From Laburnicola sp. R22_1 (taxonomy: Eukaryota > Ascomycota > Dothideomycetes > Pleosporales > Didymosphaeriaceae): a stretch of DNA of 64,000 nucleotides. Each line of letters opens with the position of its first letter. Positions within the stretch are counted from its first letter, which is position 1. Below the pieces are notes generated by a model, which made no database searches, was not told the origin of the DNA, and worked only from the letters and a program-made list of their open reading frames with translations. This document shows, in pieces, positions 1 to 64,000 of this stretch. Both the position numbers and the translations under genes were made by a program. The stretch lies in contig JACONQ010000006.1 in the NCBI GenBank assembly GCA_014281115.1, forward strand, positions 682,001-746,000, in the 5' to 3' direction.

Positions 1-984
1 CTTATACCGTATACTAAGAGTGCGCGAAGTCTTCTTTTACGTAATAAGGTTAAGTAGCTAGCTAATATATATCTACTACGTAAATATATTCTAAATAGTA
101 TAATATAGCTAGATATAATGGCTAGATGCTACTAGATATTAAAAACTATATAGTATTTACTAGGGACCTATATAGTAAGGAGATAGCTACTATAGAGTTA
201 GATCGCTATATTAAGAAGAATATATATCTTTTTAAGTAGAAGCTTAGAATTAAAGATAGAATAAGCCTTGTAATATAGATTGCCCTATACTAGTTTAGAT
301 GTAAGATGCTTATAACTATTAAAAATAAGAACTAAAAGAATATAGATATTTTTATAAAGTATAAGTCTAGGCTAGTAGCTATATACTACTACGTAGCTTA
401 TAGAAGCAATTACTACTAAGGACTATAAGTAGTATTAGATCTCTAATTAATAGCTTATTGCTTCTATAATAATAGTAATAGCTATACTAAATAGATACTA
501 AAGGTGTGAAGAATATATAGGTACGCGCTTATACTATAGAATTTTTATAAAATATAAGTAGAGTAATAGCTAGATATCTAGAAGTTGATAGGTTATTAGT
601 AAAGAATAGTAGGATGCTATTTAGTGTTAGGAGTAGGCGTGCGCGCAATTTATTATATATTATAGTAGTAGAGTAGAGTAGGAGTTCTAAGTAGTTAATT
701 ATCTAGTAACGCAGTAAAAAATTATAAGGTAGTGTTAATTATTTAGTAACGCAAGTAAGTTAGGATATTATTATTATAGGGTTAGTTGTCTTAAAAGCTA
801 GGAGGAGACATTAGAACAACTTTAACACGCTCTAGCTCTAGGACTTAGCGCTTACACGTAATATTATATAATATTATATTATATAGATACTAGTAACGCA
901 ATAGAAAAACGTAGTAATTAAACGTAGTAGGACTACTTAAAAACTAAATAAGTAGAGGCAGTTTATACTCCTGCTTAGAAGGGA
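1..984 (+). repeat. 1.3-kb dispersed repeat, copy F (cut by window edge)
   Basis: From about base 60 this matches the copies at 40026-41343 and 49718-51026 in the same orientation and the copies at 30695-31898 and 42982-44284 in reverse. It ends, like them, with a purine-rich tail (CTTAGAAGGGA at 974-984), after which copia-like sequence starts. The first about 40 bases resemble the opposite end of the family in inverted orientation, so the left edge may be rearranged. It carries the same decayed reading frame as the other copies (AAAAACTATATAG at about 142 onward). No known protein domain is recognised. Confidence 0.7.
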
Positions 985-3322
985 CTACGGCTATAAAAAT
1001 AAGAGAAAGTGTAAATCTACTACCTAAAATATAGCCTAAAATTCTAAGTACAGCCACTTACTACTATAATAAGAGTCTATTAGCTCTATATACTTTGTAA
1101 GCACTAGATAAAGTGCTTAAAAATTAGTTTAGGTAGTATTTTTATTAGTATAAGCCTGCTTAAGTATAAGTATAGATAGCTAATTATTAATCCAATTAAA
1201 GTAAAATTTATACCTATTGCTATTAGGTATATCTCTTAAAAAGAGATTAAGTAACAAGGTAGAATAAGCAAGCATTTAAAGTAAATCCTAGAGACTATAT
1301 TAGATACCTAATTAGTTATACAGTATTAAATCTCTATAAAACATAAATTCTAATACTTAAATAGATAATTACTACGCGTAATATTATATTTAATAAAATA
1401 TTATTCTATAAGGGCAAAGCTAAGTAAGGCATATTCTATAAAGAAGTAGTAAAGATTGTTAAAGTTCTATATAAGAGGGAGATTAATAATCTAAAAAAGA
1501 GTTAGCAGATATCCTTAATCTTATTACTATACTAAATAAGTAAGCAAGTACTAAGTAAGTAGAAAATAGTGCTCTTATTTAGTAATTTAAGAGCTTAGCT
1601 AGCTAGACTAGTAATTAAGTAGCTAATAGGACTAATATATAGGTAGTAAGCTTAGCTAGTAAGTAGCTAAGAATTTGTATAGTTTAAAGCAAGTATATAA
1701 AGCTTATAACTCCTAAATCGACGCTAAAGCTAGGCAATCTAGGGTATAATAAGTTAAGAAATTATAGAGACACTAATAGCTAATAAAGTATATGCTAATC
1801 TAGGCAAACTAGTCTATTAGATTCTAAAGAGTATTCTCTTAAAAGTCTAGAGACTAAGAGCTCTATAGCTATCTTTTAATTTAGCCCTAAAAGCTTAACT
1901 GTGCTAGAGAAAGGAAATAACCTACTAGTAAGCTAAAGGTAAAAATAAGATTAAGCACCTATAAGATTAAGTAGAAAACTCTAAGATATTAATACAAATA
2001 CGCGCATTTAGAACTATCTACCTCTTTAATAATAAAATAATTATAATTAGTATAATAATACTACTAATTAGCAAAAAGGTAGGTTATTTATATATACACT
2101 AATTACTAGTTATATAATAAACGTTTTTTAAGATAACTTTCTATTTATATATATTCTAGAAGCATAGAGAGTTTAGAATAAGTACTAAAAGTATACTATA
2201 ATAAATTCTATAGTTACTATAGTAATACTTAAAAGATACTAAAGGTATTGCTTTTTACTTATCTATATAAAGATAAGCTGATAAAGCTACCTACCTTATA
2301 GAAACACCTCACTAAATATCTACTTAGAAAGCTCTTTAAGCAAGCCTTTAATATTAAGATTAGTATACTTAAAAAGAAAGGAACCTTAATAATAATCTAT
2401 TAAGTATAAGCTACTAGACAACTACTTCTATTAAAGTAGATTTAAACTTATAAGTTTAATTAGAATAGGTACTTTCTAAAGTATAAGGCTTAAATTATTA
2501 TAAGAAATAATCTCTAGGATAAGAACTTGCTATAGTTAACCTACGCAGCAACACTTATAGTATAGTTGTTTAGAACTATAATAGTAATTATAGTAGAATA
2601 TAATCTAGAAATTATTTAATATAATATAGTAGGAGTATTTTTAAACACTTATATTATAGCTAAAAATCTAGTTATCTATAAGCTTCTAAATAGGTTTAAG
2701 CAATATAGCAAGTGCGTGTTTCTTAATTAAGCTCTATATACATTAAGAGACTCGCCACTACTATAGCATAAGGAGTTTTTAAAATTACTAAGATTTATAG
2801 GACTTACTATAGTAAAAAAGAGCCTTGTTTATTTATAAGTAAAGATTGTAGAATCTTAGTACTCTTCTATATTAATAATATACTTCTAGTCTTTAATGTA
2901 GCTTATAAAGTAGAGGTATAAAAGCTGTAGAGCTAGGTTAAAATAAAATATAAGATTAAAAACTATAGACTAGTTAAATAGTTTCTAGATGTCTAAGTAA
3001 TCTAAGATTATAAGAATAGAATAATCACACTTATTTTTAATACTTACATTAATAAGATTGTAAAGAAGTTTAATCTTAAAGATAGTAGAAGCTTCTCTAT
3101 AATACCTCTTTTATTAGAAGAGCTTATAAAGAATACTAGAAAAGCGACTAAGTAATAGATTAAAAGCTACTAGAAATATATTAGCTTAGTAGTATACACA
3201 GCAATTATACTTAGTCCTAATAATATATTTACTATTTTAAAACTTTTACACTTTCTAATAACTTTAAGTAAATAATACTTTATTATAGTTAATTAAGTAA
3301 TTATATATTTTTAGAAAACGCG
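985..3322 (+). pseudogene. Ty1/copia polyprotein relic, 5' portion (through reverse transcriptase)
   Basis: Reading through stops gives a Pseudoviridae-type reverse transcriptase on the plus strand. A block beginning TYAATL (about 2540) leads into an RALYGLR-like block seen as ALYTLRDSPLL (about 2735), then the catalytic YVDD box as YINNILLVF (2867-2893). Both aspartates of that box have become Asn, which RIP explains. The thumb region and the start of the RNase H linker follow to about 3320. Upstream (985-2400) must hold gag, protease and integrase, but I could not place their motifs confidently. The frame is interrupted at 3323-3330 by the hAT target duplication and resumes at 11450. Many TAG and TAA stops make it non-functional. 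Confidence 0.8.
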
Positions 3323-3330
3323 CTAGTAAT
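3323..3330. repeat. Target-site duplication CTAGTAAT (left, hAT)
   Basis: Identical 8-mer at 11442-11449 on the other side of the element; it delimits 3331-11441 exactly. Confidence 0.85.
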
Positions 3331-3597
3331 TAGGCTGGCAAATGGGTATAGGTTAGGTTAAGGTTTGGTTCCTTTACATAAGACCTAATCCTAACCTAAC
3401 CTCTACCTATAGATTTTACGCTAGTAATAGGTATAGGTTAGATTAGAGTTGCATAGACTAGATTATATTAGGTCTAACTAATTAAATCTTTTATTAGCTA
3501 TATGTAATTTTTATAGTAAATTACTATAAAGAATACCCTTATTATTATAGTAGTAATTATTACGTTTACTTATTATAGTAAAAGTATAGCTTTAGTA

Positions 3598-3992
3598 TTA
3601 AATATATATATTAAACCTAACTAAGCGTCTAGCTATTCTAAACTTAACTAATCGCCTTACTATTTATCTAGTGTCTATATACTTCTTATAATACCTATTT
3701 ACTAGCTATATATTCTTAGCCTTTATAGTAACCTATTATATATAAATAGTGTTAATATTAGTATTTATTTTATAGTAAGAGTAAAGTGTTATAAAGAATT
3801 ACCTTTAAATATTCTAATTACAAAAGCCTCTATTACCTCCTAGAGAGCAGCTAGCGCAATAAACTAGAAGCGCCGGTTTTTCCTATGATTATTTTATACT
3901 ATTTCCTTAATATAGCGGTAGAATAGCATTTTTCTAATAAGAGGCTTAATACTCTTTTAGTACTTTTTAATTTTCTTAAGCGTAATAGCTAT
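3598..3992 (-). pseudogene. Histone H3 / CENP-A-like histone-fold relic inside the hAT
   Basis: Read on the minus strand through stops, this has the H3 fold in order. An alpha-N block KIKKY*KSI (about 3977-3950) matches REIRRYQKS. LIRKMLF (3941-3921) matches LIRKLPF, and YIKEIV matches LVREIA. A loop follows, then RRF*FIALAAL*EVIEAF (about 3875-3822), which matches RFQSSAVMALQEACEAY. FK-DTN matches FEDTN, and VTIKAKNI*LVNR (3732-3694) matches VTIMPKDIQLARR. A 38-nt GT-starting interruption (3765-3802) lies exactly between FE and DTN with phase restored, so it may be a short intron whose 3' AG has decayed. Loop 1 is one residue longer than canonical H3 and the frame runs about 28 codons past the usual C-terminus. 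The N-terminal tail upstream (about 3993-4110) is not recognisable. Nearly all departures are RIP-type. Whether it was H3, CENP-A or a distant variant is open. Confidence 0.75.
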
Positions 3993-4109
3993 ATAATATT
4001 AGAATATATATATAATAAATAGCTGTAATAATAGTATACTACCTAGCTTCTAGTAGTGCTTTCTTTTAGCGCAGTAGGTAGTATTTTATAAGATGCCTTT
4101 TACGTAGCT

Positions 4110-4403
4110 TTAGTAGCTAGTAGCTTTTTCTTTATTACTTAAATTCTATTAGTAACTATTTTAGTGTATCTAGATAGTCTAGTATATGCTATTATCTTAG
4201 AAATTAAGGTTATATAGTAGTTAAGGCTATAGAGTATTAAAAAAGTAGCTAGAAGGGTAGTAAGGTAAAGTAGCTAAGTAGGTAGTAAAGTAAGTAAAGA
4301 AAATACGCTAGTGTTATTAGCGCCTTGCTAATATGCACAGGCCCCTATAGCTACTTTTTCTAATAATAATAATATTTTTATTATTTCTATAATATTAACT
4401 ATA
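4110..4403. other. hAT interior between H3-like relic and pogo insertion
   Basis: AT-rich, with stops in all frames. It may include the N-terminal tail of the H3-like relic on the minus strand, but no motif fixes a start. Confidence 0.3.
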
Positions 4404-4412
4404 ACGTGGTTT

Positions 4413-4446
4413 ACCAGCGAGTGACCCACACTAGTAAGCGCGTCAC
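4413..4446. repeat. 17-bp tandem TIR boxes, left end of 4404 element
   Basis: Units 4413-4429 and 4430-4446 start ACCAGCGAG and ACTAGTAAG, with about 10 of 17 positions equal and C/T accounting for several differences. The mirror pair lies near 6222-6258. Likely transposase-binding sites by analogy with other families here. Confidence 0.6.
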
Positions 4447-4472
4447 CTTTGCCAAGACCCCACCAAACCATT

Positions 4473-6170
4473 TTATTCATTATTAGACTGCGTCGCAACA
4501 CTACTTAAAAATATATACTAAGTTAATGCATCTAATTTAGATTCTTCCTCTTTAACTCCCTAGCAGGTTTGTGCATTGTGTCCAGGTTGCCTGCAGATAC
4601 CACAACGCCGTTAAGTTAATAGCCCTATTGTAGCGCGACTAGTACCTAATAACTATTTACCCTTCTTCTATCCACTAGCATCCTTAGAAGTGGCTAGCTA
4701 AGATCCCTCTACTACTATAAGTAATCCCTAATGCTGGATATACCTCCTTTTACGCGATTTTCGTCTTATAGTCTCCTTAATTGTCTTGCAAAGGCCTGCA
4801 ATTTTATCTAACACTAGTACCTAACTATGCATTACACTTAGAGCGCCTTTTTTAAGCTTCTTAAGCACCTGTATAGTTGAAGTTAGTGATAAATTAAAGT
4901 AATCTCTAATTCTCTTGCGAACTAGTGTTGATTACGCCTTAAATTCGCGTAGGTTACTTAGTATTTTAGACTCCTAGATAGTAGGCTCTTTAATGGGCAG
5001 ACTAGGTGTACGGATGCGGATGTTAAAGTGCTGTAACATCTCCTCTGGATTCAATAGGACTAGCCCAGCACCGCGAAAACCACCCTTAATTGTCTCTGCA
5101 GAGAAAACCTTCAAAAACGCGATTTTAAAGGCTAGGAGGAACTTAATCTTTATAATGTGGGTTATTAGCCAACGCGCCAAGCCCAAGATCTCAGCACCAT
5201 ATGCCTTCTTTAGCGGAGAGAAACAGTCCACATCTAATAGCTATAGTAGGTATAATAAATATAGCGGCATATAGAGAGTAATAATCTTATGTTCCTTATA
5301 GTAATCCTAGAACTTAATTAAGTTATAGCTCTTATAGCCGTTAATAACTAGCAGCTAATAGGTTCCTTTAGCGCGTCTCTTTGTATGCGCGTTAAAGTGT
5401 TTTAACCACGCGATACCAAGCTTATTATTTGTCTAGCTGTTCTCGCTAACAGCGATTATCTAATTGCCAGGAATTAACGCGTCTTTGTACTAGGTAGAGA
5501 TGTGACGCTTACTAGCGTAGATAATAAAGGGAGAGATTGCCTATTTAGTAGCGCAGATACTCTGGATTACTGTAATCTACTAGCGGTCGCCTGGCTGTAT
5601 TAATTTGGGTTTCGCACGCCTCTCTAATGCTATAACCACAAGTTAAGATCCTATAACCCCTATTAGGAAGCCTAATTCATTAAAGTTGTAGGTATCCTTA
5701 TTTATAATACTATACTTAACTTTAATGCCCTCTATAAGCTTAAACTACGCGTTTATAACCTTAGGATCTTCCTATTATGCTCTCTAATTATTGTATGACT
5801 AAGACTAACGCGTTTTAACTTTACGTCTATGCTTAATAAACCTATCTGTCTAGTTAATACTAATAGGTGGCTTTCTTCTCTATAAACGTAGTGAATCGGC
5901 CATTGTGTGTATTATAAGCTTCGTAGGAGAAAACCCACGCGTGTCTAGCTCGATTATACAATTAACAAGCGCCTGCTTCTTAAGAAGAGTAAAATTCTTT
6001 AATTTAGGTGAGTTATCGCGTCGTGCAGTCGTTCTGTTGCGTCTTTAATTAAGCGTTCTACGATTAACGTTATACAGCCCTACTGCTGCTCGCTCTGTAA
6101 AATTTAGGTCTTGTTTAATAGCTCTAATAGTAATAAGTAACCAAGCTTTATTAGATAGCTTAGAAGACAT
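4473..6170 (-). pseudogene. pogo/Fot1-like transposase relic (566 codons)
   Basis: The start Met at 6170 opens a psq-type helix-turn-helix (AIKQDLNFTERAAVGLYNV) followed by a CENP-B/Tc5-type HTH (IIELDTRGFSP). The catalytic DDE core is in the middle. The C-terminal part includes GGFRGAGLVLLNPEE (about 5090-5050) and a CCHC zinc knuckle, C-x2-C-x4-GHNAQTC (about 4590-4562). The stop is at 4473-4475. Length is an exact codon multiple, so there is no net frameshift, but numerous TAG/TAA codons interrupt it. The family normally cuts and pastes at TA in the nucleus using a DD35D triad. Only the segment 4974-5231 is open for more than 80 codons. Confidence 0.85.
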
Positions 6171-6269
6171 AGTAGGTGGTTGTATTATGATGATATTATT
6201 AGTAATAGTGGGGTCTTGGCAAAGGTGGCGCGCTTACTAGTGTAGGTCACTCGCTAGTAAACCACGTTA

Positions 6270-7620
6270 GTTATTATATACTATTATTGCACTCTATACT
6301 ATAGTGTCTATTAAGAAAGAGTCTTCTAATATTCTAAAGGGCCTTCTAAGTAGTAGCCTATAGATTCTAGCAAATTTTAAGTATAATAAGTAGGAGAGTC
6401 TTACTAAGATACCTAGTAATTATTACCTTTTATTATACTATATACTAACATAGATAGGGCTTTAAGTTAAGAAATAAAGAGGTTAGCACTATCTTTTATA
6501 TTATAAATAAGGTAGCTTTTAGAGAGGTTATTCTACTAACTATAAAATGCTATTTAAAGGTATACTTAGTAATAACGCTTATACTATTATATTAAGGTCT
6601 TACAATACACTTTATAGTAAAGAAGAAAAGGTACTAAACTCTACTAAATTAGCTAATTAAGCTATATAATATTAGCTTAAAAAGAAGTTTTATAATAATA
6701 AAGACTACTAATTACTTTTTAAAGTGTAAAAGTATTAATAGCTTACGCAGGAAAAAAAGAACTTATATAGTCTTACTTTAAGAATTAAAAAAGTAGTATA
6801 TTATTATATACTATTATTATATATTAGTTAATTAATAAGTAGTAGGCAACTAGTTAAAGGCGAAACTAATAGCTATATATAAAAAGTAGGATAAAATTAA
6901 GAATAAAGTTAATCTAAGGGCCTACTAAGCAGCCTTAACTAAGCGTAGAATTATTACTAGTAAAAAGAAAGGCCATTCTATACTATAAAGTTGTATAGGT
7001 AAATAAATCTTTAGTTATAGTAGTATATAGAAGAAGTTCTTATACAATATATATAGAATAGGCCTAAGAAAGCTTAAGGCTAATAGCTTTAAAAGTAAAG
7101 CTAATAAGAAAAAGTAAAAGGACTTTTATAATAGCGTAGGTAATATAGATCTAACTACTAAGAAGCTAATAATAATTACTAATAAGAAATAGTTATAAGT
7201 TTATTATACTTATTTATTATATACCTTTACTAGTAATTATTAGTTACTATAAGTCTAGTCAACCTACTAACATTATTAACTATAGTAAAAATAGGATATT
7301 TAATAGTAATAAGGTATATATTAAGGGAACAATAATAAAAAGTATAAAGAGAAAATTAAGAATAATAGGGAGGAGCTTAAGGCTTATTTCTAGAAGCTGC
7401 TAGATAGGTATAACTCTAATATTATAGATAAGGATATAGACTTTAAAGGTTTCTTAGACTTTAGAGGCTTAGGTGCTAAGAAGGTTTTAGTTAATAAGGG
7501 GGTTTTAGATAATAAGGAGGTTTTAGATAATAAGGAGGTTTTAGATAATAAGGAGGTTTTAGATAATAAGGAGGACTTAGGTACTAAGGGAATTTTAGAT
7601 AATAATTAGTGTATAGAATA
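6270..7620 (+). pseudogene. Unrecognised ghost reading frame in hAT, with coding minisatellite
   Basis: Plus-strand translation through stops yields lysine-rich stretches in shifting frames, for example LKAKLIAIYKK near 6860 and KEKIKNNREELKAYF near 7345. It ends in LLDRYNSNIIDKDIDF and a repeated hexapeptide VLDNKE. I cannot assign a domain. Stops are almost all TAG/TAA, consistent with decayed Gln codons, so it may be part of the hAT transposase or a cargo gene. Confidence 0.3.
7482..7610 (+). repeat. 18-bp tandem repeat (about 5-6 units)
   Basis: Units of GGTTTTAGATAATAAGGA recur head to tail with slightly divergent outer units. Eighteen bases equals six codons and the plus frame reads VLDNKE repeatedly, so it behaves like a coding minisatellite. 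Confidence 0.8.
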
Positions 7621-7792
7621 AGATAAGCTAATGTTGTAATTTAGCTATAGCTAATTATTATAGCTAATAATTATATACTAGTTGCTAAGGATACTACCTA
7701 TAGTAGTATAGTAATAAGCTAATTACTATCTAAAACTAACTCTGTAATAAAGGGCTATATACTAATTTAGATATTATAGTGCCTTCTATTTT

Positions 7793-7860
7793 ACTTCTCT
7801 CTATGTATGGTACGGACTCGATCGTAGTTAGAATCTCCACACGACGAAGATCTTCAATAC
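7793..7860 (-). repeat. SINE-like repeat, partial copy 1
   Basis: Reverse complement matches the repeat at 43988-44091, 10118-10255 and 46860-46995 (shared GATTCTAAC...GTCC core). This copy has GATCGAGTCC, a perfect fit to the pol III B-box consensus GWTCRANNC, and is the least mutated at that site. Confidence 0.5.
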
Positions 7861-9739
7861 TAGTTTAGATTTAAAACTAACTTATTATTTGCACGCTATG
7901 TGCTACACGCTATTTTTAGCTAACCTTAATATTAGTTAAATACTACTATAGTTAATATTATAAAATTTAGTTTGTCCTATTCTCTTCTTAAACTACTATT
8001 CTCTTAAATAACTATTTAACTAGTTATTATATTTTTATTATACTAATATCCTTAAGTGCTATATTAAGTGCTACACTTACCTTAGAAATTAATATACAGT
8101 ACTATATTAATAAACTAGTTGCCCTACTACTAGATACTCTCTTTAAATATAGAATTCTAGCCCTATAGGCTAATAGGTTAGGAAGTAAAATAATTTGTCT
8201 TATTTAATATCCTTTTTTAGACTTTTAAAAGTTAAAGATAAGGAAAAAGATATTTGCTACATAAAACGCGTAGTAGTCTAATACTTAATAGGCTACAGAT
8301 AAGCAAACCTATAACCTACACTAGAACTCTTATCTTTATATAGGTATTATCTAGACTATATTCTAAGAGGACGTAGAGTACCCTCTAGTTATTTATATAT
8401 ATTCTATCTTAACTATAGCTATATACTATAACACCTAAGCGTTAACTCTACTAATATCTAGCTAATTAGTACTAAGCACCTTATTAACTATATAAGGTTC
8501 TAAGCATATATATAATAAAATAAGCCTATTTATAAAAGGACTTTTACTCCTTAGTATAAAAAAGTAGATAGCTATTTTATATCCTATATACCTTTTATAA
8601 GTATTTAAAACTAAACCTATATAGATAGTAATTAATAATAACTAGTTCTTTTAAATAGTAGAGTAACTATTCTTTTAACACTTTTTTATTTTCTTAGGCC
8701 TAATGCTGCGATAACTAGCTACTATAGGTTCTGCTAGATATTCTTAAACAAATTTAACGCTGCTAAGACAGCTATTCTTAGTAATATTAGTAGGGTAACT
8801 AAACTCTTTATCTTACTTAATACATAGTCTGCGGCTAATTACCTTAGCTTCTTAGCTATTAATAGTTATTATATTAATAATACTTAGTAGCTTAAAGAGA
8901 CGCTGCTTAACTTTATACTAATATATAGCAGCCATACTAGAGTATTAATAGTATTAGAGATACTATAGATTCTTAAGTATATAGAAACTATATAAAAGCT
9001 CCTAGTAGTTATATATAATAATGCTAGTAATAATAGCACCTTAGCTTAGAGCGTCTAGCCTAAACTATTAGAGGAGAATATTATCTAGAACTAAAAAAGA
9101 AACACAATCCTATATTTTGCTTATATTATTAACTTTATAGTTTACGATATTATCTATTACTTTAAGTTATTAGCGCCTATTAATCTTAACTCTAGAGAGA
9201 TGCTATAGCAGTAATATATAAATAAAATCTAGGCGCAGATATTTATTCTAAATTCTCTTTGCAAAGTATATTAGCTATAATTATAGAAAGTTATTATAGA
9301 AAGTTATTATAGAAAGTTATTATAGAAAGTTATTATAGAAAGTTATTATAAACTAACTAGCGCGCAGTATTATGCTATTTGCATTATAATTAACTAGTTA
9401 CTATAGTAATTTAAGTAATTTCTTATAATATAGAGCAATATACTGCTAAAGAAGCAATTGTTTATAATTTAAGATATCTAAATAAGATAGAGCTCTACGC
9501 ATAAAATATGTAAGCGCGCACTAAATCTTTAGATAAATATTATTATATAGCTAGAGAAGAAGATTATAATAAAGATAACTAGGAGATTAAATACTATTAC
9601 TTATAGTAATACTACAAAGATAGACTTTAAAGAGTTTAAGAAACTTTAACTATTAGCCCTAGAATAGTTATATCCTAAGTTAATTATCTCTACACTCTAA
9701 AAGTTTAAGAAGGCTATAAACTTCCTAAGTAAGACCTAG
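7861..9739. other. hAT interior, no recognisable gene
   Basis: AT-rich and heavily mutated on both strands. Long stop-rich stretches resemble decayed coding sequence, but no motif is identifiable. It contains the 13-bp tandem repeat listed separately. Confidence 0.4.
9282..9352. repeat. 13-bp tandem repeat, about 5 units
   Basis: TATAGAAAGTTAT repeated head to tail, almost without variation. The regularity against a mutated background suggests a recent slippage expansion. Confidence 0.85.
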
Positions 9740-9893
9740 GAGGGGCCGATTTGCACGTGCTAACGAACAGTTCCCAGCTCCCTAACCTATCTCTAAGCTG
9801 CTTTACCTTTTTAATGCGTTTTTAGCACACCCACAGCTTTCCCTTATAGCGTTGTACCGTATACTAAAGGGTCTGCGATGTTTTTCTTTCTAA
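9740..9893 (-). repeat. 154-bp terminal fragment of the 1.3-kb repeat family (copy E)
   Basis: It reads GAGGGGCCGATTTGC to TTTTTCTTTCTA and matches only the TAGGAAGAG end (about 150 bp) of the larger copies. A direct repeat AGTAAGACCTAG flanks it (9728-9739 and 9894-9905), so it inserted as a unit. It is less RIP-mutated than the long copies, keeping CACACCCACAG. Confidence 0.75.
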
Positions 9894-9905
9894 AGTAAGA
9901 CCTAG

Positions 9906-11330
9906 AAATCTTAGGTCCTATATATTTAGCTTATATATAACTAGCTCTTTAATTTCTTAGATAAGATAAATAATAAGCTTATTAAAAAGTTAAATAATAT
10001 TAGATAGCTAGAAGCTATATAGGCTATAGCTAAGATAGGATAAAAGAAGTTACGCAAGTATTACTTAAGAATAGGTAGGAAAAAAGGTTTCTTATTTAAC
10101 TATTAAAGATTTTTATTATGTGGAGATTCTAACTAAGGTAAAGTCCGCACTATACATAGAGAAGAGTAAAATAGGAAGCACTATAATCTAGTATCTAGCA
10201 CATAGTAGTAGTAATAAAATATATACAAAATAATAATAATTTTGTTGTTAACGTTCTGTACAACAGCATTAACAATAGCAGTTAATAGATAGTCTGCTGT
10301 CTAGCATAACTAAGTCACATGTTATCTCCTAACTAGTTGACTATTAGAGAGCCGTAGTAGACTCTTATTTAACTATATAATAATATTAGATCCTTTACAA
10401 AAGCTTATAGCGTATAAAGTATTATATTTATAGCTATTTATTATAGTTACATGCTAATAGTTATATAGACTAAGATATAGAAGACCTAGGACAAGTATAT
10501 ATACTACTAATAGTTCCTAGAGTACCTTAATTACTATAATAGCCTAGTAGCTAGAGATCCTACTTTAGTTTTAAAAACTAACCTAAGATAGTTATAAGAT
10601 AGTAAATAGTTTTAAAAGCCTTCTTTACTACCTAGTTTATAGTTTAGTAGCCTATTTACCTCTAGCTAAAGTTTAGCTATACTAGATATTAATTATAACT
10701 TAGGCCTAACTTAGATAAAAGAAGAAATATATCTAAGTACTTCTATAGTTAAAAAGAGTAATAGGTTTAATGTGCTAGTATAGTAGAAAGTTTATTAAAT
10801 ATCTTACTCTAATTTATATAAATTATAAAGAATATTCTAGTAGTGTAGATTTTATAGGTAGGTGTTAAGCGCGACTTTAATACTAGTAGAGATATAAATA
10901 GAGATTAAAGGCATAATTTTACTGCTTAAATAATTTAAAAGTTATAATAGTTAAGTTTATAATACCTAATAAGCAATATATAAAGTTATTAAATTCTAAT
11001 ATAAGAGAGAATAATTTAGGGACATAGCACTATTAAATAAGGGCGATAATTTATATAAGCTACTAGCTAATAAAGAGACTATTAAAACTATATCACGTTC
11101 TAAGGTTTTAGATAGCAAGCTACTAACGTCTTTCTACTAGGGGTAGCTACTATAGCGTTAGCGATAATAAGATATAATAAATATACGTGTTAATAGAAAA
11201 ATAGTGTTAATTTTACTTTTGCTTAGATCTCTTTTCTTATATACCTTTAGAGAGTAACTAAAGTTACTAATTTTATTACTATTAATTTTATATAATATAA
11301 GTTATATAACTCTAATAGATACTTTAATTT
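9906..11330. other. hAT interior, 3' part
   Basis: Heavily mutated AT-rich sequence containing a SINE-like copy at about 10118-10255. The segment around 10240-10380 is also found at 46980-47260, showing a wider repeat. No gene recognised. Confidence 0.4.
10118..10255 (+). repeat. SINE-like repeat, copy 2
   Basis: GTGGAGATTCTAACTAAGGTAAAG and downstream AGCACATAGTAGTAGTAA match the copy at 46860-46995. Both end in an A/T-rich ATAATAATAATTTT tail. The B-box-like segment is mutated here. Confidence 0.55.
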
Positions 11331-11331
11331 A

Positions 11332-11441
11332 ACCTATACCTAGAAGTCTATACAACCTAACCTAACCTATACCTAGGGTCTATGCGACCCCAACCTAACC
11401 CTATACCTAAGCTAGGTACCCCGAACCTATTTACTAGCCTA
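11332..11441. repeat. hAT right subterminal region with CCTAACC repeats
   Basis: Repeated AACCTATACCTAG and CCTAACC blocks mirror GGTTAGG blocks at 3350-3440 in inverted orientation. These are normal binding-site-like subterminal repeats of hAT elements, not a telomere. Confidence 0.65.
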
Positions 11442-11449
11442 CTAGTAAT

Positions 11450-11990
11450 CTATTTAGTATAGCTAATATAATAGACATAACCTTATAATTTGCGGCAATG
11501 TGTTATTTATAAATAATTTAAAAACTTAGAGATTATCTTATAGCTATATAGTTATACTCTATAGTAGAGTAATACTTTAGAAGGCTGCTTATTAGAGCAT
11601 AGTTATAACCTCTACTACTAAGGCTAAGCTACTTACACTTAAGTATATAAGCAAAGAAGTAATAGCACTAAAGTAGTTCTTTAAGAAATTTAAGCTTAAT
11701 TTAGAATATATTTAGAATATTCTCTATAATAATTAATAAATAATTTAACTAGTTATTAGTAAAAATAAGCGCATTAATACTTGTCTATACTATATTAATA
11801 TTTAGAATATATAGTTACGTTAAGAGTATGCAAAATAATTATTTAAGGTTACTTACCTAAAAATAAGTAATATGCTAGCAGATAGACTTATAAAAGCGCT
11901 TACTTAATAATAGTTTACTTACTTTAAAGAGCTTCTAAATCTAAAGTATATAAGTAAACTTATTATAAAGAAAGTATAAGTTATAAATTA
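11450..11990 (+). pseudogene. Ty1/copia polyprotein relic, RNase H portion
   Basis: Continuation of 985-3322 after the hAT. The plus-strand ghost shows the terminal copia RNase H features: a TEAELLAL-like segment near 11615, LRRLLIRA-like helices, and near 11870 NMLADRLIKALT, matching the family motif MLADGLTKAL. It ends near 11960, shortly before an LTR-like repeat begins. Confidence 0.75.
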
Positions 11991-11995
11991 AGTAT

Positions 11996-12528
11996 ATCGG
12001 CTTGCCAAATACCTTTTTAATCTTTTTTTAGTTTGATTTTAAAGTAGATTAAGATAGAAGATTATATATATTACTATGTACCGCACCTAATTCTAATTAA
12101 AGACTAATCTTAAATACGTAAATAACCCCACACTCTATAAGCTCCTAACCTATATAAGATTCACTTACGCCGTATACAGCACATCTAGCTTATCGCTACT
12201 ACTATTATTAGTTATCTGCGCTCGCGCGCTAGATAAGCTAACTTAATAGTAATAATAGCTAGAAGAATCTTGCAGATCTATATAACGCTTTTATTACACT
12301 AAAGTTTATTAATAAATATCTTATTCTCTACCTTTTACCTCCCCTCTTAAATTTAGTTACTAATAAGAAGTAATTGTGTTGACTAGTGTAGAAATAAAAT
12401 TATTTTATTCTTAGTAAACTAGACTAGCTACTAACCTAACTAGTAGATAAGAATAGTCTTATAAATGGTTAAGTATACCTATTCCTTGCGCTAGGTAAGC
12501 TTATAGATAGAATAGAACTCTAGCATAG
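11996..12528 (+). repeat. Copia-associated LTR copy 1
   Basis: TCGGCTTGCCAAATACC and about 530 following bases match 61021-61596 in the same orientation. It directly follows the RNase H end of the plus-strand copia, so it is probably its 3' LTR. Both copies contain TATAA-like and CTATATAA motifs. Exact ends are uncertain because no clean TG...CA pair or duplication was found. Confidence 0.6.
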
Positions 12529-12824
12529 TTATTATATAAGTAATAGTTATATAGAACTCTAGCGTGTACTTTTTAGCATTAGCGAGTACCTTAGCATTAG
12601 TAAGGCCGCTATTAATACCTAGATAGATAGTAGAGTAGGAAGCTATAGCAATAATAGAAGATTTATTAAAGACAATCTTAATATAGTAATAAAGCGATAG
12701 TATATCTAGTATATATTACCCTTATTCTACTACTATAAGTATAGTAGTATATACCTATTAATATATTAACTTATATTATTTACAATAATTAGGATAGTAG
12801 TTTACAACTTAGAATAGTAAAGAA
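12529..12824. other. Unassigned AT-rich sequence flanking the gypsy element
   Basis: No motif, repeat or frame recognised. Confidence 0.3.
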
Positions 12825-12829
12825 GAAAT

Positions 12830-13023
12830 TATAAGAGAGCAATTGGGCTTAATTATTAAATAGGTTAAATTGCTATAATAAGGATACTAGGTGCCGCATA
12901 CTACCTGTGTAGTAGCGGTCCTAAGGGCGCACTAGTACTACCTAATTGGGACTAGCGCGCGGGGCTGGATTAACGTCGGGTCGACTAGAGGTCTGATGGG
13001 CTGATAGGCAGCAATCTCTAACA
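12830..13023 (-). repeat. 3' LTR of gypsy element (194 bp)
   Basis: Matches 21752-21945 along its full length, with differences mostly C/T and G/A. It begins on the minus strand with TGTTAGAGATTGC and ends CTTATA, the CA end having become TA. Confidence 0.9.
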
Positions 13024-16000
13024 TTACTCCCCCCTCTAAAAGTCTTAGCTCCGGCGAGACAAACTAAGAAAAACCATACTAGAGGCGCTAATCGCGTGGC
13101 TTAATAAACATTGTAATTTATTGTAATTTATTATAAACTATTATAAACTATTTAAGACTATTTAAGACTATCTAAAAATATTATAATAAGTAAAATAACT
13201 ATTAGATAACCTTTTCTAGTATACGAGCTGGTAAAGTGAGCGCCCTACCACTGCGCGTTATAGTGGTTACGTCTAATAAGACGACCTAGGCGTCTTCTTA
13301 GGTGTAGCCTAGAGAGAGGCCTATTACCCAAAAAGGTTATTTAAAACAGCTAGTTAGCGAGCGCTCTATATGCCTGTCCTAGCAGTCTTATAGTATAACA
13401 TTATATTACGAGATACCTTAATCTTATGTATGTGCGTACGTAAGGGCCAGAAGCTCGAAGTTTCTAACTTTATTGTTCTAGAGGTACATAACTATAAGAT
13501 CCTTATATAACGCCAGATCTTTATATAGAGCATATGGGCTAGGTTTCTTATTATTATCCCTATAATATGCTTTAATAGCTTTCTTATAACCTAATATATT
13601 TGTGTAGGGCTGCTACTTAGGGTTAGCATTTTATTTAGGGGAGTGTTTATACTAGACTATATATATAAGTAGTCTCTTATCGCCTATTAAAGAATTCTTG
13701 TAGCGATAGTCGACTTTACTATTAACTATAGAGTTAACGTAGTAGTTCTGCAACTCTACTAGTGGGGTAATAGGCGTGTCTATCGCGACTATGCTCTCCT
13801 TATTAGGAAGCTAAATAGTCTTGGGGGCGTTATGTAACAGCCAGGCATAAAACCATAAGTGTACGTTATAGTAATTTATAGAAAGCTCTAACTAGTACGT
13901 ATGATCGCAAAAGACCTCTGTGATAGGAAATAGTTCTAAATTCTTAATGTCTAGACCTTTGTTAGAACGGAGGAACGGAATATTACGCGTGTCTAAATAA
14001 ACCATATTCCTAACGGCATATACTAGTACGGGTTGTCGACCCTTATTTGTGTAAAATTCTATTTTTAATTAGGTCCAGGCTAGATTTTTATTTATAAAGT
14101 ATATAACGTCTTTAATATAATAAACTATCTACTAAGCGTTCTTATATTATAACTTTTTATAATAGTCTATTACTATGACTAGGATAATGGATTTAAAGCC
14201 CTATTATAGTAAGTAGCCCTTAGTTATAAGTAATAGCGCGACTTTAGTAGATATGTTTTCTTTGCAAATTATAGTAAGTTACGTAATAGGCAACTAGTTA
14301 ATCTAGTTATTCTGCGTATAATTAACATAATAATGCAAATACGCCTTTAGGACGGTATTTATAATTTTTATCTGCCTATTACCCTCTGGATAAAAAGCTA
14401 TTATGAGCGTAGATTATGTACCCACCTGTTTATAGAGTTTCCTTTAAAAGTAGAACGTGAACTAGGCGCCGCGGTTAGAGATAATAGTGTTAGGAAACTT
14501 CTCCTTACACTATACGTACTTAATAAAGGCTCTAATAATAATCTTAACGTTTAGCGATAGAAGCGCAATATACTTATGTTGCTTAGATAGGCAGTTAACC
14601 ACCACTATAATATAATAATAGATAACTCTGCCGCGCGTGTAATTTGGCAATAGAGTAATAAAATTAATAGAGATATCTTTTTAGAAACGCTTTGGCACTA
14701 GCAGCGAGTGAAGAAGTCCTTGCTTCTATTTCTTAAATAGCTTTAAGTGGCGATAGGTAATATAATCGCGTGTATAATAAGTAACTATATTTGTCATACT
14801 AGGCTAGTAATAGTGCTGGCTAACCTTATAGTACATTCCTCTTTTCTCTACGTGTCCTACCCCCAGGGGTTTATAACACGACTATATAATATTTATATAG
14901 AGAACGTTATTAAAGGGGATAAAAATCTATTTCTAGAAAAATACTAAACTATTAGTAATATTATAGTCTTATAATTTTACCTTAATATTATAGTTATATA
15001 TTACCGCTGCTAAGAGATATTGCATGCCCTATTACTTTGTCGCGATAATTTATTATAGAATAGAATCCTTAGTAGTTACCTATTTTAACTAGTCTGTTAT
15101 ACTAATGTAACTTTATATGGAGGGATCCTCGCTTAGCAACTCTGCCTATTCTGGCGAAGTGGCCTCGCGACTCTCTAGAGGGCTGTTATTAACTGTCCTG
15201 TCTTTAATAGGTCCCTTCTTACTAAGATAGTATAATCTTATAGTAAGGCTAACTACTAACTTCTCTATTTCTACTAGTATTTATGCGAGGTAAGTAGTAT
15301 GTAACACTTCTTTAGCGAAACGCTTTATAAGCAGTATGACTGTCTTTAAGATAGGTTTGAATATAACTGCTAGTGGGATAGATTTAATATAGTTAGGCGT
15401 GAGGATTATTTGCGCTTAGTGTTAAAGACAATTGTCTAGTACGTTGTGTGGCAAGTCACCCAGACGATGGGTAAGAGAATCGGGCTTTCTACCCTACTTG
15501 CCCAGCCAGTAAGTAATCTTAAAGTTAAACTCAGAGAGGAATTCCGCCCAGTAAGCCTAATAATAGTGTAACTGTTTTGTGGGTATAAACCACTCTAGTG
15601 CTTTGTGGTCTAATATTATATTAATAAGCAACCTATTAGATAGCTCGGGTTGCCAGTCTTTAAAAGCCTTAATAATTACGAGAAGCTTCTTATTATAAAT
15701 CGCGTAGTTGCACTTCGCTAGTATTGTTTTTATAGATATAAAGGCAACAGAATATAGGGCGCCCTTATGTATCTAAGATAAGACTATAATAATAATAAAG
15801 TCTAACGCGTCTGTCTTAACTTATGTTTCTAGGTCTAGGTTAAAATGTATTAGAATTAGGGCTATTGTGAACGCGTTCTTAAGCTGCTTAAATACTTTAG
15901 TAGTGGGGCCTTGTGGGTTAAGAGGAAACTCTGCAGAAGCCTCTTTGCAGGTTAGGTCTGTTAGCGCTCTTACTAAGCTTAAGTAGCTAATAATAAATTG

Positions 16001-17990
16001 CCTATAAAAGTTCGCAAATTTTAGAAATAATTGCACCTTACGTACGTTAGTAAGGAGCTACCATTTAGTTATAATGCGGATCTTAGCGAAATCTATCTTA
16101 ATGCTGTTAATAGTGAGGATAAGTCCTAGGTATTTAACTTTCTTAACCGCGAACTTGCACTTATTAATGTTAAGATATAGCCTAGCCTTTTTTAAGCGTT
16201 AATAGACTCTGCGGACGTGGTTTTTATATTTAACTAACGTCTTACTAAAGACTAGGACGTTATTAATGTATGCCGAATAAAATTCATCTAGGTATTCCTA
16301 TAGCATCTTGTTAATATAAGACTAGAAAGTCGCTAGTGTGTTATATAATTTAAAAGGCATAATAAGGTATTTAAATAACTCATACTGTGTTGCAAAGATA
16401 GTTTTATATTTGTCTCTATCCTTAATACGCACCTTATAAAAGGCCGCGATAATATTAAGGATGCTAAACTACTGCACCCTAGATAGCTAGAAGAGTGTCT
16501 TATAGATATTAGGTAGCGCGTTCTTGTTTTTTACTATAGCGACGTTTAGCTAATAGTAGTTAATATAGATACGCAGGCCTTTATTAGGCTTCTTAATAAC
16601 TAGCACTAGAGCCGTAAAATCTAAGGTGCTGCGTTGCACCTTATTTATACTAAGCTTCTTGTTAATGTATATCTTTACTGCCAGAGCCTCCTTTCTACTT
16701 ATACTATATAGCCGGGCGGTGGGATACTTTGTCTTAGGTTCTAAGTTAATCTTATAGTCTACCCCAGGCTAATAAGGTAGAAGCTGGTCTTCTGGCACTA
16801 TAAAAGCCCCCTACTTGTCCTAAAGCCAGGCAGGTAGTAACTTTAGTATCTTCTTCTTTGTCTTATTAGGTTAATTTATCTTCTAATAAAACTTGTCAAA
16901 GTCTTCTTAAGTTAAAGCTATAAGATTAATATAAAACAGCTGCGTAAATATGGCCTTAATATTAGCGGCGTTGTCTAACTCACTCTTGTTGTTAACCCTA
17001 CTAAGCTCCTTAAGTCGCTGCATATATTTGGAATATAGCCAGGTAGCATAGTAGTTAGCCTTAAGGGCCATAAGCAAAGCGGCGTACCTAGAGACGACTT
17101 TAATATCTATTTTAGCATACGTAGGGTACGGCGTTCTTAGTTTAGGCAACTGTTATTAATAACTCTTACTAATAATATTAACTAGAAGCTCTTTTATATA
17201 GCAGTTACTTATATAATAGGGCTTGTTAAAGGTTATAGTCTTGTCTTTCCAATTAATATTTGGGTTGTGGGCACTTAACTATAATATACTAAAGATAATA
17301 TTGTATTCAAATATATTAACAATATATGCTAACTTCTTAGAAAAGTGGTCTCTGTAGTATATAGGCAACACTGCCGCCTTTATAAGTACTTGTTTTATGA
17401 TACCATTGCTAAGACGTAGGCGGATAGGCTTTTTAAGCGAGACTATATAGAGTCTATAATAAACAATGCAGTCCTTACTTACGCACGTATTTATTGCGCC
17501 CGAATCTATAAGACTATTAATAGTAATTCTACTTTTATTAGTAGCCTAGAGCTAACACTTAAAGATAAATTATGCCCTATATATTAGTAGTATATTCTTG
17601 TTAAGCGAGTTTGCGCAGAGTTTAATAACCTGCTAGGGCTGCAATAACTATTAAGTTAGCTGCAGCTCTAGCTCTTTAATCTTGCGTAAAAGTTTTAGTA
17701 ATAACTCTTAAGGTTACTATTAACAACTTTTAATAGGGATATCTAGTTTTCTAATAGGTCGGCTTTAGTTAATGTGGTGGGAGCTAGCGATAAAGGTTAG
17801 ATGTTAATCGCAGCAAGGTCTGTGTTAATAAGGGCCTTAATCTTGTTGGCTAGTTGCTACGGTTTGTTCTTATACGAAGCGTTCTTATTCTTATAATAGT
17901 GGTCTTTTTCGCTATATTTAATATAGTGTCCTTTGTCTATTAGTAATTTAATCTGGATATTAGTACAACTAGAAATATTGCCACTAGTAT
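13024..17990 (-). pseudogene. Ty3/gypsy pol relic: protease, RT, RNase H, integrase
   Basis: The protease site LIDSGAINTCVSK lies at about 17517-17476. Reverse transcriptase shows VLVIKKPNKGLRIYINY (about 16620-16565) and the YIDD box as YINNVLVFS (16270-16244). FLKFANFYRQFI (about 16035) begins the thumb/connection, and RNase H starts VKTDALDF (about 15800). The integrase core reads INFITLLPNYTRG (about 14665) and IISNRGA (about 14490), where both catalytic Asp are now Asn, then AFYPEGNRQIK. 13200-14150 is downstream of the core and has no clear chromodomain. Many Gln/Trp codons are stops. Confidence 0.88.
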
Positions 17991-19336
17991 TATTGCTTTT
18001 ACTATAACTGCCTTCCCTACTATAACTGCCTTAATTATTATTATTGTTGCCCTGCTGCTACGTAGGACCCTGCAGCTTTAAGATTGTAGCCTAATAACTA
18101 TAAGTTCGAGTTTAACTATTGCTTGTTGGCCTCTAACTACAATAGTTTTAAGAGTTAGATAGTGGTAATAATTTTCTACTAATTAGAAACGTTAATAGGT
18201 GTAGTTGCGATTTTAAATTAGGACAGCCATTCTTTAAATCTTTCGCGGTCTCTAATTTTTAACTAGTTGCCCTGCATAGCTGCGTACGCCTTACCTATAG
18301 AATTCGCTGCTATGTAGCTGTGGTCTAATATGTCGAAAATGTCTTTAGTAGACTAAAAGGCACTAGGCTTATTAAAGTCTATATAAAGCTAGGAGCCTAA
18401 CTAATACCTATTAATATGAATGTTAACTAGCTACTAGGCGTGTTAGCATAAGCGGTATAACTAGTGTTTATAATAGATATTATAAATTATAGGGTGCCTA
18501 CTTATAACGCGGCGTATATCTAAGTGTGGCGCTATTAGATAATCTTAAGGTCTTTAGTATTTAGATCTTATTATATATATAGTAGTATGTTAGGTAGGGT
18601 AAACGTTACTGTCTTTAGCTAATCTTCTAGATTCGCAACTTTTTACTCTTGTTCCTTTATGCGGGCATAGTATAGTTCTTTAAGCTTCTTTAACTAGTCG
18701 ATACGAGCGAGCGCCTCTATTACCTAGGTTTTACGCTGGGCTAAATAATAACACTCAACCTATAGATTGCGCTTTGCTTTTAATAGGGAAAGTTATGCGC
18801 GTTTTACTAACTCTATAGTAGAGTAATAGCAATCTTCTAACTTAGCCTCCTACTAATATTCTTAGTAAACCTTATTTTCTAACTTAGCGACGCTATTAGT
18901 ATGCCCTACAAAATGGCTAAAAAGTAACTTTGGCTATTTACAGGTGGATATAGCTTCTTGCAATAACTTGCTATCGCGAATATCTACTACTATTTTTTAT
19001 TCTAGCTTAGTGCCTTTAGTAGATAAGTAGAAGACTTTAAAATAAAGTAGTAGTGTGTTAGTATTCTTATTATATTAAAGTTATAGCTGTGTATTTCTAG
19101 TAGACTACTCTATAATATTAAAAATAGATTTCCTACTAGAACTGCGATGCTATCTACGCGACGGCCCGTCTATTATTAGTTTGGGGTACTTTACTATGCT
19201 ACTAATAGGAATTTCTATAGGCTGGCTATCTAAGGTAATATGCTTGCTAGCGCCGCTTACGCTACCTGCACTAAGTATATTTAAGTTCTTTTTATCTAGA
19301 TCTTTTATAATGCGAGGCGTAGAGGTCTACTAAGTC

Positions 19337-19370
19337 CGTGCACTTAATGCACGCCGTTAGTTAATACACG
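19337..19370. repeat. 17-bp tandem TIR boxes, left end of 19333 element
   Basis: CGTGCACTTAATGCACG and CCGTTAGTTAATACACG abut with exact 17-bp period, sharing 11 of 17 positions (12 of 17 in the less mutated right TIR). Confidence 0.65.
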
Positions 19371-19399
19371 CGTATTACCAAAATAGGCTACACAAACTT

Positions 19400-21370
19400 A
19401 AAGCTGTAGAGCCACATAATATAGCTATTATTATAAAATAACTTAGTGGAGTACTCTATAGCCCTATGCGATAAACTGTCTTACTAATACTTTCTTAGCT
19501 AAAGGATTTTGCGGCCGCGAGTGTTAGTTTAGTGTGGAGGTATTAGGGTACGCGCTGTACGCGAGACACTACCTATATTATCCCTAGTACTACGTTTCTG
19601 CTTCTTTCTTAGTGCTGCTTTCTATGACGTCTTGCGCTTACTTATAGAGGGCTTTTATACAGCTTTTTAAGAGTCGCGAGCTTACTTTTAGCGCTCTCTC
19701 TCTGCCTTGTGCTTAGCGACTTCCTTAGCCTTTATAGTAGCTAACTAGTTATGCTCTTCCTTCTCCTTCTTTTGCTTTTTACGCTTCTCCTGCGCAATCT
19801 TTTTATTATATAGCTTATTAGCCTTAGCAAGCTTCTTTATATTGGCTTTTTCCTTCTTTTCTGCCTCTCTCTCCTTCCTTGTAAGCCTTATTTGGGTCTT
19901 GGCCTCTCTAAATAACTAAGAAGTCCATATTATAGAAGGCCCCTAGTACTTATAGTATTGTAGTAGGTCTAGAGACTTGCCCTTTATCTCTCTTCTTTTC
20001 TTAATAGTGAGAGCGTTAAGCAGGCCCTTATTTTCGCTCTGTAAAAGGATGTTTTAGATAGTTATATAGTGGAGCAATTGCTAGATAATAGATGCATTCT
20101 TCTCTAAGGCACTACTTAACACACGTTTTACAACTGTATTTAACTTTTGCTAGGCCTTATCACTATATATAGGAGCTTCTTCTAACGCGTTACTAGAGGT
20201 GTCTAAGTTGTTAGTGGTAAAGCGATTAAGTATAATATTAAGGTTAAAGGGATGTATACCTGTTGCCTAAAAAGAGCTAAAGATATTCTTTATAGTAAAG
20301 CTGCTTATCTAGGCATCCTAAAATAAGCTAAAGAAGTTAGCCTTAGTTATAGGCACTAAGCCCTAATGCTTATAAAGGCGTGTTGCCAGCTTCTTTAAGT
20401 ATGCTGTGCTAAGAGGCTTAAATATTACTATATTAAGTGGCTGCAGCGTGTGGGTGCTGTGAGGTAGATAGATACCTAATAGTATCTTTTGCCTATGGCA
20501 GTACTCTAGAAACTCTTCTGTTAGGTGGCTGCTATAGCTATTTATAAGTAATAGGTAGTACTTTCTTTAAGCTTTAGCTACTGTAAAGCGCTTAAATACC
20601 TACTAGAGCCACATAAGCCTAAGCCTATTATTTAACTAGCTACTGCCTAATACTCTAAAGAAGGCTATATATTCTCCTATCTTTATATTCTTTACCTAGG
20701 TGTCTTGTATGTTCTTAGAGTTAGCCGCATATATAAGAGCTGGCGGCAACGCTGTACCATCCGCGCAAACGCACGCCAACAAGCTTATCCACTTGCGATT
20801 GCCATCCTATAGCATCTACTTAAACTGCTTCTTCTTAAATAGCCTCTTGCTAAAGATCCTCTTCTGTCTACTAACAGCTCTAATTATAAAGCCTTTCTTA
20901 TCTATATTGTATGTATGCTTAGGCGCTACTTCGTAGAAGTTAATTTTGCTGCCTAGTTGTTTAAAGTATACTTTATACTTATTACTAGAGTTAGCAGTGT
21001 AGCGTTGCTAATCTATTAAAGTGCTCTATTAGGATATAAGCTTATTCTGGTGTCAGTGGAGGAAGCGAGTAACCCAGCTCTTAGAGACAGGGTGTCCAGC
21101 GATATCAGACGCGTAATTCTGCACCATCTCTCTTATAGGAGGTAGCTTTCGCTCTATTAACCCCTCTATATACTTTACAAGCTCTGCCTCCTATTCTGGT
21201 TAAAGATTGCGACGTGCTAAACCTGCCTCTATACGCGACCCGCTAACATCTCGGTGCTTACGCGACAACGTCGAGCGAGCAACACTATGCTTTTTGGCTA
21301 TTTCTGTGTAGGAGAAATTTTCGCTAGGGTTAAGAGTATTCAGCTCTGCAAGGGCTTCTTCTATAGTCAT
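19400..21370 (-). pseudogene. pogo-like (Tan1/Ant1-type) transposase relic with basic C-terminus
   Basis: The start Met at 21370 opens an intact N-terminal HTH: NFSYTEIAKKHSVARSTLSR (about 21310-21250), then a CENP-B/Tc5-type HTH (LPPIREMVQNYASDIAG, about 21150). The catalytic region reads LLLINSYSSHLTEEF (about 20540) and HTLQPLN (about 20450). In both motifs the usual Asp is Asn, spaced as DD35D. The C-terminal 150 residues are a Lys/Glu-rich coiled coil (about 19900-19680) instead of the zinc knuckle found in the other pogo families here. The stop is not fixed. Several TAG/TAA/TGA codons interrupt it. Confidence 0.8.
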
Positions 21371-21751
21371 GGTGGCGTTGAGTTGTAGGGGGTGCGAAGT
21401 TGGGACGAAATCGCGATCGCGTGTATTGACTGACGGCGTGCATTGAGTGCACGGACTCGGTATAGGGCAGTTCCGAACTATTAGGTTGCGCTCTTATTAG
21501 TTAGGATAGTAGGCCCGCTTGTGCGCCACCCGCCAGAGATGTTTTTATAGTTTGCCATCTTATTAGTAGTACTAATAGTGTTATGAGGTTTAACTAATGG
21601 TTTAGAGTTACTAAGCCTAGCTATACACTATTGTAGGTGCAGTCCCTCTTACTATAAGAGCGTAATATACGTTATCGCAAGTTATAAGTTAATTAAAAGC
21701 CTATTATAGCTTGCGCTCTATTATAAGTGTACTTTTATTAACCTAGTATAA

Positions 21752-21945
21752 TGTAAGGAAGCAATTAGGCTTAATTATTAAATAGGTTAAATTGCTATAA
21801 TAAGGATACTAGGTGCCGCATACTATCTGTATGGCAGCAGTCCTAAGGGCGCGCTAGTACTACCTAATTGAGACTAGCGCGCGGGACCGGATTAACGTCG
21901 GGCCAACCGGAGGTCCGATGGGCCGATGGGCGGCGATCCCTAATA
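21752..21945 (-). repeat. 5' LTR of gypsy element (194 bp)
   Basis: Partner of 12830-13023. On the minus strand it starts TATTAGGGATCGC (TG become TA) and ends CTTACA, and the internal region starts just below 21752. It is less AT-rich than the 3' LTR at several C/T sites. Confidence 0.9.
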
Positions 21946-21950
21946 GAAAT

Positions 21951-23900
21951 AGCTTACAGCGTAGTCGCACTAAAGTAATATCTCTTCTAAAGTTCTAAGT
22001 GGCCTCTTTATAAAGATTTTACTTATAGAAGTCTTGCGCTAAGACTACTAAGCTTGCTTAGCAGTTTAAACGCGCTTTTTTTTATTATTACCTTTTTAAG
22101 CCTTTTTTAATTACTAAGTAGGGGGCTCTGCTTTTTTTATTATATTATTTAAAATAAAAGTCTTTATTGTTCTACCTCTAGATAGATAAAATAACGCCAC
22201 ATAAATTAATTATAAATATAAGCTCTATAGAGCTACTACCTATTTAGTAGACTTATATAAATAAGGTTCTACTATAAGAGTCTATAAGCGTAGAATAATA
22301 CCTATTTACTATATACAATCTAAAATAGATCTAGCTAATTACTTCTTTAAGAGAATATTAAATAGCTTATTAAGAAGCGTGTGCTAGTTTGCTATTATAG
22401 TAGCTTAATTAATATATAAAATATTATAAGTAGTTTTATAACACTTTAGGCTAGATTCCTCTTAATTAGTCTAACTATAGTAGGTAGTACTTTTAGATTT
22501 AACAGTTTCTCTATTAAGATATAAGAAGATAATCCTCTTTCTAGATTAATATTATTATTGCTAATAGGGTTAAAGCGCTTAGGCTAAGATTAGGCCTACT
22601 TAATAGATAGTGCGACGTTCTTAAGCAACTTGTTAGCTAGGTTAGAGCTAGTAGCTAGAGGCACTAAATAATTAGCACTATATTTGAAAGAGTCTTATAG
22701 TAGAGATAAAGAGACTTATAAGTAGATTAAACATCCTATCTACTACTCTAGTAAGTAAGACTAATAGTCCTAGAGCGATTATAAGGACTAAGTAATTAAT
22801 TACTAAATATTAAAGTACGCTAAGTTAAACAATTCTAAGAATTTATACCTCGCTAGCAAAATAGATCTATAAAATTCTATAGCTTCTAAAATTATTATTA
22901 ATTATTAGAACAAGCATAGTACTTAAGTTATACTTAAAGATTATTAATAAAAGCACTAGTATTAGCTAACTAAGAGGAACCTTAATTAGAAATAATAAGA
23001 TAACCCTAATCCTTTTAAGTAATTACCGCTAAGGGTTAAGAATAAGCAACAATATCTCTTTTTAGATAAGTAATAGAATTAACTAAATTTATAATTTTCT
23101 ACTAAAAGGGTATTCCTAATCCCTAATTGTATTAAGCAGTTAATGCGCTAGCCTATTTAATTAAGTCTAAGACGCGCACTATAATATCCTTTAAAGGTAA
23201 TAACTATATAGTATTAAGTAGAGTAGATTAAGCTTAGCTTAAGAGAGTATAATAATTAATTATAACTAGAGTATTAGACTTTCACTTTAAGGAGTTATTT
23301 ATTATATAAGTAATCTAATTCCTTAATAAGTAAGCCTAAATAAACTAGCGCGAAGTATAAGTAGGCAGCTAAAACAGATTGCGACTACTAGTAATCTAAG
23401 CGAATTACTACGCGTTAATTATAGCTATAGGGAGACTAATACGCTAATTAAAAGATTAGTTAATTAACTAATTTATAATTATATAACTTTACAGCACACC
23501 TAAACTAGTCTAAGTAGCACTATACTAAATGCCCTAATACTAATTAGAAGCGCAATTAAGTACTAACGCGGAATAATTTATATTATAGAATAGAAGCGCT
23601 TAATTAGGTAGACCTAATTAAGTAAGATTAATCTAATTTATAGGAGTATTATTAACTAGTCTAATAGCGCCATAATCTTTTATAGAAGACTAGTGCTTAC
23701 TATTCTTATCTAAGAGGGGATTAAAAGATAAAGTACTACACTTCTTTATCTTCTTTTACTTAAATATATCGTTAAGCAATCTTTAAGATAGTTTATAAGA
23801 TTAGGGTAAGAAGATTAATACTATATAGATTAATAAACAATTAGAAAAAGTGTATATACTTATGTACTAAATTATTACTTGCCTAACACTAAATAAACTA
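21951..23900. other. Unassigned decayed sequence right of the gypsy element
   Basis: It contains a 126-bp-family repeat (22073-22206). A plus-strand ghost around 22825-23120 reads AKLNNSKNLYLASKIDL and later LPLRVKNKQQYLFLDK with only Gln-type stops. That suggests former coding sequence, but no family is recognised. Confidence 0.35.
22073..22206 (-). repeat. 126-bp dispersed repeat (CAGAGCCCC family), copy 1
   Basis: Reverse-orientation copy. It carries the family core CTCTGCTTTTTT and the terminal AACGCCACATA. See 47024-47149 for the best-bounded copy. Confidence 0.75.
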
Positions 23901-23904
23901 GCGC

Positions 23905-24385
23905 GCCTCCTTTTTAAGCTTCTTAGGTCTAGAGAATATTAGTAAAGAAGAAGTACTAAAGTGAATTAAGAGTTTATATAAAGGCTTATATATATAACTA
24001 AATATATAATAATAGTAGCGCGTATTTAAATGTTTACTTAACGCATGTTTAAAATACCTACTATCTAACTTACTAGAAAGACTAAAATTAAGGCATTCTA
24101 TATATAAATACTTACGCTTAGGGCTATATATTAAAGTAAAAGCTAAACTAAGCTTATCTTTCTTATTCTTCTTATTTATAGGAGTTTTAGAATTAATTAT
24201 AGACTTAGGTTTACTTAAAGATTTAGTTACAAGAATAACTTAATTATAATTTTTTAACTTTAGAGTTTTATTATAAAATTAGGCAGGCTTCTTAATAGGC
24301 TTAGATTGCTTAGATATTATAGTTTAAGCGCCTTTCTATTTTAACGCCTTCTTTTTAGTTATTATATATATGCTTACCCCCGCTC
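23905..24385 (-). pseudogene. Unrecognised minus-strand open stretch (no stop for about 120 codons)
   Basis: Read from about 24385 downward, early Gln-type stops give way to about 120 codons without any stop (about 24240-23880), for example IYSPKRKYLYIECLNF and SRYFKHALSKHLNTRYYYY. This is unusual where TAG is otherwise very frequent. There is no ATG in position and no domain recognised. It could be a tail of a transposon protein. Confidence 0.35.
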
Positions 24386-24439
24386 CGAACTATGGTACGG
24401 CGATGTGGCCTTACGCATAGTTTTGCATATGGATTTTTT

Positions 24440-24600
24440 TAGTTAGAGTAGACGCGCCAAGCCCGCCAAGCCCGCTTATAACGCGCTAACCCTTTTTATT
24501 AACACCTTAGAACGCTTTTCTATATATATATTAGTAGAAGGGATATCTGCTATTATTATAATATTTTTATTAGAAATCCCTTAGTTGTAAAAAAAAAACA
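24440..24600 (+). repeat. A-tailed repeat (R4), copy with GCCAAGCCC repeats
   Basis: CGCCAAGCCCGCCAAGCCCG (tandem 9-mers) leads into a segment shared with 53640-53812, 29525-29712 and 41344-41455. The shared part has a hairpin-prone ATTAGTAG...CTGCTATTATT and ends in a run of A. A terminal A run and variable 5' extents suggest a retroposon 3' end. Confidence 0.6.
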
Positions 24601-25852
24601 CTATATATACTTAAAGGATTAGCAAAGTCCTTACTATAAGGCTAATTTAATAGGTAACTAGAGTGGTACATTAGAGGGTAAAGTTAAGCAATCTATTCTT
24701 ATAAATTTTTAGCCTTGTGCTTAAGCTTTTATTAACTTAGTTTTACTTAAAATTTTATAGACTTACAAATTAGTATATTACGCGCGTTCTAGTTAGTAGT
24801 TAATAATTATTAAGTAAAAAATAGGAGACAGGGACAATTAACTTACGCCTATAGAAAAACTAACTAGAGGAACTAAAAAAGAAAATAAAGAGTAGATAAG
24901 TAAAGTTTATTAGTAATATAGGGCTATTATAGGCTTACGTAACTACAAATACTTAAGAAATTGCGCTATTATAAGCAATTAGTTACTTAGTTAGGTACTT
25001 AATTTATAAGCTAATTAGAGGTAGGATTATTATAAGCCTTATTATATAAGTAGGCGCGCTACTTATGTAGCCTACCTAGGGAGTGTATTATAGAAATAAG
25101 GCTCTAACTAGGTGCAATTATATGCTTATAATTATATAAGTAGTATTATTTTAGTCCTACTCCTTATCTATAAGCGTATATATAGTTTAGCCCTTTAGCC
25201 TCTTTTTCTATATAGCAAGCTTATCCACTTTACTTACTAAATCTAAGATTCTAGCTTATTTTTCTTCGTTAGTTATATAGTAAGTTAGTGCCTAATTAAC
25301 TCTTAAGGATTTAATAGGCGGTTTCTTTCTTCTAGTACCTAACAACTTAATCTATATACAGAATATAATATATTAGCTTTCTAAGTAATAATTAGTACTA
25401 CTTTCCTATAGAAATCTACTATAATAGTACTAGTTAATATTTTAGATTAATAAAAAATTATTATAGCTATTTAACTTTTAAAACCTTTATAACTAAAGGC
25501 TAATAAGTAATAGGTAAACTTAGACACATAGTTATTCTTTACTAAGAAGATCTATTATAAAGATACTATTCTAAAGTTATGGGACCTACTATCTAAGACT
25601 AATAATACTACTAATAGTAATTATAAAAGCTATAGTAGTAAAGTTTATAAAGGAAATAGTAGTACAATAAACATTATTTTAAGTTATACTAATATATAGA
25701 TTAAACTATTAATAAATAAAGATTAATATATTAAGTATAGTAAAAATAGTTACTAATATAAGAATAAGAATACTATATATAAGAGTAAGCTATAATAACT
25801 AGTAAATAAAATTAAAGTCCTTATTAGTATAGACTTAGTAGTAGTTAATATA

Positions 25853-25940
25853 GCGTTAATTTATCTACCTAGGGTAGGACGATAAAGGCTTTCATCTCAA
25901 ATACCATAATAAAAAAGCAGAGCCCCTAGTAGTAGATAAT
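25853..25940 (+). repeat. 126-bp dispersed repeat, copy 2
   Basis: GCGTTAATTTATCTACCTAGG start and AAAAAAGCAGAGCCCC core, lacking the distal third. Confidence 0.7.
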
Positions 25941-26528
25941 ATAGTGTTTTTATTGCCTACACCTACTACTATAATAGAGAATAAATATTTAGAAAACTAA
26001 AGGTCCCTACTAAAAGTTATTAGTAAGAACCTATATTGCTAAAACTCTTATATAAAATTAAGGAGCTATAGCTATAACTAATATATTAGTTAGTTTAGTT
26101 TTAGTAACTTGTTAAACTTTGTACAAACTCTATTAAAAAGAATAGCAGCTAGTTTATAAGGCCTAGTTTATTTTTAAGTATTAAGTATAAGGCTTTTATA
26201 GCACGTAGTTTATAGTTAATAGTTTCACTAACTTAGATACTACTAATACCTATATAAGCTATAACTATATACTAAAAGGAGGCTTAAAAAGAGTAATACG
26301 AAATTATCTAGTATGCTTATACTTAGAAAATAGTATTATAAAATAAGTGTTAATAACGGCTACTATACTACCTATTTATTATAGAAAGTATTTTAGTAAA
26401 GAGTTAGGTTATATTATAGATATAATAGGGTATAATACTATCTTTAGTATATTCTAGCTAAGTACATATAGCCTAAATATTAACTAGAAATAGACAATAA
26501 TAATATTTAATAAACCTTTCTATGTATT

Positions 26529-26612
26529 ATTAAACTAACTATCTAGGAGTAGAATAATAAAGGCTTTTATTGTAAATAATATAATAAGTAAAGTAGAGCC
26601 TTTTATTTAGTA
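26529..26612 (+). repeat. 126-bp dispersed repeat, copy 3 (degraded)
   Basis: CTATCTAGGAGTAG then AAAGGCTTTTATTG and AAAGTAGAGCC; recognisable but strongly RIP-mutated. Confidence 0.6.
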
Positions 26613-27152
26613 AATAAAAAGACTTATATATATTATAGTAAATAATAAGAAAGATACTAAAAGGTCCTTTAGATGTGAATAGAATATATTACGTTAAAAA
26701 AGCAAGACTATTAGATACTAATACTACTAGATTAGGTATATAATATTACTATAAAGATATAAGAATCTACTAGGTAGAATTGCGATTTCTAGTGTATAGC
26801 TTACCTCTTTTTTTAATAAAATACTTTCTAGTATTTAATAGACTCTATTTTATTGGCATTTTAGTATTATAGTAGATAGTAAAGGGTATAATAGTTATTT
26901 CTTATATAGGCTAAGGTATACCTTCTGCTTTAACCTATTAATTATCTTCTAGATAGAGAAGTACTCTAGTATAGATTTTGTAACTTTAAGTAGACTAATT
27001 ATTAGAGTGTTCTTTTAGGTAGTATTAATAGTAGTATTAGTATAAGGGTTTAGAAAGATAGCAGATAATAGAATAATAGTAGAAGTTTTATTAAGATTAA
27101 CTTTAATATAAAAATAGAGTATTAGTATATTTACTATATAACATATTCTATT

Positions 27153-27186
27153 AGTAGCCCGGACAGATTAGTCCGCCGGACAGTTT
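27153..27186. repeat. 17-bp tandem TIR boxes, left end of 27141 element
   Basis: AGTAGCCCGGACAGATT and AGTCCGCCGGACAGTTT abut exactly, 13 of 17 identical. The right end mirrors them at about 29309-29342. Confidence 0.75.
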
Positions 27187-27220
27187 TTGCCAAGACCACA
27201 ACACTTCACTATAAATCATA

Positions 27221-28915
27221 ATGTCTTAACAACACGACGCGTTATCATCTAATCAAGAAGGCAGAATTAAGCTTGCCCTTCACGCCTATCAGAATAAGCA
27301 AATTTCAAGCAAATTTCAAGCTGCTACAGCATATAATATCCCAAAGTCTACACTAAGCGATTGAATTAACAGAATCACCGCCTAAGCAGATACACAATTA
27401 GGCATGGCAAAGCTCACTATGACCAAAGAGCAGACGCTCATACAGTATATCCTCAACCTAGATTCGCAAGGATTTGCACCCCAGCTAGGTAAGGTGGAAG
27501 ATATGGCCAACAAACTGCTAGCTGCGCGGCACAGAGACCCTATAGGACAATACTGGGCTTAGCGCTTTGTAAAGCGCGTACCTAAGCTTAAAATAGCTTT
27601 CAATCGAGCGAAGGACTAATAGAGAATACAACAGGAAGACCTAGAGGTTATAAACGCGTAGTTTTAGCTAGTGGAGGACATAAAAGCCAAGTATAGAGTG
27701 CAGAATAAAGACATCCATAACTTCGATAAGACAGGCTTCTAGATAGGAGTTATTAGCTTAATGAAGGTTGTAACTGGTTTAGAAAGACGTTCTTAACCTA
27801 CGCTTGTTCAGCCAGGCAACCGCGAGTAGGTTACAGTGATTTAGAGTATTTGCGCTACTAGGTATACTACCCCGCCCTTTATTATCTACAAAGGGCGAGT
27901 CCACATCTCAGCGTGGTATAAGAAGACTAGTATCCCCTGCGATTGGAAGCTCTTAGTCTCTAAGACTGGCTAGACTAACAACGAGCTTAGAGTCGCGTGG
28001 TTAAAGCACTTTAACGCGTATACAAGGCCGCGCATGGTGGGGTTATAGAGTTTACTTATTCTGGACGGCCATAAGAGCCACCACTCCCAGAATTTCAAGG
28101 ATTATTGCCTGGAACAGAAGATCCTAACACTCTATATGCCAGCGCACTCATCTTATATCCTCCAGCCGCTTAATGTGGTCTGTTTCGCGCCACTAAAGCT
28201 AAAGTACTCCTAGCGCGTGCGGGACTTAGCGCGCTAACGCGTCTTTTATATCAACAAAGAGGGCTTCCTACCAGCCTTTCGCGACGCGTTTTTTAATATG
28301 TTTACACTAGAAAACTGCAAGAAAGCCTTTAAGGCCTTTAGGCTTGTTCCTTTAGATGCGTTAGTAGTGGTAGATTGCCTTAATGTGCGTATTCACACTC
28401 CACCTTAGGGTACCCCACCAGATACACTATGGCAAGCCAGGACCCTAAGCAATACCCTCGAGTTTGGATCCCAGTCAAAGCTCGTACGCGACTCTTTTAT
28501 TCAGTCTCTACCTAATGCTAAATCGAGCTACTCACAGCTTATAAAAGGTGCTAAACTTATGCTCTACTATGGTGTACTTCAAGAGACCCGCATTAAGGAA
28601 CTTAAGGAGCAAATTAAGGTTCTAACAAAGCGAAAAACGCGTAAAAGAAAGCGCATTCAGAAAGGTGGGACGCTAGGCTTTGCTCAGGGAGCAGATTTAG
28701 GAGTAGAAAGCCCTTCTATTAGGGTGAAGTTGTCGAAAAGGGCGCGAGGTAGTGGTGAGGGAGAGGCAGGTCCCTTAACACAACGCCGCTGTGGGAGGTG
28801 CGGAGAGCCTGGGCACAACGCAAGGACCTGTCAGATAGATAAAGAGATAGAGGAGGAGTCAGATGTTACCCTTAGCGGCTTATTTTCAGATAGTGTTGAT
28901 AGTAAATCAGAGTGA
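27221..28915 (+). pseudogene. pogo/Fot1-like transposase relic (565 codons)
   Basis: The frame from ATG 27221 to TGA 28913-28915 keeps phase throughout, with about 20 internal stops. The N-terminal psq HTH includes FQAATAYNIPKSTLSD (about 27310-27362), then a CENP-B/Tc5 HTH (LNLDSQGFAPQLGKVEDMAN). In the core, HNFDKTGF keeps its Asp and LLILDGHKSHHS keeps its Asp, while LQPLN has lost the third. Spacing is DD35D. The last 118 codons are open (28559-28915) and contain a basic coiled coil and a zinc knuckle CGRCGEPGHNARTC, then an acidic tail. A TGA in place of Trp (about 27363) shows G-to-A change on this strand. Confidence 0.9.
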
Positions 28916-29143
28916 TTTTATTATAGGTTACTATAAGGCCAAAAATGACGGGTTAACTTCATCTTGCAATAGTACGCACTCAGTGACTGAAAATTAGATA
29001 AAGTACTACTTAAGATATAGTATGCTTCACTGCGAATCATAATAAGTATACTATATATTGCCTACGTATAGTATGGTAGATAATATATCGTATATTATAG
29101 GGAGTCTTGTTGTAAGTTCGTACTGCCAAGAAAGACTCCTTAG

Positions 29144-29172
29144 CTTTGCGCGGCTGCTGCAGCCGCGCAAAG
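29144..29172. repeat. Perfect GC-rich palindrome in the tail of the 27141 element
   Basis: Arms CTTTGCGCGGCTGC and GCAGCCGCGCAAAG are exact complements around a single T. Just upstream, GGAGTCTT (29101-29108) and AAGACTCC (about 29132-29139) form another stem. Neither is needed for coding. Confidence 0.85.
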
Positions 29173-29524
29173 AGGCTGCACGACGTAAAAAGTAGATTAA
29201 ATAGTAACTTGGTATATTGTAAGTTATAGTAGGTTATTATGAGTCACTATGAAGTAACGTTGGTGGTGTTCTATAATGAGTTATGAGGGACCTCGAAGTT
29301 GCCAAGAAAAACTGTCCGGCGGACTGATCTGTCCGGGCTACTGATAGAATATGTTATAAGCTTTTATCTAGTATATATTACTTATAAGTAGTATATAAAC
29401 CTACTAATATAATAGCTATGACCTTTCGTACTATCTTTAGAAATAATAGTTAAGGGAGATAATAGTATAATAAGCACTTTTTATTTTCCTTCTACTCTAA
29501 ATTACAGTATAGTAATATAGTCTT

Positions 29525-30195
29525 ACTATATTTTATATATAGATTCTTTTTACCTAAAGTGTATACGCTAAGTTTAATTAATAAGCTTATAATATATACC
29601 TTTTATTCTTAATACTTTTAAACACTTTTCTATATTTATAATAGTAGAAAAAATAACTACTATTATTTATAATCTTCTTATTAGTAAATCTCTTAGTCGT
29701 AAAAAAACTATAGTTATTTCTATATTTAGAAAGCTAAAAAAGTCAATACTATATTATTCTAGAAGTGTCCTAAATTTAGAATCCTTAGTGCTATTAACTA
29801 GGAGGTTAAGATACTTAATATACTATATTTTTCTATTGCCTATTTCTCTAACACATATATAAGTAACTTATATTAACTAGAACTATTTTAGAGCTTAGTT
29901 AGATATCTAAACATCTTATAGTTTTACTAATAGTAGTAGATAATATTTTAGTTATAGAGCTTATATTTATAATTTAAAAGCCACTAATATTATATTAGAG
30001 AAAAAGTGTAAAAGTTTCTATATTAAAGTGTAGCGGGCTATTAATTATTGTATTTAATTTATGTAATTAAGTAGGTACTATAGGTTTTCTTTTGCGACTA
30101 AGAGTCTTCTAATAAAAAGATAATAATAATAGCAGTTATCCCTCCTACTATTATTAATACAAAAAGCGTTTTAAGGTAGTATTACTAAAAAGAGA
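29525..30195. repeat. Inverted pair of A-tailed R4 repeats
   Basis: A plus copy (29525-29712) and a minus copy (30085-30195, TTTTGCGACTAAGAG...AAAAAGAG) face each other across about 370 bp. The similar arrangement at 41344-41700 suggests a foldback element rather than chance. Confidence 0.5.
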
Positions 30196-30444
30196 TTAAG
30201 TAGGTTCTATAAAGTAATATATAAAGCTTATTATAGACATAGAGTTGTTATAGTATTACTCTAGTACTTCTATTAAGGTTAAACTAAGCGCTATTAAGAG
30301 AAAATTTAATAACTAATCTAAAATATAATACTAGCCTATAAAAGTGTTAACTATTACAGATAAAGACTAAATACTTTTTAGCTTTAATAGTAATTATTAA
30401 ATAAAGTAAAGTATTTATTTATAGTTTGTTTATTATTATCACTA

Positions 30445-30540
30445 AGAGATTTCCTAATAAAAAGATTATAAATAATAGTAGTTATCCATCCTACTATTAT
30501 AGACACAGAAAAGGGTTTTAAGGTATTAACAAAAAGGTGT
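30445..30540 (-). repeat. A-tailed R4 repeat, minus copy
   Basis: CACTAAGAGATTTCCTAATAAAAAG through GGTATTAACAAAAAGG matches the R4 family in reverse orientation. No plus partner was seen nearby. Confidence 0.6.
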
Positions 30541-30694
30541 GCGCTAGAGATTAGGGCGAGTAGGCAGTTGTAGTTTACACTATTATTGTGTTAGCAGAGA
30601 CTTAATTTTAAGAAGCTATTAAATAAGATAATTAATACTAAATAAATAATACGACTATATGTATTTATATAATAGACCTTTTATATATAGTTAA
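30541..30694. other. Short unassigned stretch
   Basis: No motif seen; it ends with ATATATAGTTAA, the left duplication of the adjoining 1.2-kb repeat. Confidence 0.3.
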
Positions 30695-31898
30695 TCTTCT
30701 AGGCAGAACTATAAACTATCTCTACTTATTAGTTTTTAAGTGGTCCTACTGCGTTTAATTACTGCGTTTTTTTATTACATTACTAGCGCCTAGGTAATAT
30801 TATATAATGTTACGTGTGTGATAAGCTATAGGACTAGAGTGCGTTAAAGTTTTTCTAACGCTTCTCCTAGCTTCTAAGATAATATATAATAATAATACCC
30901 TGCCTACCTACTTGCCTACTGCATTACTAGACAATTAACACCTATTTTTTAATCTTTTATTATATTACTAGATAATTAACTACTTAGAACCCCTAAACGT
31001 ACGCTTTGCTACTACTATAATATATAATAAATTACGCGCGCGCTTCCTACTTCTAATACTAAATAGCACTCTAATACTTTGCTAGCCTTACCCTACCTAT
31101 TGCTTATAGAAGTTCTATAGTATAATTATATATTTATATATCCTCTATGCCTTTAGCACCTACTTAGTATAACTACTATTTTTAAAGTAAGCAGCTATTA
31201 ATTAAAGATCTAACTTTAGGTAGTAATTGCTATAAGCTACGTAGTAGTATATAGCTGCTAACCTAAACTCTTACTATATAAAAATATCTATATTTTTCTA
31301 GTCTTTATCCTTAATAATTGTAAGCACCTTATATTTAAACTAGCATAGGGCAATCTATATTATAAGGCTTATTCTACTAATTCTCGGCTCCTACTTACTA
31401 AGATCTATATTCTTCTTACTATAGCAATCTAGTTCTATAGTAGCTATTTATAGGTTCTTAGTATAGACTATATAGTTTTTAATATTAAGTAGCGTTTAGC
31501 TATTATACCTAGCTGCGTTATACCTAGCTATATTATTGGTAATATCTCCTAAATAGGGGCGTAACACTACACGTCTAGTGGCGATAGCGTCTATAGGGTA
31601 AAGGGTAGATATAGTAATCTTAAGGTCTTACGCAATAATTAAATATATTATATAGTAGATAGATAAACACTTAATTTGTATCTAGTTGCAAATTTTATAT
31701 TGCGTACGCGTAGGCAACTACCTATTATATTGTTAACTACCTCTAGTGTAAGGGGCTAATTTGTATGTGCTAATAAATAGTCTCTAGCCTAACTTATTAT
31801 GCTATTTTATCTTTTTTTAATGTGTTTTTAGTATACCTACAGCTTTCTCTTATAGCGTTGTACTCTATACCAAAAGGTCTACGATGTTTCTCTTCCTA
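30695..31898 (-). repeat. 1.3-kb dispersed repeat, copy C
   Basis: Reverse-orientation copy: the plus strand starts TTCTAGGCAGAACTATAAAC and ends TTTCTCTTCCTA. Flanks ATATATAGTTAA (30683-30694) and ATATATTGTTAG (31899-31910) agree at 10 of 12 positions, a decayed 12-bp duplication. Confidence 0.75.
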
Positions 31899-31910
31899 AT
31901 ATATTGTTAG

Positions 31911-32232
31911 TTCTTAAGAATATTTTAATAGTATTAAAGAAGCTTTTATATAAATATATAAATATAAAATTTAGTTAATTAGAAAGTAGTAGAAAGTATT
32001 AAAGAAAGTAAAGTTCAAAGTTAGTATAAATAAACCTATACTTTATTCTTACTACTAAATAACTTTTTTATTTCTTATTTTGATAATACTTTTTTAATAC
32101 TAGAGGTAATTTTAACAAGAGTTTATAGCTTAAGAAATTATAATATTAAATAATAGAGTTCTAGATTATTAAGATTAGACTAGTATTTTACTTGTACTAC
32201 TATATAACTTTTTATTTTTTAATCATTTCTAA
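31911..32232. repeat. Satellite array, left part
   Basis: Two degenerate units with the phrases AGAAAGTATTAAAGAAAGTAAAG, ACTTTATTCTTACTAC and CTTTTTTATTTCTTA, also found in the array at 33238-34047. Unit length about 150-168 bp. Confidence 0.6.
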
Positions 32233-32234
32233 TA

Positions 32235-33235
32235 CAGTGGAGTGACAAAAAAAGAATATTTTTGTTATACCTTCTTAAAAATGTAATAACTTACCTATTT
32301 AGTAATAAAAAAATTATAGGATTTTTATATATAATGGGGAAAGTTAGTAAGTTTAATAAAGTACACTTACGTAATGCTAAGTAATTAGCGTTAAAAGGTC
32401 TTTTAGCCTTGAACATAGGGAATTTCAAAGATCTCTTTAGAAATATAAATAACTTTTTATTACGATATTAAATTTTTTTATATTATAGTATAGTTTAGGT
32501 ATATAAAAACCTATATATATACAAATTCTAAGTATAGGTTATTTCCTAAAACTATTCTTTATTTTAGATTATTTACTTTTTCTATTTTTAGCTATAGTAT
32601 TATAATATAACAATCTATTTTATTCTAAATAGTATTATCTTATAGCTAGAAGCGGAATCTTAATTACATGGTTAAAAAAGTACAATATTACATGTATTTT
32701 TAATAAACTTTTAATTTTTAATTTTTAATTTAGTTTAAGACCCTATAACTTTTCTATTACGTAATGCTATAGTCTATAATTTTTATATAAGGTTATTTAC
32801 TAGGTAACCTAACTATATACAAATTTATAGCTTAATAGCTATAGTTTTAAAAAATAGTATTTCTTTAGTTTTTAAGTATACTTTTAGTAGGAAAAAATAA
32901 AAACCTTAGAGAAAAACATATTTAGAAAGACAACCTCTAATAAAAATTTACAATAATGCTATGCGAAACTATGGTAGTTATGCATATAAAAACTACCTTT
33001 TTTATACGTCTAAAAAAGTAATAGGGATTTTAAAATAGAGGTTTTAAAACCTATATATTTAGGTTCCTTTATATACCTAGTTTATGATTACTAAGCAAAA
33101 TTTTAATAGATTACCTAAGACTACCATATCCTCCCTATAATATATAAAAAATTAAAATTTTAATAATTAGTTAGATAAAAAGTTATAAGATTTAAAATTA
33201 GTTAAAAAAACATTAGTTTTTTTGTCACCCCACTG
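32235..33235. mobile_element. 1001-bp MITE-like element, TA-flanked
   Basis: Ends CAGTGGAGTGACAAAAAAA and TTTTTTTGTCACCCCACTG are inverted repeats, flanked by TA (32233-32234, 33236-33237). Inside there are stops in every frame. Termini and TA duplication indicate a Tc1/mariner-type non-autonomous element. A second copy, reversed, starts at 61597. It interrupts the satellite array. Confidence 0.85.
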
Positions 33236-33237
33236 TA

Positions 33238-34047
33238 GCCTTTAAATACTATAAATAGTTTTAGTTTTAGTATTTAGCCTAAGAATAAGTAGTGAATAAT
33301 ATTTTATAATAGTAAAGTTGTATTATAGATTAGTAAGAGTAAATTAGTACTTTATACTTATAACTTTGTAACTTTTTTATTTCTTAATCTTTTTAATATC
33401 TTTTAAACGCCCTAAATACTTATATATATATATAGTGTTTAGTTCATATTAAAAGTATTAGAAAGTATTATATAATAGCAAAGTTCTAAATTAGTAAGAG
33501 TAAACTACTACTTTACTCTTACTACTTTATAACCTTTTATTACTTAACTTTTTTAATACTTTTAACCCTAGAGATGCCTTTATATATAGTATTTAGTCTA
33601 AGAAATAATTAAGAAATTATAGTATATAATAGTAAAGCTCTAAATTAGTAAGAGTACAGTAGTCTCTTGTCCTTACTACCTTATACCTTTCTTATTTTTT
33701 AACCTTCTTTAATATCTTTTAAACGTCTTAGATACTTTTACTAATTGTATCTAGCCTAAGAAATAAGTATTATAAAGTATTGCGTAATAGTAAAGTTCTA
33801 GCTAAGTAAGGATAGACTAGTACTTTACTCATACTACCTTATAACCTTTTTATTTTTTAACTTTTTTAATACGTTTTAAATACTCTAGATAATTTTATTT
33901 ATAGTATCTAATCTAAGATAACAGTATTAGAAAGTATTATATAATAGTAAAGTTCTAGCTTAGTAAGGATAAACTAGTACTTTATCCTTACTACCTTATA
34001 ACATTTTTATTTCTTAACATTTTTTAATACTTTTTAAATACTATAGA
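33238..34047. repeat. Satellite array, about five 150-168-bp units
   Basis: A tandem unit recurs with starts near 33271, 33439, 33588, 33758 and 33908. Each contains AATAGTAAAGTTCTAG, an inverted pair of the type TAGTAAGGATAAA / TTTATCCTTACTA, and a pyrimidine-rich CTTTTTATTTCTTAAC segment. It resumes at 37960-38110 beyond the two inserted pogo elements. Confidence 0.8.
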
Positions 34048-34123
34048 TAACGTACTTTGCACTCGAGTCGATTATTCCATCGAGTCGATCACTTTGCCAA
34101 GACCCCACCAAGTTCTGTACTAT

Positions 34124-35830
34124 TCACGATAGTACAGAGTCAACACGAACTATTTTCGATAGTCCAAATAGGCCAATCTATTCAGAATCTACTTCTACAG
34201 GCTGCCTACAGGTTGTTTTGTTATGCCCAGGCTTGCCGCAGCGTCCACAGCGCCGTTGAGTAGATTCGCCTCCATTAGCGCGCACCCTCTTCTTCGCCTT
34301 TTGCCCATCACTGCGCGCCCCAAACTCCTTTAGAGTGGCCAGCCGCTAGCCCTCTTTAGCTGTGAGGACTCCTTCACGCTGTGCTCGCTTTCTTTTATGC
34401 GATTTACGTCGCGTGGCGGCCTTATTAGCAGCTTGAAGTTCAGTGTTGCGTTTGGTTATTAACACTAAAGAATGCCCTATTAGCTTAGCGCCTTTGACGA
34501 GCTTTTCCACCGCCTTAACTATATAAGTTGGGGAACTATCTACATGCCTTTGAATCCTCTGCTTAACCAGCGTCGATTGCGACCCAAGTTCTGTACTATT
34601 TCGCGGAGTTTGCGACTCCTATATACTATCGCGAATAGTACAAAGTGGAGGCGTACGCAGGCGGACGTCAAGCTGCGATATCACAACTTCTAGGTCGTGG
34701 GGCACTAGGCCAGCACCTCGAAAGCCTCCTTTGATATTACTTTTAGTAATTAAAGCCTTAAAAGCAGCAATAAAGCAAGGTAGGAACTCGATTTTAGTGA
34801 TGTGCGTAATGTGGTTGCGCATCAGATTCTTAGCTTAGCGCCTATACGCCTTCTTTAACGGCGCAAAACAACCCACGTTAAGTGGCTGCAATAGGTGCGA
34901 CGAATGTGGAGGCATATAGAGAGTAATAATATTACTCTTTTTGCAGTAATCCTGGAATTTAAGCGAGTTGTGACTTTTATGGCTATTAATAATGAGCAAA
35001 CGTGCTCTACTAGTAGTACGCCTCTTTATATGCTTATTAAAGTGCTTTAGCCATTGCAGACTAAGCTTATTTATTGTCTAGCCATTCTTAGAGACTGCAA
35101 TAACCCAATCATAAGGTAGATCCTTCTCCTTATACTAGGTGGAGAGGTGGTGCTTGCCCCCGAAGATAATAAAGGGTGGGATCCACCACCCTATTGCGTT
35201 AATGCCTTGGATAACTATTGTCCACTCCTTATTGCCCTGCTGCACCTGCTTTAGCCGTCCTTAACACTTAGAGCCTGTAACTACTGCTCTAGTCGATATT
35301 ATGCCCATTATAAAGCTAGACTTGTTGAAATTGTAGGTGTCCTTATCCAGGATACTATACTTGGCCTTTATGTTCTCCACAAGCCAGAACCAGCCTTGTA
35401 TCACCTCAGGATCCTCCTAGAGGGCTCTCTTGTAGTCGTACTTTTAATTAAACTTAACTTAAAGCTTTAGCTGGCGCTTAACAAAGTTATAAAGCCACCT
35501 CTAGCCAACTAGCTTGTAGTGGCGTGCAGCTAGTAAAGAATCGGCCATATCTTTTATAGCATCAAGCCAGGGCGGAAATCCTCGCGCGTCTAGGTCAAGT
35601 ATATGCTGCACAATCACCTGCTCCTCTCTTATAGTAAGTCTTATTTTGTTGGGTGCGCAGTCGCGTCTAAACGTCTTTCTGGCGCGTTAGTTGCTAAGTG
35701 TACTTTAAGAGACATTATAAAGGGCTGCAGCGCGTCGCTAAGAGAGTGTTGCGTCTTATTTAATAGCCTAGATCGCAAGCTATATACACGCTTCTTTTAA
35801 CGCTAGTAGTTTGTTGTGTGGTTGAGGCAT
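34124..35830 (-). pseudogene. pogo/Fot1-like transposase relic (569 codons)
   Basis: Met at 35830 and TGA at 34124-34126 are in one phase. The psq HTH is decayed (RRAAALYNVS, about 35720), then VQHILDLDARGFPPW (about 35615-35570) gives the CENP-B/Tc5 HTH. The core reads YNFNKSSF (about 35325), LLIINSHKSHNS (about 35000) and LQPLN, so all three catalytic Asp are Asn. The C-terminal part GGFRGAGLVPHDLE is open (34619-34822), followed by a basic coiled coil and zinc knuckle CGRCGKPGHNKTTC (about 34257-34210). Confidence 0.88.
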
Positions 35831-35879
35831 CGCGTTGTACTATTGCTGATAGTACGTTTTGGTGGGGTCTTGGCAAAGT

Positions 35880-35942
35880 GATCGACTCGATGGAATGATC
35901 GACTCGATGGAATGATCGACTCGATGGAATGATCGACTCGAG
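35880..35942. repeat. Four 17-bp TIR boxes, right end of 34050 element
   Basis: GATCGACTCGATGGAAT is repeated three times exactly plus a fourth partial unit; the left TIR has only two. Confidence 0.95.
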
Positions 35943-35956
35943 TGCAAAGTACGTTA

Positions 35957-37805
35957 ACATGGATGGCAAGCGAGCGGCGCAGGCAAGCGAGCGGCGCACC
36001 CCATCAACTTTCGCACCCGCTCTAAACGCGTCCTACAACAACTCCACGCCACAACACTCAAATGGCTTCAAAGGAAGCAGATGTTTAGCTTGCCATCTTT
36101 TTAATCAATACCAGCCAGATCCAAAGCAACTGAGCTGCTGCAGCAGTCTACAATGTACCTGAAACAACGCTCCGCCGCCGACGCGCTAGGAGACCTACGC
36201 GACGCGATTGCCAGCCCAACTCGAAGAAGCTCACCCAGCTAGAAGAGGAGGTGATAATTCGTCATATACTTGATCTGGACCTACGTGGATTTTCGCCTAC
36301 CTACTTAGCAATTCGCGATATGGCAGATAAGCTGCTAGCTGCGCGCGGCGCAGGCCAGGTTGGACAGAAGTGGCCAGCCAACTTTGTTAGGCGTACAGAC
36401 TCTCTTAAGACGTGTTTTAACCAAGCCTACGATAGACAGAGAGCTCTCTGTGAGGATCCTATCCTAATTAGCGCCTGGTTTAAGCTTGTAGAGCAGACTA
36501 AGGCCAGGTACGGCATCTGCGATGAGGACGTCTACAATTTTGATGAGGCTAGCTTTATGATGGGCAAGATTACGACTCAGCTCGTTGTTACAGGGTCAGA
36601 GAGGAGAGGCCGGCCAAAGGCTGTCCAGCCTGGGAACCGCGAGTGGGTGACACTTGTCCAAGCAATCAACGCTGCTGGCTGGGCTATCCCACCGTTTATC
36701 ATCTTTGCTGGCCAGCACCACCTATCTGCTTGGTACGAGGAGGATATCCCGCGCGATTGGGCTATATCTCTTAGCGACAACGGCTGGACGACGAACGAGC
36801 TTGGAGTTGAGTGGCTAAAGCACTTTATTAAGCATACAGAGACCTGGATTGTTAGCACGCGTAGGCTGCTTATCCTTAATGGCTATGCGAGCCACCACTC
36901 TCTTGAATTTCAACAGCTCTGCAAGGAGAACAACATCTACACGCTCTGCATGCCGCCTCACTCCTCGCATCTGCTGCAGCCACTTAATGTGGGCTGCTTC
37001 TCGCCGTTGAAGCGCGCGTACAGCTGAGAGGTTGAGGCTCTGATCCGTAACTACATTAACCACATCACAAAGCTTGAATTCCTGCCAGCCTTTAAGACAG
37101 CCTTTGAGCAATCATTTACATCAGCCAATATCTGTTCAGCCTTTCGAGGCGCAGGCCTTGTTCCTCTCCAGCCTGAAGCTGTTCTGTCAAAGCTGGATGT
37201 GCAGCTTCGTACGCCTTCACCAGCTGCTCTGCCAGAGGCTCTCTGGGAAGCCAAAACGCCGAGCAACATACGTGAGCTTAAGGCTCAATCAACTCTAATC
37301 TGTGAGCGCGTTTAACGGCACAAGAGCTCCTCGCCTGCCTCTATTATTCAGGCGATTAATCAACTTAAGAAGGGTGCTGAAGTAATAATGCTCTCAGCTG
37401 AGCTTATGCGCGATCGGATTACTAGCCTTGAGAGAGCTAATAAGGCAGCAACTAAGCGTAGACAGCGCAAAAAGAAGCGGATACAGAAGCAGGGGACCTT
37501 AACAAAGGGAGAGGGAGAGAATATACTTGCTCAAAAGGCGGCTGACCAGCAGATAGAGCATGAACAGCGTCAAAGTGGAGAGCGATCAGGCCTGAGCCGC
37601 CAGGCTCTGGCGCGCTGCACAAGGTGCAGAGAGCTTGGGCATAACTCACGTACGTGCAAAAAAGATACTTTAAATACTGCTTAATCTATTGTATCAAAAT
37701 CTATATAGTATATTATATTGTGGTTGAGCTGCGCGACTTCAAAGGTGCGAAAAGTTGATGGGGTGCGCCGCTCGCTTGCCTGCGCCGCTCGCTTGCCATC
37801 CATGT
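35957..37805 (+). mobile_element. pogo/Fot1-like DNA transposon (1849 bp), least mutated
   Basis: Inverted ends begin ACATGGATGGCAAGCGAG, with about 60 nearly identical bases, flanked by TA at 35955-35956 and 37806-37807. Two exact 17-bp units GGCAAGCGAGCGGCGCA lie in each TIR (35965-35998; 37764-37797). GC content is clearly above the surroundings, and few RIP changes imply late insertion. Confidence 0.96.
36062..37684 (+). pseudogene. pogo/Fot1-like transposase, nearly intact (541 codons, four stops)
   Basis: From ATG 36062 to TAA 37682-37684 in one phase, 540 residues, the usual Fot1 length. Only four internal stops: TAG 36086, TGA 36131, TGA 37025, TAA 37313. The psq HTH reads AAAAVYNVPETTLRRRRARR. 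The CENP-B/Tc5 HTH reads IIRHILDLDLRGFSPTY. The DDE core is VYNFDEASFMMG (first Asp kept), [12 protein letters not shown] (second Asp now Asn) and [11 protein letters not shown] (third Asp now Asn). A C-terminal basic coiled coil and zinc knuckle CTRCRELGHNSRTC follow. Even without the stops the catalytic triad is broken. 36251-37027 is open. Confidence 0.95.
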
Positions 37806-37807
37806 TA

Positions 37808-37925
37808 ATCTTTTTTTTGTAATTACCTTTTCACGCTCTTTTTAATTACTAAGTAGGGAGCTCTGCTTTTTTAGTTATGTTAGTTAAGATCAAAGCATTT
37901 GTTTTTCTACCTCTAGGGAGTTAAT
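37808..37925 (-). repeat. 126-bp dispersed repeat, copy 4
   Basis: TTTTTTTTGTAATTACC to CTACCTCTAGGG, reverse orientation, lying directly against the right TA of the pogo element. ATAGATA left of the pogo pair and ATAGATA at 37935 look like its own target duplication, so it predates the pogo insertions. Confidence 0.75.
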
Positions 37926-37929
37926 TATT

Positions 37930-38120
37930 AATACATAGATAGTATATATTAGATTATATAGCGTAAAAAAAGAATTAGATAGTATTATATAATAGTAACG
38001 TTCTAGTTTAGTAAGGGTAAACTAGTACTTTAATCTGACTACCTTATATCTTTCTTAATTCTTAACTGTTTTTTATAATTTTTAAACTCTTTAGATAGTA
38101 TAAAGTAGCCTATTTAGTCT
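37930..38120. repeat. Satellite array, right remnant
   Basis: AGTATTATATAATAGTAACG and TAGTAAGGGTAAACTAGTACTTTAATC match the units at 33238-34047. Confidence 0.7.
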
Positions 38121-38285
38121 ATAGAGAAGGTTTTAAAAAAGACCTAGGTTTAACAAAGTTATAAGCTAGAAGGCGTAGCTATTACTTATTTATTTATTTC
38201 TTAATGCACTACTTAATTCTTAACCTATTCTCCTAATAGTTTAATACTTTAATAACTTATTTTTTTATATTATAGCTATCTATGT

Positions 38286-38412
38286 GTTGTTAAATTATCT
38301 ACCTAGGGGTAAAACGACAAAGGCTTTCATCCCAAATAACATGACAAAAAAAGTAGAGCCTCCTGCTTAGTAATTAAAAAGAGCGTAAAAAGATACTCAC
38401 AAAAAAAGCGCG
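38286..38412 (+). repeat. 126-bp dispersed repeat, copy 5
   Basis: GTTAAATTATCTACCTAGGGG through CAAATAACATGACAAAAAAAG and GAGCGTAAAAAGATACTCAC; one of the better-preserved copies. Confidence 0.8.
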
Positions 38413-38477
38413 TTCGAACTCGATACTTCAACTCAAACCAAAAAAAAGGTTAAAAAAGGGGTTCGACAAGCCGACTA
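38413..38477 (-). repeat. Copia LTR terminal fragment, hardly RIP-mutated
   Basis: Reverse complement matches the first about 65 bp of the LTRs at 11996 and 61021 (AGTCGGCTTG start), but keeps CA and TG dinucleotides (TTCAACTCAAACC) that those copies have lost. Confidence 0.6.
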
Positions 38478-39880
38478 TGGCTATCTATAGGCAATCTTTT
38501 ATTAAATAATAATAAGTTTTAATTTTATTATTTTAATTTTAGTAGTTTGCTAAGACAATATAGAGTTACTTTAATGCTTATTATAATAAAATAGCTAATT
38601 AAATTACTAGAAGTGTTTCTAAAATAGTAAAAATTCGTACCCTATTTAGAACTTAGATATTCGCTAGCACATCTAGAGTATATATTGTATTTACTTACTT
38701 TATTTCTAAATATGCTAGAATTACTTTTATATATAATTCGTACTATATATATTTTATAAAATTACTACTTATATTTAATAAAAGTCTACAGCGATTTTAT
38801 AAAATCTAAAAAGCTACTTTGTAGTTAACTAAAGCTATAGAGGTTATTCTATATGTGTTATTAATTAACTACCTAGAGGTAGAACAGCAAAGGCTTTTAT
38901 CTTAAATAACATAATAAAAAAAGCAGAGCCCTCTACTTAGTAATTAGAAAAAGTGTAAAAAAGTAATATAAAAAGATGGAAGTTATTATACATATTTCTA
39001 AAGTTAAAACTTTTTTATAGTATTTTAGTCTTATATTTCTTTTCTTTTCTACTTTAAATTGTCTTTAGTTGAATAATTTAGGCTAAGGACTAAGTTTTTG
39101 GTTCTTATAATTAGGCTAATTAAAAAATTATTTACTTTTTTATATACTACTAGTCCTTATTCTAATTTATAAAGCTATTAACTTATATTTTTAAAGTATA
39201 TATTAATACTTATTTTTAAAATACTATAATCCTATAGGTGGACGAATTTAATTATTCTAAGAGTATTATTTACCTTTAAGGCTGTTTACTTATAGTCTTT
39301 AATAGATTTAGTATTAAAATAGCTAAAATTCATTACTAGTAAGGTAAAATATATTTGCAAATATATGTTAATACTTCGTAGCTAAACTAGAAGCTTGAGT
39401 ATTATAATAAATAGCAGATATAGACTCTAATATTATAGATTAATAATTACGTAGTATACGTATGATAATATTTAGCCTAGCTACTAAGCTATTATTATTA
39501 CTACTAAATATTCTCTTAATTGCACATTATATTTTACTAAATATATAAATAGATCTACTAAATTACTCTTAGTAGTAATTAATAGCATCTTATACTAAAT
39601 GTACTTAGATATTATCTCTATTAACTTTACTATAATCTTTACTCCTCTATTTGCTATACCTACTTATTTAATTATTTTCTTATTACTATTTACTAGCGTC
39701 GATAACTTCTAGACGCTTTTCTACTACCTTAAATATACTTTTAAAAATATCTAAGAAAAGAAATAAGGCTACTATAAGTGTGGAGGTTAATACACTACTT
39801 AGAAAAGGCTAGAATCTAGTTAATAAAAACTAACTAAAGAAGACCTATGTTTTTAAAATGTTTATAAAAGTTTTAGTAAA
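38478..39880. other. Unassigned AT-rich sequence
   Basis: Apart from a 126-bp-family copy at 38853-38975 I see no motif. Long poly-T/A tracts and TAG-rich frames. Confidence 0.35.
38853..38975 (+). repeat. 126-bp dispersed repeat, copy 6
   Basis: TTAATTAACTACCTAGAGG start, AAAAAAAGCAGAGCCCTC core, GTGTAAAAAAGTAAT tail. Confidence 0.8.
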
Positions 39881-39883
39881 GAA

Positions 39884-39990
39884 AATACTAAATAAGTATA
39901 ATAAACCTAATACTAAATAAGTATAATAAAGCTAATACTAAATAAGTATAATAAAGCTAATACTAAATAAGTGTAATAAAGCTAATACTA
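39884..39990. repeat. 25-bp tandem repeat, about four units
   Basis: AATACTAAATAAGTATAATA plus AAGCT recurs head to tail with one or two substitutions. Confidence 0.9.
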
Positions 39991-40025
39991 TAAGATATAT
40001 ACTATATTATACTAACCTCTTTTAT

Positions 40026-41343
40026 TAGGAAGAGAAACAGCGCAGATCTTTTAGTATACAGTACAACGTTATAAGAGAAAGCTATAAGTGTACTAAAAAC
40101 GCATTAAAAAAGATAAAGCAGCTTAAAAATAGATAGATTAGGCTAGGGACTATTTGTTAGCACGTGCAAATCGGCCCCTTCTACTAGAGGTAGTTAATTA
40201 TAAGATATACTAGGTACTAAAGTAACAATATAACGCGCAGTTGCCTGCGTAGACATGATATAATATCTATAACTAGATATAGATTAAGTGTTTATCTATC
40301 TACCACCTAATAACAATATATTTAATTGTCGCGCAAGATCTTAAGGTCTACGCTATATCTATCCCTCGTTCTAAAGACGCTATTACTATTGCTACTAGAT
40401 ATACGATGTTGCGCTCCTATCTAGAAGATATAAATAATAACACGGCTAGGTATAACGCAGCCAGGTATAATAGCCAGGCGCCGCTTAATATTAAAAACTA
40501 TATAGTCTATGCTAAGAACCTATATAGCAAGTAGATAGCTGCCACAGAATTAGATCGCTATATTAAGTATAATACAGATATTAGTAAGCAAAAGCCTAGA
40601 ATTAAAGTCGGAATAAGCCTTATAATATAGATTGTCCTATACTAGTTTAGGTGCAAGGTGCTTATAACTATTAAGGATAAGAACTAAAAGAATAGAGATA
40701 TTTTTATAAAGTAAGAGTCTAGGCTAGTAGCTATATACTACTATATAGCTTATAAGAGCAATTACTACTAAGGGCTATAAGCGATATTAGATCTCTAATT
40801 AATAACTTGTTGCTTCTATAATAATAGCTATACTAAGTAGATGCTAGAGGCGTAGAGAATATACAGGTACGCGCTTATACTGCGGAATTTCTATAGAAGA
40901 TAAGTAGAGTAATAGCTAGATGTCTAAAAGTTAATAGGTTAATAGGTTGTTAGTAAAGGATAGTAAGGTGCTATTTAGTGTTAGAAGTAGGCGCGCGCGT
41001 GATTTATTGTATATTATAGTGGTAGTAGAGCGTACGTCTAGGAGTTTTAAGTAGTAAATTGTCTAGTAACGCGGCAAAAGGTTAAAAGGTAGGTATTAAT
41101 TATCTAGTAACGCGGTAGACAGGCAAGCAAGTTAGAGTGTTATTATTATAGGTTTATTGTCTTAAAAGCTAGGGTGAGAACGTTAGTGAAACTTTAACAC
41201 GCTCTAGTCCCAGGGCTTAGCGCTTACACGTGACATTACATTACGTAAGCGCTAATAACGCAATAAAAAAAGTAGTAATTAAACATAGTGGGGCCACTTA
41301 AAAACTAATAAGTGGAGGCAGTTTATACTCCTACCCAGGAGGG
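40026..41343 (+). repeat. 1.3-kb dispersed repeat, copy A (reference copy)
   Basis: It starts TAGGAAGAGAAACAG and ends CCCAGGAGGG. Flanks AACCTCTTTTAT (40014-40025 and 41344-41355) are identical, a 12-bp target duplication, and show insertion into an R4 repeat. A plus-strand ghost frame runs about 40330-40960 with only Gln-type stops, for example NYIVYAKNLYSK, ELDRYIKYNTDISKQKPRIK and RNFYRR. The same residues recur in other copies. No domain recognised. There is no terminal inverted or long direct repeat. Confidence 0.85.
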
Positions 41344-41700
41344 AACCTCTTTTATTAATATCTTAAAACGCTTTTCTGTATATACAATAGTAGGAGGAAT
41401 AACTGCTATTATTATAATATTTTTATTAGAAACTTCTTAGTCGCAAAAAAAACCATACTATATTATTATAATAAGAGTTAAATTAGTAAACTATTCTTCT
41501 ACTATAATCTTTATAAGACTCTTTTATATAGTTATAATAATAAGCTAATAAATATATAAACTATAGGTACCCTTAAGATAATATAGTTAGTTTTTTTCCC
41601 ACGAAGGGGTTCTAATAAAAATATTACAATAATAGTAGTTATCTCTCCTACTATTATATATATAGAAAAGCATTTTAAGATATTAATAAAAAGGATTAAA
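41344..41700. repeat. Inverted pair of R4 repeats (foldback/MITE-like, about 350 bp)
   Basis: Plus copy 41344-41455 ends in GTCGCAAAAAAAA; minus copy 41583-41700 begins TTTTTTTCCCACGAAGG. The two about-110-bp arms are complementary over most of their length. Confidence 0.6.
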
Positions 41701-41757
41701 GTAATATAAATAACACATAACTATTTTAGGCTCTTTAATAAGAATATACAGATAGTC

Positions 41758-41880
41758 TTTTTTTGTAATTACCTTTTTTACGCTCTTTTAAATTACTAAG
41801 CAGGGGCTCTGCTTTTTTATATTATTTAAGATAAAAGCCTTTGTTATTCTACCCCTAGGTAGATAAATTAACGCCACATA
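41758..41880 (-). repeat. 126-bp dispersed repeat, copy 7
   Basis: TTTTTTTGTAATTACC to GATAAATTAACGCCACATA, full-length in reverse orientation. Confidence 0.85.
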
Positions 41881-42968
41881 TAGATAGTAAATTATTATAA
41901 TAAATAAGTAAGTTATATTAAAATAGTAGAGTTAAGTAAAGCTATATAATACAGCCCTACGCTATTTATATTATAATTAAGAAGAATTATAGTTTTAAAT
42001 ACTTAGCTAGTAGCTATTTTACTTTAGGATCTATGAGTATATTCTAGCTACTGTAGTGGTATAGGTTACTATTACATTTATCTAGTTACTTAGCTTTCCT
42101 TCTAACTCTAAAATCTAAGTAAAATTTAACTTTAGTAGTTAATTTAGTAGCTCTTTATAAAGCTACTTTAGCTAGTTTAAAATACTTATTATATATCCTT
42201 AATACTAATATAAATAGCTACTCTACTAAATTATATATATACATACTATTACTTATAACTAGTATAGTACTAACTAGTCTATAGACTTTACCTTATACTA
42301 CCTATACTACTAATATTAACTATAATAATAACTATCTATATTATTCTATAAAGATTATTTAGAGCTAATACTATTACTAAATATAATAGTATTATTATTA
42401 AATAGGCTCTACAGCTAGCTATATAGATATTAATATCTAATACTATACACTAGTAAGTGTAAAAGGTGTACATAATAATCGTATAAAGAAAGGAAATAGT
42501 ATAATAGAACTAACTTAGTATTAATTGCTTATTGTTAGAAAGGGTGTAGATAGAAAAAGAAGATTCTATAATATATAGGTCGCGGCGTATAGCTCTTATA
42601 TAATTTCTATATAATACTATTATATAATAATATTAAAACCTTAATTCTATTAAATACTCTTGCCTATATAGTGTATAAATACTAGCAACGTTTTATTTTA
42701 AGGTTGCTATTAGTAGTTCTCTCTTCCTCCGCACAAACTATTTGCTTGCTAATATTTACCTTATCTATTTATTATTCTCCTATCTATACACCTTCTACTC
42801 TAGCTAGTCTACTCTAGCTAGTAGAAAAATTCTATTAAGTAACTATTTATTATAATTTATTACTATTTATTAGAGATATAATTAGGCTTATTAGTAGTAA
42901 AGTAGCAGTCTAGCTAATAGTGGTTAAGGATAAGATTACGCAGTTAATAATAGAATTATAGTAATAAT
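41881..42968. other. Unassigned sequence, possible decayed LTR at 42570-42800
   Basis: Mostly TAG-rich AT sequence. Around 42660 a TATAAATACTAGCAACG box is followed by a pyrimidine-rich CTCTCTTCCTCC stretch. This resembles a retrotransposon LTR promoter/leader, but no partner was found. Confidence 0.3.
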
Positions 42969-42981
42969 ATATTATTTATAC

Positions 42982-44284
42982 TCCTTCTAGGCAGAAGTGT
43001 AAACTACCTCCACGTATTTAGTTTTTAAGTGGCCCTACTGCGTTTAATCACTGCGTTTTTTTATTACGTTATAGCGCCTATATAATATAATATTATATAT
43101 AAGCGCTAAGCCCTAGGACTAGAGTGCGTTAAAGTTTTTCTAACGTCTTTCCCTAGCTTCTAAGACAACTAACCCTATAATAATAATACCTAACTTGCTT
43201 GCCCACTACTATATTACTAAATAATAGATAACCTACTATATATATAAATATATGCTCTACTACTACTACTATTATAATATATAATAAATTGCGTGCGCGC
43301 TTCCTACTTCTAATACTAAATAGCACCCTAACACTTTACTAGCCTTACTTTACCTATTGTCTATAAATATTCTATAAATATTCTATAGTATAATTATATA
43401 ATTATATATTCTCTACGTCTTTAAAATAAGCAGCTATTAATTAGAGATCTAATATTAGGTAGTAATTACTTCTATAAGCTACGTAGTAGTATATAGCTAC
43501 TAACCTAGACTTTTACTTTATAAAAATATTTATATTCTTTTAGTTCTTATCCTTAATAGTTATAAGCACCTTATACCTAAACTAGTATAGGACAATCTAT
43601 ATTATAAAGCTTATCTATTTAAGTCTAGGCTTCTACTTACTAAGATCTATATTCTCCTTAATATAGTAATCTAATTCTATAGTAGCTATTTATAGATCCT
43701 TAGTATAGACTATATAGTTTTTAATATTAAGTAGTATCTAGCTATTATACCTAGCTGCGTTATTATTTATCTCTCCTAAGTAGGGGTACAACACCGTACA
43801 TCTAGTAGCGATAGTAATAGTAATAGCGTCTTTAGAGCAAGAGATAAATATAGTAACTAACCTTAAGATCTTACGCAATAATTAAATATATTATATAGTA
43901 AATAAATAAACACTTAATCTCTAGTTGCAGATTTTATACTACGCGCAGATAATTGCGTGTTATATTATTAACTTTAGTACCTAGTATTAAGGATCTTCGT
44001 CGTATTAAGATTCTAACCAAGGTCGAATCCGCACTATACACAGAGAGGAGTAAAGCAGAAGGCACTAAAACCTAGCATCTAGCACACAGTGTTAGTACCT
44101 AGTATATCTTATAATTAACTATCTCTAGTATAAGGGGCTAATTTGTACGTGCTAACAAATAGTCCCTAGCTCTCTAACCTATTTCTAAGCTGCTTTACCT
44201 TTTTAATATATTTTTAGTATACCTATAGCTTTCTCTTATAGCGTTGTACTATATACTAAAAGCCCTGCAATATTTCTCTTCCTA
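42982..44284 (-). repeat. 1.3-kb dispersed repeat, copy D, with SINE-like insert
   Basis: Reverse-orientation copy from TCCTTCTAGGCAG to TCTCTTCCTA. The duplication ATATTATTTATAC is exact at 42969-42981 and 44285-44297. A 104-bp insert at 43988-44091 interrupts it. Confidence 0.85.
43988..44091 (+). repeat. SINE-like repeat, copy 3 (104 bp, 14-bp duplication)
   Basis: TTAGTACCTAGTAT occurs at 43974-43987 and 44092-44105, and copies A and B lack the insert, so both boundaries are secure. It contains AAGGTCGAATCCGCAC, near the pol III B box, but no obvious A box or poly-A. A small tRNA-related retroposon is the best guess. Confidence 0.65.
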
Positions 44285-44297
44285 ATATTATTTATAC

Positions 44298-44830
44298 AAA
44301 GTTCTTTTTGCGTAATTTATTTTTAATATAATAGGTAGACCTATTTATCTTATTTCTTTAGGCAGCGATATTAGGTAATTGTGCAATATTAGATAAGGAG
44401 AAAATAAACACTAGTAAGGGGTAGAAATTAAGGCTCTAGACAGAAGAGAGAGATATATAAGGTAAGCTTTCCTTTCTTTATTCTTCCTTCTCTTATTCTT
44501 TACTTTAAATATTTCTCTATATATATTCCTGCTCTTTAGCTTTTTTCTCCTTTTTTTTCTTTATTAAGCTAATCCCCTACTTTATATAGTACTAACTTAC
44601 TATAAATAATAGCACTTATACTACCTAGTAACTAAGTTAGTTTTCTTAGCTTTAATCTTATTATATACAATCTTATAAATAAATAAAAATATTATCCTCG
44701 CTACTAGTTTCTATATAAACTATATATTCTTCTAATATATCTCTATTAATATAAGTTCCCCTATTTCTTATAGGTTTACTTTTATATAGATACTAACTTT
44801 ATAATAGGCTTAGAAACTTAATATTACGTA
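44298..44830. other. Unassigned AT-rich sequence left of pogo copy 2
   Basis: Pyrimidine-rich tracts around 44460-44560 and frequent stops; nothing recognised. Confidence 0.3.
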
Positions 44831-44832
44831 TA

Positions 44833-46695
44833 ACGTAGTTTACTAGCAAGTGACCCACACTAGTAAGTGCACTACCTTTGCCAAGACCCCACTAAATCAT
44901 TATCTTTATTATTAGACTGTATCGTAACACTACTTAAAAATATATACTAAGTTAATGCATTTAATTTCGATTCTTCCTCTTTAACTCCCTGGCAGGTTTG
45001 CGTATTATGTCTAGGTTGCCTATAGATACTATAACGCTATTAAGTTAATGGCTCTATTGTAGCGCGACTAGTACCTAATAATTGTTTACCCTTCTTCTGT
45101 CCACTAGCGTTCTTAGGAGTGGCTAGCTAAGATCTCTCTGCTACTGTAAGTGATCCCTAATGCTAGATATACCTCCTTTTACGCAATTTTCGCCTTATAG
45201 TCTCCTTAATTATCTTGCGAAGGCCTGTAATTTTATTTAACACTAGTACCTAACTATGCATTACACTTAGAGCGCCTTTTTTAAGCTTCTTAAGCACCTG
45301 TATAGTTAAAGTTAGTAATAAATTAAAGTGATCTCTAATTCTCTTACAAACTAGTGTTGATTGCGCCTTAAATTCGCGTAGGTTACTTAGTATTTTAGAC
45401 TCCTAGGTAGTAGGCTCTTTAATAGGCAGACTAGGTATACAGATACAGATGTTAAGGTGCTGCAACACCTTCTCTAGATTTAATGGGACTAGCCCAGCAC
45501 TGCAAAAACTACTCTTAATTATCTCTGTAGAGAAAACCTTTAAAACGCGGTTTTAAAGGCTGGGAGGAACTCGATCTTTATGATGTGAGTTATTAGCCAA
45601 CGCGCTAAGCCTAAGATCTTAGCACTATATGCCTTCTTTAGTGGGAAGAAACAGCCCACACCTAATAGCTGCAGTAGGTATGACAAATATAGCGGCATAT
45701 AGAAAGTAATAATCTTATGTTCCTTATAGTAATCCTAGAACTTAATTAAGTTATAGCTCTTATGGCCGTTAATAACTAGCAGCTAATAGGTTTCTTTAGC
45801 GCGTCCCTTTATATACGCGTTAAAGTATTTTAACTATGCGATACTAAGCTTATTATTTGTCTAGTTATTCTCGCTAACAGCGATTACCCAATTGCTAGGA
45901 ATTAACGCGTCTTCGTACCAGGTAGAGATATAACGCTTGCCGGCGTAGATAATAAAGGGAGGGATTGCCTATCTAGCAGCGCAGATACTCTGGATCACTG
46001 TAATCCACTAGCGGTCGCCTGGCTATATTAATTTAGGTTTCGCACGTCTCTCTAATGCTGTAACCACAAGCTAAGACCCTATAATCCCTATTAGAAAGCC
46101 TAATTCATTAAAGTTGTAGGTGTCCTTATCTATAATATCGTACTTAACTTTAATGCCCTCTACAAGCTTAAACTACGCGTTTATAACCTTAGAATCTTTC
46201 TATTATACTCTCTAGTTGTTGTATAACTAAGACTAACGTGTTTTAACTTTACGTCTACGCTTAATAAACCTGTCTATTTAGTTAATATTAATACGTGGCT
46301 TTCCTCTCTATAAACGTAGTGAATTGGCCATTGTGCGTATTATAAGCTTTATAGAAGAGAATCCACGCGTGTCTAGCTTAATTATACAATTAACAAGCGC
46401 CTGCTCCTTAAGGAGAGTAAAATTCTTTAATTTAGATGAGTTATCGCGTTGTGCAGTTGTTCCGTTGCGTCTTTAATTAAGCGTTCTACGATTAACATTA
46501 TACAGCCCTGCTACTACTCGCTCTATAAGATTTAGATCTTATTTAATAGCTCTAATAGCAATAAGTAACTAAGCTTTATTAGATAGCTTAGAAGACATAG
46601 TAGGTGATTGTATTATAATAGTATTATTAGTGATGGTGGGGTCTTGGCAAAGGTAACGCGCTTACTAGTGTGGGTTACTCGCTAGTAAACCACGT
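44833..46695 (-). mobile_element. pogo/Fot1-like DNA transposon, copy 2 of the 4404 family
   Basis: Inverted ends ACGTAGTTTACTAGC and ACGTGGTTTACTAGC (right, reverse complemented), TA flanks 44831-44832 and 46696-46697. 1863 bp, one base shorter than copy 1. Differences from copy 1 are almost all C/T or G/A, as expected of independent RIP in two copies. Confidence 0.93.
44902..46598 (-). pseudogene. pogo/Fot1-like transposase relic, copy 2, frameshifted
   Basis: Start Met at 46598 corresponds to 6170 in copy 1. Besides many stops it has a one-base deletion near 45541-45546 (AAAA where copy 1 has AAAAA at 5112-5116), which shifts the C-terminal third including the zinc knuckle. The stop codon of copy 1 is also altered here. 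HTH and core order as in copy 1. Confidence 0.85.
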
Positions 46696-46697
46696 TA

Positions 46698-47260
46698 TGT
46701 CTTTATATAATATTAATATTATTCTTTTAGCTAGTATAGATCTATATCTATAGGCTACTAAGATTATTTAGTGCAAAGAATATTTCTATACGCTATTAGT
46801 CTAGTTATATAATCGCCTTAGGGGCACTCTATGCACCTACTACTATAGTAATATTAAATATCTTCGTTGTGTAGAGATTCTAACCAAGGTTAAGTTCGTA
46901 CTATACATAGAGAGAAGTAAAATAAAAGCTACTAAAACCTAGTACCTAGCACATAGTAGTAGTAACAAAATATATATAAAATAATAATAATTTTATTATT
47001 AACTTTCTTTATAGCAGCATTATGTAGTATTAAATTAACTATCTAGAAGTAGCATAATAAAGACTTTTATCTCAAATAACATAACAAAAAAGCAGAGCCC
47101 CATACTTAGTAATTAAAAAAGCGTGAAAAGGTGGTCACAAAAATTCGATAGCAGAATTATTAATAGTAGTTAATAGATAGTCTACTATTTAGCATAACTA
47201 AGTTACATATTATTTCTTAACTAGTAGACTATTAGCGAGCTATAGTAGACTATAAAGTCG
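46698..47260. repeat. Repeat mosaic: SINE-like copy 4 plus shared flank
   Basis: 46860-46995 is a SINE-like copy (GTAGAGATTCTAACCAAGG). The following segment to 47260 is shared with 10240-10380 and is split by a 126-bp repeat. Confidence 0.55.
47024..47149 (+). repeat. 126-bp dispersed repeat, copy 8 (exactly bounded)
   Basis: Flanked by AGCAGCATTAT (47013-47023) and AGCAGAATTAT (47150-47160), and absent from the paralogous site near 10262. It therefore inserted as a 126-bp unit with an about 11-bp duplication. It starts GTAGTATTAAATTAAC, carries AAAAAAGCAGAGCCCC and ends CACAAAAATTCGAT. Confidence 0.85.
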
Positions 47261-48600
47261 CAACTATAGAAGTAGTGTAGATAATAGAATGCTTAACTAT
47301 AGTTTAGTTATTATATTTGCAACCTAGTAGTAGTGTAACTATAATTTACTATACGTATAGCGTATAAAGTCTACCTACTCTTATAATATTAGTAATACTT
47401 AGTATACTAAACTTTTATCTTTAATATATAACTACTACTATTATCTTTTAAATTTAACTCTTTATCTATTATATCTAGTAACGCAATAATATTCTAGTAG
47501 CCTAACTATACTACTTCTTCTATATAAGGCAGTATAGCTATAGTAGAGTTCTAAGAGTATATAGAAAATTAGCTAGTCAAAGTTAAGGATAATTTCTAGA
47601 GATTTAGCAATCTTATATAGTAAGTAGAGTTATTAGAGAGGCTTTTTAATCTTAATATCTTTAATAACACCTAGCCCTAGTTATTTAGACCTTATTAGCT
47701 AGTTTTGCAACTTTATATTCTAGAGTATAAAGCACTTCTTTAGTACCTAGATAGAAGATTAGATTAGGCGTTCATACTATAATAATAGAATAAAGTAGAG
47801 GCATTACTAGAAAAGCTTAAAAATAAGAACTAGCAAAGCAAAGGTATAGAGTAGCTACTAAATAATAAGTAGTAGTTTCTTAAGGACTATAGAAGTTTAA
47901 AAGCGCAGCTATAGCACAAGAAGCTTATAAATATAGTAGTAATTATCTAGAATACTATTAAGGTAGGGGACTACAACTAAGCGATAAGGGTAAGAGTAAG
48001 TAGTGGTAGTAGGAGCATAGGGGAGATAGATAGTGGCAAGGTCCTAGGGAGGTAAAATATAACTCGCTAGTTGCAAGAGAAGATCTACTATAGAAGAGAG
48101 TTATTAAAATAGTTAGGTTAGTTACTATTATAATTGTTATTATTATTATAGTAAAAAAATTTATTAAAGAAATAATTAATTACGTAATATAGTGGTTAGT
48201 TAAATAGCCGGCCCAGAATCACGTGACATTACAGATTAACCCTAGGAGAGAACTACTATAGTAATATAACTAGACCTAGACTCTTTACTAAGTACTGCAC
48301 GCTAGTAGGCTTTTAGGCAGAATTATATAGTTTTTATATATAGCAAAGCTATAGTGCTAGGTGTAATTATTATATAGGATAGAGCCAAAGTAATAGGGTA
48401 GATAATACTAGATATTATCTCTTAATACTAAAATAAAAAAATCTTCTGTAAATAAATGTGTATTATGTCTCTTCTCTTTCTATATAAATAATAAATAGAA
48501 AAATGCATATTTTTAAGTAATATATATATATAAAGAATTAAATAAATATATTACGTAAAAGAATAAATAAATAATAAGAAAATAGTCCTATATAAAGATC
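47261..48600 (+). pseudogene. Unrecognised ghost frame (about 47490-48110) in decayed sequence
   Basis: Plus-strand translation through Gln-type stops gives a coherent basic, coiled-coil-like segment (KVEALLEKLKNKN, LKDYRSLKAQL, KLINIVVII) from about 47780 to 48100, then a Gly/Ser-rich stretch. No family recognised. The flanks 47261-47480 and 48120-48600 show no motif. Confidence 0.35.
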
Positions 48601-48609
48601 AGGAAGAGC

Positions 48610-49705
48610 TATTATAGACGGGCTTAAGGCAATCTACTAATACTTTAATAGTAATTATTAAAGTGTTGCTAGAGATTAAGGACTTTAGAGCCTAGTTTAG
48701 GGCCTTTTTTATATAGGCATTAGTAGGGTTATCCTTCTATTCATCTATCTAATCTTAGAGATCTGGCGGTGCTTATACAATTTGCGGAGTAACATAATAT
48801 TAATTATAAGACACTTCTTATTTATAGTTCCTAGTTATATAAGATAGTTATAGAGAGACTTTAAATCTATATAAATAACTATAGAAATTAGCAGCAGACT
48901 AAGCGTACGTATAATCTTTTAGAAGGTTATACTAATAGTAATAGCATTATTAAAGCCTCCTACTATACTATATAGCTTACTAGCAAGAATACTTCTTATT
49001 ACTCTCTTGTACTTAGTTAAATTCTAGTATATAATATTTACTAAAATATTAAAGTTATTGCTATTACCTATATAATCCTTATTATTTAGAGCGATTAGAA
49101 ATCCTAGCTATAAGCTTAGATCCTTATCATTAGCAAATAAGCTATTAGTGAAGATAAATAGTTTTACGTAATAGAGATCTAATAGTATAAAGGTAAGATC
49201 ACACTTACTATTATTAATCTACTATTAGATTTGTGCGTTTAATGCCTTAATATCTTTATATAAGAGTAATATAGCTTCTAGTTAGTATATAGATAAAATA
49301 TAGGCGCCTCTTATACGCTGCTCTATATACCTTTAAGTAATATCCTTATCTTTAGAATTAATTATACAAAGGCCCTTTACTTAATCATTTTATATAAAAA
49401 CTATAGTATTATGCACAAGCTAAATTCTTCTACTATTAAACTTAATAGGTTAGTCCTTAGTAAGAATAGTCTTATCCTTTATATAAAAGACTACTTTCTT
49501 TAGCTCTTCTTCTTCTCTTTATACAAAGTTCTTATTAATAATGCTAAGTGTATGATTTATCTAAAGGCTAGTAATTCTAAAGGTGTGTTCTTCTTTATTA
49601 GTAATAAGCCGATATAGGTTATATAACAAAGTCTTTATACTAAGTTTCTCTTTATAGTAGTTATAGTAGATCTTAAACTAGTAAAGACTTAATTTAGCTA
49701 TACTA
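48610..49705 (-). pseudogene. Minus-strand Ty1/copia relic: RT C-terminus and RNase H
   Basis: Reading the minus strand shows LFIFTNSLFANDKDLS (about 49160-49110), VLASKLYSIVGGFNNAI (about 49000-48950), IYIDLKSLYNYLI (about 48880) and a DNPTNA segment (about 48725). These match copia RNase H blocks of the SFANNKD / RSVLASELYG / CTDSRSLY / DNPADA type. The frame is cut at 49705 by a 1.3-kb repeat and continues above 51170. Confidence 0.8.
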
Positions 49706-49717
49706 TAGAGTAGTTAT

Positions 49718-51026
49718 TAGGAAGAGAAATATCGCAGACCTTTTAGTATACAGTACAACGCTGTAAAGAAAAGCTATAGATGTGCTAAAAACACATTAAA
49801 AAGGTAAAGCAGCTTAGAGATAAATAGGTTAAGCTAGGGACTATTTGTTAGTATATACAAATTAGCCCCTCCTACTAAAGATAGTTAATTATAAGATATA
49901 CTAGATACTAAAGTAATAATATAATATATAGTTATCTACGCACATAAAATATAAAATCTATAACTAGATATAGATTAAGTATTTATCTATTCACTACCTA
50001 CTAATAATATATTTAATTATTAAGCAAGATCTTAAAGTGGCTATATCTATCCCTTACTCTAAAGACGCTATTACTATTGCTACTAGATATATAGTGTTGC
50101 GTCCCTACCTAGAAAATATAAATAACAACGCAGCTAGGTATAACGTAGCTAGATATAATAGCTAGACACTACTTAATATTAAAAACTATATAGTCTATAC
50201 TAAGGAACTATATAGTAAGTAAATAGCTGCTATAGAATTAAAATACTATATTAAGCAGAGTATAAATATTAGTAAGTAGAAGACTAAAATTAAAGGCAGA
50301 ATAAGCCTTATGATATAAATTGCCCTATATTAGTTTACGTGTAAGGTGCTTATAACTATTAAGAATAAGAACTAGAAAAATATAAATATTTTTACAAAGT
50401 AAAAGTCTAGGCTAGTAGCTATATACTACTATATAGCTTATAGGAGTAGTTACTCCTAAGGGCTATAAGTAATATTAAATCTTTAATTAATAGCTTGTTG
50501 CTTCTATAATAATAGCTATACTAAGTAGGTACTAGAGGCGTAGAGGATATATAGATACGCGCTTATACTATAGGATTTTTATAGAAGATAGGTAGAGTAA
50601 TAGCTAGGTGTCTAGAGGTTAATAGGTTAATAGGTTGTTAGTAAAGGATAGTGAGATACTATTTAGTATTAGAAGTAGGCACGCACGCAATTTGTTATAT
50701 ATTATAGTAGTAGAGTGTATATCTAGAGGTTCTAAATAGTTAATTATCTAGTAACGTAACCAAAGATTAAAAGGTAGATGTTAATTATTTAGTAATATAG
50801 TAGACAGGTAGATAGGTAGGGTGTTGTTATTATAGGTTATCTTAGAAGCTAGGGGAGGCGTTAGAAAAACTTTAACGCGCTCTAGTCCTAGGGCTTAGCA
50901 TGTATATAATATTATGTAATATTATATAGGCGCTAGTAACGTAATAAAAAAACGTAGTAATTAAACGCAGTAGGGCTACTTAAAAACTAATAAGTAGAGG
51001 CAGTTTATACTCCTGCCTAGAAGGGA
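49718..51026 (+). repeat. 1.3-kb dispersed repeat, copy B
   Basis: TAGGAAGAGAAATATCGC to GCCTAGAAGGGA, 1309 bp, with an exact 12-bp duplication TAGAGTAGTTAT (49706-49717, 51027-51038). It sits at the edge of a 126-bp repeat and inside the copia relic. Confidence 0.9.
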
Positions 51027-51035
51027 TAGAGTAGT

Positions 51036-51165
51036 TATGTGGCGTTATTTTTATCTACCTAGGAGTAGAACGACAAAGGCCTTTCATCTTAAATAACATG
51101 ACAAAAAAAATCCCCCTGGTTAGTAATTAAAAAAGGCATAAAAAAGTAATAATAAAAAGTAGAGT
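51036..51165 (+). repeat. 126-bp dispersed repeat, copy 9
   Basis: TATGTGGCGTTATTTTTATC start; CATCTTAAATAACATGAC middle. The GCAGAGC core is shortened. Confidence 0.8.
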
Positions 51166-51169
51166 AGTT

Positions 51170-51780
51170 ATATAATACAAAAGATTATATCTTATAAAAA
51201 GTTTATATATCGTTTCTTAGATAGTCTAGTATAAGACGTGTAGTTTAGTTTGTTAGTAGACTAAATATAGGCCTAGGTAATATCTTATAGTTTAAAATAT
51301 ATTCTTTTTATTGCCTAAAGACTTACTACTAATATAAGAAGTAGGCGCTAGCTTATTCTTTAGATAGTAGATAATTAGGTAAGGATTTTATCCTTCTTCT
51401 TATTAGAGTAGCTAGGAAACACAAAGTAGAATTTCTTATATAATTAAGTAGTCTTGCCCTTAACTTCTTATATAAGATAGAGGTTAAAATTTCTACCCTT
51501 ATACTTAAATAGGTTAAAAAGAAGAATTTTGAATATACTATTAGTAATAAAAGCGTCTATCTCTATATAGTCTAATTCCTTAAAAAGAGCTCTAGGTATT
51601 ATAATTATACCTTCTGTATAGAGCTTTAAAAACAATTTCTAATTACTTATCTTTTTTTAGAAAATGAATGCAGCATCTTTTTTTAGGTAGCCTTTCCTTC
51701 TCTTCTCTAGAGAATCTCTTTTTATAAACGCAATATTATTTACTTTATATAATAGTAGGGTCGCATTGTTTATTTAGTGT
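51170..51780 (-). pseudogene. Minus-strand Ty1/copia relic: RT N-terminal part
   Basis: Minus-strand ghost FKELDYIEIDAFITNSIFK (about 51580-51525), EVKGKTT*LYKKFYFVF (about 51470-51420) and ILT*LSTI (about 51380). These match the fungal copia RT start (RKELDGLLEKGVF, EIKGKTTPYEKSRLV, ILTQSPTI). Confidence 0.7.
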
Positions 51781-51809
51781 TAATTATCTTTTTAATATAT
51801 TTTTTTAAT

Positions 51810-53812
51810 TTGAGCCTGCGTAGATTAGGATAGAAAGGCCGCTCTAGTCTAGCGCCTAAAAATATAGTCTACTAAGTGTCTACTAATATAATAATAGTTT
51901 ATAAAAACAGTTTATAAACTACGCACTTACCTAATATCTATAAGTACTCTAACTCTAAGTAACTTAAAGCGTGTGTAGCAAACTAAGCTCTATTATTACT
52001 ATTATTAGCAACTACATTACTTACGTGTTACACTTACCTAATACTATAACTATAAAAATCTAATATATTTATATAATACTCCCCTTCCCTAGTAACTTAT
52101 TAATAAACACCTTTATCTTCTCTTTTCTAATCTTACCCTTCTCTAAGGTTATTACTATCTTCCTAACTAGTAGTAATATAAGAAACTATAGTAGAAACTC
52201 TATATATCTATTATTACGCCTATAGTTACTAATCTATTGCCAGCCTAACTAGTACACTAGGACCGCCTTATATAGAGTAAGGTATACCTTCTACTTCCTA
52301 TTAATAATACCCTAGATAGAGCGGTATTCTAGTGTACTTTAACGGAAATTTTAACTATAAATATTATATAGTAATGCAATAGTTTATTGTTTATATTTCT
52401 TTATAAATACTAGTAATTGCCCTTAGGTTACTCTATCTTGCAGTCGCTGTACACACCTTTACCCCCTCTTCCTCCCCTATCCTTTTAAAGAATCTGTGTT
52501 ATATTATTATTTTATTATTATTATTATTATTGCTACTAGTATATCTATATAGTGTTATAAGTAGTAAGCAAATAGAAGTACTATTATATATACTTCTTAT
52601 TCTCTTTAATAGTTATTAGCTATATATAGTAATATATAGCAAGGTTATAGTTAGCTTTAAAGTCCTTCTTTAGCTAGTAAATATCTTAGAGCTCTACTAC
52701 GTACGCCGCGTACGCTAGATTATTATAGAGTATCTATTTATATAGTAGCTATAGGCTAACCTCCTTAAGTTAAATAATTTAGAGATTAGTTTACACCTAG
52801 TGTAGAGCTAGTAGGCCTTTTATATACTATATACCTATCTCTTTAAATATAGCTCTTAGTATCTTAGTATATTATAGTATTGCCGCTTTATTAATTTGTA
52901 CACTCTTCTTAGGTTCTATAGGCATAAGAAAGAGGCGCGTTACTTCTAGAGCAATTCTAATATATTAGAGGAAAGAAGTAGAGGATGTAATAAGCAAGGT
53001 AGCGTTACTAGGTATTTAAACCTATAGTGCAGACTTATAGGGAGCTAGTTAATAGTTAATAGTTTTGCTTATAGTAATGCGTTATATATACTTATAGCTT
53101 ATAAGTATAGAGTAGTTACTAATATATATATAGGTATAGTGCACTAAAATAATATTACGTAATTAATAACTAAGCGTATGCGATATGGCTAGCTAACGTT
53201 CCTCTTAGTAAAAATAGCCTAATAAAAACAAATAAAATAAAAGAGTATTCTAGTGTGAATCTAGCGACTTTAAGCAGACAGATTATTAGAGCGTACTTTT
53301 AGGCAGCGTTAGCATTAGCATTAGTATTAGCACTAGGGCCTAAAAAGATAGTAGAAAATAGAGTAATAGTAGATTCCTTATTAAAGTTAACCTTAATATA
53401 AAGATAGAGCATTAGTATACCTATAGTGTATATAAGCTTCTACCTAGTATATATCGCTTATAAGTAGCATATAAACCTACTAATATAATAGCTACTACTT
53501 CTAGTACTATCTTTATAGTAAGTATAATAGTAGAGAAGATAATAGTTGTAGTGTTACAGTGCTAGCGCTATCTTATACCTTCCTTCTACTCTAAACTATA
53601 GTATAGTAATATAGCCTTACCTATAATTTTGTAGATAGATTTTTTTTAGTTAGAGTGGGCGCGCTAAGCCTACTAAGCTCGCTTAGCTCGCTTATAACGT
53701 GCTAATCCCTTTTTATTAATATCTTAATACGCCTTTCTGTGTATATAATAATAGGAGGAATATCTACTATTATTATAATATTTTTAATAGAAACTTCTTA
53801 GTTATAAAAAAA
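51810..53812 (+). repeat. Composite retroposon-like repeat (R53), copy 2
   Basis: It lies between two parts of the copia relic. 52285-52335 and 53245-53812 match copy 1 at 26915-27140 and 29355-29712. It ends in the A-tailed R4 module (AAAAAAAC at 53806-53813). It is itself split by a 909-bp insert. The left limit is uncertain. Confidence 0.55.
52336..53244 (+). mobile_element. 909-bp retroposon-like insertion in R53 copy 2
   Basis: GTATTCTAGTGT is duplicated at 52324-52335 and 53245-53256, and copy 1 has a single uninterrupted version near 26975. The insert ends in an A-rich tail (AAATAAAATAAAAGA), typical of target-primed retroposition. No coding motif recognised. Confidence 0.65.
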
Positions 53813-53829
53813 CAAACGATATAATAGTA

Positions 53830-54488
53830 GGAAAGTATAATCTTTTTATAATAATATAGCTTAACTTATACATAGTTAAACTTTACTAGACTATTATCTA
53901 AGTTAAGAATTATATCTCTATTCTTAATACCCTTAACTTTATATAGGCCTATCTATTTACCTTTCTCTCTCTAAACTATAACTTTAAATCTAAGTAGAAG
54001 CTTAAGGACTTTATATATTGCTAATAGACTATTATAGGTATTTAGCGCATAATTAATATTAGTTTTATCCCTTTTCTTCTATAATATCTTTATTATCTTT
54101 TATATAGTATTTGTACGTATAATAATATTAGGTAATAGGTGAGAATTTATACTAATTCTAGAATATATACTAAAGACTAGTAATATAGGTATAAGGCTAT
54201 CTAGGCCTATAGTATTATTAATAGCTTTAATAGCTATTTAAAAGATATTCTTTGTATCTATATAATTTTTTAGTTTAGCCTTAAAAATAATAAAGGCTCT
54301 ATAAAGAGGTGCGTGCAAACACTTAACCTTTCCTATTACCTAATATACTTTTATAAGTATTTGCCTATAAGTTGCACTAATAATCTCTATGTAGTTTCTA
54401 AACTTATTTAATATAAAGTTTATACCTAGGTTTTATATACTATAGTTAAGTAGACCTTAGTAGATATTAATCTAGTATTTATAAAGGG
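53830..54488 (-). pseudogene. Minus-strand Ty1/copia relic: integrase C-terminal part
   Basis: Minus-strand ghost CLHAPLYRAFIIFKAKL (about 54320-54270), IAIKAINNTIGLDSLIP (about 54240-54190), INYALNT (about 54060) and LLLRFKVIV*REKGK (about 53995). These correspond to the conserved C-terminal integrase region of fungal copia elements. It is interrupted at 54489 by the 5.56-kb LTR element. Confidence 0.75.
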
Positions 54489-54493
54489 CTTCT

Positions 54494-54780
54494 TATAAGG
54501 GCGGTACACGGCCTTATAGGGCAAACCTCTCTAGGACAGCTAGAATAGTTAAAAGAGCTAGTTAAATTAAGACTATTCTAAGATAGTAGATAAGAAAGGA
54601 ACGTAGGGGGCCCTTTCATATATAAAGGGCGGCGTAGGGCATAAGCCTATACTAGCTATACGCTAACACTAACTAGAAAAGGCGCCTTTAAAAAGGTAAA
54701 AGGCGCAGATAAGGAAGATAGAGTATAAAAGAAAAGTAATAAGGTATACTTAGTAGGGAGGCTAGTATAGGACTGTTATA
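54494..54780 (-). repeat. 3' LTR of the 54494 element (287 bp)
   Basis: Same length as 59770-60056. Contains AGGCGCCTTT...AAAAGGCGC and a CTAACACTAACTAG segment. Confidence 0.9.
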
Positions 54781-56590
54781 TAACCCCCCTTATAAGGTCT
54801 AAAAATAGGAAGGAAAGTATGTGAAAATAGGGTGTTTTAGCAGATTTTTAATATAATTAGCACTATTTTAGGGCTAAAGAGGGTTGTAATAATGGTAAGA
54901 GGCCTCTACAGTTCTAATAGTGAGCTTAGGTTTTAATTTAGTTACTATTTAGTAGAGATATTAAGGAAAGTTATTAGAGGTAAATTAGTAAATTAGTAGA
55001 AAAACGCGGTAGAAACTATATCTTAGCATATAGTGTTTTGCTAATAGAGTATATCCTTAGCTCTAATACTATATAAAAATATAGTTAGCTAAAAAAATTC
55101 TAGTTAGTTTATTACGCGTAGTCGTAATTATAATATATAATATTCTCTAGTACTATAGAAGAGCGTTAAAAAATATATTAACCTAACTATGCAGTTTTTA
55201 ATTAGGGTAGAGCAGCTCTTAAAGCTATAGGTGCTGCTAGTAGTAGTAGAAACATTTAGAAGTAGGAGTGCTAAAAGTTATAGGTGCTCTATATATATAT
55301 ATTAGTTAAGATACTACGAAATTAGTAGTAAGCTAGCTAGTAGAAAAGCTACTAGAGGTAAGAGCGCTAAAAGCAATAGGTGTCTATGCATAGTAGGCTA
55401 GCTAGAGAGCTACTTAACTAGTAGTAAACTAGGCTACCTATTTTAATAGATTAGGGTGTCCCTAGTGGTAGAATAAGTTAGGTAACTAGTAGATTAAAGT
55501 AAAGGCTAATAGTTAGGGGGTAGCTTCTAATTATTAGCAGTCTAGGAGATTTTAATAGGCGGTTTATGGTTTACTATTAGATTTACTACCTAAGCATCCT
55601 TTTTATAAAGAGTTAGACTTAGAGTTAATTAGGATAGTAAATTTAGGATTATTATTAGGGAGGCTATTATAATAGGGAGGCTCTTTGTTCTCTAATCTAC
55701 TATTATAATAGGCAGCACTATAATCTTTAGGGCTATTACTATAGTAAGTAATACTAAGTTCTTTTTTCTAGTTAGTAATTTAGTAGGGCGGAAGAGTGCT
55801 AATCTAGATTATTCTAGCTAGGGTAGTGTTAATTAAATAGTTAATTCTATAGGAAAGAGCTACCTAATTTGCAGATTAGCTTCTCTAGTAGGTTTATAGT
55901 CTCTAGGTCTAGGGTTAAGAGTAAGACCTAGATTCTACTACATAATTCCTAGGGACTAGTCTTACTAGTAGCTTTCTTAGGTAGCAGGGATAAGGTAACT
56001 AAAAGGCGATTTGTTATCTAATAGTTCCTTATCTAAGGAAGGTAGCTTAATAGCCTTAACGCTACTATTTTTAATAAAGGCGTTTTTATAGCTTAGTTTC
56101 TAGTAATCCTTTAATTACGTTCTAATAACTAAGATAGTGAGGCTAGGAAGCTAGATAGAGATCTCCTTAGAGACGCTTTAGTTAGCTTTTAATAAGCGAG
56201 TTATTTAGTAGATATAGTCCTACTTTTTAAGTAGACTATTCTATTAGGTGGCGTTATCCTAGTAAAAAAAGTTAGGTAGTAGAGAAGTCTATAGTAGAAC
56301 AAGGTTACTAGTAAAGATTAGATTCTTATTATCTTTCTAATAAAGGCGATAGTTCTAAGTATTAACTAAGCAGTTAGCTTGCTTAAAAGATTTCCTACTA
56401 ATAATAAGATTATAGTCTCCTATTGTATAGAAAATAAACTATATAGTAATACTATATCTATTAATATTAAGCTAGGCTATAAAATAGGTATCTTCTTTTG
56501 CGCTTTTCTTTCCTATAAAGTTCTTAAGGGGGATTAGTGTATTTAAATAGAGAAGTTTGGCTTTAAGCTATTTTTATACTACCTTTATAT
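54781..56590. other. 3' internal region of the 54494 element, unassigned
   Basis: Downstream of the protease. TAG-rich, with purine-rich stretches and no RT or integrase motif in any frame that I could read. Confidence 0.4.
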
Positions 56591-59200
56591 ACCTTAAAGT
56601 AATAAGGTTATAAGCGCTAGTACTAGTGTCTATTAAGGCTTACAACCTAAAAGCTATTTTTTAGAATTTAATTTGCACTAGTATAACTAGCTAGGGGCCT
56701 CTAAATAGCTTAGAAACCATTACTATCTTACTGCCTACAGGCAGCAATTTTAGTTTAGCATCTACATTTTGTAGTTAAAATTATAGTTTATCTAGATTAA
56801 TTAGGTTAGTGACTCCTATATAAGCTACTAGGTTAGAGTAGTCTAGTAGCGCATATTTAAAGCCTTATTATTTAATAAATTACCTACCTCTAAATTAGAG
56901 TAGTAGGTAATACTAAGTTTATTTAAATTAAGATTATTCTCTACTTTTACATTTGCTTATATAGCTGCCTCAGGGTAGCAACACAAGTGTAGGTCTCTAG
57001 GTTTCTTACTATAGCTAAAGTAGGCGTTATGCTTTATATACTATACTTTAGTCTAATTATAAAGAGTTACAAAGAAAGGAGTAGGTCTAAAATAGAGTGT
57101 TGATTTTCTAGTTACTATATATAAGGACGGTAATCTAGAAAGTAGTATTTTATAAGGAGTCCTTATAAGCGCCTAGAAAGAATTTATTATACTATTATTA
57201 TAGAGAGTGCAGCTAGCTGTAGTTATCTAGTGTTTAATTACTAGGTAGTTAATATTAGGGTCTTTTATCTCTTTCTAAAATATTAACTTAAGACTTCTAG
57301 TTAACTTAAGTTATAATTTATCCTTTTAGGTCTTTATATCTAGTCTACCTTTCCTAGCTAGGCTTTTAAAAGCCTATAGAAAGTCTAGGTATCTATTCTA
57401 TTAGAGAGGAAGAGCTTATAAAACTTTTTACGTGTCTATTAGGGAGTAAAGGGATTATAATAAGCTTTTCTAGAAATTTAAAAAGTACTTTAGGTCTATA
57501 ATCTTCTTAGAGGGCCTAATTTATTTAACGCTAATTTTGCGCTATCTTTTAAGGCGCGCCTCTAATACAGCTAAGAATAGCTTCTATAAGGTTATCTTAA
57601 TCTTTCTTATTATTATTGCCTTAGTAATAGTTTATATTTATGTAGATTTTATTATATATATCCTCTAGCTAATCTTTAATACTAAAACTAGGTTAATCTT
57701 TTCTATAGTACGTATTAATATTAAGTAGCTTTATAGAGTGTTCTAGCTTAGACACACTAAAGGTGGTGGAAGCGTGTCTACCCTAGGACACATCTATCTA
57801 GGAGCTATTAGCGAGCTTAGTTTATATATATTTAGAGACTAGGAAGTAGTAAAAAGTGTTATCTAGTTATAGAGTAGGCACTATAAGCTAGGGCAGACAA
57901 TAGAGTCTATATTAGGGTGCTAGCGAGAGCGAACGTTAGGACGCAACTAGATAGAATAAGCTCTACTTAGTTATATAAGGGTAGCGTAAACTCTATAGTA
58001 GATTAAGTATTTCTAAGCTAGAGTTTTTTAGAGATATATAAGTGTAGTACTATAGATTATAAATATCTTTAATAGAAGGGAGAGCTTTATTAGAGATAAA
58101 TAAGTCCTCTTTAATAGCTACGTTGTTAGTACTATTAGAGTGGAATTAGAATTTCTCCTTTATTATATATATTATAGTATAAGGTATCTATGCCTTTAGT
58201 ATAGTAAAAGCTTATTTAAATATATTAGCGCGCTTATATAAAGCCTAAATAATACTTTCCTATTTAGAGTTATCTTTAGACTTTATAATAGTCCTAGCTA
58301 CTAATTTTAGTAACTCCTTTAAAAGCAGGCCTTAAGAAAAGCAATATTAAGCCTAAAGCTAATAGGTAGCAAGTAATTATTTTATTTCTAGGCTATACTA
58401 AAGCAATTAGTCTAGTTTAAATTGCGCTAAAAACGCGCTAAACTTCCTAGTAGCTCTAAGTTTAGCTTTTCCTTAGTGCGTAAGCTACTTCAAGTCTATT
58501 AGTAAAAATTTATTATCTAGCTAATCTGCTTTAAGTGTAGCAACGTATTAATTATACTTAGAAGTGTTATAAGAAATACTATTAGAGTAGACCTTTCTAA
58601 GTAGTTTAATTATACTCTTATTTTTTATAAGGCTAAAGAGGCAACTAGTAGTTTTAGAAGTAATTATTAGCTACTTTTCTTACTTAATAGATAATAAATT
58701 ACTAGTAGGGTAGAGTAGGGAAATCCTACTATAAGTATTATATAAGCTATTATTAGCAAAGTGTAGGCAAATGTCCCCCTCTATATTATCTATCCTAAAA
58801 CTATCTAGGGATAAGGAGGATGTAGAAAATATTCTAGGAGTTTTTTGGATTAAAGGATAGCAGCTTACTATAGTGTAGGCAGTAGTAGAGTTAAGTAAAG
58901 TAGGGGTTATAAAGAGGGTATAGTAGATAGATCTAGGATAGCAGGTCTTATATAGTGTGCGAGCTAGCGCATAGTCTAAGCTAGGTAAAAGATAAAGTAT
59001 AAGATAAAATATATAAAACTTTAATCTCTATATTATCTCTATAGCCTGACTCTAATTCTCTAGCTCTATGCCTTGTGCCCTTACTATAATAGTGCTAGAA
59101 GGTAGTTATTAGGTAAGTTAGCTCTATAGAGTGTAGCGTAGTAGTTGTTCTTTATTAATTATTATTTGTGTTTAAAATATTAGATCTTCTAGGGCGGCCT
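56400..59200 (-). pseudogene. gag-protease relic of the 54494 element
   Basis: The retroviral-type protease site reads RALIDTSTSAYNLITL (about 56645-56598; family ALIDTGASAY), followed by NRYSITI*FIFYTIGDYNL flap-like sequence to about 56420. Upstream (57000-59200) is a long stop-rich frame presumed to be gag. A Cys/His-rich segment near 56990-57040 may be a nucleocapsid remnant. Confidence 0.55.
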
Positions 59201-59207
59201 CTCTAAA

Positions 59208-59665
59208 TAGACCTTAGTATAAAATAATAACTGCCTAGCATAACTAGTAACTAATAAACTAATACACCCTTACTAACTTATAGTAAGTAGAGAAGTGTAA
59301 AAGTAGTCTCTTAAATAGACCTTAGCATAGTGTAATAACTGCCTAGTATAACTAGTAACTAATAAACTAATATACCCTTACTAACTTATAGCGGGCAGAG
59401 AAGTTATATTAGTAGTTTTATAGACCTTAGGTAGTATAACAACTACCTAGCATAACTAGTAACTAACCTAATATACCCTTACTTACTTGCAATAGGTAGA
59501 GAAGTTATATTAGTAGTCTTATAGACCTTAGCGGAAAACTACTACCTAGTATAACTAGTAACTAATAGACTAATACACCCTTACCTACTTATAGTAGGCA
59601 AAGGAGTTATATTAGTAGTCTTATAGACCTTAGGTAACTGCCTAGTATAACTAGTAACTAATAAG
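59208..59665. repeat. Minisatellite of about 110-120 bp, four and a half units
   Basis: Units contain CCTTAG...ACTGCCTAG, TAACTAGTAACTAATA and ACCCTTACTAACTTATAG. It lies between the 5' LTR and gag, i.e. in the leader of the LTR element. Confidence 0.85.
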
Positions 59666-59769
59666 ATAAAACTTCTACTAATTTAACTGCCTATAGATAG
59701 CGTTTTAAAGAAGGAGTAGATATTATATTGCTGTTTATAGCTAAATAAAAAGGGTTAATTTTAAAATAA

Positions 59770-60056
59770 TATAAGGGCGGTATACAGTCTTATAGAGCAA
59801 ACCTCTTTATAATAGCTAGAATAGTTAAAAAAGCTAGTTAAATTAAGACTATTCTAAGATAGTGGATAAGAAAGGGACGTAGGGGGTCCTTTCTTATATA
59901 GAGGGCAGCATAGGGCATAGGCTCACGCTAGCTACACGCTAACACTAACTAGAAAAGGCGCCTTTAGAAAGGTAAAAGGCGCAGATAGGAGAGATAGGGT
60001 GTGAAAGAAAGGTAATAGGGTGTGCTTGGCAGGAAGGCTAGCACAGAACTGTTATA
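59770..60056 (-). repeat. 5' LTR of the 54494 element (287 bp)
   Basis: Partner of 54494-54780. Slightly less mutated (keeps CACGC, GCACAG). Confidence 0.9.
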
Positions 60057-60061
60057 CTTCT

Positions 60062-60990
60062 TATATATCTTATATAGATATTAATTTTAAAAAGATTATA
60101 GCTTAAAATAATATATCTCTATTTATAATATATAGTGCGTCTCTAGTTCTAGTATATATAATATTAATAATAATTTTATAGTTAAAGTAGGTATTATCCT
60201 TAATAGTAAACTTAAAGTAATGTAGGGCTTATTTATACAATTAATAGTAGTAGCAAAACTTCTAAATTTTATTTAGTATAGTAGCGTCCGCTTTATAGCT
60301 AGCATTAATAAGTATTTTCTAAAGTCTTTCTTTATTAAAATATCTAAATTATTAATAATGGCAATAGAGTTCTTATTTAGTAAAGAAAGACACAGTTTCT
60401 TTCTTACTAATATTAAAGAAAGGGTATCCCTATTTGTATATAATAGGGATAGTTATGCTATTCTTTTATATAATAATAATTAGAATATTATTAAAATAGG
60501 CACCTAGCTTATTATTATCTACTAGTAATAGTAGAAATAATGTTAGAGTGTCTAGAAGATAGTAGGTAACTATTCCTATTAGATTTATAATTTGTATAGT
60601 TTCTAAAAAGTCGTATAAGTTCTAACCTCTAAAGCTAATACTAGTGTTACTAGGTATCTAATTAATCTTTATATAAGAATTCTCTTATATATATACCTCT
60701 AGCTATGCTTTGCTAATAGTAGAAATTCTTACTATACCTATATTCTATAGTTTACCTTAGTATATTATATAGTACTAATTTTTAAGAATAAACTATTCTG
60801 TACACTCCTCTAGCTCTATATTATAAATATATTTGCTAGTTATACGGTAAAGATAAGTAGTAGTAGTTAGATAGGACACTTAATTATTACTATCCTTATT
60901 ATTTTTACTCTACTCCTCTTCTTTGTGCAAAGTAGATTTCTTATTATTATACTCTTCTATATCCTAAATATATAACTAAACAGTTTTATA
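60062..60990 (-). pseudogene. Minus-strand Ty1/copia relic: protease to integrase N-terminus
   Basis: Minus-strand ghost LGAYFNNILIIII*KNS (about 60510-60465), YPFFNISKKETVSFFTK (about 60430-60380), CHY**FRYFNKERL*KI (about 60360-60310) and KADATI*NKI*KFCYYC (about 60300-60240). This corresponds to the pre-integrase and zinc-binding region of fungal copia elements (GHPFF, RRFGHPSVNRLYKLL, FCHHCQ). It joins 53830-54488 across the LTR element. Confidence 0.75.
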
Positions 60991-61020
60991 CAAAGGCATT
61001 TTATTATTATCCTTTTTATA

Positions 61021-61596
61021 GTCGGCTTGCCAAACACCTTTTTTAACCTTTTTTATTTAAGATTAAAGTAGTTTAAGATAGAAGATTATTATATACTATA
61101 TACAGCACCTAATTCTAATTAAAAACTAATCTTAAATATCTAATAACGTAATAATAGTTTTAACTTTAAACTTACTAGCACCTTGCCTATGTCCTATAAG
61201 CTCCTAACCTATATAAAGTTTACTTATAGCGTATACAGTACACCTAGCTTATTACTACTACTATTATTAGTTATCTATACTTGCGCACTAGATAAGCTAA
61301 CTTAATAGTAATAATAGCTAAAAGAATCTTATAGATCTATGCAACACTCTTACTACACTACAGCTTATTAATAAAGACCTTATTATCCTCTTTTTATATC
61401 CCCTACTAGAGAATTCTAGTACTAATAAAAGGTAATTATATCTACTAGAGTAGAAATATAGCGCTACTATTCTTTATAAACTAAACTAGCTACTAGCCTA
61501 ACTAGTATATTAGAATAGCCTTATAAATAGTTAACTATATCTATTTCTTATACTAGATAAGTATCTTATAAATAAAATAGAACTCTAGTATAGCTA
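61021..61596 (+). repeat. Copia-associated LTR copy 2
   Basis: Matches 11996-12528 in the same orientation. That orientation is opposite to the adjacent minus-strand copia relic, so it is either a solo LTR or belongs to another element. It is followed directly by TA and the MITE. Confidence 0.6.
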
Positions 61597-61941
61597 CAGT
61601 GGGGTGACAAAAAAACTAATGTTTTTTAACTTATTTTTAAAGCTTATAATTTTTTATCTAACTAATTATTAAAATGTTAATTTTGATATATTATAGAGAC
61701 GATATGGTAGTCTTAGGTAATCTGGTAAAATTTTGCTTAGTAATCATAAACTAGGTATATAGAGGAACCTAAACATAGAGATTCTAAAATCTCTATTCTA
61801 AAACCCCAATAACTTTTTTAGACATAAAAAAAAGATAATTTTATATATATAACTACTATAGTTTAGCATAGTATTATTTTAATTTTTAGTATAGGTTGTC
61901 TTTCTAAACATTTTTTTATCTAAGGTTTTTATTTTTTCCTA

Positions 61942-63792
61942 ATATACCGTATAGGGATTTGCACTATATAGGGATTTGCACTAAGTAAGTCTTGCCTTCT
62001 TTAACTACGTTCTACCTGCCACTATATTATCTAATTCTTCCTCTTATACTTTAGATCGATTTTTAAACTTATTAGTTCTATTACTATTATTAGCTTCCTC
62101 TATTAGCTGCTTTTGTAGGCGACTACGTGGTTGTTTTATAACTAGCATTGCCTTAGCATCTTAAGCTACTCCTAATACCTTTAGCGTGCTATACACGTAT
62201 TTACCCTCTAATTAGACTCTCTTTTCTTTAGTTCTTTTTTTTATAACTAGAGTATCTAATCCTTCTCTTCTAGCTACTAACAAAGTAGAACTAGCTTAGC
62301 ATTCTGTATTTCTACTATGCGGGTTACTTAGTTAACATAGCGCTTTGCCTCTAATAGAAGCCCTAGTACTTTTATAAGCACAGTATTAAGTCGCACATTT
62401 AATTTGCAAAACTTAGTACTATTTAGAGGCGAGCTTTTTAGTAGGACAAAGTCTAGATTACCTTATTCTATTAGTGTGCGTGACTTTGAGGCTCGTTGTA
62501 GGTCTAATAAGGGTAGCTGCTTTAGAAACTTCCCTAGATCTAAAGAGATTAGGCCAGCTCCTCTCTATCTACCTAGAATATTATTAACTATAATAGCCTT
62601 CTTACAAGCCCTTTTAAATATCCGCACCTATTCTTAATATAAGATACGCTGCTAGCTAAGTTAGAAGACTTAGTTAGTCTTAGATGCGTGCACACGCTTA
62701 AATGCAAAGAACACCCTAATATTAAGTAGTTAAAGAATATGCGAGCAATGCGGCGGCATAATAAGAAGATTAATATTATTCTCTATATAGTGCGCAATAA
62801 AATTAGCTTAAATATAGCTCCTATAGCTATTTGCAATTAAAACTTGTTAATAGATAACCCTTTCCTTACGCGATAATAGCTTAAATATCTTAACTAGCTA
62901 ATATAGACTAAGCGCATTTAATATCTAGCTATTCTTACTAACTTCCTAGTGCTAGTTAATAGGTGCTTTAGGTAGAATCTAGCTTATATTAAGGTTCTAG
63001 CCCTTAAAGATAAAGAGCAGTAGGAGAGCTTAACTAGTAGCATTAATGCATTTAATATTAGTTACCCACTTCTACTTCCCTTCTATAACCTTATTCTTCT
63101 AGTTATAGTTAATATGAATAAGTACGCGCGTTATCTAGCTCTCTCTAACCCTAAAACCTAACTTGTCTATATTCTACACGTCTTAAAGTTTATATAAATA
63201 CTTATTAAATAGCGCAGCAATAGTATTAAACTAGCCTTTTACTACCTTAAACATGGCTCTATTAAATTACGCGTTGTCTAGCTAGCAGGCATAGATACCT
63301 TATATTATAGGATAGCGATTTAGGAAGCGATACATCTATTTATAGCTAATAGGTATAGTTATTTTAGTAATAGCTTTAGACTTAGAGTTGCGTTAAACGC
63401 GACGCACGCGCAGCAATTTTGCTATCTCTAGTAATAATAATAGTAAAAGAGGCGTTCTAGCTATAGTATAACGTGTAATCTATCTAATTAATAATTTCTC
63501 TTCTATAATTAAGAGGATTTGTTAGTGTACAGCGGCCTGTAAGTGTAATTGTCCTCTAGCTATCCTCTAGCTTAAAGTATAACGCGAAACTTTAAAGTGC
63601 GCAGCAGCAGCGTATAGTCTAGAGAAGTCTCCTTTTTTAATTGCTTAGATTGCATCTTGTATCTTAGATTCGTTTTAAGTCTCCTTAGAGCTTTTTCTAT
63701 AGTCTATAGTAAAAGTTATAGGGTTGCGAAGTAGGTAGGTCTAACTTAGACAGTGCAAATTCCTATACAGTGCAAATTCCCATATGGTACGT
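61942..63792 (-). mobile_element. pogo-like DNA transposon (1851 bp) inside MITE copy 2
   Basis: Ends ATATACCGTATAGGG and ACGTACCATATGGG (right, reverse complemented), TA flanks 61940-61941 and 63793-63794. MITE copy 1 has the unfilled site (reverse complement TTCCTACTAAAAGTATAC near 32875-32892), which confirms both boundaries to the base. Two 17-bp boxes lie in each TIR (61950-61983; 63751-63784). Confidence 0.93.
61990..63707 (-). pseudogene. pogo-like transposase relic with lost start codon
   Basis: The likely start is ATA at 63705-63707 (ATG by RIP). It opens IQDAI*AIKKGDFSRLYAA and HFKVSRYTLS, a clear psq HTH (about 63660-63570). The catalytic end reads NINLLIMPPHCSHIL (about 62770-62725) followed by LLNIRVF, where the third Asp is Asn. 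RGAGLISLDL (about 62555-62525) is the conserved post-catalytic block. The C-terminus is basic; I saw no zinc knuckle. The plus-strand ATG frame at 62404-62637 is only a shadow. Confidence 0.8.
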
Positions 63793-64000
63793 TACTAAAA
63801 GTATACTTAAAAAACTAAAAAACTACTATTTTTTAAAACTATAGCTATTAAGTTCTAAATTTATATATAGTTAGGTTACCTAGTAAATAACCTTATATAA
63901 AAATTATAGACTATAGGATTACGTAATAGAAAAGTTATAGGGCCTTAAACAAAATTAAAAATTAAAAATTAAAAATATATTAAACATACATGTAATATTG

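What the first reader, a model, noticed from the sequence alone, without database searches (positions are those of the whole stretch)
3598..3992. A decayed histone H3/CENP-A-like gene carried inside a hAT-type element
The minus strand contains, in the right order and spacing, KIKKY*KS, LIRKMLF, YIKEIV, RRF*, ALAAL*E, EAF, FK|DTN and VTIKAKNI*L, the landmarks of the H3 histone fold from alpha-N to alpha-3. Differences are mostly RIP-type. A 38-nt GT-starting interruption falls in phase between FE and DTN. Loop 1 is one residue longer than canonical H3 and there is a C-terminal extension, so this is not a simple copy of the canonical gene. A mobile element carrying a histone variant, possibly a centromeric type, would be unexpected cargo.
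Basis: partly seen in the sequence, partly recalled or inferred. Interest (0 to 1): 0.87.

Follow-up and report, generated by a model that had tools for sequence, protein, structure and literature searches.

The report
Dead transposon carrying a histone H3
A fungal "jumping gene" of the hAT type, now dead in every copy that was read, once carried its own unusual version of the DNA-packaging protein histone H3; jumping genes with an H3 have been reported in a few other fungi, but this one shows apparent introns and an altered tail, which suggests a long-term working part rather than a fresh accident.

Summary
On the minus strand, window 4192-3664, lies a RIP-decayed gene of 145 codons in three apparent exons coding a histone H3-like protein: H3-type N-tail, histone fold, loop 1 one residue longer, longer C-terminus. 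It sits at the left end of a hAT element (3331-11441; 8-bp duplication ctagtaat, matching ends, hAT dimerisation domain near the right end). 95 decayed histone loci were counted in this genome, by inference a Pleosporales fungus; 32 of 32 copies read have 6-11 stops. In the fold, 7 of 7 majority-stop columns fall where host H3 has Gln or Arg (p = 5e-6), as RIP of a once open H3 frame predicts. It is nearer to H3 than to the host's CENP-A and fits neither; a centromeric type is not supported. The kind is in print: H3L in a 5.6-kb hAT of Pyrenophora (PMC3538342) and RIPed H3 retrocopies in hATs of Mycosphaerellaceae (PMC6710886). Added here: two intron-like segments where the host H3 has none, arginine for K4, no ARKS motif at K9, and an excess of subfamily differences in the histone gene. 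I read it as long-held, once working cargo that probably altered chromatin; that function is inferred.

The parts
3331..11441 (.). whole hAT element with later insertions inside it (copy L070, without large insertions, is 5.9 kb)
   Evidence: Ends TAGGCTGGCAAATGGGT / reverse of ...ACCTATTTACTAGCCTA, 14 of 18 terminal bases match; many other copies stop near the same left (3324-3331) and right (about 11442) points
3323..3330 (.). target-site duplication, left (ctagtaat)
   Evidence: copy L070 has its own 8-bp duplication CCTACTTA; 2 of 2 copies whose both sides were looked at show one
11442..11449 (.). target-site duplication, right (ctagtaat)
3664..4192 (-). decayed histone H3-like gene, 145 codons plus stop, three apparent exons
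   Evidence: codon table over 32 copies; coordinates; Pfam
4043..4192 (-). exon 1: H3-like N-tail
3989..4042 (-). intron-like segment 1 (54 nt); first two bases GT in 22, GC in 5, AT in 5 of 32 copies; last three TAG in 28 of 32
   Evidence: no RNA data
3803..3988 (-). exon 2: alpha-N to end of alpha-2 of the histone fold
3765..3802 (-). intron-like segment 2 (38 nt here, 54 nt in most copies); first two bases GT in 19, AT in 11, CT in 1, GC in 1 of 32; last three TAG in 14, TAA in 12, missing in 4, other in 2
   Evidence: no RNA data
3664..3764 (-). exon 3: loop 2, alpha-3 and C-terminal extension, stop codon
   Evidence: stop TAA in 30, TGA in 2 of 32 copies
6426..6840 (+). possible central ORF of unknown function (longest runs without majority stops: 70 and 59 codons in one frame); limits approximate
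   Evidence: no match over a Pfam cut-off
10363..11110 (+). decayed C-terminal part of a hAT transposase; limits approximate, by alignment with L070
   Evidence: PF05699 in 8 of 8 read-through copies scanned (chosen from 32 rows), best E 3.4e-6; single-copy hit in L070 E=0.041, below cut-off; the window's own copy aligns poorly (row L039, 53%)
4404..6267 (-). less decayed DDE_1 (pogo/Tc1-type) element inserted in the hAT, TA duplication, 62-nt inverted ends
   Evidence: PF03184 E=1.1e-12

Best explanation
SHOWN: this is a RIP-type decayed copy of a multi-copy hAT DNA transposon of a fungus (by inference Pleosporales) that carries, near its left end and opposite to the transposase, an H3-like gene complete from tail to stop. 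INFERRED, about 0.7: the histone is an old, integral cargo gene of the element family and coded a working protein before RIP, not a fresh capture of the host H3. INFERRED, about 0.3: the protein paired with H4 and entered nucleosomes, where a tail without K4 and without the ARKS motif around K9 made chromatin that the host's H3K9-methylation silencing could not mark normally, so that the element stayed expressible or mobile for longer. The confidence given is for identity plus integral cargo.
For: Fold: PF00125 in 14 of 14 copies scanned (14 of 32 chosen), best E 4.6e-20; best PDB relatives are H3.3 and H3.1 chains, best E 6e-29. Open frame once: 7 of 7 majority-stop columns in the fold lie on host-H3 Gln/Arg (18 of 89 columns are such), p=4.6e-6. 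Complete gene: tail start aligned with MARTK, common stop, intron-like segments. Part of the element: 95 decayed histone loci; 25 of 40 matches to the element's right part have a histone match within 25 kb on the expected side. Not the host gene: host H3 introns, read by eye from its translations, are elsewhere; mean identity to host H3 over readable fold positions 47.6%. Tail: residue 4 is Arg in 31 of 32 copies, a change RIP cannot make from Lys; residue 9 is Lys in 0 of 32; the residues answering K23 and K27 are Lys in 31 and 32 of 32. Subfamily differences: 10 of 13 shared transversion columns found over 2861 columns lie in the 438 histone coding columns, p=1.2e-6.
Against: No intact copy, transcript or protein was seen; 32 of 32 copies read have 6 to 11 internal stops. 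No copy has an ATG start (ATA in 31 of 31 readable). A Lys sits one residue beyond the K9 column (29 of 32), so a register shift could keep a substitute site. Splice-site dinucleotides vary: the second segment ends in TAG in only 14 of 32 copies. The excess of differences is not separable from whole-gene exchange: exon versus intron p=0.70, and 0 synonymous of 10 has P=0.18 by chance; one of the 10 columns lies in a run of A where the alignment is unsure. 15 of 40 right-part matches had no histone match within 25 kb. Part of the 52% divergence is RIP itself.
Confidence: 0.72

Rival explanations
1. Passenger: a transduplicated H3 gene (from this or another fungus) amplified by the hAT and never useful, as Dhillon et al. 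describe for Mycosphaerellaceae.
For: hATs with H3 are known; in P. fijiensis all extra copies are RIP-dead, and here 81 of 88 matches have stops, the other 7 being host genes. No expression evidence here.
Against: Complete gene with intron-like segments rather than an intronless retrocopy; intron places differ from the host H3; majority stops in the fold only at Gln/Arg places, so the frame was kept until RIP; a tail change that RIP cannot make.
Confidence: 0.25
2. A centromeric H3 (CENP-A) gene carried by the element.
For: 6 of 27 diagnostic columns favour CENP-A, among them Phe in place of Tyr in alpha-2 in 32 of 32 copies.
Against: H3-type tail; loop 1 two residues shorter than in the host CENP-A and without its Trp (Phe in 32 of 32); 40.1% identity to host CENP-A against 47.6% to host H3; 13 of 27 diagnostic columns favour H3; the 60 PDB hits shown are H3 types.
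Confidence: 0.03
3. Gene exchange (may hold together with the best explanation): subfamilies of the element differ in the histone because the gene was swapped with other H3-bearing elements, not because of selection.
For: Some variants occur in otherwise different haplotypes; intron 2 also carries one shared difference, and exon and intron rates do not differ.
Against: No second, clearly different H3-bearing family was met, though it was hardly sought: of 4 odd loci fetched, 4 match the same element at 79-86%.
Confidence: 0.35
4. Chance resemblance in AT-rich sequence.
For: None beyond low complexity.
Against: E=1.2e-7 for the window alone, 4.6e-20 for the best copy, stop placement p=4.6e-6.
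Confidence: 0.001

Closest known systems
H3L-carrying hAT of Pyrenophora tritici-repentis (Manning et al. 2013, PMC3538342)
   Same: hAT with dimerisation domain, central ORF of unknown function and an H3-like gene between the ends; about 5.6 kb (here 5.9 kb); H3L has tail insertions and matches neither H3 nor CenH3; Pleosporales host (seen: 12 found passages, and part 1 of 2 of the section on transduplication).
   Different: There 10 long and 16 short, nearly identical copies, 24 of 26 H3L genes full-length, with ESTs; here 95 counted decayed loci. H3L protein letters were not held, so orthology is untested; whether Ptr H3L has introns or these tail changes I did not see.
Histone H3 transduplication by hAT in Pseudocercospora fijiensis and five relatives (Dhillon et al. 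2019, PMC6710886)
   Same: hAT, 8-bp duplications, H3-like sequences, hundreds of RIP-killed copies, original gene intact (seen: abstract, Results, part 1 of 2 of the Discussion).
   Different: There 9.5-9.9 kb, one or two H3 copies per element, no introns (read as a retrocopy of the host transcript), dimerisation domain not found in that family; here 5.9 kb, one gene with two intron-like segments, dimerisation domain present.
Canonical fungal histone H3
   Same: Tail start, ATKAA.K region, histone fold, Gln/Arg positions.
   Different: K4 is Arg, no ARKS at K9, tail insertion, loop 1 plus one residue, C-terminus three residues longer than the host's, other introns.

Membership tests
hAT superfamily | 8-bp target-site duplication | tested here: met
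   2 of 2 copies looked at on both sides: window ctagtaat, L070 CCTACTTA
hAT superfamily | short terminal inverted repeats | tested here: met
   14 of 18 terminal bases match; the 3 mismatches in the first 17 are RIP-type transitions
hAT superfamily | transposase with hAT C-terminal dimerisation domain | tested here: met
   PF05699 in 8 of 8 copies scanned, chosen from 32 rows; best E 3.4e-6
hAT superfamily | catalytic DDE residues | not tested
Histone H3 | histone fold over Pfam cut-off | tested here: met
Histone H3 | conserved N-tail with K4 and ARKS at K9 | tested here: not met
   Arg at residue 4 in 31 of 32; no Lys at residue 9 in 32 of 32, a Lys one place on in 29; other tail motifs kept. 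So: H3-like, not canonical H3
CENP-A / CenH3 | longer loop 1 and Trp as in the host CENP-A (that these mark the family is recalled) | tested here: not met
   one residue longer than H3, two shorter than host CENP-A; Phe in 32 of 32
CENP-A / CenH3 | centromere localisation | not testable with these tools
   decayed copies, no cells
Pleosporales H3L-hAT (Manning 2013) | 5.6-kb hAT with full transposase, central ORF and H3L | tested here: inconclusive
   5.9 kb, histone and hAT domain shown; central ORF only suggested, full transposase not traced
Pleosporales H3L-hAT (Manning 2013) | sequence homology to Ptr H3L and its transposase | not testable with these tools
Mycosphaerellaceae H3-hAT (Dhillon 2019) | intronless retrocopy of the host H3 | tested here: not met
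   two intron-like segments

The most novel reading that the evidence does not exclude
Pleosporales hATs have for a long time carried their own evolving H3 variant as a chromatin-evasion factor: a mobile-element histone, unmarkable at K4 and K9, that diversifies faster than the rest of the element in conflict with host silencing.
Probability: 0.2. Interest if true: 0.85.

Novelty: new member of a known kind. Interest (0 to 1): 0.52.

Why it matters
If the histone is an integral cargo and not a repeated accident, a selfish element has its own nucleosome part, which would make it possible to ask directly how transposons resist heterochromatin in fungi. Even as a passenger it adds a Pleosporales lineage that looks distinct from Pyrenophora, with an apparently intron-bearing gene that argues against the retrocopy route described for Mycosphaerellaceae.

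Tried and rejected
CENP-A identity: rejected on tail, loop and diagnostic columns; the host CENP-A fold itself was checked against PDB (the hits shown are H3 chains too, so that check did not separate the two). Viral or prokaryotic relatives: profile A2 found none confirmed in viral contigs or genome contigs. Close relatives among 5.8 billion proteins: profile A1 gave 290 hits at 1e-10 of which 120 are listed, all with the Histone domain; the 12 that I read are canonical-like H3s. Profile A2, of rows without most H3-typical words, gave 4 hits; only one of them, P0003, was read, and it lacks this C-terminus. The word-based search can miss decayed or distant relatives. Pfam on single decayed frames of the middle and right parts gave nothing over a cut-off; alignments of copies were needed. 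A base-restoring consensus was not made. Structure prediction was not run: the spliced read-through is not letter-for-letter genome sequence.

Host: the nearest named relatives of one host protein are Paraconiothyrium brasiliense (91%) and Byssothecium circinans (89%), 120 of 896 hits listed; both are Pleosporales, suborder Massarineae, while Pyrenophora is in Pleosporineae. From this single protein I infer a Pleosporales host other than Pyrenophora and other than the Mycosphaerellaceae of PMC6710886; the species is not known.

Literature: eight searches of the held open-access library only. They brought two papers on H3 in hATs. Seen: PMC6710886 (abstract, Results, part 1 of Discussion), PMC3538342 (found passages and part 1 of one section), PMC4994206 (two reference-list passages only); others as listings.

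Full report
What is there. The minus strand of 4192-3664 holds a decayed gene. The same family is matched 88 times in the 64-Mb genome, 7 times without stops (host histone-fold genes) and 81 times with stops inside. A DNA search with 3300-4420 scored 40 of 263 candidates; besides the window itself it gave 39 main matches of 81-89% identity and shorter pieces. Merging both lists, starts less than 1.5 kb apart counted once, gives 95 loci; since candidates were capped, more may exist.

Gene anatomy. In 32 aligned copies (33 rows, one partial row dropped) the gene reads as 145 codons with a common stop (TAA 30, TGA 2), in three apparent exons. Exon 1 is an H3-like tail starting where MARTK starts, though the start codon reads ATA in 31 of 31 readable copies. 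Exon 2 runs from alpha-N through alpha-2. Exon 3 holds the DTN motif, alpha-3 and a C-terminus three residues longer than the host's. The two intervening segments are 54 nt long in most copies and, by eye, carry CTAAT before the 3' end. Segment 1 begins GT in 22, GC in 5, AT in 5 and ends TAG in 28 of 32; segment 2 begins GT in 19, AT in 11 and ends TAG in 14, TAA in 12. RIP can blur such sites, and there is no RNA evidence.

Decay. TA/AT and (CA+TG)/(AC+GT) are 1.82 and 0.27 in the left part of the element, 0.75 and 1.10 in 3.3 kb around the host H3 gene. All 32 copies read have 6 to 11 stops. In the fold, 7 columns are stops in at least half of the copies; all 7 lie where the host H3 has Gln or Arg, and 6 of the host's 7 Gln are among them. 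That is what RIP of a formerly open H3 frame gives, and it is hard to get by chance (p=4.6e-6).

H3 or CENP-A. The host's own H3 (L001) and CENP-A (L002) were read by eye from the genome. Readable fold positions match host H3 at 47.6% on average (39-52%) and host CENP-A at 40.1% (33-46%); the CENP-A loop was trimmed by two residues to fit. Of 27 columns in which the two differ, 13 favour H3, 6 CENP-A and 8 neither. The tail is H3-like. The protein fits neither group, as was said of Ptr H3L.

Tail. Residue 4 is Arg in 31 of 32 copies (Lys in one); RIP cannot make Arg from Lys. Residue 9 is never Lys; a Lys stands one place further in 29 of 32. The residues answering K23 and K27 are Lys in 31 and 32 of 32. 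Placing residues after about 12 depends on the alignment because of a tail insertion.

Element. The left end is 3331, the right end 11441, flanked by ctagtaat; copy L070, 5915 bp without large insertions, has its own duplication. A hAT dimerisation domain is found in 8 of 8 read-through copies scanned. 25 of 40 matches to the right part of the element have a histone match within 25 kb on the expected side, 20 of the 25 at 4.5-8.1 kb; 15 do not. A possible central ORF on the plus strand is suggested by two long runs without majority stops and has no match over a Pfam cut-off.

Differences between copies. Counting only transversion-type variants shared by at least three copies, the left part has 11 such columns of 1088, 10 of them in the histone exons; the middle has 1 of 783 and the right 1 of 990. 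A first count on the 32-copy table gave 11 of 438 coding and 1 of 403 other columns. Exons against everything else: p=1.2e-6. All 10 change the amino acid, but 0 silent of 10 is not unusual (P=0.18), exon against intron is not different (p=0.70), and one column is in a run of A. So the histone gene is the variable part of the stretches compared; whether by selection or exchange is open.

Known or new. A hAT with an H3-like gene is published at least twice: Ptr H3L and the Mycosphaerellaceae retrocopies. Architecture, length, inferred host order and the description of the protein put this element next to the Ptr family; homology by sequence could not be tested. I therefore file it as a new member of a known kind. 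Not seen in what I read of those papers: the intron-bearing gene, the K4 and K9 changes, and the concentration of subfamily differences in the cargo; also new is the RIP-dead multi-copy state in another Pleosporales genome.

Mechanism. Steps shown: hAT element, H3-like gene, former open frame, RIP-type death. Steps inferred: expression, pairing with H4, entry into chromatin, resistance to K9-based silencing. I put the last at about 0.3 and a useless passenger at about 0.25; a working cargo with another role takes much of the rest.

Noticed in passing
window 4404-6267: A much less decayed DDE_1 (pogo/Tc1-type) element with 62-nt inverted ends sits inside the hAT at a TA; PF03184 E=1.1e-12.
   Followed up: partly
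window 7773-7856: A short insert of about 85 nt interrupts the element here and similar pieces appear in several other loci, like a MITE.
   Followed up: no
G000, 150 scored matches of PF05699: Many open hAT C-terminal domains with equal scores (e.g. in 551-aa frames) lie in the genome, so other hAT families escaped RIP or arrived lately.
   Followed up: no
L070:4020-4160: A tandem array of a short unit (YYRKLL/KVIIES when translated) inside the element, longer in L070 than in the window (9280-9350).
   Followed up: no
window 7480-7600: Tandem units on the plus strand; in copy L070 they read as a repeated LDNKEV-like peptide.
   Followed up: no
L042:1500-1560: One copy's right end keeps C-rich terminal bases, so it looks less RIPed there than the other copies printed.
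   Followed up: no
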